Assembly: GCF_011302915.1 (NCBI RefSeq)
Contig: NZ_CP049872.1
Coordinates: 310,001-374,000 of the forward strand
Source of the DNA: Thermomonas sp. HDW16
Lineage (GTDB): Bacteria; Pseudomonadota; Gammaproteobacteria; Xanthomonadales; Xanthomonadaceae
Direction: 5' to 3'
Length of the DNA stretch: 64,000 nucleotides
Shown here: positions 1-64,000 of the stretch, piece by piece
Position numbering within the stretch: the first letter of the stretch is position 1
Layout of the letters: each line of letters begins with the position of its first letter
Program-made: the position numbers and the translations under genes
The notes under the pieces: model-generated
Databases searched by the model: none
The model's input: only the letters and a program-made list of their open reading frames with translations
What the model was told of the DNA's origin: nothing

Positions 1-1
1 C

Positions 2-3000
2 AGCGGCGACATCAGCGCAACCGCCTACATGGGCAATGCCTACGGCGTGCTGGCGGTGGCCGACAGCGGCAACGTGGCCATCACCAACAGTGCCGCCACC
101 ATCAATGCGTCCTCGACCTACGGCAACGCGTTCGGCCTGCAGGGCATCAGCACCGATGGTGCCGTGGACATCCACGCCAACGGTAACGGCGCCATCAACG
201 CCAGAACCTATTACGGCGATGCCGCCGGCATTTTCGCCGCCAGCACGGCAGGCGATGTCTACGTCTACAACAACACCTCGATCGATGCGTATAGCGTCTA
301 CGGCAACGCGACAGGCATCGATGCCTACAGCGATGCGGGCAGCGTCACCGTCAGCAACGTGGGCCCGATCAATGCCGATAGCGTCTATGGAAACGCGACC
401 GGCATCAACGCCTACAGCAATGCCGGCGATGTGCTGATCGGCAATGCCGGCGGTGTCGACGTGTACACCCGCTACGGTTCGGCGATCGGCCTGTACGGCT
501 ACAGCGGTACCGGCAACGTCACCATCAACAACAACGGCAACATCAGCGCCTATTCGTACGCGGGCCTGGCGGACGGCATCTTCGCCTCGGGCGCGGACAT
601 CACCATCACCAACTCCTCGGTATCGACGATCGGCGTCAACGGTACCGGCTGGGCCGCGGGCATCGAGGCGCGTGGCACGGGTACCGTCTCGGTCACCAAC
701 AACAACGGCGGCGAGATCTACGCGTATGCGTACGGGGCCGGTGGATTCGCAGCCGCCTACGGCATCTATGCCGCGGGTGCCGATGCCACCGTAGCCAACA
801 GTGGCCGGATCGAAGCGCAGGGCTATTACGCCACCGGCATCCGCACCCAGACCTATGGCGATGTCAGTGCCACCAACGACGGCAGCATCTACGCCGGCAC
901 CACCACCGACAGCGCGCTCGCCTGGGGTATCCGGGCGGAGGCGACGGGCGAAGGCGCAGCCATCACCATCGGCAACAGCGGCGACATCACGGCCGCGGCC
1001 GTCTATGGCGCCACCGGCATCGAAGCCGTGGCCAGCGGCCTTGGCGGCACCGCAAGCGTCACCAATACGGGCGACATCATCGTCACCCAGAATCGCGCGA
1101 TCACCAGTTACGGCGGCTATGGCGTGCTGGCGTCGGCGGACGGCGATTCGACCATCTACAACGATGGTGGCTATGTCGACGTGACCTCCAGGGGGCCGGC
1201 ATTCGGCCTGGCCAGCAATTCCTTCGCCGGCACCGCCAGCGTCACCAATACCGGCGATGTCTATGCCACCAGTACGTTGAGCTCGTCCGCCAATCCGTCG
1301 ATCGGCGCCACGGGACTCTTGGCGTTCTCGGGCAATGGCGACGCCTCGGTGGACAACAGCGGCAATGTGTACGCGCATGGCGTCAGGAGCAGCACCGGCA
1401 TCAGCGCTAGTGCCGGGGCGGACGGCAACGCGACGGTGACCAACAGCGGCGACATCGTGGCCACCACCAACGTGGCCAGCAACGCGCGTGCGAATGGCAT
1501 CAGGGTCGCGGCCGGCAACGGCAACATCGAGGTCGAGAACAGTGGCTCGATCTATGCCAGCGGCGCGATCCTGGCGTTCGGCATCTATTCGTCGAACACC
1601 GCCGGCGATACCCATCTCTACAACACGACGGATGGCGACATCGAGTTCTACTCCTATGCCGGACGGGGTTTCGGGGCATTCGCGTTCGCCGAACAGGGCG
1701 ACGTGAATTTCGAAAACGCCGGTTACATCCACGGCTACTCTTGGCAGCAGGCCTACGGCGCACGCGTGCGCGACCTGTATGGCGATGCATCGGCCAGCAA
1801 CAGCGGCTACATTGATATCGAAAGCGGCAACAACAGGGCGTTCGGCCTGTTGGCGGTGTCCCAGTACGCCGGTACGGCCAGCGTCAGCAACAGCTACGGC
1901 GGCTACATCAATGTGGTTGCAGCCACGGGTGCCTATGGCGCGCGCGTCTATGGCGTGGACGGCGCAAATGCGGACAACAGCGGGGAAATTCGCGCGAGCG
2001 GCGGTACCGCGGCGGTCGGCGTGATGGCCGACTCCGGTGGCGAAACAACGGCCAGCAATAGCGGTCGCATCGTCGCGAACGGCGACGCGGTGGCGATCGG
2101 CATGCTGGTGGCGGGTGACGCTGGCGCCACGGTGACCAACACCGGTGGCGTGATCTTCGCGTATTCGCAAGGTGGTACGGCCACCGGCATCGACGCAAGC
2201 TCCAGCGCCGGCGATGTCACGGTAACCAATGCCAGCAGCATCTATGCGATCAGTGCGTCCTCCAATGCGTATGCCGTGTCGGCCTACGGCTATGGCGATG
2301 TGGTTGTCGACAATGACGACTTCGTGTTGGCCTACTCGGGCGCCAACGGCAACGCGATCGGTCTGTACGCCTACAGCGTGGCCGGCAATGCAACGGTCAC
2401 CAACAGCGGCCAGGCCATCGCGAACGCCGCGGACGGCCTGGCCGATGGCATCTTCGCCTCGGGTGCGGATGTCACGATCGACAACTCGGGCGTGGCCATG
2501 GCGACCACGCACTACGGCGCATGGGCCGCGGGCATCGAGGCGCAGGGCACGGGTACCGTTTCGGTCGCCAATAGTGGCCAAGTGTATGGGAACACGTCCG
2601 AGGTGGGCGCACATGCGTACGGTATTTACGCCACCGGTGCGGATGTCACGGTCGCCAACAATGGTGGCCTGATTGCCGTCAGTGGCTATTACGCGACCGG
2701 CATCGAGGCCCAAAGCACCGGCGATGTCAGTGTTTCCAACACCGGCGCGGTGCTGGCCGGCTATAGCTATTTCGGCAGCAGCGAACTGGCTGTTGGCATC
2801 AACGCCTCGAGCAATGGCGAAGGCGCTTCGGTCACCGCGGACAATGGCGGCGATATCTATGCGGCCGGCACGTACGGCGGCACCGGCATTGCGGCGACGG
2901 CATCCGGCGCGGGCGGTACGGCCAGCATCACCAACACGGGCGATATCTACGCATCGCAGACCGGCAAGTACGGTTACGGCGCATACGGCATGGTGGCGTC

Positions 3001-6000
3001 GGCTGATGGCGACGCGACCGTGAACAACGATGGCGGCACGGTGGACGCGATCTCGCAGGGGGCCGCAAATGGCGCGGTGGCGCTGTCCTTCGCGGGCGAT
3101 GCCAGCGTCACCAATAGCGGCGATGTCACGGCAAGGAGCACGTATAGCCTGGAAGACACGGCCAATGGCCTCGTGGCGTTTGCCGGTTATGGCGATGCGC
3201 ATATCGACAACAGCGGTACGGTCAACGCGTCGAGCAAGTACTACTGGGCAACGGCGGCGGATGCGCGTGCGTTCGGCGACGTGGAGGTGACCAACAGCGG
3301 ATCGCTGTACGCCGATGGCCTGAAGTATGCGTTCGGCGTATATGCATCGGCCGGCACCGGCGACGTGAACGTCACCAATGAAGCCGACGGCGACATCGGG
3401 TTCTACTCGTACTACGGACGTGGCTGGGGCGTATTCGGGTTTGCGTCGCAGGGCGATGTGAACGTCACCAACGATGGCGTGATCGAGGGTTATGCCGCCG
3501 GCCAGTCGGCCGGCATCTTCGGTCGCGCGGCGCAGGGCGACGTGACGGTCGAGAGCAGTGGTTCGATCGGCGTGGTCAGCGGTGACAACGTGGCGCTTGG
3601 CGTGTTTGCTCGTGCCGACTACGGCACGGCCAGCGTCAACAACAGCGGCGACATCACTGCCAACGGTGGCTACGCGGCGTACGGCGTCTTCGCGCGCGGC
3701 GCATACGCCGATGTCAGCAACAGCGGCGATATCCTGGCCATAGGCTACAACTACGCCACCGGCATCTTCGCGGCGTCCGAATACGGCACCACGGTGACCA
3801 ATGCCGGCGGCAGCATTTCTGTGTATTCGCGCGGTGCCGCATACGGCATCGACGCACGCTCCAGCGGCGGCGATGTCACGGTGACCAATGCCAGTGACAT
3901 CGCTGCCTTTGGTCAGGATCTGGGTGCGTTCGGCATATCGGCGCAGGCTTATGGCGATGTGACGATCGACAACATTGGCGATGTCTACGCGTATTCGTAT
4001 GACGGCGATGCGACCGGCGTGTATGGCTATAGCGCGACCGGCGACGTCGCGATCACCAATAGCGCCGGCGTCGAGGCGTATTCGTACAACGGTACGGCGA
4101 TAGGCCTGAGTGGATACGCCGACGTTGGCGACGTCGCGATCACCAATAGCGGTGAAGTCAGGGCGGAATCCTATTACGGCCTTGCCGACGGCATTTTCGC
4201 CTCGGGCGCGGATGTAGCGGTCACCAGCTCGGGCACGATCAGCAGCTACGGCTATACCTGGTCCGCGGGCATCGAGGCGCAAGGCACCGGCATCGTGTCG
4301 GTCACCAACAGCGGCGGGATCTACGCGGTCGCTTACGACGCGGGTGCGCATGCCTATGGCATCTATGCCACGGGCGCGGACGTCACTGTCGCGAACACTG
4401 GCGATATCGAAGCGCAGGGCTACTACGCCACGGGCATCGAAGCGCAAAGCACCGGCGACGTGAGCGTCACCAATGACGGTGGCGTGGTGGCGGGCATGCC
4501 CTACACGTCGGCGCTGGCAACCGGCATCAACGCGTCGAGTAATGGCGAAGGTGCCTCGGTTACCGTGACCAGCAACGGCGATATCTCGGCGCAGGGTTAC
4601 TACGGCGGCACCGGCATTGCGGCGACGGCATCCGGCGCGGGCGGTACGGCCAGCATCACCAACACGGGCACGATCTACGCCTCCCAGTACAACAAGTACG
4701 GTTATGGCGCGTACGGCATCGTGGCTTCGGCCGATGGCGATGCGACGGTGGACAATGCCGGTGGCAGCATCGAGGTGTACTCGGCAGGCGTTGCCAACGG
4801 TGCGGTGGCGATGTCCTTCGCGGGCGACGCCAGCGTGACCAACAGCGGCGATGTCACCGTCGAAAGCACTGCGCTGCTGGACTACGCAGCGAGTGGTTTG
4901 GTGTCGTTCGCTGGGTATGGCAACGCGAATATCGACAACAGCGGCTCGGTGGACGTCACCAGCCCGTACTCGGCGACGGCGGCGGACGCGCGTGCGTTCG
5001 GCGACGCGAACGTGACCAACAGCGGATCGCTGTACGCCGATGGCCTGAAGTATGCGTTCGGCGTGTATGCAACGGCCGGCACCGGTGACGTCAACGTCAG
5101 CAATGAAGCCGACGGCGACATCGGGTTCTACTCGTACGTGGGCCGTGGCTGGGGCGTGTTCGGGTTTGCGTCGCAGGGCGACGTGAACGTGGCCAACGAA
5201 GGCATGATCGAGGGTTACGCCTATGGCCAGTCGGCCGGCATCTTCGGTCGCGCGGCGCAGGGCGACGTGACGATCGACAGCAGCGGTTCGATCGACGTAA
5301 CCAGTGGCGGTGACGTGGCGGTGGGCGCTTTCGCCCGCGCCGATTACGGCACGGCCAGCGTCAACAACAGCGGCGATATCACTGCCAGCGACTTCCCGGG
5401 CGGGGATTTCATCGGCGACACCGCGTACGGCATCTTCGCGCGTGGCATGTATGCCGATGCCAGCAATAGCGGCAGCATCGTGGCGGACGGTTACTACTAC
5501 GCCACCGGCATCTTCGCGACCTCGCTCGAAGGCACCACGGTGGCCAATACCGGCGGCAGCATCACGGCGACCGCCGAATATGGTGCAACCGGTATCGATG
5601 CGCGTTCTGCGGATGGCGATGTCACGGTGACCAATGCCGGCGATATCACCGCAACCACGACGGTCGACGGCACCGCTTACGGTATCTTTGCCCAGGGCAT
5701 CTATACCGACGTGGTCAATAGCGGCACGATCACTGCGGACGGCTACCCCTACGCCACCGGCATCGCGGCGCGTTCGGACGAAGGCACCTCGGTGCAGACG
5801 GCGGCGAGCAGTCAGATCGAGGTCACGGCACCAGTGGTGGCGATCGGCATCGAGTCCCGTTCCGAATACGGTGATGCGGTGGTCGGCAACGCCGGGGATA
5901 TCACCGCTACCGCCAACTATGGTGCGGTTGGCGTGCAGGCTTACAGCTACGCCGGCGACGTGATGGTCAACAGCAGTGGCCACGTCGACGCCAGCGCGGA

Positions 6001-8149
6001 CAGTGGCATCGCGCTTGGCCTCAGCGGCTACTCGTACTACGGCAATGCCTCGGTCGGCAACAGCGGCGATGTCACTGCGACGGGGTATGTCGGCGCTTAC
6101 GGCATCGTCACCCAGTCCTATGCGGGTGATGCCTCGGCCAGCAACACCGGCAGCATCCAAGCGAGCTCCGACCAGGTTGCAGCGGCGATTTTCGCCAGGG
6201 CCGAAGGCGACGTGACCATCGGCAACTCCGGCGAACTGACGGCGGACGCTTACGCCGCATACGGTATCGATGCGATGTCCTACACGGGCAACGTGACGAT
6301 CACCAACTCCGGCGACATCACCGCGACGGCAGCCGCTGGTGGATTCGCCGCGGCTGTGCAGATGCAGTCGGTCGACGGGCAAACCACGCTCAACAATGCG
6401 GGAAGCGGCAACATCCATGTGGATGCGGGCGCGTATGCCGTGGTCGGCGGCGATACCACCGATACGATCAACAACAGTGGCGACATCACGGGTTCGATCG
6501 CCTTGTACGGTGGCAATGACGTCATCAACAACGCGTTCGGCGGCACGATTTCGCTGGTTGGCGCGACCATCGACATGGGCGATGGCGACGATGCCGTCAA
6601 TACCGCGATCGGCAGCAACCTGGTGATGGATGGCGCCGCCATCTACATGGCCGGCGGTTCCGCGAACAGCTTCACGAACGCAGGTGTGATCGTCGTTCGC
6701 GGCGACACCAACCTGATCGACATGGGCGGCGGTACGCCTGCTCCTGCATTGGCGGCTTCGATTGCGTCGGCATTCAACCAGCCTGTCGCGATGTCGGTTT
6801 TCGCACCAACCGCGGTTCCCTCGCTCAACGCGATTCCGTTCATCAACAATGGCACGATCGATTTCGTCGATGGCGCGACCGATGATGTCCTCACGATCGT
6901 TGGCGACATGGGGGGTAGCGGCGCGCTCAATATCGACGTGAGCATGCTCAACCAGTCGGCCGACCAGCTGTACGTGGATGGCAGCATCGTCAGCGGTTCG
7001 AGCCAGGACGTGAACCTCACGTTGCAGGGCTTCCCGAACGGCACCGAGGATCCGATTCCGTTCGCGCATGTCAGCGGCAATTCGAGTGCCAGCTCGTTCG
7101 TGGACGGCCAGGTACTGGGCGTTTCGGTGGCCAACTTCCTGACCCTTGGCCTGACGGTCATCAGCGATATCGACACCACCAATGCCCGTGACGACGTGTT
7201 CTCGATCGGACTGGATGTCACTGGCTTGAGCGACGCGGGCACCTTGGGCGCGTCGTTGGCATCGGGTGCGGCTGGCTTCCTCAACAGCCAGATCGGTACC
7301 TTCCGCCAGCGTCTGGGCGTGAACCCATATGGCGATTCCGGCAAGGTGATGAGCGCCTTCTTCCGCGCCTATACCGACGATGGCGACGTGAATCCGACGC
7401 ATCAGGAAGTCAATTTCGGCGGCGATGGCAACTACGCCTACAACCAGACCAGCTGGGGCCGCGAGTTGGGCGTGAACGCCAACCTCTTCGGCAACTTCCA
7501 TGCAGGCGTGGTGCTGGGCAATGCTGATAGCCGGCAGCGGCTCACTGGCGATGGCCACGGCGAGAACCGCATGAGCGGTATGACGTGGGGCGCATATGCC
7601 ACGTGGTACGTGCCGCAAGGCTTCTACGTCGACCTGACCGGTCGCTGGATGGCCGCCGATGTCCGCTCCACGACATCTGCGGGGACGTTGACCGCGCGGG
7701 CACATACTTCCGCCGCCAGCATCGAAGCCGGTTACCAGTGGGCGTTCGGGAATGGCTTAATGGTGGTGCCGCAAGCGCAATACACCCGCACCAAGGTGGA
7801 CGGCATCAGCACCATCCACGGGCCGGACGTGGACTTCCAGGCCCACGGCGGTACTTTCTCGCGCGGTCGCCTTGGCGTTGAATTGAACAAGGCGTTCCAA
7901 GTGGGCGGGGCGACGATCACGCCTTACGGCTCGGTCAATGCGATCCGTGAATTCGATGGGGAGAGCACCTACACCATCGCGGGCAGGTACGACGGCAGCA
8001 CGGGCGTCAAGGGCACCAGCACCATGGTCGAGTTGGGCGTCGGCGCACACAAGGGCGCCTTCGACGTCACCATTGGTGCCAACTGGACCGATGGCGGCGC
8101 CATCGACAGTGGCCTTGGCGGGCAGGCGATCATCCGTTACGCCTGGTAA
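2..8149 (+). CDS. Giant autotransporter adhesin (type Va), 5' end outside window
   Basis: The reading frame is open to the left edge, so the N-terminus and signal peptide are missing; about 2,715 codons are visible. Almost all of it is short beta-helix-like rungs of about 20-25 residues with the pattern NSGDI-x-A...G-A-x-GI-x-A...GDV-x-V, rich in Gly, Ala, Ser, Asn, Tyr and Asp, and I found no cysteine. Three super-repeats begin at 563, 2435 and 4178. After about 6400 the rungs degenerate into a linker with GGND- and GDGDD-like turns. The last ~280 residues (from about 7290) have alternating aromatic/hydrophobic strands and end in R-Y-A-W, the terminal aromatic typical of an autotransporter beta-barrel. 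The protein should be an outer-membrane-anchored surface adhesin; its ligand cannot be told from sequence. The accessory-like genes just downstream suggest they serve this protein. Confidence 0.9.
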   Translation, partial: SGDISATAYMGNAYGVLAVADSGNVAITNSAATINASSTYGNAFGLQGISTDGAVDIHANGNGAINARTYYGDAAGIFAASTAGDVYVYNNTSIDAYSVYGNATGIDAYSDAGSVTVSNVGPINADSVYGNATGINAYSNAGDVLIGNAGGVDVYTRYGSAIGLYGYSGTGNVTINNNGNISAYSYAGLADGIFASGADITITNSSVSTIGVNGTGWAAGIEARGTGTVSVTNNNGGEIYAYAYGAGGFAAAYGIYAAGADATVANSGRIEAQGYYATGIRTQTYGDVSATNDGSIYAGTTTDSALAWGIRAEATGEGAAITIGNSGDITAAAVYGATGIEAVASGLGGTASVTNTGDIIVTQNRAITSYGGYGVLASADGDSTIYNDGGYVDVTSRGPAFGLASNSFAGTASVTNTGDVYATSTLSSSANPSIGATGLLAFSGNGDASVDNSGNVYAHGVRSSTGISASAGADGNATVTNSGDIVATTNVASNARANGIRVAAGNGNIEVENSGSIYASGAILAFGIYSSNTAGDTHLYNTTDGDIEFYSYAGRGFGAFAFAEQGDVNFENAGYIHGYSWQQAYGARVRDLYGDASASNSGYIDIESGNNRAFGLLAVSQYAGTASVSNSYGGYINVVAATGAYGARVYGVDGANADNSGEIRASGGTAAVGVMADSGGETTASNSGRIVANGDAVAIGMLVAGDAGATVTNTGGVIFAYSQGGTATGIDASSSAGDVTVTNASSIYAISASSNAYAVSAYGYGDVVVDNDDFVLAYSGANGNAIGLYAYSVAGNATVTNSGQAIANAADGLADGIFASGADVTIDNSGVAMATTHYGAWAAGIEAQGTGTVSVANSGQVYGNTSEVGAHAYGIYATGADVTVANNGGLIAVSGYYATGIEAQSTGDVSVSNTGAVLAGYSYFGSSELAVGINASSNGEGASVTADNGGDIYAAGTYGGTGIAATASGAGGTASITNTGDIYASQTGKYGYGAYGMVASADGDATVNNDGGTVDAISQGAANGAVALSFAGDASVTNSGDVTARSTYSLEDTANGLVAFAGYGDAHIDNSGTVNASSKYYWATAADARAFGDVEVTNSGSLYADGLKYAFGVYASAGTGDVNVTNEADGDIGFYSYYGRGWGVFGFASQGDVNVTNDGVIEGYAAGQSAGIFGRAAQGDVTVESSGSIGVVSGDNVALGVFARADYGTASVNNSGDITANGGYAAYGVFARGAYADVSNSGDILAIGYNYATGIFAASEYGTTVTNAGGSISVYSRGAAYGIDARSSGGDVTVTNASDIAAFGQDLGAFGISAQAYGDVTIDNIGDVYAYSYDGDATGVYGYSATGDVAITNSAGVEAYSYNGTAIGLSGYADVGDVAITNSGEVRAESYYGLADGIFASGADVAVTSSGTISSYGYTWSAGIEAQGTGIVSVTNSGGIYAVAYDAGAHAYGIYATGADVTVANTGDIEAQGYYATGIEAQSTGDVSVTNDGGVVAGMPYTSALATGINASSNGEGASVTVTSNGDISAQGYYGGTGIAATASGAGGTASITNTGTIYASQYNKYGYGAYGIVASADGDATVDNAGGSIEVYSAGVANGAVAMSFAGDASVTNSGDVTVESTALLDYAASGLVSFAGYGNANIDNSGSVDVTSPYSATAADARAFGDANVTNSGSLYADGLKYAFGVYATAGTGDVNVSNEADGDIGFYSYVGRGWGVFGFASQGDVNVANEGMIEGYAYGQSAGIFGRAAQGDVTIDSSGSIDVTSGGDVAVGAFARADYGTASVNNSGDITASDFPGGDFIGDTAYGIFARGMYADASNSGSIVADGYYYATGIFATSLEGTTVANTGGSITATAEYGATGIDARSADGDVTVTNAGDITATTTVDGTAYGIFAQGIYTDVVNSGTITADGYPYATGIAARSDEGTSVQTAASSQIEVTAPVVAIGIESRSEYGDAVVGNAGDITATANYGAVGVQAYSYAGDVMVNSSGHVDASADSGIALGLSGYSYYGNASVGNSGDVTATGYVGAYGIVTQSYAGDASASNTGSIQASSDQVAAAIFARAEGDVTIGNSGELTADAYAAYGIDAMSYTGNVTITNSGDITATAAAGGFAAAVQMQSVDGQTTLNNAGSGNIHVDAGAYAVVGGDTTDTINNSGDITGSIALYGGNDVINNAFGGTISLVGATIDMGDGDDAVNTAIGSNLVMDGAAIYMAGGSANSFTNAGVIVVRGDTNLIDMGGGTPAPALAASIASAFNQPVAMSVFAPTAVPSLNAIPFINNGTIDFVDGATDDVLTIVGDMGGSGALNIDVSMLNQSADQLYVDGSIVSGSSQDVNLTLQGFPNGTEDPIPFAHVSGNSSASSFVDGQVLGVSVANFLTLGLTVISDIDTTNARDDVFSIGLDVTGLSDAGTLGASLASGAAGFLNSQIGTFRQRLGVNPYGDSGKVMSAFFRAYTDDGDVNPTHQEVNFGGDGNYAYNQTSWGRELGVNANLFGNFHAGVVLGNADSRQRLTGDGHGENRMSGMTWGAYATWYVPQGFYVDLTGRWMAADVRSTTSAGTLTARAHTSAASIEAGYQWAFGNGLMVVPQAQYTRTKVDGISTIHGPDVDFQAHGGTFSRGRLGVELNKAFQVGGATITPYGSVNAIREFDGESTYTIAGRYDGSTGVKGTSTMVELGVGAHKGAFDVTIGANWTDGGAIDSGLGGQAIIRYAW
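563..5690 (+). repeat. Three tandem super-repeats within the adhesin gene
   Basis: Segments starting with a GLADGIFASGAD block recur at 563, 2435 and 4178, giving periods of 1872 and 1743 nt. Copies 2 and 3 are closest: 2873-2941 equals 4601-4669 over 69 nt, and 3287-3339 equals 5012-5064 over 53 nt. The first copy is more diverged but keeps the same block order, for example the DGDI-x-FYSY...GRG block at about 1635, 3390 and 5115. The right boundary is approximate because the third copy fades into shorter rungs. Confidence 0.85.
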
Positions 8150-8167
8150 TGACAACAAGCAACAGGC

Positions 8168-8192
8168 GCGGGCCCGGTCAATCCGGGCCCGC
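8168..8192 (+). terminator. GC-rich hairpin after the adhesin gene
   Basis: A perfect 10-bp stem (GCGGGCCCGG / CCGGGCCCGC) with a 5-nt loop lies 18 nt after the adhesin stop codon and 27 nt before the next start. No T-tract follows (TTGATCAAGC), so it may be a weak terminator, an attenuator that lowers expression of downstream genes, or an mRNA-stabilising stem. Confidence 0.5.
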
Positions 8193-8219
8193 TTGATCAA
8201 GCAAGACTCTGGAAGGCAC

Positions 8220-9422
8220 GTGACAAGCAATAAAACAAACGAAGAAGCACCGATCCAGGAAAACCAGGACAAGCAGGATCTCGATACAGGCCTTGATGCG
8301 GTTGCACCGGAACCGGCCAAGACGGAAGCCGCCAAGGATGCGGTCAGCAAGCCGCTGGACATCACCAAGCTGAAGGTTCAGAAGTCGTGCTCGCGCGGTC
8401 TTGCCTCATGGCTGGGGCAGCACCGGTTGTCCCTGGCGATCACGTCCTACCAGACCGGGCGGATCTACCTCGTCGGTAGCGATCAGAAGGGCCGGGTGTC
8501 GTTCTTCGAGCGTATCTTCGAGCGCGCCATGGGCGTGGTCGGCAATGCGCAGCGTATCTATCTGGGTGGGTTGTACCAACTGTGGCGGTTCGAGAACGTG
8601 TTGCGTCCGAACGAAGTCATCCACGGCCAGTTCGACAAGTGCTATGTCCCGCGCAACGCACAAACCATCGGCGATCTGGATATCCATGAGTTGGGTATCC
8701 GGAAAGATGGCAAGGTGGTGTTCGTCAACACCAAGTACTCCTGCCTTGCCGAGTTGAGCCAAACACACAGCTTCAAGGCGATCTGGAAGCCCAAGTTCAT
8801 CAGCAAACTGGCACCGGAGGATCGCTGCCACCTGAACGGGTTGGCGATGGTCGATGGTGAACCCAAGTACGTAACGGCCGTCTGCCGCAGCGACAGCGTG
8901 GATGGTTGGCGCGACCGACGCCAGGACGGTGGCGTGGTGATCGACGTGGAAACGGACGAGATCGTCTGCGAAGGGTTGTCGATGCCGCATTCGCCGCGTT
9001 GGCATAACGGCAAGCTGTGGGTGCTCAATGCGGGTACCGGCCAGCTCGGTTGGGTGGATTTTGAAAAGAAGGCCTTTGTCCCGCATGCGTTCGTACCGGG
9101 CTTCGCGCGGGGCTTGTCGATCATCGGCAATGTCGCGGCAGTGGGTCTGTCCAAGCCGCGCAACCAGCGTTTCGAGGGGTTGCAGCTGGATGAAGAGTTG
9201 AAAAAGCGGGATGCCGATCCTTGGTGTGGCGTGCAGATCATTTCGCTGACCAATGGCGATGTCATGAACTGGATTCGCTTCGAAGGCGATATTTCCGAGA
9301 TCTTCGACATCAGCTTCCTGCCCAATGTGAAAAATCCGATGATGATCGGTTTGCGCACAGCGGAAATCCGTGACCTGATCACGTTTGAATCCGAATTGCC
9401 GACGGAGGCATCAGCTTCATGA
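8220..9422 (+). CDS. TIGR03032/DUF4915-type protein, probable adhesin accessory protein
   Basis: A 400-residue protein. I chose the GTG start at 8220 because GGAAGG lies just upstream and the first 18 or so residues then look like a plain polar leader; the frame is open further upstream only inside the adhesin gene. The body (Q-K-S-C-S-R-G-L-A-S-W-L, then ...GRIYLVGSD..., DLDIHELG, KVVFVNTKYSCLA, LSMPHSPRW, LWVLNAGTGQLG) matches what I remember of the TIGR03032 family, which looks like a beta-propeller; its biochemical role is not known to me. No signal peptide is visible, so it is probably cytoplasmic. It ends by overlapping the EF-hand gene by 4 nt (ATGA), so the two are translationally coupled. 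Confidence 0.75.
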   Translation: MTSNKTNEEAPIQENQDKQDLDTGLDAVAPEPAKTEAAKDAVSKPLDITKLKVQKSCSRGLASWLGQHRLSLAITSYQTGRIYLVGSDQKGRVSFFERIFERAMGVVGNAQRIYLGGLYQLWRFENVLRPNEVIHGQFDKCYVPRNAQTIGDLDIHELGIRKDGKVVFVNTKYSCLAELSQTHSFKAIWKPKFISKLAPEDRCHLNGLAMVDGEPKYVTAVCRSDSVDGWRDRRQDGGVVIDVETDEIVCEGLSMPHSPRWHNGKLWVLNAGTGQLGWVDFEKKAFVPHAFVPGFARGLSIIGNVAAVGLSKPRNQRFEGLQLDEELKKRDADPWCGVQIISLTNGDVMNWIRFEGDISEIFDISFLPNVKNPMMIGLRTAEIRDLITFESELPTEASAS

Positions 9423-9901
9423 TTCACCGATCCTTCACCGCAAAAGTACTGCTGGCCGTATTGGCAACTTTCCCGCTTCATGTGCTGGCGCAAGTCCAGG
9501 TCCAGCAGGCGATGCCCGCGCCGAAGCCTGCGCAGGCGACGAAGCCCTTGTCGTCCAAACCGGCCGTGGATCCTGCTGCGGAAGCCTTCGGTGCATGGGA
9601 CAAGGATCGTAATGGCGCGCTCTCGTTTCCCGAATTCCGGGCCGGATGGGTGCAAGCGCAGCGCATGGCTGAACTGCAGGCGCGCCTACGCCATCAATTC
9701 ATGACCGTGGATGTAAACGACAACAAGGCGATCGACCCGGCGGAATACGGCAGTTTGCTGCTGATCAAGAATGCCGGTAAATCCGCGCCGCAGATGTCGG
9801 TCTTCGATGCGAACCGCGACGGCAAGCTGGAATTCAACGAATACGTGAAGCTCGTGGGCACGTTGGCACCGAAGGATTCCGGCAAGGGTGCCGCCAAGTG
9901 A
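9419..9901 (+). CDS. Secreted EF-hand calcium-binding protein
   Basis: A 160-residue protein with a Sec signal peptide (cleavage likely after HVLA, residue 24) and a Pro/Ala/Gln-rich linker. Three EF-hand loops follow: residues 61-72 (DKDRNGALSFPE) and 130-141 (DANRDGKLEFNE) are canonical, while 98-109 has Lys instead of Gly at loop position 6. It should be periplasmic or exported and bind calcium. It overlaps the gene before (ATGA) and the gene after (GTGA) by 4 nt each, so three proteins are made as one unit. A partner role with the adhesin next door is inference. Confidence 0.85.
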   Translation: MIHRSFTAKVLLAVLATFPLHVLAQVQVQQAMPAPKPAQATKPLSSKPAVDPAAEAFGAWDKDRNGALSFPEFRAGWVQAQRMAELQARLRHQFMTVDVNDNKAIDPAEYGSLLLIKNAGKSAPQMSVFDANRDGKLEFNEYVKLVGTLAPKDSGKGAAK

Positions 9902-10485
9902 AGATATCCATTGCGCCGGTCTGGAAGGAAATGACGCCGGATCTCGTCGAAGAGTTGGTCGATTTCTGGCGTGACAACAAGGCGATCGAAGATCCGGCCA
10001 TTGCCAAGCGTCGTGCCGCGCAAGTTGTCTGCATTGCCCGGGACGAAAACGGCGCGTTGTGCGGCGTTGGTACCGCACTCATCAAGGTGTTGCCGAGGCT
10101 TCGCCAGCCGATGTACTACTACCGGCAATTCTTCGCCAAGGCACTTCGTGGCCAACACCAGGAACTTGCGTTCTATCAACAATGCAAGCAAGTCTTGCAG
10201 GGATACAACCAGGGCCTGAAAAAGCCGGAAAGTCTCGGTCTTCTGGTGGAAGTTGAGAACAGCAAGATCGCGGCTGCGTACAAGCGGGCATACGAACCCA
10301 GTTTCGACGCAACCTTCATCGGATACTCGCCCCGGGGATTGCAGTTGAGGGTGTCCTATTTCGATGATGCCCAATTGTTGATACCGGTACCGCTGCGCAA
10401 GCAAGGGCCGGCAGCACGCGGTACCGCGCAACACGATCCAGCTCATGTCACACCCGCAACCCGGCGCGGCAAAGGCCGGTCCTGA
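9898..10485 (+). CDS. Small acetyltransferase-like protein, function unknown
   Basis: A 195-residue soluble protein starting at GTG 9898, overlapping the EF-hand stop codon by 4 nt; an ATG at 9931 with upstream GGAAGG is an alternative start. Segments such as KISIAPVWKEMTPDLVEELVDFW, VVCIARDENGALCGVGTA and SLGLLVEVEN...AAAYKRAYEP resemble strands and helices of a GNAT fold (alpha1, beta4, beta5), but no clear acetyl-CoA pyrophosphate loop (Q/R-x-x-G-x-G/A) can be seen. The ~30 C-terminal residues are basic and look disordered. It ends 19 nt before the M4 protease gene. If a real GNAT, it could modify the adhesin or its partners; this is inference. Confidence 0.5.
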   Translation: MKISIAPVWKEMTPDLVEELVDFWRDNKAIEDPAIAKRRAAQVVCIARDENGALCGVGTALIKVLPRLRQPMYYYRQFFAKALRGQHQELAFYQQCKQVLQGYNQGLKKPESLGLLVEVENSKIAAAYKRAYEPSFDATFIGYSPRGLQLRVSYFDDAQLLIPVPLRKQGPAARGTAQHDPAHVTPATRRGKGRS

Positions 10486-10504
10486 TAATCACGGAGAACG
10501 CGTC

Positions 10505-12130
10505 ATGAAAGTCCAGATGTCTTTGTTGAGCCTCGCCATCGTCTCCGGACTGGCCATGTCGGGTTCCGCGGATGCGGCCGGCAACCTGAAGTCCGCTGCC
10601 ATCACCCGCGCAAATGCGCTGATTGCCGGTCCTGCGGCAGCTAACGTCCGCCGTGCGAATGCCGATACCTTTGTTGCCCGCGATGTCGTGATCGATGCCA
10701 ACGGCACCGAGAACGTACGCTACCAACGCAATTACCAGGGCTTGCCGGTGATCGGCGGCGACTTCGTGGTGCAATCGCGCAATGGCAAGGTCGGCAAGAT
10801 CAGCCAGACCCTGCGCAGCGCGGCGCGTCCGTCGCTGAAGCCGGTCGTGAGCGCCGACCAGGCCATCGTTGAAGCGGGTAGTCGCTTCGGCAGTCATTTC
10901 CAGGGTGCGCCCAGCTCTCGCCTGGTGGTGTACGCACGCGACGTCGCGCCAGTACTCGCGCATGAAGTCGTGTTCAAGGGCATCAAGGCCGACCAGACGC
11001 CGACCGAAATGCACTATTTCGTCGATGCACGCAGTGGTCGCGTCCTGAACCAGTGGGATACGGTGCAGACCGCGCGTCCGGGCCCGGGCGGCGGCGGTTG
11101 CACGGGAGCCGCCCCGGCGGTCGGTACCGGTAACTCGCTGACAGAAGGGGCTGTGACGCTGGATACTACCAAGTGCGGCACGACCTACCAGATGGTAGAC
11201 ACGACCCGTGGCGGTGGCGCGACGCACAACATGGCGATGAAGACCTCTGGCATGGGTTCCGTGTTCACGGGTTCCACCAATGTCTGGGGCAATGGCCTGC
11301 TCAGCAATGCGCAGACCGTTGCGGCCGATGCCCATTACGGCGTGGCGACGACTTGGGATTATTTCCTGAACATCCACGGCCGCGATGGCATCGCCGGTGA
11401 TGGTCAGGGCGCTGTCAGCCGCGTGCACTACGGTCGCAACTACCAGAATGCGTTCTGGAACGACAACTGCTTCTGCATGACCTTTGGTGATGGCGACAAT
11501 GGTGCAAGCATCTTCCCGTTGATCGCGCTGGATGTCGCCGGCCACGAGATGTCGCATGGCGTGACCAGTCGCTCCGCAGGCCTTGTCTATAGCGGCGAAT
11601 CCGGCGGTCTGAATGAAGCGACTTCGGATATCTTCGGCACCATGGTCGAGTACTACGCCAACAACAGCAACGACCCGGCGGATTACGTCATCGGCGAAGA
11701 GCTGTTCCCCAACAATGCCGCGATGAACAACGCGATCCGCTGGATGTTCAAGCCCAGCCTGGACGGCGCGTCGCCGGATTGTTATTCCAGTGGTCTGGGC
11801 AACCTGGACGTCCACTACAGCTCGGGCGTCGCCAACCATTTCTACTATCTCTTGGCGGAAGGCGCAGTGGTCCCGACCGGTTTTGGTGCCGGTACCTGGG
11901 CCAACCTGACCACGGCTTCGATGGTCTGCAACGGCAATACCGCAATCACCGGTATCGGCCGCGATGCCGCCAGCAAGATCTGGTATCGCGCTTTGACCGT
12001 CTACATGACATCCGGCACCAACTACGCCGGTGCTCGTGATGCCACATTGGCTGCGGCAGCGGATCTGGGCTATTCGACCACAGCCGTGGAGAACGCCTGG
12101 AATGCAGTGGGCGTCGTGGCAGCGCCGTAG
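10505..12130 (+). CDS. Secreted M4 (thermolysin-type) metalloprotease precursor
   Basis: A 541-residue preproprotein. The ATG at 10505 is preferred over an upstream in-frame ATG at 10445 because it has GGAG 8 nt upstream and gives a clean signal peptide (MKVQMSLLSL...ADA). An FTP/PepSY-type propeptide follows to about residue 200, then the catalytic domain. Zinc ligands are H347 and H351 of HEMSH and E371 in GGLNEATSD, with the same 20-residue spacing as thermolysin; E348 is the general base, and H437 in DVHYSSGVANH matches the transition-state His. No C-terminal PPC domain is present. Secretion is probably by Sec and the type II system. A terminator follows. It lies 19 nt after the acetyltransferase-like gene and may be co-transcribed with it. 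Confidence 0.95.
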   Translation: MKVQMSLLSLAIVSGLAMSGSADAAGNLKSAAITRANALIAGPAAANVRRANADTFVARDVVIDANGTENVRYQRNYQGLPVIGGDFVVQSRNGKVGKISQTLRSAARPSLKPVVSADQAIVEAGSRFGSHFQGAPSSRLVVYARDVAPVLAHEVVFKGIKADQTPTEMHYFVDARSGRVLNQWDTVQTARPGPGGGGCTGAAPAVGTGNSLTEGAVTLDTTKCGTTYQMVDTTRGGGATHNMAMKTSGMGSVFTGSTNVWGNGLLSNAQTVAADAHYGVATTWDYFLNIHGRDGIAGDGQGAVSRVHYGRNYQNAFWNDNCFCMTFGDGDNGASIFPLIALDVAGHEMSHGVTSRSAGLVYSGESGGLNEATSDIFGTMVEYYANNSNDPADYVIGEELFPNNAAMNNAIRWMFKPSLDGASPDCYSSGLGNLDVHYSSGVANHFYYLLAEGAVVPTGFGAGTWANLTTASMVCNGNTAITGIGRDAASKIWYRALTVYMTSGTNYAGARDATLAAAADLGYSTTAVENAWNAVGVVAAP

Positions 12131-12151
12131 GCATCAGTACTTTGTAAGGCG

Positions 12152-12181
12152 AACGGCCCGCGAAAGCGGGCCGTTTCTTTT
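12152..12181 (+). terminator. Intrinsic terminator after the M4 protease gene
   Basis: A perfect 10-bp stem AACGGCCCGC / GCGGGCCGTT with GAAA loop is followed by TCTTTT, beginning 22 nt after the stop codon. Confidence 0.92.
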
Positions 12182-12202
12182 GATCGGGACACTACTCGAA
12201 GA

Positions 12203-12279
12203 TGGCGCGCCCGGAGGGATTCGAACCCCCGACCAATGGCTTCGGAAGCCACTACTCTATCCGGCTGAGCTACGGGCGC
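12203..12279 (-). tRNA. tRNA-Arg (anticodon CCG)
   Basis: On the minus strand the acceptor stem GCGCCCG pairs with CGGGCGC, with G discriminator and an encoded CCA (12203-12205). The D arm, the TTCGAAT T-loop and a 7-nt anticodon loop TTCCGAA are all present, giving anticodon CCG, which reads CGG. It lies alone, opposite in direction to the flanking genes. Confidence 0.96.
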
Positions 12280-12357
12280 GTGCCGCGCGATGGGCTGCAT
12301 CGCGGAGGCGCATTCTCGCACGATTGTCCGTTACCGCGCCGCTGCTAGGCTAGGCAC

Positions 12358-13272
12358 ATGGCTTACGAACGCGATTTCCAGCCCATCCCCACGCCCGAGC
12401 CGCGTTGGCGCGAACGCCTGCGCCAATACTGGAAGCTCGTGCGCGGCGACCGCCCGATCGGCTGGCTGCTGCTGTTGTGGCCCACCTGGTGGGGGCTGTG
12501 GCTGGCCGCCAAGGGCGTGCCGCCGGTGTGGCCGCTGATCGTGTTCACTCTGGGCGTATGGTTGACCCGTTCCGCCGGCTGCGTGATCAACGACTACGCC
12601 GACCGCTGGCTGGACGGCAGCGTGGAACGTACCAAGCAGCGCCCGCTCGCCACCGGCGCGGTGTCCGGCCGCGAGGCGCTGCTGGTGTTCGCCGTGCTGA
12701 TGCTGGTGGCGTTCGCGCTGGTGCTGACGATGAACCGGCTAACTATCTACATGAGCGTGATCGGCATGCTGTTGGCCGCCAGCTATCCGTACCTGAAGCG
12801 CTATACCTACCTGCCGCAGGTGTACCTGGGCATGGCCTTCGGCTGGGGCATCCCGATGGGCTTCGCTGCGCTCACCGGCGGTGTGCCACCGATCGCCTGG
12901 GTGCTGTACTTGGCCAATATCTTCTGGGCCGCCGCCTACGACACCTGGTATGCGATGGTGGATCGCGACGACGACATCCGCATGGGCGCCAAGTCCACCG
13001 CGATCCTGTTCGGCGAAATGGATCTGGTTGCACAAGGCGTCTTGTACGCCTGCATGTTCTTTGCCTTGCTGCTGGTGGGACGCGAGGCGGGTCTTGGTTT
13101 GTATTATTGGTTCGGGTTGGGTGTGGCCGCGATTCTAGTGGTGTTCGAATTCGCCATCGCGCGTGCGCGCGATAGCGCGGCCTGCTTCCGCGCCTTCCTG
13201 CACAACAACTGGGTGGGAATGAGTATCTTCGCCGGCATCGCCTTGGATCTGGCGTTGCGCGCGCCGCGATGA
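12358..13272 (+). CDS. ubiA: 4-hydroxybenzoate polyprenyltransferase
   Basis: A 304-residue integral membrane enzyme that attaches the polyprenyl tail to 4-hydroxybenzoate in ubiquinone synthesis. The first Asp-rich motif is NDYADRWLD (N78-D86); the second is in [21 protein letters not shown] at about residue 197. About eight hydrophobic helices fit the UbiA family and the length is typical. The start is supported by the conserved N-terminal [20 protein letters not shown] region. It appears to be a single-gene unit; no terminator is evident in the 25 nt before the convergent gene. Confidence 0.96.
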
Positions 13273-13297
13273 ACGGCGCACGCAGGCCGGACGAAGA

Positions 13298-13861
13298 CTA
13301 GGCAAGCTTGCGCAACTTGAATGCGGCGAACACCTGGAAGCCGCCGTAGATCAGGGCACAGACGCCGATCCAAAGCGTGGAGGTGATCATGCCGGCGAGC
13401 GGATTCATGGCGAACAGCACGCCCAGAATGATTGCCAATATGCCGCTGACGATGAGTAGCCACTCGCCCTCGATCACCTTGCGCACGCGGATCGCGAAGA
13501 CGATGCGGAAGATGCCGGCAACGATCAGCCAGGCTGCCAGTACCAGTACCATCGCGCCGGCCATCGACGCTGGATTCGTGATCGCCATGTATGCAAACAG
13601 CAGCGAGGCGAAGGCATAGAACGCAAGCCAGCCCTTGGAGATGCCGGTGTTCTTGTCGAACAAGGCAAACAGGCTGATCAGGCCTTCCACCAAGGCCATG
13701 ATGCCGGCGGTCCAAGCCAGCGCGACCGCGGCTGCAACCGGGCGGCCGATGGCCAAGGCACCGAACACAATAGCGGCGAGGCCGAACAACAACAGAACCC
13801 ACCAGCTGCGGCCGATGGCGGACAGAATGGGTGTAGCAGAGGTGTCGACCGATGCACTCAT
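13298..13861 (-). CDS. HdeD/DUF308 family membrane protein
   Basis: A 187-residue protein with about six transmembrane helices in a repeated two-helix pattern and small loops (WWVLLLFGLAAIVFGALAI; WLLIVSGILAIILGVLFAMNPLAG), typical of the HdeD acid-resistance membrane protein family. The ATG at 13861 is chosen because GGGGAAAT precedes it and the upstream frame extension is basic and Cys-containing, unlike the family. The family is linked to acid resistance in enterics; whether it does so here is unknown. It stands alone, between convergent ubiA and comF on the same strand. Confidence 0.82.
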   Translation of the reverse strand: MSASVDTSATPILSAIGRSWWVLLLFGLAAIVFGALAIGRPVAAAVALAWTAGIMALVEGLISLFALFDKNTGISKGWLAFYAFASLLFAYMAITNPASMAGAMVLVLAAWLIVAGIFRIVFAIRVRKVIEGEWLLIVSGILAIILGVLFAMNPLAGMITSTLWIGVCALIYGGFQVFAAFKLRKLA

Positions 13862-13952
13862 TAGGATTTCCCCTAGGCTAGTTACTCGTTGAACGAACGA
13901 ACAAGCGTCCCCCCCAAGGCATCGTAAATGCGTTTTGCGCCGCAGCATGGCG

Positions 13953-14678
13953 TCACGCCACCCGTGCGCAGACCCAGGCGGTCACCCGCTGCACCCCGGC
14001 TTGGCGCAGGGCGGCAGCGGCGGCCCGCAAGGTGGCGCCGGTGGTCATCACGTCGTCGACCAGCACGAGATGAGCCGGCAATTCGGCATGAGTCGTCACC
14101 CGAAAGGCGCGATGCAGGTTGTGCTGGCGTGTTTCGGCATCCAGCCGCGACTGCGCGGTGGTGGCTTTGGTTCGTTGCAGACCGTTGTGCAGCAGCGGCA
14201 ACCGCAAGGCATGCGCCAGCGGACGCGCCAGTTCCAGCGCCTGGTCGTAGCCGCGTTGACGCAGGCGGGCACGATGCAACGGCACCGGCACCACCGCATC
14301 CGGACGCGGCAAGGTGGACTGACGTTCGACCATGCAGTGCGCCAGCACCCGTCCGACGGCGAAATCGCCATGGAACTTCAAGCGTGGCAGCAGGCGATCC
14401 AGCGGGAAGGCGTAGTCGAACGCCGCATGCACCTCCTCCAGCGGACTGGGATGCTGCAGGCAGTGCCCGCAGATACCCGCCTGCGGGAGCGGCAGCGCGC
14501 AGTGCCGGCAGGCCGGCCCTTGCCAGGGCAGGGCGGTATGGCAGGCATCGCACAGGTCGCGACCCCGCGCGCCACGTTCGCCACAGACCAGGCAACACAG
14601 CGGGAACAGCCATGACAGCGGGGCGGCCAGGCGACCGTCAACTTTTCCGGGGAGAGATTGGTTGACGGTGCCGGCCAT
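13953..14678 (-). CDS. comF: ComF family phosphoribosyltransferase-like protein
   Basis: A 241-residue protein with an N-terminal double zinc ribbon (CCLVCGE...CDAC, then CRHC...CGHC) and a C-terminal PRTase domain with the PRPP-binding loop [14 protein letters not shown]. ComF proteins are needed for DNA uptake in naturally competent bacteria; the enzymatic activity is uncertain. The ATG at 14678 places the conserved [14 protein letters not shown] near residue 30. It is divergent from bioB, 49 nt away, so the bioB promoter region lies over its first codons. The comF-bioB divergence recurs in related bacteria as far as I recall. Confidence 0.92.
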
Positions 14679-14690
14679 GCATTCCAGACT
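14634..14690 (+). promoter_or_regulatory. Possible bioB promoter with inverted repeat
   Basis: A perfect 9-bp inverted repeat ACCGTCAAC (14634-14642) / GTTGACGGT (14661-14669) with an 18-nt spacer overlaps a TTGACG -35 element (14662-14667); 17 nt later CAGACT is a weak -10. The bioB ATG is at 14728. The half-site orientation does not match the classic BirA operator, so any regulator is unknown. Part of this lies inside the comF start region. Confidence 0.35.
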
Positions 14691-14727
14691 GCCGGCCTCA
14701 TCGCCGTACGTCTGTCGGGGAACTCCC

Positions 14728-15762
14728 ATGCCTGCCATCACCGAATTCCCCATCCGCCACGACTGGGCGCGCGCCGAAGTCGAAGCCCTGTTCGACTTGC
14801 CGCTCACTGAACTGCTGCATCGCGCCGGCAGTGCGCACCGGCTGCATTTCGATCCGGCCGAAGTGCAGGTCAGCACCCTGCTGTCGGTGAAGACCGGCGG
14901 CTGTCCGGAAGACTGCGGTTACTGCCCGCAGGCCGCGCGTTACCACACGGGTGTCGACGCCACGAAATTGATGTCCACCGAATCCGTGGTCGAGAAGGCG
15001 AAGCAGGCCAAGGCCGCCGGTGCGTCGCGCTTCTGCATGGGCGCGGCCTGGCGCTCGCCGAAGGATCGCGACGTGCCGAAGGTCGCCGCGATGATCCGCG
15101 AGGTGAAGGCGCTCGGCCTTGAGACCTGCGCGACGCTGGGCATGTTGTCCGGCGACCAGGCGCAGGCACTGAAGGACGCTGGCCTGGACTACTACAACCA
15201 CAATATCGATACCGATCCCGAGTTCTACGGCGACATCATCCACACCCGCGAGATGCAGGACCGCTTCGACACCCTGAGCCATGTGCGCGATGCCGGCATG
15301 AAAACCTGCTGCGGCGGCATCGTCGGCATGGGCGAATCGCGCCGCCAGCGCGCCGGCCTGCTGCAGACGTTGGCCAACCTGCCCGCGCATCCGGATTCGG
15401 TGCCGATCAATCGCCTGGTGCAGGTCGAAGGCACGCCGCTGCACGGCACCACCGAACTGGATCCGTTCGAGTTCGTGCGCAGCGTTGCCGTGGCGCGGAT
15501 CCTGATGCCGGCCTCGATGGTGCGCCTGTCCGCCGGTCGCGAAACCATGAGCGATGAACTGCAGGCGCTGTGCTTCGCCGCGGGTGCCAACTCGATCTTC
15601 TACGGTGAAAAACTGCTGACCACCGGCAACCCCGATACGGAGCGCGACATGGCGCTGTTCGCGCGTCTTGGCCTGCGTCCGATGCAGGTGGAAACGGCGA
15701 AGGACGACAGCATCGACGCCTGCACGACTACGGTGCACGCCGGCATCACCGAAGCGGCCTGA
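14728..15762 (+). CDS. bioB: Biotin synthase
   Basis: A 344-residue radical SAM enzyme that inserts sulfur into dethiobiotin. The radical SAM cluster Cys are C59, C63 and C66 ([12 protein letters not shown]); the downstream [13 protein letters not shown] and [10 protein letters not shown] stretches are BioB hallmarks. The start at 14728 has GGGG upstream and gives the usual [12 protein letters not shown] N-terminus; an in-frame ATG at 14662 would give an atypical extension. It is the first gene of the biotin operon; bioF begins 1 nt after its stop codon. Confidence 0.97.
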
Positions 15763-15763
15763 G

Positions 15764-16972
15764 GTGGCCCGGCTGTCACTGCATCGGCGCATCGCCGATG
15801 CCCGCATGCAGCGCGTCGCCGCCGATCGTGTGCGCGTGCGCCGCAACGTGACCCGTCGCGACGGCGTGCGCTGCGAAGTCGACGGCCGTTGGCTGACCGG
15901 TTATTGCAGCAACGATTACCTGGGGCTGTCGCAGCAGTTCGCGGTAGTCGCTGCGCTGGAAGACGGTGCTTCGCGCAGCGGCGCGGGCGGCGTGGCCTCG
16001 CACCTAGTGTGCGGCCACCACGCCGTGCACGATGCGCTAGAGCGCGAAATCGCCGATTGGCTGGGCGTGCCGGCGGCGCTGCTGTTCGGCAGCGGCTACC
16101 TGGCCAACCTGGCGGTGATGCAGGCGTTGCTGGGCCGCGGCGACGTGTGCGTGCAGGACAAGCTCAACCACGCCAGCCTGCTCGACGCCGCGCAGCTGGC
16201 CGGCTGCGGCTTGCGCCGCTATCCACATGTCGATGCCGAGGCCGCGCTGCGTCAGCTGCGTGCGAATCCCGATGGCGCGGCCATGCTTGCCACCGATGGC
16301 GTGTTCAGCATGGATGGCGATGCCGCTCCGCTGAAGTTGCTGGCGTTGGTGTCGAAGGTGCAGCGCGCGTTGCTGTACGTGGATGATGCGCACGGCGTGG
16401 GCGTGCTGGGGCCGGACGGCCGCGGCAGCGTGGCGGAGGCACGGCTGGGCGTGGATGCGGTGCCGCTGCAGTTGGTGACGCTGGGCAAGGCGCTGGGCAG
16501 TTACGGCGCAGTGGTGGCTGGCGATGCCGAATTGATCCGTCATCTGGCCGAAACCGCGCGGCCATACATCTACACCACCGCGCTGCCGCCGGCGCAGGCC
16601 GCCGCCTCGCTGGCGGCGGTGAAACTAGCGCGACGCGAACAGTGGCGACGCGAGAAGCTGCAAGCGGCGATCGCACGCTTCCGTAGCGGTGCGCGTAGGC
16701 ACGGATTCGAATTGTTGCCCTCCGACACGCCGATCCAGCCGCTGCTGTGCGGCGCCGATGCCGATGCATTGGCGATGGCGGCGGCGCTGGAGGAAGAAGG
16801 TTGCTGGGTGGCGCCGATCCGCCCACCCACCGTGCCGGAAGGACAGGCGCGCCTGCGCATCACGTTCAGTGCGCTGCACGGCGATGCCGAGGTTGATGCC
16901 TTGCTGGACGCGCTGGCCTGGGCGCGCGATGCGGTGGCGTTGGGTTATGGCAAGGCGCATGCGCATGCCTGA
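15764..16972 (+). CDS. bioF: 8-amino-7-oxononanoate synthase
   Basis: A 402-residue PLP enzyme condensing pimeloyl-ACP and L-alanine. K242 ([12 protein letters not shown]) is the PLP lysine; [17 protein letters not shown] and [12 protein letters not shown] fit the alpha-oxoamine synthase family. A GTG start at 15764, 1 nt after the bioB stop, gives an N-terminus of usual length ([16 protein letters not shown]). Its 3' end overlaps the likely bioH start by 8 nt. Confidence 0.96.
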
Positions 16973-17765
16973 TCCGGCCAGCAACGGTTGCGCACGGTTG
17001 CGCGTGGAGGTCATCGGCAGCGGCCCGCCGCTGGTGCTGCTGCACGGTTGGGCGATGCACGGCGGCATCTTCGCGCCGCTGGCTGATGCGTTGCGCGAAC
17101 GGCGCACGCTGCACGTGGTCGATCTGCCGGGCCACGGCCACAACCGCGACTGCGGCGTACCGCTGGAACTGGAGGCCTGTGCGCGGGCCGTGCTCGATGC
17201 CGTGCCCGACGCGCCGTGGTGCGGTTGGTCGCTGGGTGGCTCGATCGCGCTGCATGCGGCATCGAAACAGCCGCAACGAATCCCCGCGTTGGCGATGCTC
17301 TGCGCCACGCCGAAATTCGTCGTGGCGGACGACTGGCCACAAGGCATGCCGAAACAGGTGTTCGAGGGCTTCGCCACCGGCCTGCGCGACGACTGGCGCG
17401 GCACCATCGACCGCTTCATCGCGCTGGAGGCGTTCGGTTCCGATCGTATGCGCGAGGAACTGCACATCCTGCGCGATGCGGTATTGGCGCGCGGCGAGCC
17501 GGCCCCGCATGTGCTGGCCGAAGGCTTGCACACGCTGGAAGACAGTGACCTGCGCGACGCGTTGTCCGGCATGCGCGTGCCCAGCCTGTGGATTGCCGGT
17601 CGCCGCGATCGATTGGTGAACCCGCTGGCGATGCGCGAAGCCGCGCGCATGGCCACGGATGCCGGTTTCGTGCAGATCGAGCATGCCGGGCACGCGCCAT
17701 TCTTGACCCATGCCGATGACGTGGCGGAAGCGCTGTTGGGATTCCTGGCGGAGCAAGGTGCATGA
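16965..17765 (+). CDS. bioH: Pimeloyl-ACP methyl ester esterase
   Basis: A 266-residue alpha/beta hydrolase that removes the methyl group from pimeloyl-ACP methyl ester, ending the BioC/BioH route to pimeloyl-ACP. The triad is S89 (GWSLGGS), D215 (GRRDRL) and H243 (HAGHAPF). ATG 16965 overlaps bioF by 8 nt; ATG 16959 is equally possible. The stop overlaps the bioC ATG (ATGA), so the proteins are coupled. The context makes BioH far more likely than a generic esterase. Confidence 0.93.
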
Positions 17766-18688
17766 GCGCGCCCTTGTTCGATGCCAGGCAGGTGCGCCGT
17801 GCGTTTTCGCGCGCCTCCACCAGTTACGACGCCGCCGCGCAGTTGCAGCATGCGGTGGAAGCGCGGTTGCTGGAATCGCTGGACTACCTGGACGATCCCG
17901 CGCTCGAGCGCGCACCGCCGCAGCGAGTGCTGGACCTGGGCTGCGGCACCGGCCGCGCCAGCCGCGCCATGCAGCAGCGCTGGCCGAAGGCGCAGCTCGT
18001 CTCGATGGACCTGGCACTGCCGATGTTGCGGCAGGCGCGTGCGGCGTCGACGCGTTCGATCGCGCAACGCGTGTCCAATCCGTTCGCGCGGGTGCCGCAG
18101 CAGGTCTGCGCGGATGCGCGCGCGCTGCCGCTGGCGGACGCGTCGATCGACGTGCTGTTCTCCAACCTGTGCCTGCAGTGGGTGGAAGACCTGGAGGCCG
18201 TGTTCGCCGGATTCCGTCGCGTGCTGAAGCCCGATGGCCTGCTGCTGGTCTCCACCTTCGGCCCGGAAACGCTGTGGGAATTGCGCGATGCATTCGCCCA
18301 CGCCGATGACGCCCCGCACGTCAGTCCGTTCGTGGATATCGCCGGGCTGGGCGATGCGTTGGTGCGTGCTGGTTTCCACCAGCCGGTGTTGGATCGCGAG
18401 GAAGACATCACGCATTACCCGGACCTGCCGGCGTTGATGCGCGAATTGCGCGACATCGGTGCCACCAACGCACTGGCGTCGCGCCGGCACACCTTGACCG
18501 GGCGCGCGCGTTTCGCCGCCGCCGCGCACGCCTACGAGGCGCATCGCACGGTGCGTGGCCTGCCGGCCACCTGGGAAACCGTCAGCGCGATGGCGTGGGC
18601 GCCCCGGGCCGGCACGCCGATCCGCGAAGGGGGCGTCGACGTGACCGCCGTACCGCTGTCGCGCATCCCGATCCGGCGGCGCGCATGA
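17762..18688 (+). CDS. bioC: Malonyl-ACP O-methyltransferase
   Basis: A 308-residue class I SAM methyltransferase that methylates malonyl-ACP to start pimelate assembly. Motif I is VLDLGCGTGRASRAM, with FDARQVRRAFSRASTSYD at the N-terminus, the BioC signature. It overlaps bioH upstream and the transporter gene downstream by 4 nt each. Length is slightly above the E. coli protein because of a C-terminal extension (AWAPRAGTP...). Confidence 0.94.
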   Translation: MSAPLFDARQVRRAFSRASTSYDAAAQLQHAVEARLLESLDYLDDPALERAPPQRVLDLGCGTGRASRAMQQRWPKAQLVSMDLALPMLRQARAASTRSIAQRVSNPFARVPQQVCADARALPLADASIDVLFSNLCLQWVEDLEAVFAGFRRVLKPDGLLLVSTFGPETLWELRDAFAHADDAPHVSPFVDIAGLGDALVRAGFHQPVLDREEDITHYPDLPALMRELRDIGATNALASRRHTLTGRARFAAAAHAYEAHRTVRGLPATWETVSAMAWAPRAGTPIREGGVDVTAVPLSRIPIRRRA

Positions 18689-19677
18689 GCCCGCCGCGCC
18701 GCGCGTTGCTGGCGGTCGGCATCGCGCTGCTGTCGGCGCTGTTTTTCACCACGACCTATGTGCTCAACCGCGCCGCGGCGGTCGAAGGTGGGCACTGGGC
18801 GTGGACGGCGGCACTGCGTTACCTGTTCACCCTGCCGTTGCTGTTGCCGTTGATGCCGTGGCAAGGCGGCGTGTCGCCGGTGGTCAAGGCGATTCGTGCC
18901 GCGCCAGGCGCGTGGCTGTTGTGGAGCGGCATTGGCTTTGTGTTGTTCTACGTGTTGCTGAGCTATGCGGCGGCCAGCGGGCCCTCGTGGCTGGTCGCCG
19001 CCAGCTTCCAGACCACGGTGGTGGCCGGCATGGTGTGCGCACCGTTGCTGTATCGCGATGCGCGTGCGCGGATTCCGCGTGCGGCATTGGCTGTGGGCGT
19101 GCTGATCGTGGCCGGGGTGCTGCTGATGCAGCTGGGGCATGCGCACGGCGCGCTCGACGCGACGGGCTGGATTGCGCTGTTGTGCGTGGTTGCCAGTGCG
19201 TTCGCCTATCCGTTGGGCAATCGCGGTCTGCTGTTGCACCTGGAACGCAGCGGCATCGAACTCAACGCCTCCCAGCGCGTGTTTGGCCTGACCCTGGCCA
19301 GCCAGCCGGCGTGGATCGCGTTGGCGGTGTTCGCCTGGACGCAGGCCGGGCCACCCTCGACCGGCCAGCTGTGGCTGACTGCCGGGGTGGCGCTGAGTGC
19401 AGGCGTGATCGCCACCATCCTGTTCTTCCAGGCCACCGGCATGGTGCGCGACAACGCCACCGCGCTGGGCGCAGCCGAAGCGATGCAGGCCGCCGAGGTG
19501 CTGTTCGCGGTGTTGCTGGGCGTGGCCTTCCTGGGCGAGGCGTGGCCGCGCGGGCAGGCGTTGTGCGGCGCGCTGCTGATCGTGGCCGGCATCGTCCTGT
19601 TCGCGTGGATCGTGGCCCGCGACGGTGCCCGCGAGCCGCGCGACGTGCAGGCCTTGCGCAGTGAGCGCGGCGGCTGA
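18685..19677 (+). CDS. DMT-family transporter (multidrug-resistance-efflux type)
   Basis: A 330-residue protein with about ten transmembrane helices, arranged as two five-helix halves as in the EamA/DMT superfamily. The start ATG overlaps the bioC stop by 4 nt, so it is translated with the biotin operon; the long upstream frame extension lies in bioC and is rejected. The substrate is unknown. The position raises the possibility of export or uptake of a biotin-related compound, but the DMT family is broad. It converges with the next gene across a palindromic CTGAGCGCTCAG spanning both stops. Confidence 0.85.
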   Translation: MSPPRRALLAVGIALLSALFFTTTYVLNRAAAVEGGHWAWTAALRYLFTLPLLLPLMPWQGGVSPVVKAIRAAPGAWLLWSGIGFVLFYVLLSYAAASGPSWLVAASFQTTVVAGMVCAPLLYRDARARIPRAALAVGVLIVAGVLLMQLGHAHGALDATGWIALLCVVASAFAYPLGNRGLLLHLERSGIELNASQRVFGLTLASQPAWIALAVFAWTQAGPPSTGQLWLTAGVALSAGVIATILFFQATGMVRDNATALGAAEAMQAAEVLFAVLLGVAFLGEAWPRGQALCGALLIVAGIVLFAWIVARDGAREPRDVQALRSERGG

Positions 19678-19681
19678 GCGC

Positions 19682-20107
19682 TCAGCGCACCTGCGCCAGC
19701 CAATCCTCGAGGTTGTAGTAGTTGGTGACGCGCGCGATCAGTCCGTCGCGGATGTCGAAGAATGCGCCGCCAGGCAGCACGTAGGTTTGTCCGTGCGCAG
19801 GCGGCAGGCCTTCGTCGGCCACCAGGTATTCGCCGTGCACCACATACTCGGCGGCGGCGCGGGTGCCATCGGGCGAGGCCAACACCACCACGTCGCGCAG
19901 CTGCTCGCGATAGCTGCGTGCCATCCGTTGTTGGAACGCGGCGAACGCGGCCTTGCCGGTTTCGCGCGGGCCCTGGTTGAGGTCGTGGATCACATCATCG
20001 GCCAGCAGCGCCTGCATCGCCGGCCAGTCACTGCGATTGAATGCGGCGTAGTAGGCCAGCACCAGTTCGGTGGTGCGGTCGTGCGCGCGGGTGCCGTCGA
20101 TTTTCAT
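19682..20107 (-). CDS. SnoaL-like / NTF2-fold protein
   Basis: A 141-residue protein with the nuclear-transport-factor-2 fold pattern: an N-terminal helix VLAYYAAFNRSDWPAMQALLADDVIHDLNQG, then alternating strands ending AFFDIRDGLIARVTNYYNLEDWL. These are the ketosteroid-isomerase-like SnoaL features. The natural ligand cannot be read. The ATG at 20107 is chosen because the region ahead belongs to the dehydratase gene. It follows that gene with an 8-nt gap, so the two form a minus-strand pair. Confidence 0.85.
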   Translation of the reverse strand: MKIDGTRAHDRTTELVLAYYAAFNRSDWPAMQALLADDVIHDLNQGPRETGKAAFAAFQQRMARSYREQLRDVVVLASPDGTRAAAEYVVHGEYLVADEGLPPAHGQTYVLPGGAFFDIRDGLIARVTNYYNLEDWLAQVR

Positions 20108-20115
20108 GTGGGGGA

Positions 20116-21093
20116 TCAGGCTCCGGGGGCGAGTGCGAACAGGGTGGGCAGCGCGTCCAGGTCGACGTTGCCGCCTGAAAGGAGGATGCCGATCTTGCGG
20201 TTCTGGAAGTGTGAGCGATGTGCGCGCACGGCGGCCAGCGCGATCGCCGACGAGGGCTCCACCAGCTGCTTGGTGCGCGTCCACAACAGGCGCATCGCGG
20301 CCACCGTCTGCGCGTCGTCCGCGGTCAGTACCTGCGCGTTGCCGCGCAAGATCTCGAAATTGAGCGCGCCCAAGGTGCCGCGCAGGCCGTCGCAAACGGT
20401 TTCGGGCACGAAGTCATGATCCAGTACGCCGCTGGCGAATGAACGCGCACCGTCGGCGGCACCCTCCGGTTCGGCGAGATAGAGCTTGCAGCGTGGTGCC
20501 AATGCGCGCACCACCAGTGCGGTGCCAGCGGCCAGCCCGCCACCGCCCAGCGGCACCACCAGCGCGTCGAGGTCGGGATGCGCGGTCAGTAGTTCCAGCG
20601 CGGCGGTGCCTTGGCCGGCGATCACCCGAGGGTCGGTGTACGGGTGGATCGCGCTGGCGCCGGTGTCGGCCTGCACCTGTGCGCACATCGCCTCGCGCGC
20701 GGCGATGGTGGGCGCGCAGCGATGCAGGATCGCGCCGTAGTGTTCGATCGCCGCCAACTTGGCACGCACCGCACCTTCCGGTACCACCACGTGGCAGGGG
20801 ATGTCGCGACCCAGTGCAGCCAGCGCCAAGGCTGCGCCATGGTTGCCGGAGGAATGGGTGACCACGCCACGCGCGGCAGTCGCATCATCCAGCGACCACA
20901 CCGCGTTGCAGGCACCGCGGAACTTGAAGGCGCCGATGCGTTGCAGGTGTTCGGCCTTGAAGGCCAACGAAGCACCGGATTCGGCATCCAGCGCGCGCGA
21001 GCGCAGTACCGGCGTGGCATGCGCGTACGGGGCGATGCGCGCGGCGGCGGCCAGGACGTCGTCGAAAGTGGGCGTCGGGATCAAGGTGGTCAT
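20116..21093 (-). CDS. PLP-dependent threonine/serine dehydratase family protein
   Basis: A 325-residue fold-type II PLP enzyme. K57 in AFKFRGA is the PLP lysine; SSGNHGAAL and PLGGGGLAAGTAL bind the ring and phosphate. Length and motifs match serine racemase/threonine dehydratase-like enzymes lacking the ACT domain of biosynthetic IlvA. It may degrade threonine or serine to a 2-oxo acid, or racemise serine; sequence alone does not decide. The ATG at 21093 is the only sensible start. Divergent from the lipoprotein gene at 21214. Confidence 0.86.
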   Translation of the reverse strand: MTTLIPTPTFDDVLAAAARIAPYAHATPVLRSRALDAESGASLAFKAEHLQRIGAFKFRGACNAVWSLDDATAARGVVTHSSGNHGAALALAALGRDIPCHVVVPEGAVRAKLAAIEHYGAILHRCAPTIAAREAMCAQVQADTGASAIHPYTDPRVIAGQGTAALELLTAHPDLDALVVPLGGGGLAAGTALVVRALAPRCKLYLAEPEGAADGARSFASGVLDHDFVPETVCDGLRGTLGALNFEILRGNAQVLTADDAQTVAAMRLLWTRTKQLVEPSSAIALAAVRAHRSHFQNRKIGILLSGGNVDLDALPTLFALAPGA

Positions 21094-21096
21094 CTC

Positions 21097-21132
21097 GGCA
21101 TGCTAGCGCGGCCATGAACGGTTAAGCATGCC
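21097..21132. promoter_or_regulatory. Inverted repeat in divergent intergenic region
   Basis: GGCATGCT (21097-21104) and AGCATGCC (21125-21132) form a perfect 8-bp inverted repeat just upstream of the dehydratase start. It could be an operator; chance cannot be excluded. Confidence 0.25.
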
Positions 21133-21213
21133 GCGCAGGATCTTGCATGGATTAAGCACGGATTCAATGCGCCGGGCTGATGCTGCACGGGTATCAATGG
21201 GGGGAATCACGCC

Positions 21214-21813
21214 ATGTTCCGCAACATCCTGCTTTCTGCGTTGGCCGCCACCGCGCTGGCCGGCTGCGCCACTGATTACGCCTATCGCGGCGGCAATGGC
21301 GATTACTACTACGGCCAGCCGCGCGTCGAATACCGCTATTACGGGCCATCCGTGTACGGTGGCTATGGCGGTTACTACGGCAACGGCCTGTATGGCGGCG
21401 TCGGGTTCGGTTATCCGTACGGCTATGGCGGTTACGGTGGCTATTACGGTGGTGGTTATTGGAACTACCCCTATGGCGGGTATCCGCACTGGTATCGGCC
21501 GCGTCCGCCGCATGGTCATGGCGACAATGATCACGGCCATGATCGCGATGGCGACCGCAACGACCGCAAGCCGCCGTGGCGCAATATCGGTGGTCTGGTT
21601 CCGCCGGACGAACGCGTTGGCCCCGACCGCGACGACCCACGGCTACGCGTTCGCCGCCAGCAGCAGCCATCATCGATGCCGATGAGCCCCATGCCGCAGC
21701 GCGCGCAACGCCCGAGTGCCCCCGTCATGCCGCGGATGCGCAGCAGCGAGGGCGGTTCGCGAATGGGCCGGGTGATCCGCAATGCGAAGGTTTCGTCTGT
21801 CGCCGACGAGTGA
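21214..21813 (+). CDS. Gly/Tyr-rich lipoprotein, unknown function
   Basis: A 199-residue protein with a lipobox (TALAGC, C18) after a short hydrophobic signal, so probably an outer-membrane-anchored lipoprotein. Residues 24-90 are low-complexity Gly/Tyr with GGYGGYYGNG-like repeats; then a His/Asp-rich stretch (HGHGDNDHGHDRDG) and an Arg/Pro/Met-rich C-terminus. No recognised domain. The tandem Gly-Tyr segment has few charged residues and may form an unstructured brush; this is inference. Confidence 0.72.
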   Translation: MFRNILLSALAATALAGCATDYAYRGGNGDYYYGQPRVEYRYYGPSVYGGYGGYYGNGLYGGVGFGYPYGYGGYGGYYGGGYWNYPYGGYPHWYRPRPPHGHGDNDHGHDRDGDRNDRKPPWRNIGGLVPPDERVGPDRDDPRLRVRRQQQPSSMPMSPMPQRAQRPSAPVMPRMRSSEGGSRMGRVIRNAKVSSVADE

Positions 21814-21814
21814 A

Positions 21815-21830
21815 TGTGACCATGGTCACA
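21815..21830. promoter_or_regulatory. CRP/Clp-type binding site
   Basis: TGTGACCATGGTCACA matches TGTGA-N6-TCACA exactly and extends to an 18-bp perfect palindrome. This is the CRP core, and Clp of Xanthomonas recognises a very similar site. Which gene it controls is not obvious; the nearest downstream plus-strand gene is mnmG, 394 nt away. Confidence 0.6.
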
Positions 21831-22020
21831 TAGTGACCGCTTGTCGGCCAGCACGTGACCAAGCACGTCACATCGGCCTTTGAAGAGCGTAAGCTTTTCA
21901 CTAGCCGGCGACTTGTAGGGACCTCCGGATCCCCCTGTTCCGTCAACCCTGCGGTCGCCGGCGCCTTATTTCCAGCCATTGCGCAACGCGCGGGCTGTCG
22001 AAACCCGAAACGCACCCCGG

Positions 22021-22062
22021 AATAAAAAATGAGGGCCGAATGTCCCCCGACATTCGGCCCTC
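22021..22062 (-). terminator. Minus-strand intrinsic terminator
   Basis: A perfect 14-bp stem with CCCC/GGGG loop (22031-22044 / 22049-22062). Read on the minus strand it is followed by ATTTTTTATT. No protein gene on the minus strand feeds it, which points to a small RNA. Confidence 0.72.
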
Positions 22063-22145
22063 GAGCATCCTCGACGTGCGCGGTACCGGCCCCTGTTCAG
22101 TCCGGTCAAGGCGCTTGCGCGCTGCCACATCGAGTGCTGGTAGGG
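22021..22145 (-). ncRNA. Candidate small RNA
   Basis: On the minus strand a 9-bp stem (22126-22134 / 22070-22078, one G-U pair) encloses about 47 nt, then comes the intrinsic terminator. A TTGGCA -35-like box is at 22162-22167, with only a weak -10. There is no recognised family; the 5' end is a guess. Confidence 0.35.
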
Positions 22146-22223
22146 GGTAACGCAGGAACCGTGCCAACCTTTTGGTTCGTTCATGAACGGACTGCGTGGC
22201 GTCGGGACTAAAATGAGCATGCC

Positions 22224-24113
22224 ATGAGCGATTCCTTCTACACGTTCGACGTCATCGTCATCGGCGGCGGCCATGCCGGCACCGAAGCCGCACTTGCTTC
22301 CGCGCGCGCTGGCGCACGCACGCTGCTGCTCAGCCACAGTATCGACACCATCGGTGCGATGAGCTGCAACCCGGCGATCGGCGGCATCGGCAAGGGCCAT
22401 CTGGTCAAGGAGATCGATGCGCTCGGCGGCATCATGGCGAAGGCCGCGGATGCGGCCGGTATCCAGTGGCGCACCTTGAATGCCAGCAAGGGGCCCGCCG
22501 TGCGCGCAACGCGCTGCCAGGCGGATCGTTCGCTGTATCGCGCCTTCATCCGCAACGCGGTGGAGCACCAGCCCAATCTGACCGTGTTCCAGGCGGCGGT
22601 CGATGACCTGATCATCGAGAACGAACATGTCCGTGGCGCGATCACCAACACCGGCCTGCGCTTCACCGCGCCCGCCATCGTGCTGACCGCCGGCACCTTC
22701 CTGGCCGGCAAGATCCATATCGGCGAAACCCAGTACGCCGCCGGTCGCATGGGTGATCCGCCTTCGACCGCGTTGGCCCACAAGCTGCGCGAGGGACGCT
22801 TCGTGGTGGATCGCCTGAAGACCGGCACGCCACCGCGCATCGACGGCCGCACGCTGGATTATTCGAAGATGGACGAACAGCCTGGCGACGCTCCGCGCCC
22901 GGTGATGTCGTTCATGGGCAGCGATGCCGACCACCCGGCGCAAGTGAGTTGCTGGATCACCCACACCACCGAGCGCACCCACCAAATCATCCGCGACGCC
23001 CTGCATCGCAGCCCGCTGTATTCCGGGCAGATCGAGGGCATCGGCCCACGCTATTGCCCGAGCATCGAGGACAAGGTGGTGCGTTTCGCCGAAAAGGCAT
23101 CGCACCAGATCTTCGTGGAACCCGAAGGCCTTACGGTCACCGAGACCTATCCGAACGGGATCAGCACCTCGCTGCCGTTCGATGTGCAGCTGGAGGTGGT
23201 GCGCAGCATCACCGGTTTCGAGCACGCGCATATCACCCGCCCCGGCTACGCCATTGAATACGACTTCTTCGATCCGCGCGGCCTGAAGAACTCACTGGAA
23301 ACAAAAGCAGTTGCCGGCTTGTTCTTCGCCGGGCAGATCAACGGCACCACCGGCTACGAGGAAGCCGCCGCGCAAGGCCTGCTGGCTGGCGTCAACGCCG
23401 CGCGCTTCGTGCAGGAAAATGATCCGTGGAGCCCGCGCCGCGACGAGGCATATCTCGGTGTGCTGGTCGACGACCTGATCACCCAGGGCACCAGCGAGCC
23501 CTACCGCATGTTCACCAGTCGCGCCGAATACCGGCTGCAATTGCGCGAGGACAACGCCGATGCGCGGCTCACGCCGGTTGGTCGGGAACTGCAACTGGTC
23601 GATGACGCGCGCTGGTACACATTCGCGCGCAAGCGCGAGACCGTGGCCGCCGAAACCGCACGCCTGTCTGCGCTGTGGGCGGCACCGAACAATGCGCTGG
23701 GCGCATCGCTGGCCACATGCATCGGCGTTGAAATCACGCGCGAGGCGAATGCCATCGACCTGCTGCGCCGCCCGGAACTGGACTACGCCACGCTGATGAA
23801 AGTGCCGGCACTCGGCCCAGGCGTGGACGACGCCAAGGTCGCCGAGCAGGTGGAGATCGAAACCAAGTACGCCGGTTACCTGGGTCGCCAACGCGAGGAG
23901 ATCGCCCGCCAGCAGTGCAATGAAGCCACCGCGATTCCTGAAGGCTTCGACTATGCGGGCGTGCGCGGGCTGTCGGCGGAAGTGTTGCAGAAACTGCAGC
24001 GCGTGCGCCCGCAGACCGTGGGCCAGGCGCAGCGCATTCCCGGCATGACCCCGGCGGCGATTTCCCTGTTGCTGGTGCACCTGGAACGCCAGCGCCGCGA
24101 ACGCGCGGCATGA
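22224..24113 (+). CDS. mnmG: tRNA uridine-5-carboxymethylaminomethyl modification enzyme, FAD-binding
   Basis: A 629-residue FAD/NADH-binding protein that with MnmE modifies U34 of certain tRNAs. FAD binding is by [19 protein letters not shown] (residues 12-30); [23 protein letters not shown] and [17 protein letters not shown] are MnmG signatures. Length is typical (about 630). The start ATG at 22224 gives the standard N-terminus. It appears to be a single-gene unit, with the structured leader region upstream. Confidence 0.97.
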
Positions 24114-24135
24114 CGCACGCGGCCATGTAGCCGCA

Positions 24136-24161
24136 GCGATTCGCGGCCCGAAGCGAATCGC
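24136..24161. terminator. Weak hairpin after mnmG
   Basis: GCGATTCGC / GCGAATCGC forms a 9-bp stem with an 8-nt loop, 22 nt after the mnmG stop. There is no T-tract, so termination is doubtful. Confidence 0.3.
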
Positions 24162-24207
24162 CGCAAAGCGTACCGCTTCGACCGAAGCACAAGCGTATCC
24201 TTCGCGC

Positions 24208-25488
24208 ATGAACACGCCGATCAAAGCGCGCACCGCCTTCGCCATCGTCCTCGTCCTGTCCACATTGGCCGCCTGCAAGCGCGACGCGCCGGCTCCAACG
24301 GCGAATCCGAACGGCGACTACCGCGTGCAGACATGGCCGCTGCCCGCCGAGATCGGGTCGATGGCGCCCGACTTGAACGTCGCGCCGGACGGGCGCCTGC
24401 TGTTGAGCTGGATCAACCGCCAGCAAGGTCGTCGCAATGCGTTGCAGTTCTCCACCTATACCGAGGAAGGCGGTTGGCAGAGCCAGCCGCGAACAGTTGC
24501 GGTGGGGCGTTCGTTGATCGCCAGTTGGGCGGACACCCCGCACATGCTGGCCACGCCGGACGGTGCATTGTGGATGCAGTGGCTTCAGGGCAACCCGGCC
24601 AGCCCCAGCGGTTACGACACGGTACTCGCGCGCTCACGCGATGGCGGCATGCGCTGGGAGCAACTCACCCACGTCAACGATGATGGCCTCGATGCCGAAC
24701 ACGGGTTTGCCGCCTTGTGGGCGGCGGGCACGGATCGGCTCGGTATCGCCTGGCTGGATGGGCGCACGCAGGTTGCGGCGCAGGGCCGCGATGGAAAAGA
24801 CGAGGCGCAACACGGCGGTGGCGCCACGCAACTGCGCGCCAACGCATTCGACATGAGCTTGAACCACGGAATGGACGCGGTGCTGGATGCACGCGCCTGC
24901 GATTGCTGCCAGACCGACGTGGCGCAGACGACGAAAGGGCCGCTGCTGGTCTATCGCGACCGCAGCGACGACGACATCCGCGATATCGCGGCACTGCGTT
25001 TCGAAAACGGGCGTTGGAGCGCGTCGAAGCCGGTGCACGCCGACGGCTGGAAGATCGAGGGCTGCCCGGTCAACGGCCCGGCCGTGACCGCGCAAGGCAA
25101 CGATGCGGTGGTGGCCTGGTACAGCGAGGCCGGCGGCGAAGCGGCCGTGCGCCTCGCGCGCAGCGCGGATGCGGGCGACACGTTCGCCGCGCCGCTGATC
25201 GTGGACAAGGGCGCGACGGTGTTGGGCCGGGTCGATGTGGCGCGCGATGCGCAGCAAGTCTGGGTCAGCTGGCTGCGCGAGGACGCGAACGGACAAGCGC
25301 TGATGCTGGCCCGTTACACGCCCGACCTGTCGCGCGAACTGCAGCGGATGACGGTGGCGAAGCTGGATGCGCGCGGCCATGCCAGCGGTTCGCCCAAGCT
25401 GGTGGCGAATGCGATGGGCGCCTGGCTGGCGTGGACCGACAGCCTCGATGGCGTCGCGCATTTGAAGGGCGCATTGATCGCGCGTTGA
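24208..25488 (+). CDS. Lipoprotein with sialidase-like beta-propeller repeats
   Basis: A 426-residue protein with lipobox STLAAC. Asp-box repeats are visible (ARSRDGGMRW; ARSADAGDTF), as are several WLDG/WADT/WYSE/WLRE/WTDS segments that suggest a six-bladed propeller like exo-sialidases. A cysteine cluster DARACDCCQT sits midway. The catalytic Arg triad of true sialidases cannot be confirmed, so a binding or chaperone role is as likely. It may be outer-membrane or periplasmic. It converges with the glycosylase gene. Confidence 0.7.
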   Translation: MNTPIKARTAFAIVLVLSTLAACKRDAPAPTANPNGDYRVQTWPLPAEIGSMAPDLNVAPDGRLLLSWINRQQGRRNALQFSTYTEEGGWQSQPRTVAVGRSLIASWADTPHMLATPDGALWMQWLQGNPASPSGYDTVLARSRDGGMRWEQLTHVNDDGLDAEHGFAALWAAGTDRLGIAWLDGRTQVAAQGRDGKDEAQHGGGATQLRANAFDMSLNHGMDAVLDARACDCCQTDVAQTTKGPLLVYRDRSDDDIRDIAALRFENGRWSASKPVHADGWKIEGCPVNGPAVTAQGNDAVVAWYSEAGGEAAVRLARSADAGDTFAAPLIVDKGATVLGRVDVARDAQQVWVSWLREDANGQALMLARYTPDLSRELQRMTVAKLDARGHASGSPKLVANAMGAWLAWTDSLDGVAHLKGALIAR

Positions 25489-25510
25489 TCGCGGCGCACC
25501 GCCTGCAAGA

Positions 25511-25936
25511 TCAGGCGCGTTCCCACGTGGCGATGCCGCCTTCGACTGTTTCGAACAACGGGTGCACGTCGAAAACGGCATCGCACCATTGCGCGTGCAG
25601 CGATGGATTGCGCACGGCAAGTTTGGCGAGCAGGTGCGCACGTTCGTGCTCTAGCTGCCCGCGTTCGACGGCGATGGCTTCCACGGCGTGGATGCTTCCA
25701 AGTTTGCTGCGGTCGAAGTTGTAACCGCGCGCCGTTGCTTCTTCCTGCACCACCGAGAGGTAGGCATTGATCGCGCGCTTCGGCTGCGGATGCGCCTTGA
25801 AGCGATCCAGTTGCGGATGATTGCGATAGCCGCGGGTCTGCTCGTGCAACACCGCGCGTGCCAGCAGGCCTTCGCGCCACAGCGCGACCAGTCCTTGTGG
25901 ATCAAGATGACGCGGGTGCAACGACCACAAGCGCAT
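25511..25936 (-). CDS. Pyrimidine-dimer DNA glycosylase/endonuclease V-like
   Basis: A 141-residue protein beginning MRLWSLHPRHLDPQGLVALWREGLLARAVL, the pattern of bacterial Pyr_excise-family proteins (T4 endonuclease V-like). These are annotated as cutting UV-induced pyrimidine dimers; the bacterial members are mostly untested. The start codon lies 2 nt after the tamB stop, so it is translated as the last gene of the tamAB operon. The assignment is by N-terminal pattern from memory. Confidence 0.75.
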   Translation of the reverse strand: MRLWSLHPRHLDPQGLVALWREGLLARAVLHEQTRGYRNHPQLDRFKAHPQPKRAINAYLSVVQEEATARGYNFDRSKLGSIHAVEAIAVERGQLEHERAHLLAKLAVRNPSLHAQWCDAVFDVHPLFETVEGGIATWERA

Positions 25937-25938
25937 CG

Positions 25939-28900
25939 CTATTTCTCCTTGCGCCAGTTGACCGAGGCGCGATTCTCCACCGTGCTGGATTCGACCTGGA
26001 TGTCGAAGCCCTTGCGCAGCAGGTACTTGAGCATCAGCACCTGGCCGGTGCCGAGCAGTGACACGCCATAGCCGACGTACAGCTTTGGCGACAGGTACTT
26101 GCCGACGCTGAGCACGTCGCTGCCGAGTGCGCGCGATTCGGTCACGCCGGCATCGTCCAGGCCGATGCGCGAACCGAGTTCGGCGGCCAGCAAACCGGTG
26201 CCCGCGTTGAGCGCGGATTTCGCCGCGCCGAGTTGGCGCGCTTCGTCGCCGGTCAGGCTCGAAAGCGGGCGGCCCAGGGTCAGGTAGGCCAGCGCTTCTG
26301 AATCGCTCTTGGCCGGATCGGAATAGACCGTTGCACGCGGCGCGGAGGCGCGGCCTTCGACGCGGATGCCGGCGGTGACGTCGCCGACTTCGCGTTCGGC
26401 GCGGATGTCCAGCACGGGATCGCCCACCAGCGTGTTCGACCACAGCAGGCGGCCGCGGGTGATCTGCAGGCGCTGCCCGTAGGCGGTGTAACGGCCGCCG
26501 ACTTCGAGCGCGCCGGTGCCGCGCATCTCGCGGCCGGGCGCGGCGCGCACGCGCAGGCTGCCGCCCAGCGTGCCGGTCAAGCCGAAGCCCTTGATGGCGA
26601 CGTCCTTGCCCATCACCAGGGCGAGATCCAGGTCCAGCGTGTTCGGCGTGCTGCGCTTGGGATCGACCGGATCCAGCACCACCACATCGCTGGATGCCGA
26701 TACGCCTTCGTCGAGGCGTTCCAGGTTGATGTCGGCCTCCGGTACGGTCACCGTGCCAGTCACCTGCAGGGGCTGGCCGGCGCGATAGCGCACCACCACG
26801 TCCGGATTCGCCACCGCGCGCAGTTGTCGGGTTTCCGCGATCAGCACGTTGGTGCCGCGCAGGTTCAACACCAGCGGCGTGTCCTGGTTTCGCCAACCCA
26901 GCGTGCCATCGACATCGAGCACGCCATCGCCGGAACGCACGCGGCCAACGATCCGCGCATTGCCGTCCGCCTGCGCCTGCATGCGCAGATCTCCTTCGCG
27001 AAGGGCGATGCCAAGCGAAGGCAGTTCCGTCGCGAAGTCCTGCAGATGGCCTTCGCCGCCGATGATCGGCGCAGCACGGGTGCCGGCAAGGCGCAGGTCG
27101 GCATCCAGCTTGCCGGTGGGCTCGACGATGTCCGGCGAGAACAATTCCATCCAGGTGAGTTCGTCGGTGTTGACCTTCACTTCGCCGGACAACGGCGCGT
27201 AATCGTCCCAACCGGTGGCAATGCGCGCATCGATGCGGCCGTCGTCGTTGAACACCGCGCCCAGGGTGGCGCCGATGCGTTGCGGATCGAACGTGGCATC
27301 CAGCTTGAGGTCGCGATAGCCGATGAGGTCGCGGCGCGCGCGCGCGCTGTTGCGCAGGCCGCCGCTGGCGGAGGTGATGGATGCGGTGCCGCGCCAGGCG
27401 TTGCCGGCGGGCGCGATGCGCGCATCAAGGTTGACGTCGCCATTCAACAGCCACGGCCGGCCATCCTCGCGTTCCGGCAGGTAGGGCACCAACAGTGCCA
27501 GCGGCAGCTGCTCGCCTTGCAGGTTCAAGCCGCGACGCGGCCAATCCGCATCCGCGCACAGGGTGCCGCCGGCGTTCGACTGCAGGCAGGCGCGCGACAA
27601 CGCACCGCTGCCGCCATCCCACGACCAGCGTGTCGGTTGTTGCAAAGTCCACGCCGCGCCCTTGCTCGGATCGAATTGCAACGCGGCCAGCGCACCCTGC
27701 CAGCGCGCGCCCTGCTTGTCCGCGTTGCCACGCAAGGCCAGTGCGCCGAGATCGCTGCGCGCATCGGCATCGAACTGCAACCGCTCCACTGCACCGCGCA
27801 GGTTGGCCCGCAGTTCGGACAGCGGCAGGCCCAGTTGCAGCCCCTGCGCGTCGATGGCGAGCGCGCCGTTGCCATTGCGCCAGGGCAGGCGACCCTTGGC
27901 GATGAAACGCTCGGCGCGGTAATCGCCGAAGGCCAGGCCTTCGCCACGCAGGTCGGCATCGACATCGGGCGCGTTGCGCGTGCCGCGCAGTTTCAATATG
28001 CCGCGCACGCTGCCGCGGCCATCCGGCAGCAGGTCATTCAATTGCAGCGGCGACAGGTTGGCATCGACCTCGATATTGCCGGCGATACGGCCGCGCGCGT
28101 CGATGCGGCTGCCGCCCAGCGAGAGCGCGACATCGCCGCTGTAATGCTCGCCATCCACATCCAGCGTGCCGCGGCCGCCGAGCGCGCGCCCGCGCAGCGT
28201 GCCGCCAAGGTCACGTGCATCGACATGCGCGAGGAGCGTGCCGTTTTCGCGCAATCCGCCATCGCTTTCGATGCGGCCGTTGACCGCGCCGGGCCAATCC
28301 GGCAGGAAATAGCCCGGGTCGAAGCCGGCCAGCGTGGCGTTCGCCTTCCATTGAAGCGTCGGTGCCCACGCCACGTTGCCGGTTGCATCCAGCCGGCCCT
28401 GCGGCATGCTCGCCTGCAATTTCCGAATACGGACACCCGCGCGATCGCCGATGCCATCGAACACGACATGGGCGGTTTCCTTGTCGCGGTGCAGGGTCGC
28501 CTTGCCGACGGCGGCCCAATGTTCCGGCTTGCCTGCGATGCCGAAGTCCGCATCGCCGCCGACCATCGTCTTGCCGTCGTCGCTGTTCCAGCGCAGGCCA
28601 CGCGCGTTGATGGCGAACTTCAGCGATGACGCCTGTGGGTCGTGCAGGTCGGCCGTGCCGTTGGCAGTGACGCGACCATCGAACACGTCCACCACCAGCG
28701 GCTGCAGACGCAGCACCTTGTCGTCGAGGCTGAGCTTCGACGGCTGCAGGTTGGCGATGAAACCGCCTTGCTTGACGTTGCCTCGCAGGTTCGCGCTGCC
28801 GCCGGTGCCGTCGGCGCTGAGGTTGAAGGAGAGCGGGGTCGTTGCCTCGCCGCTGCCGGTCAGCAGGCCGATGTCCAGCGCTTCGCTGTCGGCGCGCAAC

Positions 28901-29847
28901 AACCAGCGCGGGACATCTTGATTGCCGCGCAGGGTGAGTGTCGCGTGCAAAGGCGCGGGCGCGCGACCGCCGATCGCCACGTCCATGTTCGACAGGTTTC
29001 CGCGTGCGAGCAGGCCGATGCGCGGCGCGGTCTGTCCGGCCGGCGCGGGCAACACGGCGGTGACGAGCAGGTCGCTGCGAAAATCTTCGCGTGGGATGTA
29101 ATCGCCATGCGCGGCGAAGCGTCCGCGGTCGCTATCGACCACCAGTCGTTCGACATGCAAGGCGCCATGCGCGGCATCCAGCCCGCCGCGTGCGCGGCGG
29201 ATATCGATCAACGCTTCGCCTTCCTGCATCACTTTCAGACCATCGATGTGGATGGCATCGGCCTGCAGCGCCAGCGGCGGCTCGATCTGCGGCAGCACAT
29301 CGGGCCAACGCGGCAATTCGAAGGGTTTGTCGCTGCGCGGCAGGTTCAGCGTCGCGCCTTCGATGTCGAGTGCATCCAGCCGCAAGGTGCGCCCAAGCAA
29401 CGGGCGAATGGCGGGATCGAGCGTGACCGTCTTCGCATCGAACATGATGCGACCCATCGCGCAGCTCGCGGTCGATGTCGGTACGCAGTCGGGATCGCGC
29501 TGGCGCGGCATCGAGAAATGCACGCCATGCAACACCATCGGCCCCGCGGCCGGGCCTTCCGCGGATTGCCAGGTGAGTTCGGTGCCGGCGGGCAGCCGCG
29601 CCACGATCTGCCGCAGCAGCACGTCGCGCCCACCGATCGTCATCAGCAGCCAATAGAGCAGTAATGCGACGATGGCAGCCGTGGCCAGCGTAGTCAGTGC
29701 GCCGCGCCGCGCGATCTTGCGCTGCCGGCTGCGGCGCAGGCGGCCGATTTCGGCCAGGCGTTCGTCGCGCTGTTCGTCGCTGGCATCGTTCGCCAACGGC
29801 TCCAGGCCGTAACGGCGATAACGCTGGTAGCGTGCACGCAACGTCAC
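25939..29847 (-). CDS. tamB: Translocation and assembly module protein TamB
   Basis: A 1302-residue inner-membrane-anchored protein of the AsmA-like/TamB family that spans the periplasm and works with TamA in outer-membrane protein or lipid transport. One N-terminal transmembrane helix (about residues 50-69) is followed by a long beta-rich repetitive body and the C-terminal DUF490 domain (DLDLALVMGKDVAIKG through YGQRLQITRGRLLW to the end). GTG at 29847 overlaps the tamA stop by 4 nt; other starts would lie inside tamA. Strong context. Confidence 0.95.
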   Translation of the reverse strand: MTLRARYQRYRRYGLEPLANDASDEQRDERLAEIGRLRRSRQRKIARRGALTTLATAAIVALLLYWLLMTIGGRDVLLRQIVARLPAGTELTWQSAEGPAAGPMVLHGVHFSMPRQRDPDCVPTSTASCAMGRIMFDAKTVTLDPAIRPLLGRTLRLDALDIEGATLNLPRSDKPFELPRWPDVLPQIEPPLALQADAIHIDGLKVMQEGEALIDIRRARGGLDAAHGALHVERLVVDSDRGRFAAHGDYIPREDFRSDLLVTAVLPAPAGQTAPRIGLLARGNLSNMDVAIGGRAPAPLHATLTLRGNQDVPRWLLRADSEALDIGLLTGSGEATTPLSFNLSADGTGGSANLRGNVKQGGFIANLQPSKLSLDDKVLRLQPLVVDVFDGRVTANGTADLHDPQASSLKFAINARGLRWNSDDGKTMVGGDADFGIAGKPEHWAAVGKATLHRDKETAHVVFDGIGDRAGVRIRKLQASMPQGRLDATGNVAWAPTLQWKANATLAGFDPGYFLPDWPGAVNGRIESDGGLRENGTLLAHVDARDLGGTLRGRALGGRGTLDVDGEHYSGDVALSLGGSRIDARGRIAGNIEVDANLSPLQLNDLLPDGRGSVRGILKLRGTRNAPDVDADLRGEGLAFGDYRAERFIAKGRLPWRNGNGALAIDAQGLQLGLPLSELRANLRGAVERLQFDADARSDLGALALRGNADKQGARWQGALAALQFDPSKGAAWTLQQPTRWSWDGGSGALSRACLQSNAGGTLCADADWPRRGLNLQGEQLPLALLVPYLPEREDGRPWLLNGDVNLDARIAPAGNAWRGTASITSASGGLRNSARARRDLIGYRDLKLDATFDPQRIGATLGAVFNDDGRIDARIATGWDDYAPLSGEVKVNTDELTWMELFSPDIVEPTGKLDADLRLAGTRAAPIIGGEGHLQDFATELPSLGIALREGDLRMQAQADGNARIVGRVRSGDGVLDVDGTLGWRNQDTPLVLNLRGTNVLIAETRQLRAVANPDVVVRYRAGQPLQVTGTVTVPEADINLERLDEGVSASSDVVVLDPVDPKRSTPNTLDLDLALVMGKDVAIKGFGLTGTLGGSLRVRAAPGREMRGTGALEVGGRYTAYGQRLQITRGRLLWSNTLVGDPVLDIRAEREVGDVTAGIRVEGRASAPRATVYSDPAKSDSEALAYLTLGRPLSSLTGDEARQLGAAKSALNAGTGLLAAELGSRIGLDDAGVTESRALGSDVLSVGKYLSPKLYVGYGVSLLGTGQVLMLKYLLRKGFDIQVESSTVENRASVNWRKEK

Positions 29848-31697
29848 AAGTCGGCACCGATGTTGAGGTGCAGGGTGAACGGCGAATCCGGCGAATCCAA
29901 CCCGCGCGCGATATCGATGCGCACCGGTCCCACCGGCGAACGCCAGCGCAGGCCGATGCCGACGCCGGTATGCATGTCCGGACGCTTGCCATTGAACGCG
30001 CTGCCGCTGTCCACGAATACCGCCGCACCCCAGGGCCCGGCGAAGTAGCGTTCGTATTCGACACTGGCGGTCACCACGTTGGGCGCACCGAGTGCATAGG
30101 TCTCGCCCACGCTGTTGACGATGCGCGGACCGACTTCGCGCCAGCCGTAGCCACGGATGCTGCGGTCGCCGCCGGCGTAGTAGCGCAGGCTGGGTGGCAG
30201 GTCGAGCAGTTCGCCGGTGAAGGTGTGGCCGGCCTCGCCGCGCACGATCAGCCGGCTGTCGGCATCGAAGCCGTGGAACCACTGTGCGGTGGCATGCAGC
30301 TGGGCGAACGTGGCGTGGCCGTTCGCGCCGCCCTTGCCGCCGCGCAGGGTGAGCGTGCCGCCGGAACCGCGGCGTGGGGCCAGGCGATCGTCCACGTCGA
30401 TGTATTCGGCACGCAGCGAGGGAAAATAGAAGCTGGCGTACTGGTAGTCGGTAATCGGCCGGTTGGGCGTGAAGTAGGACCAGCGTTCGCGCAGCACGTG
30501 CGCGGAGGCGATCAAGTTCAAGTGGTCGTTGTACTGGCCGCTGCGACTGGCCACGAATTCCAGCCGGCGGTTGTCCAGCGAATCGGTCTGCTCATCGGCC
30601 GCTTGCAGGCTGGCGGTGTACCAGCCGTCCAACCAGGCGAACGCCGGCACGCGGTACTGCACGGTCGCGGTCTTGCGTTTGCTGGCGTAGTCGATCTGCG
30701 CCAGCGCCTTGTGGCCACGGCTGTTGAGATAGCGTCGCTCCATGCCCAGGCTGAAGCCGGCGCCGCTGCGGGTGCCGTAATTCACGCCGGCGCTGTAGAT
30801 GCTGCGCGGCGCGGGCGTCAGGTTGACCTGCACGGGCACGACCTTGTCCTTCGCGTTCTCGGGCTGCGGCAGGATCTCGACAAGTCCGAAATAGTCCAGC
30901 GCCACCAGCGAGCGACGCAGGCGTTCCAGTTCGAGGTCGTCATACGCATCGCCTGGCTTCCAGCCAATCAGTTTCTGCAGCAGGTCATCGCGAATGATGG
31001 GCGTGGGCGTTTGCAAGAACATGGCATCGCCCAAGGCGTAGCGTGCGCCGCTGGTCCAGCGCAGGTCGATGTCGGCGGCGTTCTCGGCGCGGGTGACTTC
31101 GACCCGGTGCGCGGTGAAATCGGCATCGAAATAGCCATGCCCGCCCAGCGTGCGGCTGACCTTCGACTTGCTGGCCTCGTACAACGTGTGATCGAGCACG
31201 TCACCCTTGCGCGGCGCGAAACTGGCCAACGCGCGGCGCACGCCGGCATCCTCGCCGGCTTCACCTTCAACGCCGACATTCCATGCGCGCACGCGCACCG
31301 GCGAGCCGGGCTCCACGCGGATGCTCACGGTGAGGGTGCGCGTGTCCTCGCCACTGTCGGCATCGGCGGTCGCGGTGCGCGCGGCGGGTTGCGTCTCCGC
31401 GCCTTCCGGCACGCTGCGGTCGCTGCGCTGGATGACGATGGTGGGCGAGTAGTAGCCGAACGGTTCCAGCGCCTCGCGGGTCTCGGCTTCGGCTTCGCGC
31501 AGCAGGTAGGCCAGGCGGCGGCCGGACAGGTTCTTGCCCATCGAATCGTTGAGCGACAGCGAAACACGCACGTTCTGCGCCATCGATTCATCTGGAAGGC
31601 CGCTGACATCGACGCGGGTCACGGTGATCGCGGAGGCCGGCAGCGCCGCTGCGCAGTAGGCGAGGGCGATCAGCAGGCGTGAGGAGGATGGCGGCAT
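29844..31697 (-). CDS. tamA: Outer-membrane assembly protein TamA (Omp85 family)
   Basis: A 617-residue protein with a Sec signal peptide (MPPSSSRLLIALAYCAAALPASA), three POTRA-like domains and a C-terminal Omp85 barrel. The barrel includes the conserved GGDRSIRGYG motif, a TamA/BamA hallmark, and ends in the terminal strand FTLHLNIGADL. The ATG at 31697 is preferred because the frame upstream contains only a TTG. It partners with TamB. A repeat-like element lies between this gene and glyS. Confidence 0.95.
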   Translation of the reverse strand: MPPSSSRLLIALAYCAAALPASAITVTRVDVSGLPDESMAQNVRVSLSLNDSMGKNLSGRRLAYLLREAEAETREALEPFGYYSPTIVIQRSDRSVPEGAETQPAARTATADADSGEDTRTLTVSIRVEPGSPVRVRAWNVGVEGEAGEDAGVRRALASFAPRKGDVLDHTLYEASKSKVSRTLGGHGYFDADFTAHRVEVTRAENAADIDLRWTSGARYALGDAMFLQTPTPIIRDDLLQKLIGWKPGDAYDDLELERLRRSLVALDYFGLVEILPQPENAKDKVVPVQVNLTPAPRSIYSAGVNYGTRSGAGFSLGMERRYLNSRGHKALAQIDYASKRKTATVQYRVPAFAWLDGWYTASLQAADEQTDSLDNRRLEFVASRSGQYNDHLNLIASAHVLRERWSYFTPNRPITDYQYASFYFPSLRAEYIDVDDRLAPRRGSGGTLTLRGGKGGANGHATFAQLHATAQWFHGFDADSRLIVRGEAGHTFTGELLDLPPSLRYYAGGDRSIRGYGWREVGPRIVNSVGETYALGAPNVVTASVEYERYFAGPWGAAVFVDSGSAFNGKRPDMHTGVGIGLRWRSPVGPVRIDIARGLDSPDSPFTLHLNIGADL

Positions 31698-31744
31698 CGG
31701 TGCAGGATACCGATGCGGCGTCAACGAACGATTAATTTCAACCC

Positions 31745-31849
31745 CGTCATTCCGGCTTTCGCCGGAATTCAGGCCGTCGCCCGCATTTGAAGCGACGGGA
31801 TCCCGGCTTGAACAACCATCCGGTTGTTGGAAGCGGCGCCGGGATGACG
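31745..31849. repeat. REP-like palindromic element
   Basis: Outer arms CGTCATTCCGGC (31745-31756) and GCCGGGATGACG (31838-31849) pair with one G-T wobble. Inside are stems ATTCCGGC/GCCGGAAT (31749-31768), CCGTCGC/GCGACGG (31774-31798) and AACAACC/GGTTGTT (31811-31828). CGTCATTCCGGC-type palindromes are common interspersed repeats in many proteobacteria; copy number here is unseen. Confidence 0.65.
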
Positions 31850-31857
31850 AAACGGCA

Positions 31858-34029
31858 TTACGCGGACAGGTGCTCGATGGCGGCCACGCTGCCCAGCCGG
31901 TCGGACAGGCGCTTGAGCAGGGCCAGCCGGTTGGCGCGGATCGCCGGATCGTCCACGTTGACCATCACGCTGTCGAAGAACGCATCCACCTGCGGGCGCA
32001 GGCGCGCGAGATGCGCCAGCACGTCCACGTAATCCCCATGCGCCAGCGCGTGGCCGGTCTCGCCATAGGCCGCTTCCACCGCTTCGGCCAAGGCGAATTC
32101 CGCCGGTTCGCGCAGCAGCTGTTCGTCTTCCATGCCGGGGATTTCGATGTCGGCTTTCTTCAGGATATTGCCGATGCGCTTGTTGGCCGCCGCCAGCGCC
32201 GCGGCTTCCGGCAATTGCGCAAAGGTGCCGATGGCGTCGACGCGGCGGTCGAAGTCGTACAGCGACTTCGGCTTGAGTTCGGCGACGGCGTTGAAATGCG
32301 AGGCGGGGACGCCCTTGTCGGCGTAGTAGCCGCGGAGGCGGTCGAGGATGAACGGATATGCGTCGTCATAACCCAGTGGAACGATTGACCTCAGCTCGCC
32401 GGCGTATTTGTTCTCGGCAGTCATCTCTACAGCATCGGCAGCTTGACGCACCTCTTCGCGCTTTTCGCTTTCGATGAGCATGATCCGGTTCAAAACGTTA
32501 CCGAACGCTTGTCGGATCAAATCATCTAGGTCCAATTCAAAGCCGCTCTCGATAATCGTCCGCGCCAACCCCAACGCATTGCGCCGCAGCGCAAACGGAT
32601 CCTTGTTGCCGGTCGGCTTCAGTCCTGCGGCGAAACCGCCCGCCAGCGTGTCCAAGCGTTCCGCAATCGCCAGCACCTTGCCCACGCCACTCAGCGCGAT
32701 ATCGTCGCCGGCGAAGCGCGGTTGGTAGGCCTCGTCGATGGCCAGCGCGACTTCGGCTGGTTCGTTCGCGCGCTGCGCGTAATAGCGGCCGGCAATGCCC
32801 TGCAGTTCCGGAAACTCGTTGACCATCCGGCTTTGCAGGTCGTTCTTGGCCAGCAGCCCAGCGCGCTTGGCGAGTACGGCATCCACGCCCACCTGCGGCG
32901 CGATCGCTTCGGCCAACGCGGCCACGCGCTGCACCTTGTCGGCCACGCTGCCCAGCTTGGCCTGATAGGTGACGGTGGCAAGCCCGGCGCCCATCGCTTC
33001 GAGCCCCTGCTTCAGGTCTTCGTCGAAGAAGAACTTGGCATCGGCGAAGCGCGGGCGGATCACGCGCTCGTAACCCTTGCGGATTTCAGAGGCGTCCTTC
33101 GATTCGATATTGGCGATGCCGACGAAGTGCTCGGTCAGCTTGCCGCCATCGTCCAGCACCGGGAAAAACTTCTGGTTGGTCTCCATCGTCGCGACCAGCG
33201 CTTCCTGCGGCACGTCGAGGAATTCGCGCTCGAATGAACAGGTCACCGCCACCGGCCATTCGTTGAGGCAGTTCACCTGCTCCAGGTTGTCGGCATCGAC
33301 GCGCGCGCTGCCGCCTGCGGCCTTCGCTGCGGTCTCGACTTCCGCGATGATGCGCGCGCGACGTGCGTCGGCATCCACCAGCACGAACGCGGCGCGCAGG
33401 GCCTCCACGTATTCGTCGGGGCGACCGATCCATACCGGCTTGTCATACATGAAGCGGTGGCCGCGGCTGTTGCGGCCGGCGCGGATACCGAATGCTTCCA
33501 GTTCCACCACCTCATCGCCGAACAACACCACCAGCCAATGCACCGGACGGGCGAAGCCATGGGAGTGATCGCCCCAGCGCATCGGCTTGGGGATCGGCAT
33601 GCCGGCCAGCGCCTCGTCCAGCACGTCCTGCAGCAGGTCGCGGGTGCGCACGCCGGCGCGGGAGCTGCGATGCACGAAGCGTTCGCCCTTGTTGTCGGAC
33701 ATGCGCTCCAGCTGCGTCCACTCCACGCCCGCCTTGGCGGCGAAGCCTTCCAGCGCGCGGGTCGGCTTGCCTTCGGCATCCAGCGCGATGTTGAGATACG
33801 GGCCCAGCGTTTCGCTGGCCTGTGCCGGTTGTTCAACGGCAACGCCCGGCAACAGCACCGCGATGCGGCGTGGCGAGTACAGCGGCTTGGCATGGCCACG
33901 TTCGATGGTGATGCCGCGCTTTTCCAGCGCCGCGATCACGCCGTCGAAGAAGGCATGGGCCAGACCGGGCAATGCCTTGACCGGCAGTTCCTCGGTACCG
34001 AGTTCGATCAGCAGCGGTTGCATGCTCAT
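31858..34029 (-). CDS. glyS: Glycine-tRNA ligase beta subunit
   Basis: A 723-residue subunit of the alpha2beta2 glycyl-tRNA synthetase. The N-terminus [24 protein letters not shown] is the GlyS signature. ATG at 34029 follows GGAGGTGG and overlaps the glyQ stop (ATGA), so both subunits are made together. It charges tRNA-Gly with glycine using ATP. Confidence 0.97.
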
Positions 34030-34949
34030 GCCGCCACCTCCTGTGTTGCCACCTGTTGTTTCAACGCCGGGAAACCGAGTTTCTCGCGCTGCGCGAAGTA
34101 GGCTTCGGCCACCGCTTGCGAGAGCTTGCGCACGCGCAGGATGTAGCGCTGGCGTTCGGTGACGGAAATCGCGCGGCGCGCGTCCAGCAGGTTGAAGCTG
34201 TGCGATGCCTTGCACACCTGGTCATAGGCCGGCAGCGGCAGGTCGAGTTCGATCAACTTGAACGCCTCACGCTCGCAGGCATCGAAGCGATGGAACAGTT
34301 CGGCCACGTCGGCGTACTCGAAGTTGTATGCGGACTGTTCGACTTCGTTCTGGTGATACACGTCGCCGTAGGTCACCGGCGTGCCGTCCGGCCCGTAGGT
34401 CCACACGATGTCGAACACGTTGTCGACGTTCTGCAGGTACATGCACAGGCGTTCCAGGCCGTAGGTGATCTCGCCGAGCACCGGCTTGCACTCCAGGCCG
34501 CCGGCCTGCTGGAAATAGGTGAACTGGGTGACTTCCATGCCGTTCAACCACACTTCCCAACCCAGGCCCCAGGCGCCCAGCGTCGGGCTTTCCCAGTTGT
34601 CCTCGACCAGGCGCAGGTCGTGCACCAGCGGGTCGATGCCGAGCGCCTTCAGCGACTCGAAATACAGCTCGACGATATTGTCCGGCGAGGGCTTCATCGC
34701 CACCTGGTACTGGTAGTAGCGCTGCAGGCGGTTGGGGTTTTCGCCATAGCGGCCGTCTGTCGGCCGGCGGCAGGGCTGCACGTAGGCGGCATTCCACGGC
34801 TCCGGCCCCAGCGCGCGCAGGAAGGTGGCCGGATGGAAGGTGCCGGCGCCGACTTCAAGATCGAGCGGCTGGATCAGCACGCAGCCCTGTTCGGCCCAGT
34901 AGGCATTCAGGCGGGTGATGAGTTGCTGGAAGGTGATCGGAACGGCCAT
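34026..34949 (-). CDS. glyQ: Glycine-tRNA ligase alpha subunit
   Basis: A 307-residue catalytic subunit. [46 protein letters not shown] and [23 protein letters not shown] are GlyQ features. ATG 34949 is preferred; the longer frame would start with TTG. First gene of the glyQS operon and divergent from the amidotransferase gene. Confidence 0.98.
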
Positions 34950-35007
34950 GGACGGGCGTGTTTGCAACGGGGCCGGCTAGTATAGAGGGGTCACTTTGGA
35001 GCCCCGG

Positions 35008-35733
35008 ATGACCGTGCCCTTCCTCATCCTGCAGACCGGCCAGCCGGTCGCCTCGATGCGCCGGCACGGCAGCTTCGCCCACTGGATCCGGGTGGCCGCC
35101 GGGCTGGAACGCGACGAAGCCGTGGTGGTCGATGTCGAACGTGGCGATGCGCTGCCCGACCGCGAGGGCTTCGCCGGGGCGATCATCACCGGTTCGGCGG
35201 CGATGGTCACCGACCGCCACGACTGGAGCGAACGCAGCGCCGAGTGGTTGCGAGACGCCGCGCACGGCGGCCTGCCGCTGCTCGGCATCTGCTACGGCCA
35301 CCAGCTGATCGCGCATGCGCTGGGTGGGGAAGTGGGGGTCAATCCGACCGGCCGCGAGATGGGCACCATCCAGCTCGACCTGCACCCACCGGCCGCGTAC
35401 GATCCGCTGTTCACCGGCCTGCCGACACGCATCCCGGCGCAGGCCACCCACCTGCAGAGCGTGCTGCGGTTGCCGGACGGCGCCACCGTGCTGGCCAAAT
35501 CCGACCAGGACGCGACGCATGCCTTCCGCTGGGGCGGTGCGGTCTGGGGGCTGCAGTTCCACCCGGAATTCAGCACCACCCACATGCGCGGCTATATCCG
35601 CGCGCGCAGCGACGCGCTTGCGCAGGAAGGCCGTTGCGGCAAACGACTGGCGCGTCAGGTGAGCGCCGCGCCGCAAGCGCGCCAGGTGTTGCGCCGGTTC
35701 GTGCGGCATGTGCGGGAATCGCGCCAAGGTTGA
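35008..35733 (+). CDS. Class I glutamine amidotransferase
   Basis: A 241-residue stand-alone class I GATase. The nucleophile Cys is in LLGICYGHQLIAHAL and the triad His/Glu in LQFHPEFS. Stand-alone domains of this type, sometimes called GMP synthase-like, act in amine or nucleotide metabolism; the target is not known. The ATG at 35008 follows GGAGCCCCGG. Its stop lies 58 nt before the membrane protein gene, so the two may be co-transcribed. Confidence 0.86.
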   Translation: MTVPFLILQTGQPVASMRRHGSFAHWIRVAAGLERDEAVVVDVERGDALPDREGFAGAIITGSAAMVTDRHDWSERSAEWLRDAAHGGLPLLGICYGHQLIAHALGGEVGVNPTGREMGTIQLDLHPPAAYDPLFTGLPTRIPAQATHLQSVLRLPDGATVLAKSDQDATHAFRWGGAVWGLQFHPEFSTTHMRGYIRARSDALAQEGRCGKRLARQVSAAPQARQVLRRFVRHVRESRQG

Positions 35734-35791
35734 GTATGCTGGGCGCATTGCGGGATTCGCCCGCTCTGGATCGAGCCAAGGGGAAGCAGGG

Positions 35792-36700
35792 ATGACGACG
35801 CGTGCGGTGGGGGCAGGGGCCGGCATCGGCTGGTTGAAACAGGCGGTGAACCTGGGGCGCAACAACCCGAAGGCGATCTTCGGCGGGGCCGCGTTGCTGC
35901 TGGCAGTGATCCTCGCGCTTGGGATCGGTTTCGGACTGGCGGCGGTGCTGCTGGGCGGTGCGATGAAGAACGGCAGCGTCGCGATGGTCGCGCTGTTCGT
36001 GTTCAGCGGGGTGGCGATGGTGGTGATGGCGGCCTTGATCGTCGGTTACCTGCGCCTGTTGGACGCAGTGGAAAACGGCCAACCGGCCAGTGCCGCGGAC
36101 GTGTTCGCGGGGTTCTCCGACATGGCGGTAAGCGGCCGTGCGATCGGCTTCATCCTGCTGCTCGCAATCGCGCAGAACCTGTTGCTGGCCCTGCTGATCA
36201 GTGCGCTGGCGCCCGGCTTCGGTGATTGGTACCTGCAGAACCTGCAGGATTCGATGGCGGGCGTGGAAGCGGTGCCGACCATCCCGACCGGTTTCGGCGC
36301 GGCGATGGTCATCATGTGGACGATCGGCCTGTTCGGTTATGCGGTGCAGTCGATCGGCTTGGGCCAGGTCGCGTTGCGCAACCGCGGCATCGGCGGCGCG
36401 CTTGGCGATGGCGTGAAGGGCGCGGCCAAGAACCTGCTGCCGCTGCTGGTGTTCCTGCTGGTGGTGGTGGCGGCCGTCGTCGTGTTGATGCTGGTGGTGT
36501 TCCTGGGCGCGATGCTGCTTGGCGTCGTCGCCAAGCTGCTGGGCGGCTGGGTGGTCGCGCTGGTCGGAATCCCGCTCTACATCGCCTTCATCCTGGCGAT
36601 GTTGGTGGTGATGTTCGGCGTCATGTACTTCATGTGGCGCGACGTTTGCGGCGACGGCACGGCGTTGGCCGCGTCCAGCGACGATCGCATCGAGCTCTAG
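35792..36700 (+). CDS. Multi-pass membrane protein, unknown function
   Basis: A 302-residue protein with about six to seven hydrophobic helices; the N-terminal WLKQAVNLGRNNPKAIFGGAALLL recalls the BPSS1780-type membrane family. ATG at 35792 has GGGGAAGCAGGG upstream. No enzymatic motif. Nearby genes give no strong hint. It converges with the RDD gene 11 nt later. Confidence 0.7.
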   Translation: MTTRAVGAGAGIGWLKQAVNLGRNNPKAIFGGAALLLAVILALGIGFGLAAVLLGGAMKNGSVAMVALFVFSGVAMVVMAALIVGYLRLLDAVENGQPASAADVFAGFSDMAVSGRAIGFILLLAIAQNLLLALLISALAPGFGDWYLQNLQDSMAGVEAVPTIPTGFGAAMVIMWTIGLFGYAVQSIGLGQVALRNRGIGGALGDGVKGAAKNLLPLLVFLLVVVAAVVVLMLVVFLGAMLLGVVAKLLGGWVVALVGIPLYIAFILAMLVVMFGVMYFMWRDVCGDGTALAASSDDRIEL

Positions 36701-36711
36701 TCCCACCGCGG

Positions 36712-37425
36712 TCAGAACCCCAGCGTTTGCTGCATGGCCGCTTGCATGGCGGCCTGCAGCCACAGGAACAATCCGCCGAAGGCGATCACTGCCACGAGCG
36801 CCTGGGCGGTGAGCCAGGCCTTGGCCAATCCCGACAAGGGGTTCGATTGCTCGCGGCGCAGAACGCGGGTGTCGCTGACCCGGTCGTGCATCGCGAGGTG
36901 TTGCGGCGGCAGCAATGCCATCGCATGGCCGATATTCAGCGTCAGCCAGGACAGGCCCGCCGCCAGATGGCGCTGCAGCGCATGCCCGGCTTTGAGCCGG
37001 CGGCCCTGCGCATCGGTCACGCGTAATCCGAACGCGCGCATGCCCGGCGTGGCCTGCCAGCGGGATTGTTCGAACAACACCGCCCACGGCAACGCCAGCA
37101 CCACATACAACAGCAGCGGCGTGAACAGGATGGCGCCGAGCGAGGCGTCCAGCCGATTGATGGCGGACGCCATCACCGGATCATTGAGCAGTTGCGTGGC
37201 CATCCCGGCAGTTGCCTGTTGCGCGCCCAGCACCTCGCCGAGCAGGCGCGGCATTTCGCCGGCCAGTACATGCAACGCGTTGCGTGCCTCGGCACAGGCA
37301 TGGCTGATCCGCGCGGTGCCAAGCAGCGCGATCAGTGGCAGCAACAGGGCCGCATCCAGCGACCAGGCCGCGTAGCGCGCCCAGAAGCCGGCATGCAGCG
37401 AATGCTCAGCCGGCGTTGTTGCCAT
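36712..37425 (-). CDS. RDD family membrane protein
   Basis: A 237-residue protein with the RDD signature: Arg and Asp in the first helix (ARYAAWSLDAALLL) and the ATPGMRAFGLRVTD loop, plus three to four transmembrane helices. Function unknown; some RDD proteins are linked to ion transport. The start overlaps the tatC 3' end by 20 nt, placing it at the end of the tat operon. Confidence 0.82.
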   Translation of the reverse strand: MATTPAEHSLHAGFWARYAAWSLDAALLLPLIALLGTARISHACAEARNALHVLAGEMPRLLGEVLGAQQATAGMATQLLNDPVMASAINRLDASLGAILFTPLLLYVVLALPWAVLFEQSRWQATPGMRAFGLRVTDAQGRRLKAGHALQRHLAAGLSWLTLNIGHAMALLPPQHLAMHDRVSDTRVLRREQSNPLSGLAKAWLTAQALVAVIAFGGLFLWLQAAMQAAMQQTLGF

Positions 37426-38161
37426 CCGTCGGCGTGCGCGGCGCGACCATCGTCGCGGCGATGATGCCGGCCTCGTACAACAGGCACATCGGGATCGCCA
37501 GCATCAGCTGGCTGACCACGTCCGGCGGGGTCATGACCGCCGCGATGACGAAGATGCCGACCACCGCGTAGCCACGACCCTCGCGCAACTGCGCCGGAGT
37601 GACCCAACCGAGCAAGGCCAGGATTACCAGTGCGACCGGCAACTCGAAACTCAGGCCGAACGCCAAGAACAGCACCAGCACGAAGTCGAGGTAGGCGCTG
37701 ATGTCGGTCATCATCGCCACGCCGGCCGGCGTCACTCGGGTGAGGAAGCCGAACACCATCGGCAGCACTAGGAAATAGGCGAAGGCGCAGCCGGCATAGA
37801 ACAGCGCCAGCGCGGACGCCAGCAGCGGTAGCGCGAGTTTCTTCTCGCGCTTGTACAGGCCGGGCGCGACGAAGGCCCAGGCCTGGTACAGCAGCCACGG
37901 CATCGCGATCATCAACGCGGCGAAGAAGGCAAGCTTCATCGGTGCGAAGAACGGCGACGCGACCTGGGTGGCGATCAGCTGGCCGCCCTTGGGCAGTTTA
38001 TCGAGCAGGGGTTGTGCGAGCAGGCCATACAGCTTGTTGGCGAACGGCAGCAGGCAGGCCAGTGCCAGCAGCAAGCCGATCGCGCCGCGCAGTAGGCGGC
38101 TGCGCAATTCCAGTAGGTGCGCGATCAGCGGGCGCTCGTTGTCGAAACCGGCGTCAGTCAT
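37406..38161 (-). CDS. tatC: Sec-independent protein translocase TatC
   Basis: A 251-residue six-helix protein, the substrate-recognising core of the Tat system. PLIAHLLELRSRLLRG and FVAPGLYKREKK and FGLSFELPV are TatC features. The ATG at 38161 overlaps the tatB stop by 8 nt. It exports folded proteins with twin-arginine signals together with TatA and TatB. Confidence 0.97.
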   Translation of the reverse strand: MTDAGFDNERPLIAHLLELRSRLLRGAIGLLLALACLLPFANKLYGLLAQPLLDKLPKGGQLIATQVASPFFAPMKLAFFAALMIAMPWLLYQAWAFVAPGLYKREKKLALPLLASALALFYAGCAFAYFLVLPMVFGFLTRVTPAGVAMMTDISAYLDFVLVLFLAFGLSFELPVALVILALLGWVTPAQLREGRGYAVVGIFVIAAVMTPPDVVSQLMLAIPMCLLYEAGIIAATMVAPRTPTDGNNAG

Positions 38162-38477
38162 CGCGCGGCTCGACGGGTGATTCCGAGGTGCGCTCGGGCT
38201 TGGCGACGGCTTCGACCGAACGGCGGGTGTCGGTGGCCAGGTCATGCAGCTGGCGCTCGGTTTCCTGCATCGCTTGCTTGCCGTCTTGCAGGCTGCGCTT
38301 GAGTTCCTCGCTGGCGAGCTCGCTTTCCAGTTCGGATTTCACCGAGTACCAGTGCGCGCGTGCCTTGCGCACCCACAGGCCGGTGAAGCGTGCGGCCTTG
38401 GGCAGGCGCTCGGGACCGAGCACCACCAGCGCCACCAGGGCGACGACCAGCATCTCGCCGAAGGAGAAATCGAACAT
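38154..38477 (-). CDS. tatB: Sec-independent protein translocase TatB
   Basis: A 107-residue protein with an N-terminal transmembrane helix (MFDFSFGEMLVVALVALVVLGPERLP) carrying the TatB GPERLP motif, then an amphipathic helix and a charged tail. It lies between tatA and tatC. Confidence 0.96.
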   Translation of the reverse strand: MFDFSFGEMLVVALVALVVLGPERLPKAARFTGLWVRKARAHWYSVKSELESELASEELKRSLQDGKQAMQETERQLHDLATDTRRSVEAVAKPERTSESPVEPRDD

Positions 38478-38495
38478 CGGCGGAGGCCGTGCGGT

Positions 38496-38729
38496 TTAGC
38501 GGGCGACGTCGTCGCGGTCGCGCGTGCTGTCGGACGATGCGGCGGCGTCCTTGGCCTTGTCGTCAGCGATGCGCGCGGCCGGCTTGTCATCGTCGCCGCG
38601 CATGCCCTTCTTGAACTCGTCCACGGCCTTGCCCAGGTCGCGCGCACCGCCGGTCAGGCGCTTGGTGCCGAACACCAACACCACGATGAGCAGCACGATG
38701 AGCCAGTGCCAGATGCTGAAGCTGCCCAT
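38496..38729 (-). CDS. tatA: Sec-independent protein translocase TatA
   Basis: A 77-residue pore-forming subunit: one transmembrane helix ([21 protein letters not shown]), the FGTKRL hinge and an amphipathic helix ([17 protein letters not shown]), then an Asp/Lys-rich tail. First gene of tatABC, 18 nt before tatB. Confidence 0.96.
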
Positions 38730-38792
38730 GGCGGTTTACCTGTTGGTGGAAGTTGCGCTGATTCTACCGCCGATCCGCCGCAGCCCCGCGGA

Positions 38793-39644
38793 TCAGGGCT
38801 TGCTGGCGGGTGCGGTTGCCGGCTGCAGCGGGGTGGTAATGGCGGGGTTGTCGCTGGCCAGCGGCTGGACGCGGGCTTCGCCGGAGACCGAAGTCCCGCC
38901 ACTGGATTGGATGCTTTCGGTCGGCGGCTCCCGGAGTTGGCGTCCGCGTGCCTGGCGGGCGGCCGCTGTGGCTTCCTCCAGCGCATCGCGGAAGCCGGTG
39001 ATCGCGGCGGACGGTGCATTCGGTGCACGGCCTTCGAACACCGCCCGCGGGGTGGTGCCTTCGCCATAAGCGGTGCGGTTGGCGCCGTTGTCGATGCTGA
39101 GCACGGCGCCGTCCAGCGCCACGCCGGCGAACAGGCCGCGCGCGCGCGACCACGACCAGATTTCCGCCTTCAGTTCGCCATCGGTGGCGGCGGAGGCATT
39201 GCGGCCGACCGGGCCGGCGGCGATGCCGGCATCCGCGCCCAGGGTGATCTTGCCGTTGACGATGGAATCCACGCCGCGGTCGCTGCGGAACACCAGGATC
39301 ACGTCGGCCGATTGCACGCCGGCCTGCAGGCCGAAGCTGGCGCCGGCCAGTTTCACGAACACCGGGTTCGACCAGGTACCGTCGGCCGATTTCACCGACA
39401 TCAGGCCCAGGCCGCGGCGTCCGCCGAGCATGAAGCCGGCCTTGATCGTGTCCGGGACCACCACGATCGCTTTCGCCTCATCGAGCAGGCGATCGGGGAT
39501 CGACGCTTCCGGGATCGCCTGGATCTGTTGCACCACCCGCACGGCATCGTCGGCGCGCACGTCCTCGCGTTGGCCGGCGACAGCGGCGGTGGCGGCCAGC
39601 AATCCGGCAAGAACCAGGGCAAGGCGAGTAGGGGCGATCTTCAT
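38793..39644 (-). CDS. SYLF-domain lipid-binding protein, exported
   Basis: A 283-residue protein with a Sec signal peptide (MKIAPTRLALVLAGLLAATAAVA). The SYLF/Ysc84 domain is seen in PDTIKAGFMLGGRRGLGLMSVK and GLQAGVQSADVILVFRSDRG and ARGLFAGVALDGAVLSID. It ends in a Pro/Thr/Ala-rich tail. SYLF domains bind lipids in eukaryotic homologues; the bacterial role is unclear. An ATG at 39659 is an alternative start. It lies 63 nt before tatA on the same strand. Confidence 0.87.
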   Translation of the reverse strand: MKIAPTRLALVLAGLLAATAAVAGQREDVRADDAVRVVQQIQAIPEASIPDRLLDEAKAIVVVPDTIKAGFMLGGRRGLGLMSVKSADGTWSNPVFVKLAGASFGLQAGVQSADVILVFRSDRGVDSIVNGKITLGADAGIAAGPVGRNASAATDGELKAEIWSWSRARGLFAGVALDGAVLSIDNGANRTAYGEGTTPRAVFEGRAPNAPSAAITGFRDALEEATAAARQARGRQLREPPTESIQSSGGTSVSGEARVQPLASDNPAITTPLQPATAPASKP

Positions 39645-39782
39645 CGGGGGCTCCGGCATGGGGGACGGCAAGGCCACATCGTGGCGGCATCGCAATGAAT
39701 CGATCATAAGTCGCGGCGGGAGTTCCGTGGCGCATGCGATCCTATGCGCATGCAGGAGCCACCTGGACATCGTCAGGAAGCC

Positions 39783-40730
39783 ATGCCAACGCTGCTGTTG
39801 GTGAATCTGGGTACGCCAACCGCGCCAACCGCCGCGGCGGTGAGCGCCTATCTCGACGAATTCCTGTCCGATCCGCGGGTGGTGCAACTGCCGCGCTGGC
39901 TGTGGCTGCCACTGCTGCGCAAAGTGATCCTGCCGCGGCGCAGCCCGGTGGTAGCGAAGAAATACGCCGAAGTCTGGTTGCCCGGCGGATCGCCGTTGGC
40001 GGTGCATACCGCCGCGCTGGCCGATGCGGTACGCACGAAATTGCCGGGCTGGCGGGTCGAACACGCGATGCGCTACGGCACGCCATCGCTGGCCGACATC
40101 CTGCAGCGGTTGCGCGAGGAAGGCGTGCGCGACGTACGCGTGCTGCCGCTGTATCCGCAGTATTCGACCACCACTACCGAAACCGTTGCCGACGTGATCG
40201 CCGCACGGCGTGGCGAGATGCGGGTATCGATGCTGCGCGACTACCACCGCGATGCCGGCTGGGCCGCGGCCGTGGCCGATTCAATCCGCGCGCATTGGGC
40301 CAGGCATGGCCGTGGCGAACGCCTGTTGCTGTCGTTTCACGGCCTGCCGCAACGCGTGGTGGATGCCGGTGATCCGTATGCGCTGCAGTGCGAAGCCAGC
40401 GCGCAGGCGATCGCACAAGCACTCGGCATCGCCCGCGACGACATCCTGCTCACCTACCAATCGCGCTTCGGCAAGGGCAAATGGCTGCAGCCCGACGTGG
40501 TGGCGACGTTGCAAGGGCTCGCGCGCGATGGCGTGCGCATGGTCGATGTCGCCTGCCCCGGGTTCGCGGTGGATTGCCTGGAGACGCTGGAGGAGATCGC
40601 CATGCAGGATGCCGTCCTGTTCCGCGAAGCCGGCGGCGATGCACTCCGTTACATCCCCTGCCTCAACGCGGGCGATGCGCATGCCGAGGCGCTGGCGGCG
40701 CTCGCGCAACGGGACGAGGGCTGGCACTGA
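39783..40730 (+). CDS. hemH: Ferrochelatase
   Basis: A 315-residue enzyme inserting Fe2+ into protoporphyrin IX in the last step of haem synthesis. LLVNLGTPTAPT at the N-terminus, the catalytic His in LLLSFHGLPQRVV, and CPGFAVDCLETLEEI support it. ATG 39783 is chosen because AGGAAG lies just upstream; ATG at 39744 or 39750 would add 11-13 residues. The next gene starts at the stop codon (TGATG). Confidence 0.95.
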   Translation: MPTLLLVNLGTPTAPTAAAVSAYLDEFLSDPRVVQLPRWLWLPLLRKVILPRRSPVVAKKYAEVWLPGGSPLAVHTAALADAVRTKLPGWRVEHAMRYGTPSLADILQRLREEGVRDVRVLPLYPQYSTTTTETVADVIAARRGEMRVSMLRDYHRDAGWAAAVADSIRAHWARHGRGERLLLSFHGLPQRVVDAGDPYALQCEASAQAIAQALGIARDDILLTYQSRFGKGKWLQPDVVATLQGLARDGVRMVDVACPGFAVDCLETLEEIAMQDAVLFREAGGDALRYIPCLNAGDAHAEALAALAQRDEGWH

Positions 40731-41587
40731 TGCGCGAGATCGGCATCGATATCCCATTGGGCCGGATCGCCGCCTTGCGATGGGGCGAGCCCGGTGCGCC
40801 GAAAGTGCTGGCCTTGCACGGCTGGCTGGACAACGCGGCGAGCTTCGTTCCGCTGTCCACGCATTTGCGCGGCATCGACCTGGTCGCCATCGACCAGCCC
40901 GGACACGGTCGCAGCGCACACCTGCCGGCGGGTACCGATTATTCCTTCGTCGGCGCGATGAACGCAGTGCTGGATGTCGCCGATGCGCTGGGCTGGGAAC
41001 GCTTCGCCCTGCTCGGCCATTCGATGGGCGCCGGCATCGCCAGCATGCTCGCCGCGGCTTGCCCGCAACGGATCGAAAGGCTGGTCGCGATCGAGGCATT
41101 GGGTGCGCTGGCGGAGGTCCCGGAACGCACCGTCACCCGCATGCGCGAGGCGGTCATCGCCCATCGCGGGCTGAAGGACAAGAAGCTGCGCGTATTCCCC
41201 GACATCGACAGCGCGGTGCGCACCCGCCAGTACGCCAGCCTGGTGCCGGGCAGCGGGCTGGACGAGGCGTCGGTGCGGCTGCTGGTCGAACGTGGTCTGC
41301 GTGAAGTGGCGGGCGGCTACGAATGGAGCAGTGATCCGCGCCTGACCTTGCCGACGATGACCCGCATGACCGAACCGCAGGTGGAAGACCTGGTGGCCGG
41401 CATCGAATGCCCGGTGCGCGCGATCTTCGCCGACCCGGCGCAGCCTTATCTGCCCGACGAATTGCGCCGCCGTCGCGTGGCCTTGTTGCCGCAGGGCGAA
41501 TTGATCGTCATTCCCGGCGGCCATCACCTGCACATGCAGCAGGCTGGGCACGTGGCGGCGGTGATCGGGGATTTCCTGCGGCGCTGA
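40730..41587 (+). CDS. Alpha/beta hydrolase
   Basis: A 285-residue alpha/beta hydrolase: oxyanion HGWLDNAASF, nucleophile in GHSMGAGIAS, and a late His in PGGHHLHMQQ. The ATG shares one base with the hemH stop. The substrate is unknown; the family covers esterases, lipases and haloalkane-type enzymes. It converges directly on the next gene with the two stop codons adjacent (TGATCA). Confidence 0.82.
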   Translation: MREIGIDIPLGRIAALRWGEPGAPKVLALHGWLDNAASFVPLSTHLRGIDLVAIDQPGHGRSAHLPAGTDYSFVGAMNAVLDVADALGWERFALLGHSMGAGIASMLAAACPQRIERLVAIEALGALAEVPERTVTRMREAVIAHRGLKDKKLRVFPDIDSAVRTRQYASLVPGSGLDEASVRLLVERGLREVAGGYEWSSDPRLTLPTMTRMTEPQVEDLVAGIECPVRAIFADPAQPYLPDELRRRRVALLPQGELIVIPGGHHLHMQQAGHVAAVIGDFLRR

Positions 41588-41959
41588 TCAATCCTTGGGC
41601 AGCATGCAGTGCACGCAGCGCCCCGCACGCAAGGCCAGCAAAGGCGGGTGCTTGGCGAAAAAGCGGCACTGGCAGCGCGGGCAGCGAAATTTCTGCAGGT
41701 GCAGGCAGGCCAGCAGCAACAATACGGCCCAGAGGGCGAGCGGACTGAGCAGGCCATACCAGCCCAGGTGCTCGATCAGGAGCAGGCGGCCAAGCAGCAG
41801 TACCGCGAGCAGTCCCGGGCCGAGCAAGATCCAGCACAACCGCCTGCGTTGGTAGTAATCGTCCCAGGTCGATGCGGGCGCGGCATGGTCGTGATATTGC
41901 AATGAAGGTTTCGCGGTGGAGGGGGAGGCAGGCGTGTCGATATCGGGTTCCCTGATCAT
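41588..41959 (-). CDS. Small membrane protein with C-terminal Cys-pair ribbon
   Basis: A 123-residue protein with two transmembrane helices (about 48-90) and two CxxC motifs, CPRCQC and CVHC, near the C-terminus, perhaps a zinc ribbon. It lies 4 nt after the lipoprotein stop, so the two are coupled. Function unknown. Confidence 0.7.
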   Translation of the reverse strand: MIREPDIDTPASPSTAKPSLQYHDHAAPASTWDDYYQRRRLCWILLGPGLLAVLLLGRLLLIEHLGWYGLLSPLALWAVLLLLACLHLQKFRCPRCQCRFFAKHPPLLALRAGRCVHCMLPKD

Positions 41960-41963
41960 CGCC

Positions 41964-42488
41964 TCAGTCTTCGCCGCCGGTACGCACCGCCAGTTGGGTG
42001 CCGCCATCCTCGGCTTTCATCATCTGGTAGACAGCTTGGCGCTTGTCCTTGCTGTAGATCAGGGTGGAGCTATCGGCACCGGTTTGCATCGACATTTCGC
42101 GCTTCCAGCCTTGCGCCTGCATGGTCTTCTCCACATCGGCGGAGACCTGAGCCGGGCTCGCGCTGGTGGCGATATTCACTGCCTTCATCCCGCCCATGTC
42201 CATGGCGCTGCTGATCGTGCGTTGCTCCGGCAGGAAGACGTCGGTCGGGAAGTCGGCGGGCAGGGCCACGCTGGCGCCATCCTGCGCGGTGGCGACCTTC
42301 ATCTCGCCCTTGTCGGTCTTGATGCTGACGGTGTCGCCGTTCTGTTCGATGTCCACCTTGTCGCCGCTGGCATGCTCCATCGTCTTTTCGGCAATGGCTT
42401 CACCGGCGCGCTTGCAGCCCGGCAGGGCAAACACGCCGACCACCAGCATGGCAAATAGCAATTTATGCGATGTCGTGGGTCGTGGCAT
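41964..42488 (-). CDS. Lipoprotein, unknown function
   Basis: A 174-residue protein with lipobox FALPGC (C25). The body (VDIEQNGDTVSIKTDKGEMKV; LPADFPTDVFLPEQRTISSAM) is soluble and beta-rich, without a recognised domain. It lies 51 nt after the YgjP-type protease gene on the same strand and is followed by the small membrane protein. Confidence 0.75.
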   Translation of the reverse strand: MPRPTTSHKLLFAMLVVGVFALPGCKRAGEAIAEKTMEHASGDKVDIEQNGDTVSIKTDKGEMKVATAQDGASVALPADFPTDVFLPEQRTISSAMDMGGMKAVNIATSASPAQVSADVEKTMQAQGWKREMSMQTGADSSTLIYSKDKRQAVYQMMKAEDGGTQLAVRTGGED

Positions 42489-42539
42489 TGCGGTTGTCCT
42501 GATTTCCCCTGGTCATCCGGGCGAACGTGACGTGGCGGT

Positions 42540-43343
42540 TCAACCGGTCAGCAACGCGCGCAGGCGCGCCTTCAGCGCCCGTCCTTCGTCGCGGAAATAG
42601 GTGCGTTCGTCCCGCCAATCGGGGACGCGGGTTTCCACTTCGCGCCAGAACCGGCGCGAATGGTCGGCATGCAGCAAGTGGCAGAGTTCATGCACCAGCA
42701 CGTATTCGAAGGCGGACGGGCGCGCCAGTACCAGCGACAGATCCAGCGACAAGGTGGCATCCGGCGCCAGCGAGCCCCATTGCGTCGAGGTGCGCTTGAA
42801 CACGATGCGGCGTGGCGTGCGCGGCAGGCCCTGCAGGTACTTCGGCAGCCAGCGGCCGACATCGGCACGGCCCTGGGCTTCGTAGAAATCACGCAACGCG
42901 CGCTGCAGGGCGGCATCGCCGGCCGATGCGGGCGCGGTGAACAGCAGGCCGCCTTCGGCATCGCCATCGAAATCGAGCCGCGTGGCGCGGCCGCCCTGCC
43001 AGCGCAGCGGCAATTCATCGCCACGCAACGGCAAGCGGTCGGTGATGTCGCGTTGCAGGCTGTCGCCAGCGTGCACGGCCTGCGTGGCGAATTGTTCGGT
43101 CAGCCAGGCGCGATGTTCGTGCAGGAAGCGTTCGCCGGACACCAGGCTGGCGCGAACAGGCAGGCTCAGGCGCGCGCCGCGTTCGTCCACGCTGAGCTTG
43201 ATCCGCCGCGCACGCGGGTCGCGCACGCGCAGGATGTCGATGCGGCGACCGTCATCGAGCACGAAGCCGACGGTGTCGCGTTGCACCGTCGCGGGTTTCG
43301 GCGCGATGCGGGCGGGGGCGAGCAGGCGGAACAGCGAACGCAT
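42540..43343 (-). CDS. YgjP-like zinc metalloprotease (DUF45)
   Basis: A 267-residue soluble protein with HELCHLLHADHSRRFW, an HExxH site with third His as in M48/DUF45 proteins. The N-terminus RIDILRVRDPRARRIKLSVDERG fits that family. Substrate unknown. The first gene of a minus-strand set with the lipoprotein and small membrane protein. Confidence 0.86.
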   Translation of the reverse strand: MRSLFRLLAPARIAPKPATVQRDTVGFVLDDGRRIDILRVRDPRARRIKLSVDERGARLSLPVRASLVSGERFLHEHRAWLTEQFATQAVHAGDSLQRDITDRLPLRGDELPLRWQGGRATRLDFDGDAEGGLLFTAPASAGDAALQRALRDFYEAQGRADVGRWLPKYLQGLPRTPRRIVFKRTSTQWGSLAPDATLSLDLSLVLARPSAFEYVLVHELCHLLHADHSRRFWREVETRVPDWRDERTYFRDEGRALKARLRALLTG

Positions 43344-43363
43344 GCGCCGAGTTTAATGGCTTG

Positions 43364-43438
43364 CATCGCGAGGCATGGCGGGCATTCGCTGCGCGGCTCG
43401 AAATGCCGCTACGCGAACACCCGCCATGCCCCGCGATG
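43364..43438. repeat. Long inverted repeat between the protease and rdgC
   Basis: CATCGCGAGGCATGGCGGG (43364-43382) pairs with CCCGCCATGCCCCGCGATG (43420-43438) with one mismatch; a second, weaker stem lies inside. It forms a long hairpin that may be a mobile repeat, or act as terminator for rdgC. Confidence 0.6.
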
Positions 43439-43460
43439 CCGGGGATTGTCGAGAGACGCG

Positions 43461-44363
43461 TTATTCGGCCTTGCTGAGCTTGAACGCCTTTTCCAGCACG
43501 TTGAACAGGCGCTTGAACTCGCCGGCCATCAGCGCGAAGCGGGCATCGAGTTCGGCGGCCACGTCGTCGCGGTCGGTGGATTCCAACTGGTCCACGGCAC
43601 CATCGAGCAGCTTGAACTTGCGCACTACCAGGTCCTCGCCGAGGACGAAGCTGACGTGGTCGTCCAGCACCAGCGCCAGCCGCGTGGCCTGCTTGCCGGC
43701 TTCCAGGTGCTTGTTGATTTCATCGCCCACCAGTTCCATGCGTTGGATCTTCACCACGGCGCCGGTGTCGGTGGGATCGCGCAGTTCGCATTCGTCGCCC
43801 AGGCTCAAACCATCCGGCAGCGGATCGCCGGCGATCCAGCCGGTGAGGATGGCGCGCGGCGCGACTTCGGCATTCAGCGGCAGCGCGGGGAAGCTGCCCA
43901 GCGCGCGGCGGATTTCGCTGACCACGGACTCGGCGTTCTTGCGCGAGGACGTGTCCACCGCGACCACGCCGAGGCTGGTATCGATCAGCGCATCGCTGCG
44001 TACTGGCCGCACGAAGGCGCGCGGCAGCAGCTCGGTTATCAGTTCGTCCTTCAGCCGCTTGCGGGTGCGCCCGCCGGGCTTGCGGCCTTCCTTCTCCTCG
44101 ATCGCCGCCAGCTTCTTCTGCAGCAGGTCGTTGACTACCGCGCCCGGCAATAGCTTGTCCTCGCCGCCGACGGTGAGCCACAGGGCGCCATGCAGGCCAT
44201 GGCTCAAGGCATCGCCATGTTGGCCGAGCGGCGGGATGAAACCGCGGCTGGACAGTTCCAGCGGGCCGACCGGCTTGAGCGCGCATTCGGCCAGCTGGGC
44301 GTCGAGGTCGGTGAGGTCGAGCGAAGACGGGAAACGGAACAACGTCAGGTTGCGAAAGAACAT
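43461..44363 (-). CDS. rdgC: Recombination-associated protein RdgC
   Basis: A 300-residue ring-shaped DNA-binding protein that modulates RecA. MFFRNLTLFRFPSSLDL and SRGFIPPLGQHGDALSHGLHG and EEKEGRKPGGRTRKRLKDELI are RdgC features. ATG 44363 is preferred over the TTG frame start. It follows ttcA by 33 nt on the same strand. Confidence 0.96.
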   Translation of the reverse strand: MFFRNLTLFRFPSSLDLTDLDAQLAECALKPVGPLELSSRGFIPPLGQHGDALSHGLHGALWLTVGGEDKLLPGAVVNDLLQKKLAAIEEKEGRKPGGRTRKRLKDELITELLPRAFVRPVRSDALIDTSLGVVAVDTSSRKNAESVVSEIRRALGSFPALPLNAEVAPRAILTGWIAGDPLPDGLSLGDECELRDPTDTGAVVKIQRMELVGDEINKHLEAGKQATRLALVLDDHVSFVLGEDLVVRKFKLLDGAVDQLESTDRDDVAAELDARFALMAGEFKRLFNVLEKAFKLSKAE

Positions 44364-44396
44364 CAAAGATCCTGCGGAATGCGGATGGGGCGCGGC

Positions 44397-45305
44397 TCAG
44401 GCCGCGTCGTCAGTGTCGGTGGTGGGCGTCTCGCCACCTGCGAGCCACGCGTGCGCATCTGGCATGGCGGCATCGCCGCGCTTGCCGAGCGAGAGGAAGT
44501 CGAACAGGTTCGGGTCGCTCAATTGCGAAGGACGGATATCGCCCAGCGCGCGCGACATGGTTTCCACCCGGCCCGGCGTGTCCTTTTCCCATTGCGCCAG
44601 CATCTTCTTCACCTGCGCACGCTGCAGGTTTTCCTGCGAGCCGCACAGGTTGCAGGGGATGATCGGGAACTGTTTCGCGTCGGCGTAGGCTTCGATATCG
44701 GCTTCGCGCACGTACGCAAGCGGACGGATCACCACGTGCTTGCCGTCGTCGGACAGCAGCTTGGGCGGCATGCCGCTCAGCTTGGCGTGGAAGAACATGC
44801 TCAGGAAAAAGGTGTTGACCAGGTCGTCGCGGTGGTGGCCCAGCGCGATCTTGCTGAAGCCGTTCTGCTCGGCGTAGGTGTACAGCGCGCCGCGGCGTAG
44901 CCGCGAACACAGCGAGCACATGGTCTTGCCTTCCGGGATCACCCGGCTGACCACCGAATAGGTGTCTTGCTCGATGATGTGGAAATCCACGCCGATCGAA
45001 CGCAGGTACTCGGGCAGCACGTGCTCCGGGAAGTCGGGCTGCTTCTGGTCCAGGTTCACCGCGGTGATGCTGAACTGCACCGGCGCCTTCTTCTGCAGCT
45101 GCAGCAGCACGTCCAGCATCGCGTAGCTGTCCTTGCCACCGGACAGGCAGACCATGACCTTGTCGCCGTCCTCGATCATGCCGAAGTCGGCGATGGCCTT
45201 GCCCACCTGGTGGCGCAGGCGCTTGGCCAGCTTGTCGGTCTCGCGCTTCTTGCGTTGCGCGACGGACAGGGGCTCGGCGAGTGGCAGCGGGATGGCAGCG
45301 TTCAT
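44397..45305 (-). CDS. ttcA: tRNA 2-thiocytidine-32 synthetase
   Basis: A 302-residue PP-loop enzyme that thiolates C32 of some tRNAs. The PP-loop SGGKDS is at residues 55-60; Cys pairs CSLC and CNLC hold the Fe-S cluster. The ATG at 45305 is divergent from the YdcH-like gene. rdgC follows. Confidence 0.96.
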
Positions 45306-45359
45306 CGGTCGACCATTTTACCCGGCATCGCCACCGCGCCGCCGCGCTATGCTCGGCGC

Positions 45360-45578
45360 ATGAACCAGCCCCGCGACCCAGCCGAACTGTCACGCCTTGC
45401 GCGGCGCGTGGTCGAGCTGCGCACCGAGCACCGCGACCTGGACGGCGCGATCGACCGCCTGCAGGCCGATATCCAGGCCGACGAGCTGGCGCTGAAGCGG
45501 CTGAAGAAGCGCAAATTGCAGCTCAAGGACCAGATTGCCTGGATCGAGAATGCGTTGATCCCGGATGAACCGGCCTAG
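45360..45578 (+). CDS. YdcH/DUF465 small coiled-coil protein
   Basis: A 72-residue helical protein (LRTEHRDLDGAIDRLQ, then ELALKRLKKRKLQLKDQIAWIE), the YdcH/DUF465 pattern. Function unknown. It is divergent from ttcA and converges with plsB 24 nt later. Confidence 0.85.
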   Translation: MNQPRDPAELSRLARRVVELRTEHRDLDGAIDRLQADIQADELALKRLKKRKLQLKDQIAWIENALIPDEPA

Positions 45579-45602
45579 GGCGAGCCTGGCCCGCCACGGC
45601 GA

Positions 45603-48410
45603 TTATTCCGGCGTTTTTTCCGCTTTCTCCGTCGCCTCGGCCGGCAGCGCCGGGATCTCCCCGGTCGTGCGCGTGCTGTCCGGACTGACCTTCTCGATGG
45701 TGTGGCGCAGTTCGCGGCCGAGCACCACCCGCGCGTCCTTCGCCCAGGCATTGAGCCGTTCGTCGAAGGCGAGCTTGCCGTTGCCGTCGGCCCATACCAG
45801 CTTCAATTCGCGCAGCTTCTGGATGAAGCCGCGGAACAGGCTCTTGTCGAAGAATTCCGGCGCGGTGTTGGCGTACAGCAGGCTGAGGCGCTGCGCGGCG
45901 AGCTGGCACAGGCTCTCCAGTTCGCCGGCGCTGAGGGTGCCGCTGCCGTTCTTCACCAGCACGCTGATCGCGATGTAGTAGCGCTCGAACGCTTGCTGCA
46001 AGGGCTGGCCGATCGCACGCAGGCGGAATACCTCGTCGGTTTGGCCCGCGTTGCGCTGCAGGATGCCGCCATCGTCTTCGCCGACCCGTTGCAACAGGCC
46101 TTCTCTGATGAAGACTTCGATGGTGCGGTCGATGCGCTCGGCGAAACCGTCCTCGTCCCAGGGCAGGAACAGTTCCGCCTGCAGGAACGGGTACAGGGTG
46201 CGGCCGAGGCGTTGCAGCTGGGCGTGGCTCATCCGCCGGTTGTTGAGGAAACACACCGCGATCCACGCCGGCGCGGTGAACAGATGCAGCACGTTGTTGC
46301 GGAAGTAGCTGAGCAGTACCGCGTTTTCGTCATCGACCTCGAGCACGTCGCCCAGCGGGTGCCTGGTGCGGGCCAACGTGCCGATCTCCTCGCCATGCGC
46401 CACGATCTGTTCCGGCGTGTGCGGGGTCACGGTGACGTGGTCGGAGTACGGCACGTCGCGCAACAGGGTTTGCGACAGCGCGATCTGCGCCAGCAGGTCG
46501 GCTTCGCCCATTGCATGTTTGGGCGTGGACAGCAGGGCCAGCGCCAGCAGGTTGATCGGATTGACGTCGGCGGCACGGTTGACGTTGACCTGGATGTTCT
46601 GCGCCAGCTCATCGATAGTGTCGGACAACCAGACCGGTTTTTCGTCCTCGGGCACCGGTTTGCCGTCCCAGCCGGCGTGCGCATCAAGCACGTCGTTCAA
46701 CTTGATCGGTTGGCCGAAGTTCACCACCACCTGACCGAAGTTGCTGCGCAGCACCTTGGGGATGCCCATCAGCAGCTGCCAGATCGATTCCTTTTCCTTC
46801 GGCTTGCCGGACAGTTCGTCCAGGTAGCTGCGGCCTTCCATCAGCTTTTCGTAGCCGATGTAGATCGGCTGGAACAGCACCGGGCGGCTGGGCTGGCGCA
46901 GGTAGGCGCGCACGGTCATCGCCAGCGAACCGACCTTGGGTTGCAGCAGGCGACCCGTGCGCGAGCGCCCGCCTTCGATGAAGTACTCGATCGAATAGCC
47001 GCCGGCGACCAGCTGCGCCATGTATTCGCGGAACACCGCCGAGTACAGCGCATTGCCCTTGAAGCTGCGGCGGGCGAAGAACGCGCCGCCCTTGCGCAGG
47101 ATGGTGCCGACCACCGGAAGGTTGAGGTTGATGCCGGCGAAGATATGCGGCGGCACGATGCCGTGGGTGTACAGCAGGTAGCTCAGCAGCAGGTAGTCCA
47201 TGTGGCTGCGGTGGGTGGGAACGTAGACCACCTCGTAGCCGGGCGCGGCCTGCTTGAACTTGTCCAGGTGGTGGACCAGCACGCCGCGGTAGATCCGGTT
47301 CCACACCGGGGTCAGCATGAAGCTGAGCGAGCGCACCATCGGGTGCGAATAGTCGGCGGCGATCTCGTAGGCGTAGGCATGCGCTTTCTGCCAGGCGGCG
47401 TCCGGCTTGCTCTTGTCGCGGCGGGCTTGGTCGGCGATCGCCTCGCGCACCGAATCGGCGGCCAGCACCTTGTCCACCAGCATGCGCCGGGTCGACAGGT
47501 CGGGGCCGACCACCACCTCGCGCACGCGGCGGAAGTGGGTGCGCAGCACGCGGCTGAGCTTGCGCACGGTGCGCTCGGGCGGCAGGTCTTCGGCGACGAT
47601 GCCGCGCAGGTCGACCGGCGGTGCGAACTGCACCAGGGTGTCGCGGCCGTTGAGCAGCAGCGCCAGCAGGCGGCGGAAGCGACCGACGATCGTCCAGTTT
47701 TCCGAGAACAGCACGCTGAACCAGCCGGTGCTGCGGTTGGGTGCCTGGCCGACGAAGATCGACACCGGCACCAGTTGCACGTCCAGCGCCGGGCTGGCGC
47801 GATGCGCTTCCAGCAGGCGCGCCAGCGAGCCGGAATGGGTTTTGTGCTCCGGCCCCGGCAGCAAGCCCAGCGCATTGGCATGCCGCCGCGACAACGCGAC
47901 ATACGCACGCTTGCGACCCAACGGATCGCCCGGGATCGGCTGCAGTGGCGAGGGCAGGCCGGCTTCGCGGCAGGCGCGCTCCAGGATCAATGCATTCGAC
48001 AGACCGTAGTCTTCCAGAACATAGCAGACCGGCCGGCCGTCATCGAACTGCTGGAACAGGCTTGGCTCGTTCGGCTCGATGTCGAGCTTGAGCCAGGGGT
48101 CGATCAGTTTGCCCAGCACGCGTGCCCACAGCGGCGGTTTTGCGTTGGTGGCGGCGCGTCCAGATGCGGTCGGCGCCACGGGCGGTTCCGGGAGAAAGGC
48201 GGGCAGCGGCAGTTGCGGGCTGTCCGGGTCGGGTTGGGCAGGAACGGTCGCTTCGGTTTCAACCGGGGCGTCGTATTCAGGCCCGGTCGGTCCGGCCGCC
48301 GCCGTTTCGGCTACAGGCAGGGATTCGACCACCGGCTCGGTGTCGAACAGGTTGGCTTGGGCGGGGCTTGCTCCATTGGAGCTGGTCGGGCGATTCGGCA
48401 TTGCCGACAT
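45603..48410 (-). CDS. plsB: Glycerol-3-phosphate O-acyltransferase
   Basis: A 935-residue peripheral membrane enzyme making lysophosphatidic acid, first step of phospholipid synthesis. The catalytic HRSHMD motif (PTHRSHMDYLLLSYLLY), FIEGGRSRTGRLLQPK and PIYIGYEKLMEG are the four acyltransferase blocks. A Pro/Ala-rich N-terminal extension of about 90 residues precedes them. ATG 48410 shares a base with the preceding lipoprotein stop (TAATG); ATG 48401 is an alternative. Confidence 0.96.
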   Translation of the reverse strand: MSAMPNRPTSSNGASPAQANLFDTEPVVESLPVAETAAAGPTGPEYDAPVETEATVPAQPDPDSPQLPLPAFLPEPPVAPTASGRAATNAKPPLWARVLGKLIDPWLKLDIEPNEPSLFQQFDDGRPVCYVLEDYGLSNALILERACREAGLPSPLQPIPGDPLGRKRAYVALSRRHANALGLLPGPEHKTHSGSLARLLEAHRASPALDVQLVPVSIFVGQAPNRSTGWFSVLFSENWTIVGRFRRLLALLLNGRDTLVQFAPPVDLRGIVAEDLPPERTVRKLSRVLRTHFRRVREVVVGPDLSTRRMLVDKVLAADSVREAIADQARRDKSKPDAAWQKAHAYAYEIAADYSHPMVRSLSFMLTPVWNRIYRGVLVHHLDKFKQAAPGYEVVYVPTHRSHMDYLLLSYLLYTHGIVPPHIFAGINLNLPVVGTILRKGGAFFARRSFKGNALYSAVFREYMAQLVAGGYSIEYFIEGGRSRTGRLLQPKVGSLAMTVRAYLRQPSRPVLFQPIYIGYEKLMEGRSYLDELSGKPKEKESIWQLLMGIPKVLRSNFGQVVVNFGQPIKLNDVLDAHAGWDGKPVPEDEKPVWLSDTIDELAQNIQVNVNRAADVNPINLLALALLSTPKHAMGEADLLAQIALSQTLLRDVPYSDHVTVTPHTPEQIVAHGEEIGTLARTRHPLGDVLEVDDENAVLLSYFRNNVLHLFTAPAWIAVCFLNNRRMSHAQLQRLGRTLYPFLQAELFLPWDEDGFAERIDRTIEVFIREGLLQRVGEDDGGILQRNAGQTDEVFRLRAIGQPLQQAFERYYIAISVLVKNGSGTLSAGELESLCQLAAQRLSLLYANTAPEFFDKSLFRGFIQKLRELKLVWADGNGKLAFDERLNAWAKDARVVLGRELRHTIEKVSPDSTRTTGEIPALPAEATEKAEKTPE

Positions 48411-49363
48411 TATGGCGAAGTGAGGTTTTTCACGCCCGCCCGGGCCGGCTTGCCGGCCAGCGAGGCTTCGGCACGGCGCACGAAGTCGGCCAGGTACCAA
48501 TATCCGTCGATCCGCACCGCCGGCACGATGGCGTCGATCTCGGTGCCGGCCAGGGTGTAGCGCAGGCGCAGGCGGGCGGTATCACCGGTCTGTTCCAGCA
48601 GGCGCGCCTCCATTCCGCGCAGGGCGGCATCCGTGTCCAGGCCGTACTGGGTGCGCAGCTGGGCGAGCAGTGTGGCGATGAAAGGTGATAGCCGGTTCAG
48701 GCTGGCGTCCATGCCCAGCGTGGCAAACGCCGCATTGCCGGCCTTGCCGTCGATCCCGCTGCGTTGCGCGGCACCGACCAGTGCGGCGAAAAACGGTTGC
48801 GCGCGCCTCGGGTCGGACAGGGGCGCTGCCAGCGCCCAGCTACCGAGTGCGGCCAGGGACTGGGACACGTGTTCGCGTTCCTCCGGGGTGTAGCTGGCTT
48901 CCTTCTGCACGTATTCGCCGCCGAACTGCACCAAGGTGCGGATGGCCTCGTCGATATCCCGGTCGGCGCCGGCGAACTGACGACGAAATGTCGCCATCAG
49001 CTTCGATTCTGCATTCTTTTCCTGCAAAAATTCGAGCATCTTCGGAATTTTTGCATCCAGCGGAAGTTCGTCTAGAGGCCAACGAGTACGGCCAGTGCGC
49101 CAGCCATCCACCAGTTGCGCATGCAGGGCTGGCGGCACCGCGAGACGGGCGAAGCCGAGGCCATCACGCGCCAACAAGCGATCGCGCAGGACATTGATGG
49201 CGTCGACGGGCTTGCCAGCAGGCTTGGCCTTGGCCGGCACCGCCACCCGAATTGCAACCGGGGGCCCGCTGTCCTCCCCCTTGCAGGCGGGCAAGCACAG
49301 GCAAAGCAGCGCGGGTAGCGTGAGTGCCAGGCCGCCCAAAACACGCAATCGCGATTGCCGCAT
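48410..49363 (-). CDS. Lipoprotein, unknown function, upstream of plsB
   Basis: A 317-residue protein with lipobox-like CLPACK after a hydrophobic signal. The body is helical (VINVLRDRLLARDGLGFARL; LAQLRTQYGLDTDAALRGMEARL) with a C-terminal beta part (LRLRYTLAGTEIDAIVPAVRIDGYWYLADF). No family recognised. Its stop is shared with the plsB start, so it is coupled to plsB. Confidence 0.75.
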   Translation of the reverse strand: MRQSRLRVLGGLALTLPALLCLCLPACKGEDSGPPVAIRVAVPAKAKPAGKPVDAINVLRDRLLARDGLGFARLAVPPALHAQLVDGWRTGRTRWPLDELPLDAKIPKMLEFLQEKNAESKLMATFRRQFAGADRDIDEAIRTLVQFGGEYVQKEASYTPEEREHVSQSLAALGSWALAAPLSDPRRAQPFFAALVGAAQRSGIDGKAGNAAFATLGMDASLNRLSPFIATLLAQLRTQYGLDTDAALRGMEARLLEQTGDTARLRLRYTLAGTEIDAIVPAVRIDGYWYLADFVRRAEASLAGKPARAGVKNLTSP

Positions 49364-49408
49364 CGTCAATTCCCCGGAAGGCGTGACCGGAGTCTAGGCA
49401 CAGACCAA

Positions 49409-49433
49409 GAAAAAAGGAGGCCAATGGCCTCCT
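49409..49433 (-). terminator. Minus-strand intrinsic terminator
   Basis: GGAGGCC-AAT-GGCCTCC (49416-49432) is followed on the minus strand by TTTTTT. It probably ends the acid phosphatase transcript, about 125 nt after that gene's stop. The stretch 49434-49557 contains nothing else I can name beyond CCGGCC-type repeats. Confidence 0.82.
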
Positions 49434-49557
49434 CAAAGTCCGGCCGAGCCGGAGGACAGCAGTTGTGGCATGGCTCCGGCCAAGGCCGGATGGATGCAGG
49501 CTACGTCACCTCTACTGTTAATGCAATGCTTTACGAATAATTCGATAACTCATTGAA

Positions 49558-50469
49558 TTATTTGGCATCATCCAGCGAGGCTTCTTTCTGGGCACGGCGC
49601 TCGCCTGCGGGTTGCGACCAGGCATTGTTGAACAGGGCCGGCTCCCAGCTGCCGTACAGGGGGTTGGGCAGGGCCCACCAGCGCTGGCCGATCCAGTCCG
49701 CATACGGGGCGATTGCCGTCCGCCGTCCGTCGGGCGTGTTGGCGACGATCTGCACGAAGTCGCCGACCTGGTCGCCGAACTGCATCAGCACCCGGTAGCC
49801 GCGCCCGACCAGTTGCCGGCGGCAGGATTTCTCCGAGCCTTCCTGCTCGCAGCCGTCCACCACCATGCCCAGGCCAAGGAATTGGTTGTCGTTCTTGAGC
49901 GGGAAGCCGGCACTGCGCAAGTTGGCGAGAGTAGCCTCCCCCAGGCTGGCGTCGCGGTTGCTGATGTAGAAGACGGTCACGCCGCGCTTGGCGGCGGCGT
50001 TGAGAAATTCGACCGCGCCGGGCAACGGCTTTGCCTTGCGTTCGTTCACCCATTGGCCCCAAGCGGCTTCGTCGAAGCCGCGTCCTTCGCGGATTTGGCG
50101 TACCTGGCTGGGCGAGTTGTCGAGCACGGTCTCGTCCACGTCCACGATGATTGCCGGTGGCAGCTTGCGCGAATCGTTGCTGCGGTCTTCCTTCGGCAGG
50201 GCATCCCAGCGTGGATCGGCCAGTGCGGCGGCCAACTGCATGCCGGCGGCGCGGTAGATGGCGCGATAGACCAAGTCGCGTTCCACCGAAGTCTGGAACC
50301 ACGCGGTGGCGTTCAGGCTGTCGTCCGGCGGCGGCGTGGTGGCCTCCACGACAGGCGTCGTCGGCGGTAGCGGTGGTGGCGCGGGCTGCGGCGCAAGGGC
50401 TGCGCAGCCGGCAAGCAATGCGGTGGCAAGCAGGGAAACGGTCGGGGCAGGACGCATGGATGCGCTCAT
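49558..50469 (-). CDS. Class C acid phosphatase lipoprotein, e(P4) family
   Basis: A 303-residue HAD-superfamily lipoprotein. Lipobox LLAGC, then motif I IIVDVDETVLDN with nucleophile Asp, FYISNRDASLGEATLANL, and motif IV with GDQVGDF. The e(P4) family are outer-membrane phosphomonoesterases that release phosphate or nucleosides; the substrate here is untested. It lies between rep and the plsB lipoprotein gene. Confidence 0.88.
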   Translation of the reverse strand: MSASMRPAPTVSLLATALLAGCAALAPQPAPPPLPPTTPVVEATTPPPDDSLNATAWFQTSVERDLVYRAIYRAAGMQLAAALADPRWDALPKEDRSNDSRKLPPAIIVDVDETVLDNSPSQVRQIREGRGFDEAAWGQWVNERKAKPLPGAVEFLNAAAKRGVTVFYISNRDASLGEATLANLRSAGFPLKNDNQFLGLGMVVDGCEQEGSEKSCRRQLVGRGYRVLMQFGDQVGDFVQIVANTPDGRRTAIAPYADWIGQRWWALPNPLYGSWEPALFNNAWSQPAGERRAQKEASLDDAK

Positions 50470-50525
50470 CGTCGGAATGTCGGGCGAGTTTACCCGCCCG
50501 CGATGACCGGCTCCTGTCGCCCGGC

Positions 50526-52520
50526 TCAGTCGCCCAGCAGGGCGCGGATATTGGCGATACCGACATTGGCGCGTTCTTTCTTGCGCTCGGCGTCGGCCAC
50601 GGGGTCGGCGCCGTCACGCTGCAGTTCCGCCGCCGGCAGTTCGTCGATGAAGCGGCTCGGCTTCAGCCGCATGCGGTCGCCCCAGCGCTGCGCCTCGTTG
50701 GCATGCGACAGCCACAGCTGTTCCTTGGCGCGGGTGATGCCGACGTACATCAGCCGGCGTTCCTCGTCCAGGCGGCCTTCCTCGATGCTGGCCTCGTGCG
50801 GCAGGTTGCCGTCTTCCACGCCGATGATGAAGACGTAGCGGAACTCCAGTCCCTTCGCCGCATGCATCGACATCAAGCGCACCTGGTTGCCGGCATCGCC
50901 CTTGTCCGCATGCGAAAGCAGGGCGAGTGCTGCGGCCAGTTCGCCGGGGCCGGAAGTCTTCGGGCCGTCGAACCAGTCGGCCAGTTCGTCCAGGTTGCGG
51001 CGGCGTGCCTGGAACTGCGCCTCGTCCTTGCATAGCGCGCGCAGCGCGGCGAGCAGGCCGCTGCATTCGTTGAGCTTGCGGACGAGTTCGGCCGGCGCCA
51101 GCATCTTCGCGTCCATGCGCAGGCTGCGGAGGATGTCGCTGAAGCCCTGCAGCGAATTCGCCGCTCTCGCCGGCAACTGCTTGGCCAGGGTGATCGAGTC
51201 GGCCGCGCGCGACAGCGGCATATGCGCGTTGTTCGCCAGCTCGCCGAGGCGCTGCAGCGAGGTGGCACCAACGCCACGATTGGGCGATTGCACCGCGCGC
51301 AGGAAGGCGGCATCGTCGTCCGGATTGGCCAGCAGGCGCAGCCAGGCCAGCGCGTCCTTCACTTCGCCGCGATCGAGGAACGCGGTGCCGCCACTCAAGT
51401 GGTACGGGATGCGCAGCAGCTGCAGCGATTTTTCCAGCGCGCGGCTCTGGTGGTTGCCACGGAACAGGATGCAGAACTCGCTCCACGGTGCCGAATGCTT
51501 CTGCGCGACGAACTGGATTTCGGAGGCGACTTTCTCCGCCTCGTGCGCGGCGTCCTTGCATTCCCAGACGCGGATGCGCTCGCCGTCGGCGGCATCGCTC
51601 CACAGCGTCTTCGGGTGTTCGTGCGGGTTGTGGGCGATCAGCGCATTGGCCGCGCGCAGCACACGGTTGGAACAGCGGTAGTTCTGTTCGAGTTTGATGA
51701 TTTCGAGCTTCGGATAATCCGTGCCGAGCGACAGCAGATTGTCCGGATTGGCGCCGCGCCAGGCGTAGATGCTCTGGTCGTCGTCGCCCACGCAGGTGAA
51801 ATTGCCCTTGTCGCCGGCAATCGCCTTCAGCAGGCGGTACTGCGCGTCATTGGTGTCCTGGCATTCGTCGACTAGCAGGTAACCGATGCGTTCGCGCCAG
51901 CCGGCGACGGCATCGGCATCGGTTTCCAGCAGCTGCACCGGCAAGCGGATCAGGTCGTCGAAATCCACGGCGTTGAAGGCAGTGAGGCGTTGCTGGTAGC
52001 GCGCGTACAGGGCGGCGGCCTCGCGTTCGCGGGTGCTGCGCGCGGCCTCGGCCGCCTGTTCGGGCGACAGGCCGGCGTTCTTGGCGCGCGAAATCAATTG
52101 CTTGGCGGCGTCGATCGCATCCGGTTTGCTGCCCGGCGGAAGCAGGTCTTTCAACTGCACGGAGGTGTCATCGGCATCGAAGATCGAAAAGCCGCGGCGC
52201 AGGCCCAGCTTGGCGTGCTCGATCTGCAGGATGCGCAGGCCCAGCGCGTGGAAGGTGCTGATGGTCAGCTCCTGCGCGGCATCGCCACGGATGCGCTTGG
52301 CCACGCGCTCGCGCATTTCGCGCGCGGACTTGTTGGTGAAGGTGATCGCGGCGATCCGCTTGGCCGGGTAGCGCCCGGTCTGGATCAGGTGGGCGATCTT
52401 CTCCACGATCACCCGCGTCTTGCCGCTGCCAGCACCGGCCAGCACCAGCAAAGGGCCTTCCACATGCAGGACGGCCTGGCGTTGCGGGGGGTTCAATCCG
52501 TGGAGGGCGTTGCCGTGCAT
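50526..52520 (-). CDS. rep: ATP-dependent DNA helicase Rep
   Basis: A 664-residue superfamily 1A helicase. Walker A is LVLAGAGSGKTRVI; further motifs ITFTNKSAREMRERV, LLVDECQDTN, VGDDDQSIYAWRGA, LEQNYRC, and VRLMSMHAAKGLEF are present. They match Rep more closely than UvrD by overall resemblance. ATG 52520 or 52529 are both possible. Divergent from tdk. Confidence 0.92.
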   Translation of the reverse strand: MHGNALHGLNPPQRQAVLHVEGPLLVLAGAGSGKTRVIVEKIAHLIQTGRYPAKRIAAITFTNKSAREMRERVAKRIRGDAAQELTISTFHALGLRILQIEHAKLGLRRGFSIFDADDTSVQLKDLLPPGSKPDAIDAAKQLISRAKNAGLSPEQAAEAARSTREREAAALYARYQQRLTAFNAVDFDDLIRLPVQLLETDADAVAGWRERIGYLLVDECQDTNDAQYRLLKAIAGDKGNFTCVGDDDQSIYAWRGANPDNLLSLGTDYPKLEIIKLEQNYRCSNRVLRAANALIAHNPHEHPKTLWSDAADGERIRVWECKDAAHEAEKVASEIQFVAQKHSAPWSEFCILFRGNHQSRALEKSLQLLRIPYHLSGGTAFLDRGEVKDALAWLRLLANPDDDAAFLRAVQSPNRGVGATSLQRLGELANNAHMPLSRAADSITLAKQLPARAANSLQGFSDILRSLRMDAKMLAPAELVRKLNECSGLLAALRALCKDEAQFQARRRNLDELADWFDGPKTSGPGELAAALALLSHADKGDAGNQVRLMSMHAAKGLEFRYVFIIGVEDGNLPHEASIEEGRLDEERRLMYVGITRAKEQLWLSHANEAQRWGDRMRLKPSRFIDELPAAELQRDGADPVADAERKKERANVGIANIRALLGD

Positions 52521-52582
52521 CGCCACCATTGTCGAAGCGCGCGGCACGCTCCGCCAGCCTTGTGCGCCATTAGAATCCGTGC

Positions 52583-53203
52583 ATGGCCAAGCTCTATTTC
52601 TACTATTCCGCGATGAATGCGGGCAAGACCACCACCCTGCTGCAATCCGCATACAACTACCGCGAGCGCGGCATGCGGGTGGCGATCCTGACGCCGAAGC
52701 TGGATTTCCGCGCCGGCAGCGGCACGGTGGCTTCGCGCATCGGTTTGCAGGCGGAAGGCATTGCGTTCGGACGCGACGAAGACCTGCACCGCATCCTCGA
52801 AGCCGATATCGCCGAGCACGGCAAGCTGGACTGCGTGCTGGTGGACGAAGCGCAATTCCTGACCAAGGCCCAGGTCTGGCAGCTGAGCGAAGTGGTGGAT
52901 CAGTTGCGCATCCCGGTGCTCTGCTACGGCCTGCGCACCGATTTCCGCGGCGAGTTGTTCGAAGGCAGCCAGTACCTGCTGGCCTGGGCCGACGAATTAC
53001 AGGAGATCAAGACGATCTGCCACAGCGGCAAGAAGGCGACCATGAACCTGCGCGTGGACGAAGGCGGCCGCGCGGTGCAGGACGGGCCGCAGGTGGAGAT
53101 CGGCGGCAACGAACGCTACGTCTCGGTCAGCCGCGCGGAATTCAAGAAGGTGATGCGCGGAGAGGGCGGCATTGAACCGTTGCAGTCGCCGTTGAAGTTC
53201 TGA
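52583..53203 (+). CDS. tdk: Thymidine kinase
   Basis: A 206-residue type II thymidine kinase phosphorylating thymidine for salvage. [31 protein letters not shown] contains the P-loop and closely resembles the E. coli protein; LVDEAQFLT is the Walker B. The expected Cys pairs of the zinc lobe are not evident, only one in CHSGKKA. Converges with the kinase gene with a 1-nt gap. Confidence 0.94.
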
Positions 53204-53204
53204 T

Positions 53205-56006
<2,802 letters not shown>

Positions 56007-56035
56007 CGTCAGCGCCGGATCGCCTGTCCCTGCGG

Positions 56036-56614
56036 TCAGGCGACGGTCGGGTCCTTGAGCGAGGCGAGTAGGAACATGCGCGCCTTCTGCCAGTCGCGGC
56101 GCACGCTGCGTTCGGAGCGTTGCAGCAAGGCGGCGATTTCGAGCTCCGACAGGCCGGCGAAATAACGCAGCTCCACCACCTGGGTCAGCCGCGGCTCGAC
56201 CGCATGCAGCCGCGTCAGCGCGGTATCCAACCCCAGCATGTCTTCGTCAAGGCGCAGGCCGCCCTCGATGTCTTCCGGCAGGTCGGTCACCCGGTGTTGG
56301 TCGCCGCCGCGCTTCTGCGCCAGCCGCTGGCGCGCGTAATCCACCACCACGCTGCGCATCGCCGATGCCGCATAGGCGAAGAAATGCGCGCGATCGTCGA
56401 ACTGCGCGGCACCGCTGCCGCGGCCGATCAGTTTCAGGTAGGCCTCGTGCACCAATGCGGTGGCGTCCAGCGTGTGTCCATGCTGGCCGGCCAGCTGGCG
56501 GCGCGCCATCGAATGCAGTTCCTGGTACAGCGTTGCAAGCACGCGATCCATCGCGCTGCGGTCGCCATCGCGCGCGGCATCGAGCAGGACGGTGATCTCG
56601 CCGGATTCGGTCAT
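56036..56614 (-). CDS. ECF-type sigma factor paired with a Ser/Thr kinase
   Basis: A 192-residue protein of the ECF-like Sig-70_X6 type. The sigma2 region contains HTLDATALVHEAYLKL, where canonical ECFs have DED-L-V-Q-E; the acidic residues are replaced by A-T-A, with Thr52. Sigma4 has LSELEIAALLQRSERSVRRDWQKARMFL. No anti-sigma gene is adjacent; the kinase follows, as in the phosphorylation-activated ECF43 group (EcfK/PknS of Xanthomonas as I recall it). Confidence 0.9.
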   Translation of the reverse strand: MTESGEITVLLDAARDGDRSAMDRVLATLYQELHSMARRQLAGQHGHTLDATALVHEAYLKLIGRGSGAAQFDDRAHFFAYAASAMRSVVVDYARQRLAQKRGGDQHRVTDLPEDIEGGLRLDEDMLGLDTALTRLHAVEPRLTQVVELRYFAGLSELEIAALLQRSERSVRRDWQKARMFLLASLKDPTVA

Positions 56615-56700
56615 TGCAGCAACGGACAGGGGGCGGGGGAGTCCCGACTATAGCCCGGAGCGGTCGGACTCGTAAAAGCGACGACCGGCCGGCGGTGTTT

Positions 56701-57513
56701 TCAGCGTTGGCAGTGCCCGCACCAGACGCTGGCCCGTTGCCCGATCGACGCCTGTTTCAATGCGCGTCCGCAGCGCGGGCAGGGTTCGCCACCACGACCG
56801 TAGACCAGCAGCTCCTGTTCGAAGTAGCCGGGCGCGCCGTCCGGGCTGATGAAGTCGCGCAGGGTGGTGCCGCCACGGTCGATGGCGTGCGCCAGGATCA
56901 GTTTCACCGCGTCCGCCAGTGCGACGTAGCGCGCCCGCGACACCTTGCTGGCTTCGCGCAACGGCGAGATGCCGGCGATGAACAAAGCCTCCGCCGCGTA
57001 GATATTGCCCACGCCGACGACAACGGACTGGTCCATCAGGAAGGCCTTCACCGGTGCGCTGCGGCCGCGGCTTCTTGCAAACAAATACTCGCCATCGAAC
57101 GCATCCGACAGCGGTTCCGGCCCCAGTCCCGTCAACAGTTCATGGGTTTCGCCCGGTGCCTGCCACAGCAGGCAGCCGAACCGGCGCGGATCGTTGAAGC
57201 GCAGTACCCGTCCGGAATCCAGGGCGATGTCGACATGGTCGTGCGCACGCACCGGCGTGTCTCCTGCCAGTACGCGCAGGCTGCCGGACATGCCCAGGTG
57301 CAGCAGCGCGCTGCCGGCAGCGGTGTCCAGCAGCAGGTATTTGGCACGGCGGCGGATGCCGTCGATGCGCTGCTCGGGTAGCAACTCCTCGACCTCGCGC
57401 GGGATCGGCCAGCGCAGGTCGGGGCGCCGCAGCAAGACGTGCTCGATCCGCCTGCCGGTGACATGCGGCAGCAAGCCGCGGCGGGTGGTTTCGACTTCGG
57501 GAAGTTCGGGCAT
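56701..57513 (-). CDS. mutM: Formamidopyrimidine-DNA glycosylase
   Basis: A 270-residue repair enzyme removing 8-oxoguanine. The N-terminus [14 protein letters not shown] has the catalytic Pro2 and Glu3; [11 protein letters not shown] follows and the C-terminal zinc finger is CPRC...CGHC. ATG 57513 is fixed by Pro2. Divergent from the desaturase gene. Confidence 0.97.
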
Positions 57514-57609
57514 GTGGCCATGATGCCGCCGCTCGCGTTCATGGGCGAGTCCGGCACGCGTGGCATCATGGGCCTGCGTCTCTCCGGCGCGTGCAGAGAC
57601 TCCCCCGCA

Positions 57610-58812
57610 ATGCCCGCTTCGTTGATCGATTTCCTCGCCAGTGGCCTGCTCCAGTTCGGCTGGCCGGCGATGTTGCTGTACCTGCTGGTGGTGACCCAGA
57701 TCACCATCTTCACCGTGACCCTGTACCTGCACCGCAGCCAGGCGCACCGCGGCGTGGATTTCCATCCGGTGATCGCCCATTTCTTTCGCTTCTGGAGCTG
57801 GCTGACCACCTCGATGATCACCAAGGAGTGGGCGGCGATCCACCGCAAGCACCACGCCAAGTGCGAGACCGAGGAAGACCCGCATAGCCCGATGCACAAG
57901 GGCATCGGCACCGTGTTCTGGAAGGGCGCCGATTTGTATCGCGAGGCGCGCCTGGACCGCGCAAGCATCGAGCAGTACGGCAAGGGCTGCCCGGACGACT
58001 GGATCGAACGCAAGCTCTACACCCGCCATGCCACCCTCGGCGTGGTGTTGCTGCTGTTGGTCAGCTTCGTGCTGTTCGGCTTCAAGGGCGTCGCCGTGTG
58101 GGCGATCCAGATGGCGTGGATCCCGCTGTGGGCCGCCGGCGTGATCAACGGCCTGGGCCATTGGTGGGGCTACCGCAACTTCGAGACCACCGACACCGCC
58201 ACCAACCTGACCCCGTGGGGCGTGTGGGTGGGCGGCGAGGAGCTGCACAACAACCACCACGCCTTCCCGTCGTCGGCCAAGTTTTCCTTGCGCAAGTGGG
58301 AGTTCGATATCGGCTGGGCGGCGATCAAGCTGTTCGCCACGGTGCGCCTGGCCAAGGTGTTGCGCGTGGCACCCACGCTCAACCTGCGCCCGAACATCGC
58401 GATGCCGGATACCGAAACGGTCAAGGCACTCGTCGCGCACCGCTTCCAGGCGATGACCGACTACCAGCGCAACGTGTTGAAACCCGCATTGCGCGAGGAA
58501 GCCGCGGCCGCTGGCGCGAAGCTGCGCGCGTTGTTGCCGCGCAAGCTGCGCAAGGGCATCGCCGACGATGGCCGCTGGCTCAAGCCCGATGCGCGCGAAC
58601 AGCTGCAGGCGTGGGTCGCCTCACGCCCGCGGATCAAGACCCTGGTCGAATATCGTGCGCGCCTGGCCGACGTGCTGGAAAGCCGCGGTGCGGATGCGAG
58701 CGAACGCCTGCGCCGACTGCAGGCCTGGTGCGTTGAAGCCGAAGCCAGCGGCGTGCGCGCGCTGCAGGACTATGCGGCGCGACTGCGCGGTTACGCGCTG
58801 GTGCCGGCCTGA
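57610..58812 (+). CDS. Acyl-CoA (stearoyl-type) desaturase
   Basis: A 400-residue membrane di-iron desaturase. Histidine boxes HRSQAH, HRKHH and HNNHH are present with the expected spacing, and there are hydrophobic helices between them. It likely makes delta-9 monounsaturated fatty acids under aerobic conditions. A long C-terminal helical tail extends past the usual desaturase core. The start at 57610 fits the membrane topology; the frame is open further up. The EF-hand gene begins 1 nt after the stop. Confidence 0.92.
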
Positions 58813-58813
58813 A

Positions 58814-59149
58814 GTGAAGCTGTGCATCGCCATCGGCGTGCTGGCGTGTTCATTGCCGATGGCGGTGAACGCGCAATTGCAGCGCAGCGGTGACTATCTT
58901 TCGAAGATGGACGCGGACCGCGACGGCCGCGTCTCGCTGGTCGAATACCAGGATTGGTTGAGCTATGCGTTCGATGGCATGGATCGCGACCGCGATGGCG
59001 TGCTGTCGGCGGCAGAGCAACCCGGCGGTCGTGGCAAGCCGTTGAGTAGGGCGGAACACCGCGCACGGCTGGCGGAGCGCTTCCGCAAGCAAGACGTCAA
59101 CCGCGATGGGTTCCTGAGCGCGAAGGAGCTGGCTGCGCCGCCGCAGTAG
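58814..59149 (+). CDS. Small secreted EF-hand protein
   Basis: A 111-residue protein with a signal peptide (KLCIAIGVLACSLPMAVNA) and three EF-hand loops at 33-44 (DADRDGRVSLVE), 57-68 (DRDRDGVLSAAE) and 94-105 (DVNRDGFLSAKE). GTG at 58814 lies 1 nt after the desaturase stop, so it is coupled. Its role is unknown. An IS30 element begins 7 nt after its stop. Confidence 0.83.
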   Translation: MKLCIAIGVLACSLPMAVNAQLQRSGDYLSKMDADRDGRVSLVEYQDWLSYAFDGMDRDRDGVLSAAEQPGGRGKPLSRAEHRARLAERFRKQDVNRDGFLSAKELAAPPQ

Positions 59150-59156
59150 CGTGGGT

Positions 59157-60420
59157 ATTGGGCTGCTTTCGGCGGCGGTTTCAACCGGTCAACGCAACAG
59201 CCTGTCGGTAACGCTCAATTGGCGTCTCAAAGTTCAGCGTCTTGCGTGGCCGTTCGTTCAAGCGCCTAGCCACTTCATCGAGCTGGGTCTGGGTGAAGCC
59301 TGACACGTCGATTCCCTTCGGGAAGTACTGCCGCAGCAGGCCGTTGGTGTTCTCGTTCGACCCGCGCTGCCAAGGGCTCTGCGGATCGCAGAAGTAGACC
59401 TGGATGTCCGTGGCCAAGGTGAAGCGACGATGGTCGGCCAGCTCCTTGCCGCGATCCCACGTGAGCGACTGGTACAGCTGGTTCGGCAGCTGGCGCGCAT
59501 GTTCGATCAGCGCGTCAACCACCGTCCTCGTGTCCTTACGATCGACCTTCACCAGCATCACGTAGCGCGTGCTGCGCTCAACCAGCGTGGCGATCTGGCT
59601 GTTGCCGCTGCCGAACAGCAAGTCGCCTTCCCAGTGCCCGGGAACGGCCCGATCCTCGACGTCGGCGGGCCGCTCGCGGATCGACACGGTGTCGCAGATT
59701 CGGCCGTGGTCTGCCGTCTTCTGGGTGTGGTGGCGGGAACGACGCATCGCCCGCGTCCGCCGCAGGTGCTCCAGGAGCTCTTTCTTCAGCGCGCCGCGCG
59801 ACTGGATGAAGAGCGTGCGGTAGATCGTCTCGTGGGACACCTGGCAGGCCGCATCATTGGGGTAGGTGCGCATCAGCCAACCGGCGATCTGCTGGGGTGA
59901 CCACTGCTGTTGCAGCTTGTCAGCCACCCGTTTCGCCAGCGCAGGATGCAGCGCCAGCTTACAAGTCTTCGGACGATGCGCCCGGTCCCACGCCGCCTGA
60001 TCGGCGTGGCTGGCGCGGTACCGCTCGGCGCCGCCATTACGCAGGATCTCGCGGCTGATCGTCGACGGAGCCCGGCCAAGCGTCGTTGCAATCGAGCGGA
60101 TCGAATGCCCAGCCACCAGCGCCCGCGACACATCTTCGCGCTCGGCTAGGGTTAAGGCGCGGACCGACCGGCAGCGAGCCGGCGGGCGGATACCACCAGT
60201 CGCAGCAAGAATCCCGCGCACCGACGTGTGGTGTCTGTCGAACAGCCTAGCGATCTGGTGGAGTGACTCGCCCTTCTGCCAGCGGTCCCACATCAGGCCC
60301 TTCTGGGTATCGGTGTATTGAATCCGGGTTCTTCGCTTCAACCGCAACACTCCCGCTGCCTGGGCAGCTAGCCATGTGTTGCATTGATCGTATGAAACCG
60401 CCGTCGAAAGCAGTCCCAAT
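59157..60420. mobile_element. IS30-family insertion sequence, complete
   Basis: 1264 bp between imperfect 43-44-bp terminal inverted repeats: 59157-59199 begins ATTGGGCTGCTTTCGG and the reverse complement of 60377-60420 begins ATTGGGACTGCTTTCGA, with five mismatches and one gap. No clear target duplication is visible (left flank GGGT, right flank TAAT). The single transposase is intact. Confidence 0.92.
59181..60350 (-). CDS. IS30-family transposase
   Basis: An intact 389-residue transposase. N-terminal helix-turn-helix regions (LTLAEREDVSRALVAGHSIRSIATTLGRAPSTISREILRNGG) and a DDE core: Asp in GHWEGDLLFG, Asp in LTWDRGKEL, Glu in RGSNENTNGLLRQYFPKG, ending with NERPRKTLNF. The start is uncertain: GTG 60350, TTG 60347 or ATG 60293. 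The stop lies within the left inverted repeat. Confidence 0.93.
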   Translation of the reverse strand: MLRLKRRTRIQYTDTQKGLMWDRWQKGESLHQIARLFDRHHTSVRGILAATGGIRPPARCRSVRALTLAEREDVSRALVAGHSIRSIATTLGRAPSTISREILRNGGAERYRASHADQAAWDRAHRPKTCKLALHPALAKRVADKLQQQWSPQQIAGWLMRTYPNDAACQVSHETIYRTLFIQSRGALKKELLEHLRRTRAMRRSRHHTQKTADHGRICDTVSIRERPADVEDRAVPGHWEGDLLFGSGNSQIATLVERSTRYVMLVKVDRKDTRTVVDALIEHARQLPNQLYQSLTWDRGKELADHRRFTLATDIQVYFCDPQSPWQRGSNENTNGLLRQYFPKGIDVSGFTQTQLDEVARRLNERPRKTLNFETPIERYRQAVALTG

Positions 60421-60425
60421 TAATA

Positions 60426-60448
60426 CGCCCGGCAATGCCGGGCGTTTT
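60426..60448 (+). terminator. Intrinsic terminator next to the IS30 end
   Basis: CGCCCGGC-AAT-GCCGGGCG (60426-60444) is followed by TTTT. Read on plus it would end the desaturase/EF-hand transcript; the IS now separates them by 1.26 kb. On minus it is followed by TATTAATT and may end the M13 gene transcript. Confidence 0.8.
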
Positions 60449-60469
60449 CGTTGGCCATTAGGCGGGCGC

Positions 60470-62572
60470 TTACCAGATCTTCACCCGCTCTTCCGGCTTC
60501 AGGAAAAGTTTCTGGCCGTCGGTGACTTTGAAGGTGTCGTACCACGCATCGATGTTGCGGACGGTCAGCGCACGCCAGCGGGCGGGGGCGTGGCCGTCGC
60601 CGATCACCTGCGCGCGTAGAGAGGCATCGCGCTGCTTGGCGCGCCAGGCTTGGGCGAAGGCGAGGAAGAAACGCTCGTCGCCGCTCAGGCCGTCGATCAC
60701 CGGCGCTTCCTTGCCGCCAAGCGACTTGTGGTACGCGGTGTAGGCGGCTTGCAGGCCGGCGACATCGGCGATGTTCTCGCCCAGCGTCTGCTTGCCGTTG
60801 AGGTGCAGGCCGGGTAGCGCTTCGTATGCGTCGTATTGCGCGACCAGCTTGTCGGTGGCTGTCTTGAAGTGGGCGGCGTCTTCCGGCGTCCACCAGTTGC
60901 GCAGGCGGCCTTCGCCATCGAATTCCGAGCCGAGGTTGTCGAAGCCGTGGCTGACTTCATGGCCGATCACCGCGCCGATCGAGCCGTAGTTCGCGGCGGC
61001 ATCCGCAGCCGGATCGAAGAACGGCGCTTCAAGGATCGCGGCGGGGAAGTTCATCGCGTTCTGCAGCGGCAGCTGCACCGCGTTGACCGTTTGCGGGGTC
61101 ATCCACCATTCCTTCTTGTCCGGCGTCTTGCCGAGCTTGGCGGTCTGGTGGCGGTATTCGGCTTCTTCCGCGCGCAGCGCATTGCCCAGCGGATCATCGC
61201 GCTTCACTTCGAGCGAGGAATAATCGCGCCACGAATCCGGATAGCCCACGCCGATCAGCATGGTTTCCGCCTTCGCCTTCGCGGTCTTCTTCGTGTCCGG
61301 CGTCATCCATTCCAGCTTGTCCACGCCTTCGCGGAACGTGGCCAGGATGTTCTTCACCATGTCCTCGACCTTGGCCTTGGACGATGCCGGGAAGTACTGC
61401 TTGATGTAGAGCTGGCCGATGGCATCGCCCAATGCGCCGTCGGTGGCGCCGATGCCGCGCTTCCAGCGATCGCGCTGTTGGGTGGTGCCCTGCAGCTGCT
61501 TGCCGTAGAAGCCGAAGCTGAGGTCGGCATACGCCTTCGGCAACAGCGCGGCGCTGTGGTTGATCGCGTGGAAGTGCAGGTAATCCTTCCACGCCTGCAG
61601 CGGTTCGCTGGCGACGAGTGCGGAAAGCTTCTTGATGGCATCGGGCTGCCAGGCGAACACGGTCTGCTGGCCGGACAACTTCGCGGCATCGAAGAACGCG
61701 GCCCAGTCCATGCCCGGCGCATTCTTCGCATAGTCCGCCATCGCCCACGGGTTGTTGGCCTTGTGGATGTCCTGGCTGTCGACCACGTTGGCGTGCGCCT
61801 TGGCGATCTTCATTTCCAGGTCGAAGATGGCCTTCGCTTTCTTGTCGGCATCCGCATCGCCGGCAAGTTTCAGGATGCTCGCGATGTACGCCTGGTAGGC
61901 CGCGCGATTGGCCGCCATGTCCTTGTCGGTTGCGAGGTAGTACTCGCGATCCGGCATGCCCAGGCCGCCCTGCATCAGGTAGCCGACGTTCTTCGACGGG
62001 TCTTCCAGCGCCTGCGCCACGAACAGGCCGAACAGGTTCTCGGTATAGAAATTGGTTGCGTTCAGCGGGTCGGTGTCCGCGCGCAGGCTGCCGCCCAGCC
62101 AGCGCGACAACGCGGCCTTGTCGGCGATCGCATCAACGCCGTCCAGCTTCGCCTGCAGCGGCGCGAGCCCGCGCGTTTCGATGCTGGCCTCGTCCATGTA
62201 CGCCGCGTAGTAGTCGGCGATCTTGCGCTCGTTGCTGCCGGCGGCGGGGTTGGCCTTGTCCAGGCCCTGGATCAGGTCGGAGAGGCGTTTTTCGGCTTTC
62301 TCGAACACGTAATAGCCGGTGCTCATGCTGGCGCGGTCGGCCGGGATTTCGGTGACCTTCTTCCACGCGCCATTGGCGTATTCGTCGAAGTCGTCGCCGG
62401 GCTGCACGGCCTTGTCGATGCCGGCCAGGTCGATGCCGGAGGTCGGCGCGGCCGGCGCTTCGACGGTCACCGGTGTTGCGGTCTTGTCGGCGGAAGGCGC
62501 GCGCTCGCAGGCCGCCAGTGAAGCAAGGATGGCAAGCGCCAGCGCGGCGCGGCGGAGGGACGTGGAAGGCAT
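60470..62572 (-). CDS. M13 (neprilysin-type) metallopeptidase lipoprotein
   Basis: A 700-residue zinc metallopeptidase with lipobox LASLAAC (C22). Zinc motif VIGHEVSHGFDNLGSEFDG, then GENIADVAGLQAAYTAY carrying the third ligand Glu, and the C-terminal PEERVKIW. The family acts on small peptides; here probably periplasmic or outer-membrane bound. ATG at 62572 is chosen for the lipoprotein signal. Confidence 0.95.
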   Translation of the reverse strand: MPSTSLRRAALALAILASLAACERAPSADKTATPVTVEAPAAPTSGIDLAGIDKAVQPGDDFDEYANGAWKKVTEIPADRASMSTGYYVFEKAEKRLSDLIQGLDKANPAAGSNERKIADYYAAYMDEASIETRGLAPLQAKLDGVDAIADKAALSRWLGGSLRADTDPLNATNFYTENLFGLFVAQALEDPSKNVGYLMQGGLGMPDREYYLATDKDMAANRAAYQAYIASILKLAGDADADKKAKAIFDLEMKIAKAHANVVDSQDIHKANNPWAMADYAKNAPGMDWAAFFDAAKLSGQQTVFAWQPDAIKKLSALVASEPLQAWKDYLHFHAINHSAALLPKAYADLSFGFYGKQLQGTTQQRDRWKRGIGATDGALGDAIGQLYIKQYFPASSKAKVEDMVKNILATFREGVDKLEWMTPDTKKTAKAKAETMLIGVGYPDSWRDYSSLEVKRDDPLGNALRAEEAEYRHQTAKLGKTPDKKEWWMTPQTVNAVQLPLQNAMNFPAAILEAPFFDPAADAAANYGSIGAVIGHEVSHGFDNLGSEFDGEGRLRNWWTPEDAAHFKTATDKLVAQYDAYEALPGLHLNGKQTLGENIADVAGLQAAYTAYHKSLGGKEAPVIDGLSGDERFFLAFAQAWRAKQRDASLRAQVIGDGHAPARWRALTVRNIDAWYDTFKVTDGQKLFLKPEERVKIW

Positions 62573-62652
62573 GCGGGGAACCTCGCGTGGATGACTCGCG
62601 CATCCTGCGCCGATTCGCATTTTGAACATGTGCAGGAAGTCAGGCCGACTGC

Positions 62653-62685
62653 AAAAAACGAACGCCGGCACTGGGCCGGCGTTCG
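62653..62685 (-). terminator. Intrinsic terminator of the MFS transporter gene
   Basis: CGAACGCCGGC / GCCGGCGTTCG (11-bp stem, 5-nt loop), followed on minus by TTTTTT, 23 nt after the transporter stop. Confidence 0.92.
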
Positions 62686-62707
62686 CGCATCCACGGGGGA
62701 GGATGGC

Positions 62708-64000
62708 TTACTTGGTGATGTCCACGTCTTTGGTCTCGCGCAGGAACAGTGAGCCGATCACGAAGGTCATCAGCGCGATGATCACCGGGTACCACAGTCC
62801 CTGGTACATATTGCCGGTGGCCGCGACCAGGCCAAACGAGATGGTGGGCAGGAAGCCGCCGAACCAGCCGTTGCCGATGTGGTACGGCAGCGACATCGAG
62901 GTGTAGCGGATGCGGGTCGGGAACAGTTCCACCAGCCAGGCGGCGATGGGCCCGTAGACCATGGTCACGTAGATCACCAGGATCCACAGCAGCAGCAGGA
63001 CCATTGGCTTGTTGATGCGCGCCGGGTCCGCCTTTTCCGGATAGCCGGCCGCGGTCAACGCGCCCTTCAGTTCCTTGCCGAAGGCGTCCGACTTGGCCTT
63101 GCCCTCGTCCTTGGTCAGGCCCGCGCCTTCGAAACCAGCCACGTCGGTGCCGCCGATGCTCACCTTCGCCACCGAGCCGGCCGCTGCAGGCTGGATGGTG
63201 TACGGGATGCCGGCCTTGGCCAGCGCCGTCGCCGCGATGTCGCAGGAGTTGGTGAACACCTTCTTGCCGATCGGATCGAACATGAAGCTGCAGGTGTTCG
63301 GGTCGGCATGGATCACCGCCGGTGCATTGGTGCGCGCTTCCTCCACGCCCGGGTTGGCGAAGTGGGTGAGCCCCTTGAAGATCGGGAAGTAGGTGAGCGC
63401 GGCCAACAGGCAGCCGGCCATGATGATCTTCTTGCGGCCGATCTTGTCCGACAACCAGCCGAACACCACGAAGAACGGCGTGGCCAGCAACAGCGCGCCT
63501 GCGATCATCAGGTTGGCGGTGGTGCCATCGACCTTCAGCGTCTGGGTGAGGAAGAACAGCGAATAGAACTGGCCGCCGTACCAGACCACGGCCTGACCGG
63601 CGGTGGCGCCGAACAGTGCCAGCAGCATCAGCTTGCCGTTGCTGGAGAACAGGCTGTCGCGGAACGGGGTCTTGGCGACCTTGCCTTCGTCCTTCATCTG
63701 CTGGAACAGCGGCGATTCGCTCAATTGCATGCGGATCCACACGGACACGCCAAGCAGCGCGATCGACACCAGGAACGGGATGCGCCAGCCCCAGGCTTCG
63801 AAGGCTTCGTTGCCCAGGTACACGCGGCAGCCAAGGATCACAAGCAACGACAGGAACAGGCCGGCCGTCGCGGTGATCTGGATGAAGCTGGTGTACAGGC
63901 CGCGCTTGCCGTTCGGTGCATGCTCGGCGACATAAGTCGCCGCGCCGCCGTACTCGCCGCCCAATGCCAAGCCCTGCAACAGTCGCAGGATGATCAGGAT
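62708..64000 (-). CDS. MFS transporter, MHS (metabolite:H+ symporter) type, partial
   Basis: Open through the right edge, so the N-terminal helices are missing; about 430 residues are visible. LLQGLALGGEYGGAATYVAEHAP and RIPFLVSIALLGVSVWIRMQLSESPLFQ are MHS features. A large extracytoplasmic insertion of about 100 residues (with a Cys pair, NTCSFMF and TNSCDIAA) interrupts the second half, an unusual feature. Substrate unknown. Confidence 0.88.
   Translation of the reverse strand: MLIILRLLQGLALGGEYGGAATYVAEHAPNGKRGLYTSFIQITATAGLFLSLLVILGCRVYLGNEAFEAWGWRIPFLVSIALLGVSVWIRMQLSESPLFQQMKDEGKVAKTPFRDSLFSSNGKLMLLALFGATAGQAVVWYGGQFYSLFFLTQTLKVDGTTANLMIAGALLLATPFFVVFGWLSDKIGRKKIIMAGCLLAALTYFPIFKGLTHFANPGVEEARTNAPAVIHADPNTCSFMFDPIGKKVFTNSCDIAATALAKAGIPYTIQPAAAGSVAKVSIGGTDVAGFEGAGLTKDEGKAKSDAFGKELKGALTAAGYPEKADPARINKPMVLLLLWILVIYVTMVYGPIAAWLVELFPTRIRYTSMSLPYHIGNGWFGGFLPTISFGLVAATGNMYQGLWYPVIIALMTFVIGSLFLRETKDVDITK

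Follow-up and report, generated by a model that had tools for sequence, protein, structure and literature searches.

The genes that follow a giant autotransporter adhesin at one edge of the analysed DNA are best interpreted as a maturation cassette for that adhesin, in which a protein of the TIGR03032/DUF4915 family would be a cytoplasmic enzyme, or the core of one, working with a partner of GNAT fold; we assign to this interpretation a probability of about one half. The DNA (hereafter the window) is a stretch of 64,000 nucleotides, positions 310001-374000 of a single-contig genome of 2.80 Mb. In the best reading, the cassette would be the autotransporter form of a cytoplasmic module that modifies giant repeat proteins destined for export: the DUF4915 propeller would act in the cytoplasm together with the GNAT-fold protein, chemically modifying the repeat passenger before export, and, once export is complete, an EF-hand protein would serve as a calcium binder close to the passenger and an M4 peptidase would trim the passenger or a partner; elsewhere the same core would serve FG-GAP/RTX proteins, apparently substrates of type I secretion, its partner enzyme being swapped or fused. 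The observations concern gene order, linkage, fusions, predicted folds and residue invariance, from which we infer the site of action, the catalysis, the adhesin as substrate and the order of the steps.

The adhesin frame runs without a stop from the window edge as far as position 8149 (2..8149, plus strand), its N-terminal part lying beyond the edge; the genome sequence places the start of the gene about 600 nt upstream of the window, at a likely ATG near -598, and this start resembles a signal peptide by eye (basic, then hydrophobic). On the same strand there follow a hairpin with a perfect 10-bp GC stem and no U tract (8168..8192), the gene for the DUF4915 protein (400 residues, 8220..9422), those for the EF-hand protein (160 residues, 9419..9901) and the GNAT-fold protein (195 residues, 9898..10485), the gene for a secreted M4 metallopeptidase (10505..12130, starting at ATG 10505) and a second, terminator-like hairpin of 10 bp followed by TCTTTT (12152..12175), which is likely to mark the end of the transcript. 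The initial annotation had described three genes coupled by 4-nt overlaps, and both overlaps are present in the sequence, ATGA at 9419-9422 between the DUF4915 and EF-hand genes and GTGA at 9898-9901 between the EF-hand and GNAT-fold genes; the three cassette genes are therefore tightly coupled with one another, the adhesin not being coupled to them by overlaps. That gene set had missed the M4 peptidase, whose gene begins 19 nt past the end of the GNAT-fold gene, and the hairpin between adhesin and cassette. The first ATG of the DUF4915 frame, at 7938, falls within the adhesin, and the start is most likely the GTG at 8220, with AAGG ahead of it at 8213-8216. Directly behind the end of the cassette lies a tRNA-Arg gene on the minus strand (12203-12279). 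The minus strand also carries, at 2-7705, an open frame of 2568 residues mirroring the adhesin, which is probably a by-product of the base composition of the repeats and no gene.

The passenger of the adhesin consists of repeats rich in Gly, Ala, Ser and Asn; a tandem-repeat search did not find an array, and the whole frame of 2706 residues gave no match to Pfam or NCBIfam at E 0.1. The C-terminal barrel (7157-8146), excised by hand and scanned alone, matched PF03797 with 88.3 bits (cut-off 26) and TIGR01414 with 93 bits (cut-off 16), and thus has the C-terminal beta-domain of type Va autotransporters.

The association of this adhesin with the cassette recurs in relatives. Of 276 loci with a DUF4915 relative, the best 80 were examined, and the 57 closest (L002-L058), mostly Lysobacterales by title and some of them sharing a genome, form the close group. 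Here an adhesin barrel lies upstream of DUF4915, on the same strand and within 3.5 kb, in all of the 51 loci that offer 1.5 kb of room or more; an EF-hand gene comes after DUF4915 in 45 of 55 loci (not found in 10), a GNAT-like gene is present in 36 of 54 and inverted in three more (not found in 15), and an M4 gene follows in 24 of the 52 loci with room. The expectation that autotransporter, EF-hand protein and small protein would recur together was thus borne out in the close group, and the situation named as refuting it, homologues found mostly away from repeat adhesins, did not arise there. When the loci are restricted to the 41 with a length of 20.5 kb or more, the barrel is found near DUF4915, on either strand, in 41, the EF-hand gene in 32, the GNAT-like gene in 29 and the M4 gene in 19; the ten genes flanking the window's set, taken as a control, occur anywhere in only 0-10 of these 41 loci, so that the linkage is not explained by inheritance of the region as a whole. 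The linkage of adhesin and cassette is not due to chance. When the genomes of relatives are considered (119 in all), 46 contain a match to DUF4915, 32 to the barrel and 31 to the third, GNAT-like gene; the 23 genomes whose barrel match falls below 1e-70 all have one such barrel no more than 370 nt away from DUF4915, and 30 of the 31 genomes with the third gene also have DUF4915 (Fisher p 2e-15, uncorrected for kinship). In one genome (G016; L159, L160) three adhesins score equally for the barrel; one of them is adjacent to DUF4915 and the other two lie elsewhere. The short gap between adhesin and DUF4915 often contains a hairpin: stems of 7-13 bp are present in 36 of 43 such gaps (the window's included; 25-450 nt, with the adhesin stop confirmed and the barrel complete), compared with 160 of 2150 mononucleotide shuffles, and the hairpin of the window is one of five with a stem of at least 9 bp in the 64 kb. 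These hairpins are GC-rich and differ in sequence between loci (window and L002-L058), and they may act as partial terminators keeping the amount of the cassette products below that of the adhesin.

The DUF4915 protein passes both curated cut-offs of its family, matching PF16261 with E 1e-133 and 445.9 bits (cut-off 35) and TIGR03032 with E 1.7e-128 and 428.3 bits (cut-off 251.5); no other Pfam family was matched, and the closest named relatives of the gene, among the matches listed, are from Thermomonas. A full-text search of the open-licence literature found no paper naming TIGR03032/DUF4915, and the family seems to be unstudied. The predicted model is a six-bladed beta-propeller with a long disordered N-terminus. 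It belongs to the same fold class as the SGL, strictosidine-synthase and YWTD six-bladed propellers, and SGL is the best profile match among three families tested (47-69%), no match being strong enough to place DUF4915 in any of them. In all of 143 sequences, down to 32% identity, a His on each of three successive blades and then an Arg are invariant, and the invariant side chains include His, Arg, Cys, Asn and Asp; the window protein has D201-x-x-H204-x-N206 and H257. In the model, this polar set is placed where the central pocket of the propeller lies. The N-terminus is hydrophilic and no signal peptide is visible by eye, and for this reason the protein should act in the cytoplasm.

The EF-hand protein matches EF-hand_1 (E 2.6e-12) and EF-hand_6 (E 3.3e-10), with 45.8 bits against PF00036 (cut-off 25.4), and shows by eye three loops and a signal-peptide-like start; the M4 peptidase has both catalytic domains (PF01447, 152.4 bits, cut-off 22.4; PF02868, 162.2 bits, cut-off 24.4), an FTP propeptide motif and, by eye, a signal-like start. 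Given these export signals, both proteins would act after export. The third protein of the cassette (9898-10485) matches nothing in Pfam or NCBIfam at E 0.1, and its predicted model has a GNAT fold. The acetyl-CoA loop motif of the GNAT superfamily is R/Q-x-x-G-x-G/A; at the place in the alignment where the loop is expected, the window protein and its relatives have a variable, RGQxQ-like sequence, and the cofactor loop looks degenerate. In another family of the order, a relative of this protein, 33% identical to it (L083:1902-2474), adjoins an opposite-strand DUF4915 frame of 744 residues (2514-4745), the first 400 residues of which have no Pfam match.

The distribution of DUF4915 in more distant bacteria was followed in 89 further loci, comprising outgroups of the best 80, loci from further families of the order, samples taken at class and phylum level from Pseudomonadota, and 20 loci from Cyanobacteria; the count leaves out L063, a member of the close group, L098, which lies upstream of the window, L099, which is on one contig with L079, L111, where the gene is broken, and L112, which gave no match. 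In 32 of these loci an autotransporter or an FG-GAP/RTX frame is found no further than 1 kb from DUF4915; in the other 57 both an autotransporter barrel and such a frame are lacking within that distance, and several of 18 distant loci inspected sit among ordinary genes. The family is not confined to adhesins of this kind. An FG-GAP/RTX frame, recognised by motif, is found within 1 kb in 26 of the 89 loci, as against 146 of 3834 probes placed at other positions of these loci; the autotransporter barrels detected number six, all within 430 nt (L062, L064, L066, L092, L093 and L145, of which L092 and L093 belong to one genome). These loci are not all independent, since L068, L069, L075 and L077 have flanks in common. 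Pfam confirmed FG-GAP and RTX repeats beside DUF4915 in L067, L081, L114 and L136 and autotransporter domains in L062 and L066, and in L067 the second gene encodes a Calx-beta giant. The recurrent neighbours within 6 kb, counted over 91 loci and identified by a scan of one member each, are an ABC exporter (12 loci), an HlyD-like protein (5), a TolC-like protein (4) and a TPR protein with a GT41 domain (8, two of them on the same contig); another kind of exporter is therefore among the neighbours of DUF4915 elsewhere, which points to a step before secretion. The cyanobacterial FG-GAP/RTX protein beside DUF4915 in L114 (3704-7933) also has a reprolysin-type peptidase domain.

The clearest hint at the function of DUF4915 comes from its fusion partners. 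In Cyanobacteria, 16 of 43 near-full-length DUF4915 matches lie in frames of at least 690 residues. Twenty-three long DUF4915 frames were scanned, and 15 of them carry an enzyme domain: GNAT in seven (L232-L236, L240 and L104), accompanied in L232-L236 by TPR repeats and GT41; GT41 in six, including L238 (TPR and GT41); GT2 with TPR in two (L237, L242); GT9, barely above cut-off, with TPR in three (L239, L243, L108); and an Asp/Asn hydroxylase with a sulfotransferase domain in two (L082, L084). TPR repeats alone are found in L103, L105, L107, L241 and L086, TPR with a sub-cut-off GT9 in L087, and no domain beside DUF4915 in L083 and L085. Two of the DUF4915-GNAT fusions adjoin FG-GAP frames, L240 at a distance of 25 nt and L104 being directly followed by one. 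The pair encoded by two genes in the window cassette therefore also exists as a single polypeptide. A single subfamily of the window's GNAT protein and the fused GNAT domains is not supported, as they have the same fold class and no detectable common sequence family; free relatives of the fused domains were not found within 6 kb of DUF4915 in the 91 loci. Beside the DUF4915 gene of L151, on the same strand, lies a gene for a PKHD-type 2OG-Fe(II) oxygenase (9303-9977), another link with hydroxylases.

In view of how frequent these enzyme fusions are, and of the active-site-like centre of the propeller, the likeliest role of DUF4915 is to modify the repeat protein chemically, in concert with the GNAT protein. 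The initial annotation had suggested a set that might mature, modify or stabilise the adhesin; the modifying role gains weight from the fusions with GNAT, glycosyltransferase, hydroxylase and sulfotransferase domains, the set as drawn having been incomplete without the M4 peptidase. A wider and more tentative proposal, to which we give somewhat less than an even chance, would make DUF4915 the central part of a class of protein-modifying enzymes not yet described, which in Pseudomonadota, Cyanobacteria and Planctomycetes would act on giant repeat proteins irrespective of the route of export (type V or type I secretion). Its propeller, centred on three His residues, would partner an acyltransferase, a glycosyltransferase, a hydroxylase or a sulfotransferase, either as separate genes of a cassette, as in the window, or within a single polypeptide that can reach about 1,800 residues, as in cyanobacteria.

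The same fusions might be accounted for if DUF4915 were a dedicated cytoplasmic chaperone or escort, holding the repeat region fit for export with no chemical change, and the fused enzymes used the propeller as a substrate-binding arm. Propellers are common as binding platforms, and indeed the best structural matches of the model are binding propellers such as the YWTD receptors; the long disordered N-terminus and the association with proteins of different export routes are also consistent with an escort. Nevertheless, that His, Arg, Cys, Asn and Asp side chains stay unchanged over so divergent a set of sequences exceeds what the surface binding of very different repeats would need, and we regard this explanation as rather unlikely.

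Still more doubtful is the proposal that the adhesin is a mere neighbour, the set being co-located with it for co-regulation or a calcium response and acting on another target, such as a surface polysaccharide or another exported protein. It draws on the many distant DUF4915 genes with no giant protein nearby and on the hairpin that parts adhesin from cassette in 36 of 43 gaps. Against a mere neighbour, the set stays with the adhesin and the flanking genes do not, and giant proteins of other, unrelated kinds are found in the same association.

A special form of the modification reading would have DUF4915 act like the PAPS-independent aryl sulfotransferases, through a transient sulfo-histidine in the centre of the propeller. 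According to the available part of PMC13426309, the aryl sulfotransferase EcAST is a six-bladed propeller with active-site residues His252, His356, Asn358, Arg374 and His436; it shares with DUF4915 the (for DUF4915, predicted) six-bladed propeller, the order of the central His residues and the D-x-x-H-x-N motif, and it differs in an N-terminal beta-sandwich, of which DUF4915 has none. Membership of the aryl sulfotransferase family was rejected, hhalign giving 1-3% and Pfam no such match, and the likeness is kept as a mechanistic analogy; aryl sulfotransferases are absent from the fold-match lists of DUF4915, an absence that proves nothing. Tyrosine is abundant in the DUF4915-linked passengers of the close group, with a median of 4.75% and a range of 2.0-9.8 (n=48, frames shorter than 900 residues left out; 0.3-9.8 over 51 passengers when these are included), compared with 1.6-1.8% in four unlinked passengers (six regions taken, two without a usable frame); as a general target it was rejected in view of the 1.3-1.5% found in five DUF4915-linked autotransporters of other groups. 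The sulfotransferase-like mechanism is very improbable. In its favour, DUF4915 has His residues on three successive blades and, with D201-x-x-H204-x-N206 and then H257, follows the aryl sulfotransferase order, and two DUF4915 frames also hold a sulfotransferase domain; against it stand a profile probability below that for SGL propellers and a richness in Tyr that is not general.

Dedicated modification of adhesins is already known. The TibC heptosyltransferase modifies the autotransporters TibA and AIDA-I, and systems of this type resemble the cassette, as far as the accessible part of PMC4358343 describes them, in having one or more genes dedicated to a large autotransporter and a modification thought to precede function; TibC is a glycosyltransferase, whereas DUF4915 is modelled as a propeller and has GNAT, EF-hand and M4 proteins as partners. 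The HMW1C-type GT41 enzymes are, in the portion of PMC3012730 available, dedicated adhesin glycosyltransferases; GT41 domains are fused to DUF4915 or lie beside it in cyanobacteria and others, and no GT41 homologue was found in the window, in its upstream flank (L098) or in the 57 close loci at 1e-5. The cassette proteins match no glycosyltransferase family in Pfam or NCBIfam, and in this respect the cassette is not of the TibC or HMW1C type; neither of these types is a propeller-plus-GNAT cassette, and there is a fair chance that DUF4915 represents a new enzyme class.

Giant surface proteins drive attachment and the formation of biofilms, and little is known of how cells make polypeptides of 2,000-3,000 residues ready for export. 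TIGR03032/DUF4915, a widespread family without a name of its own, accompanies such giant proteins and is found joined to modifying enzymes of several kinds; it bears on this step, and the reading proposed here would give it a function.
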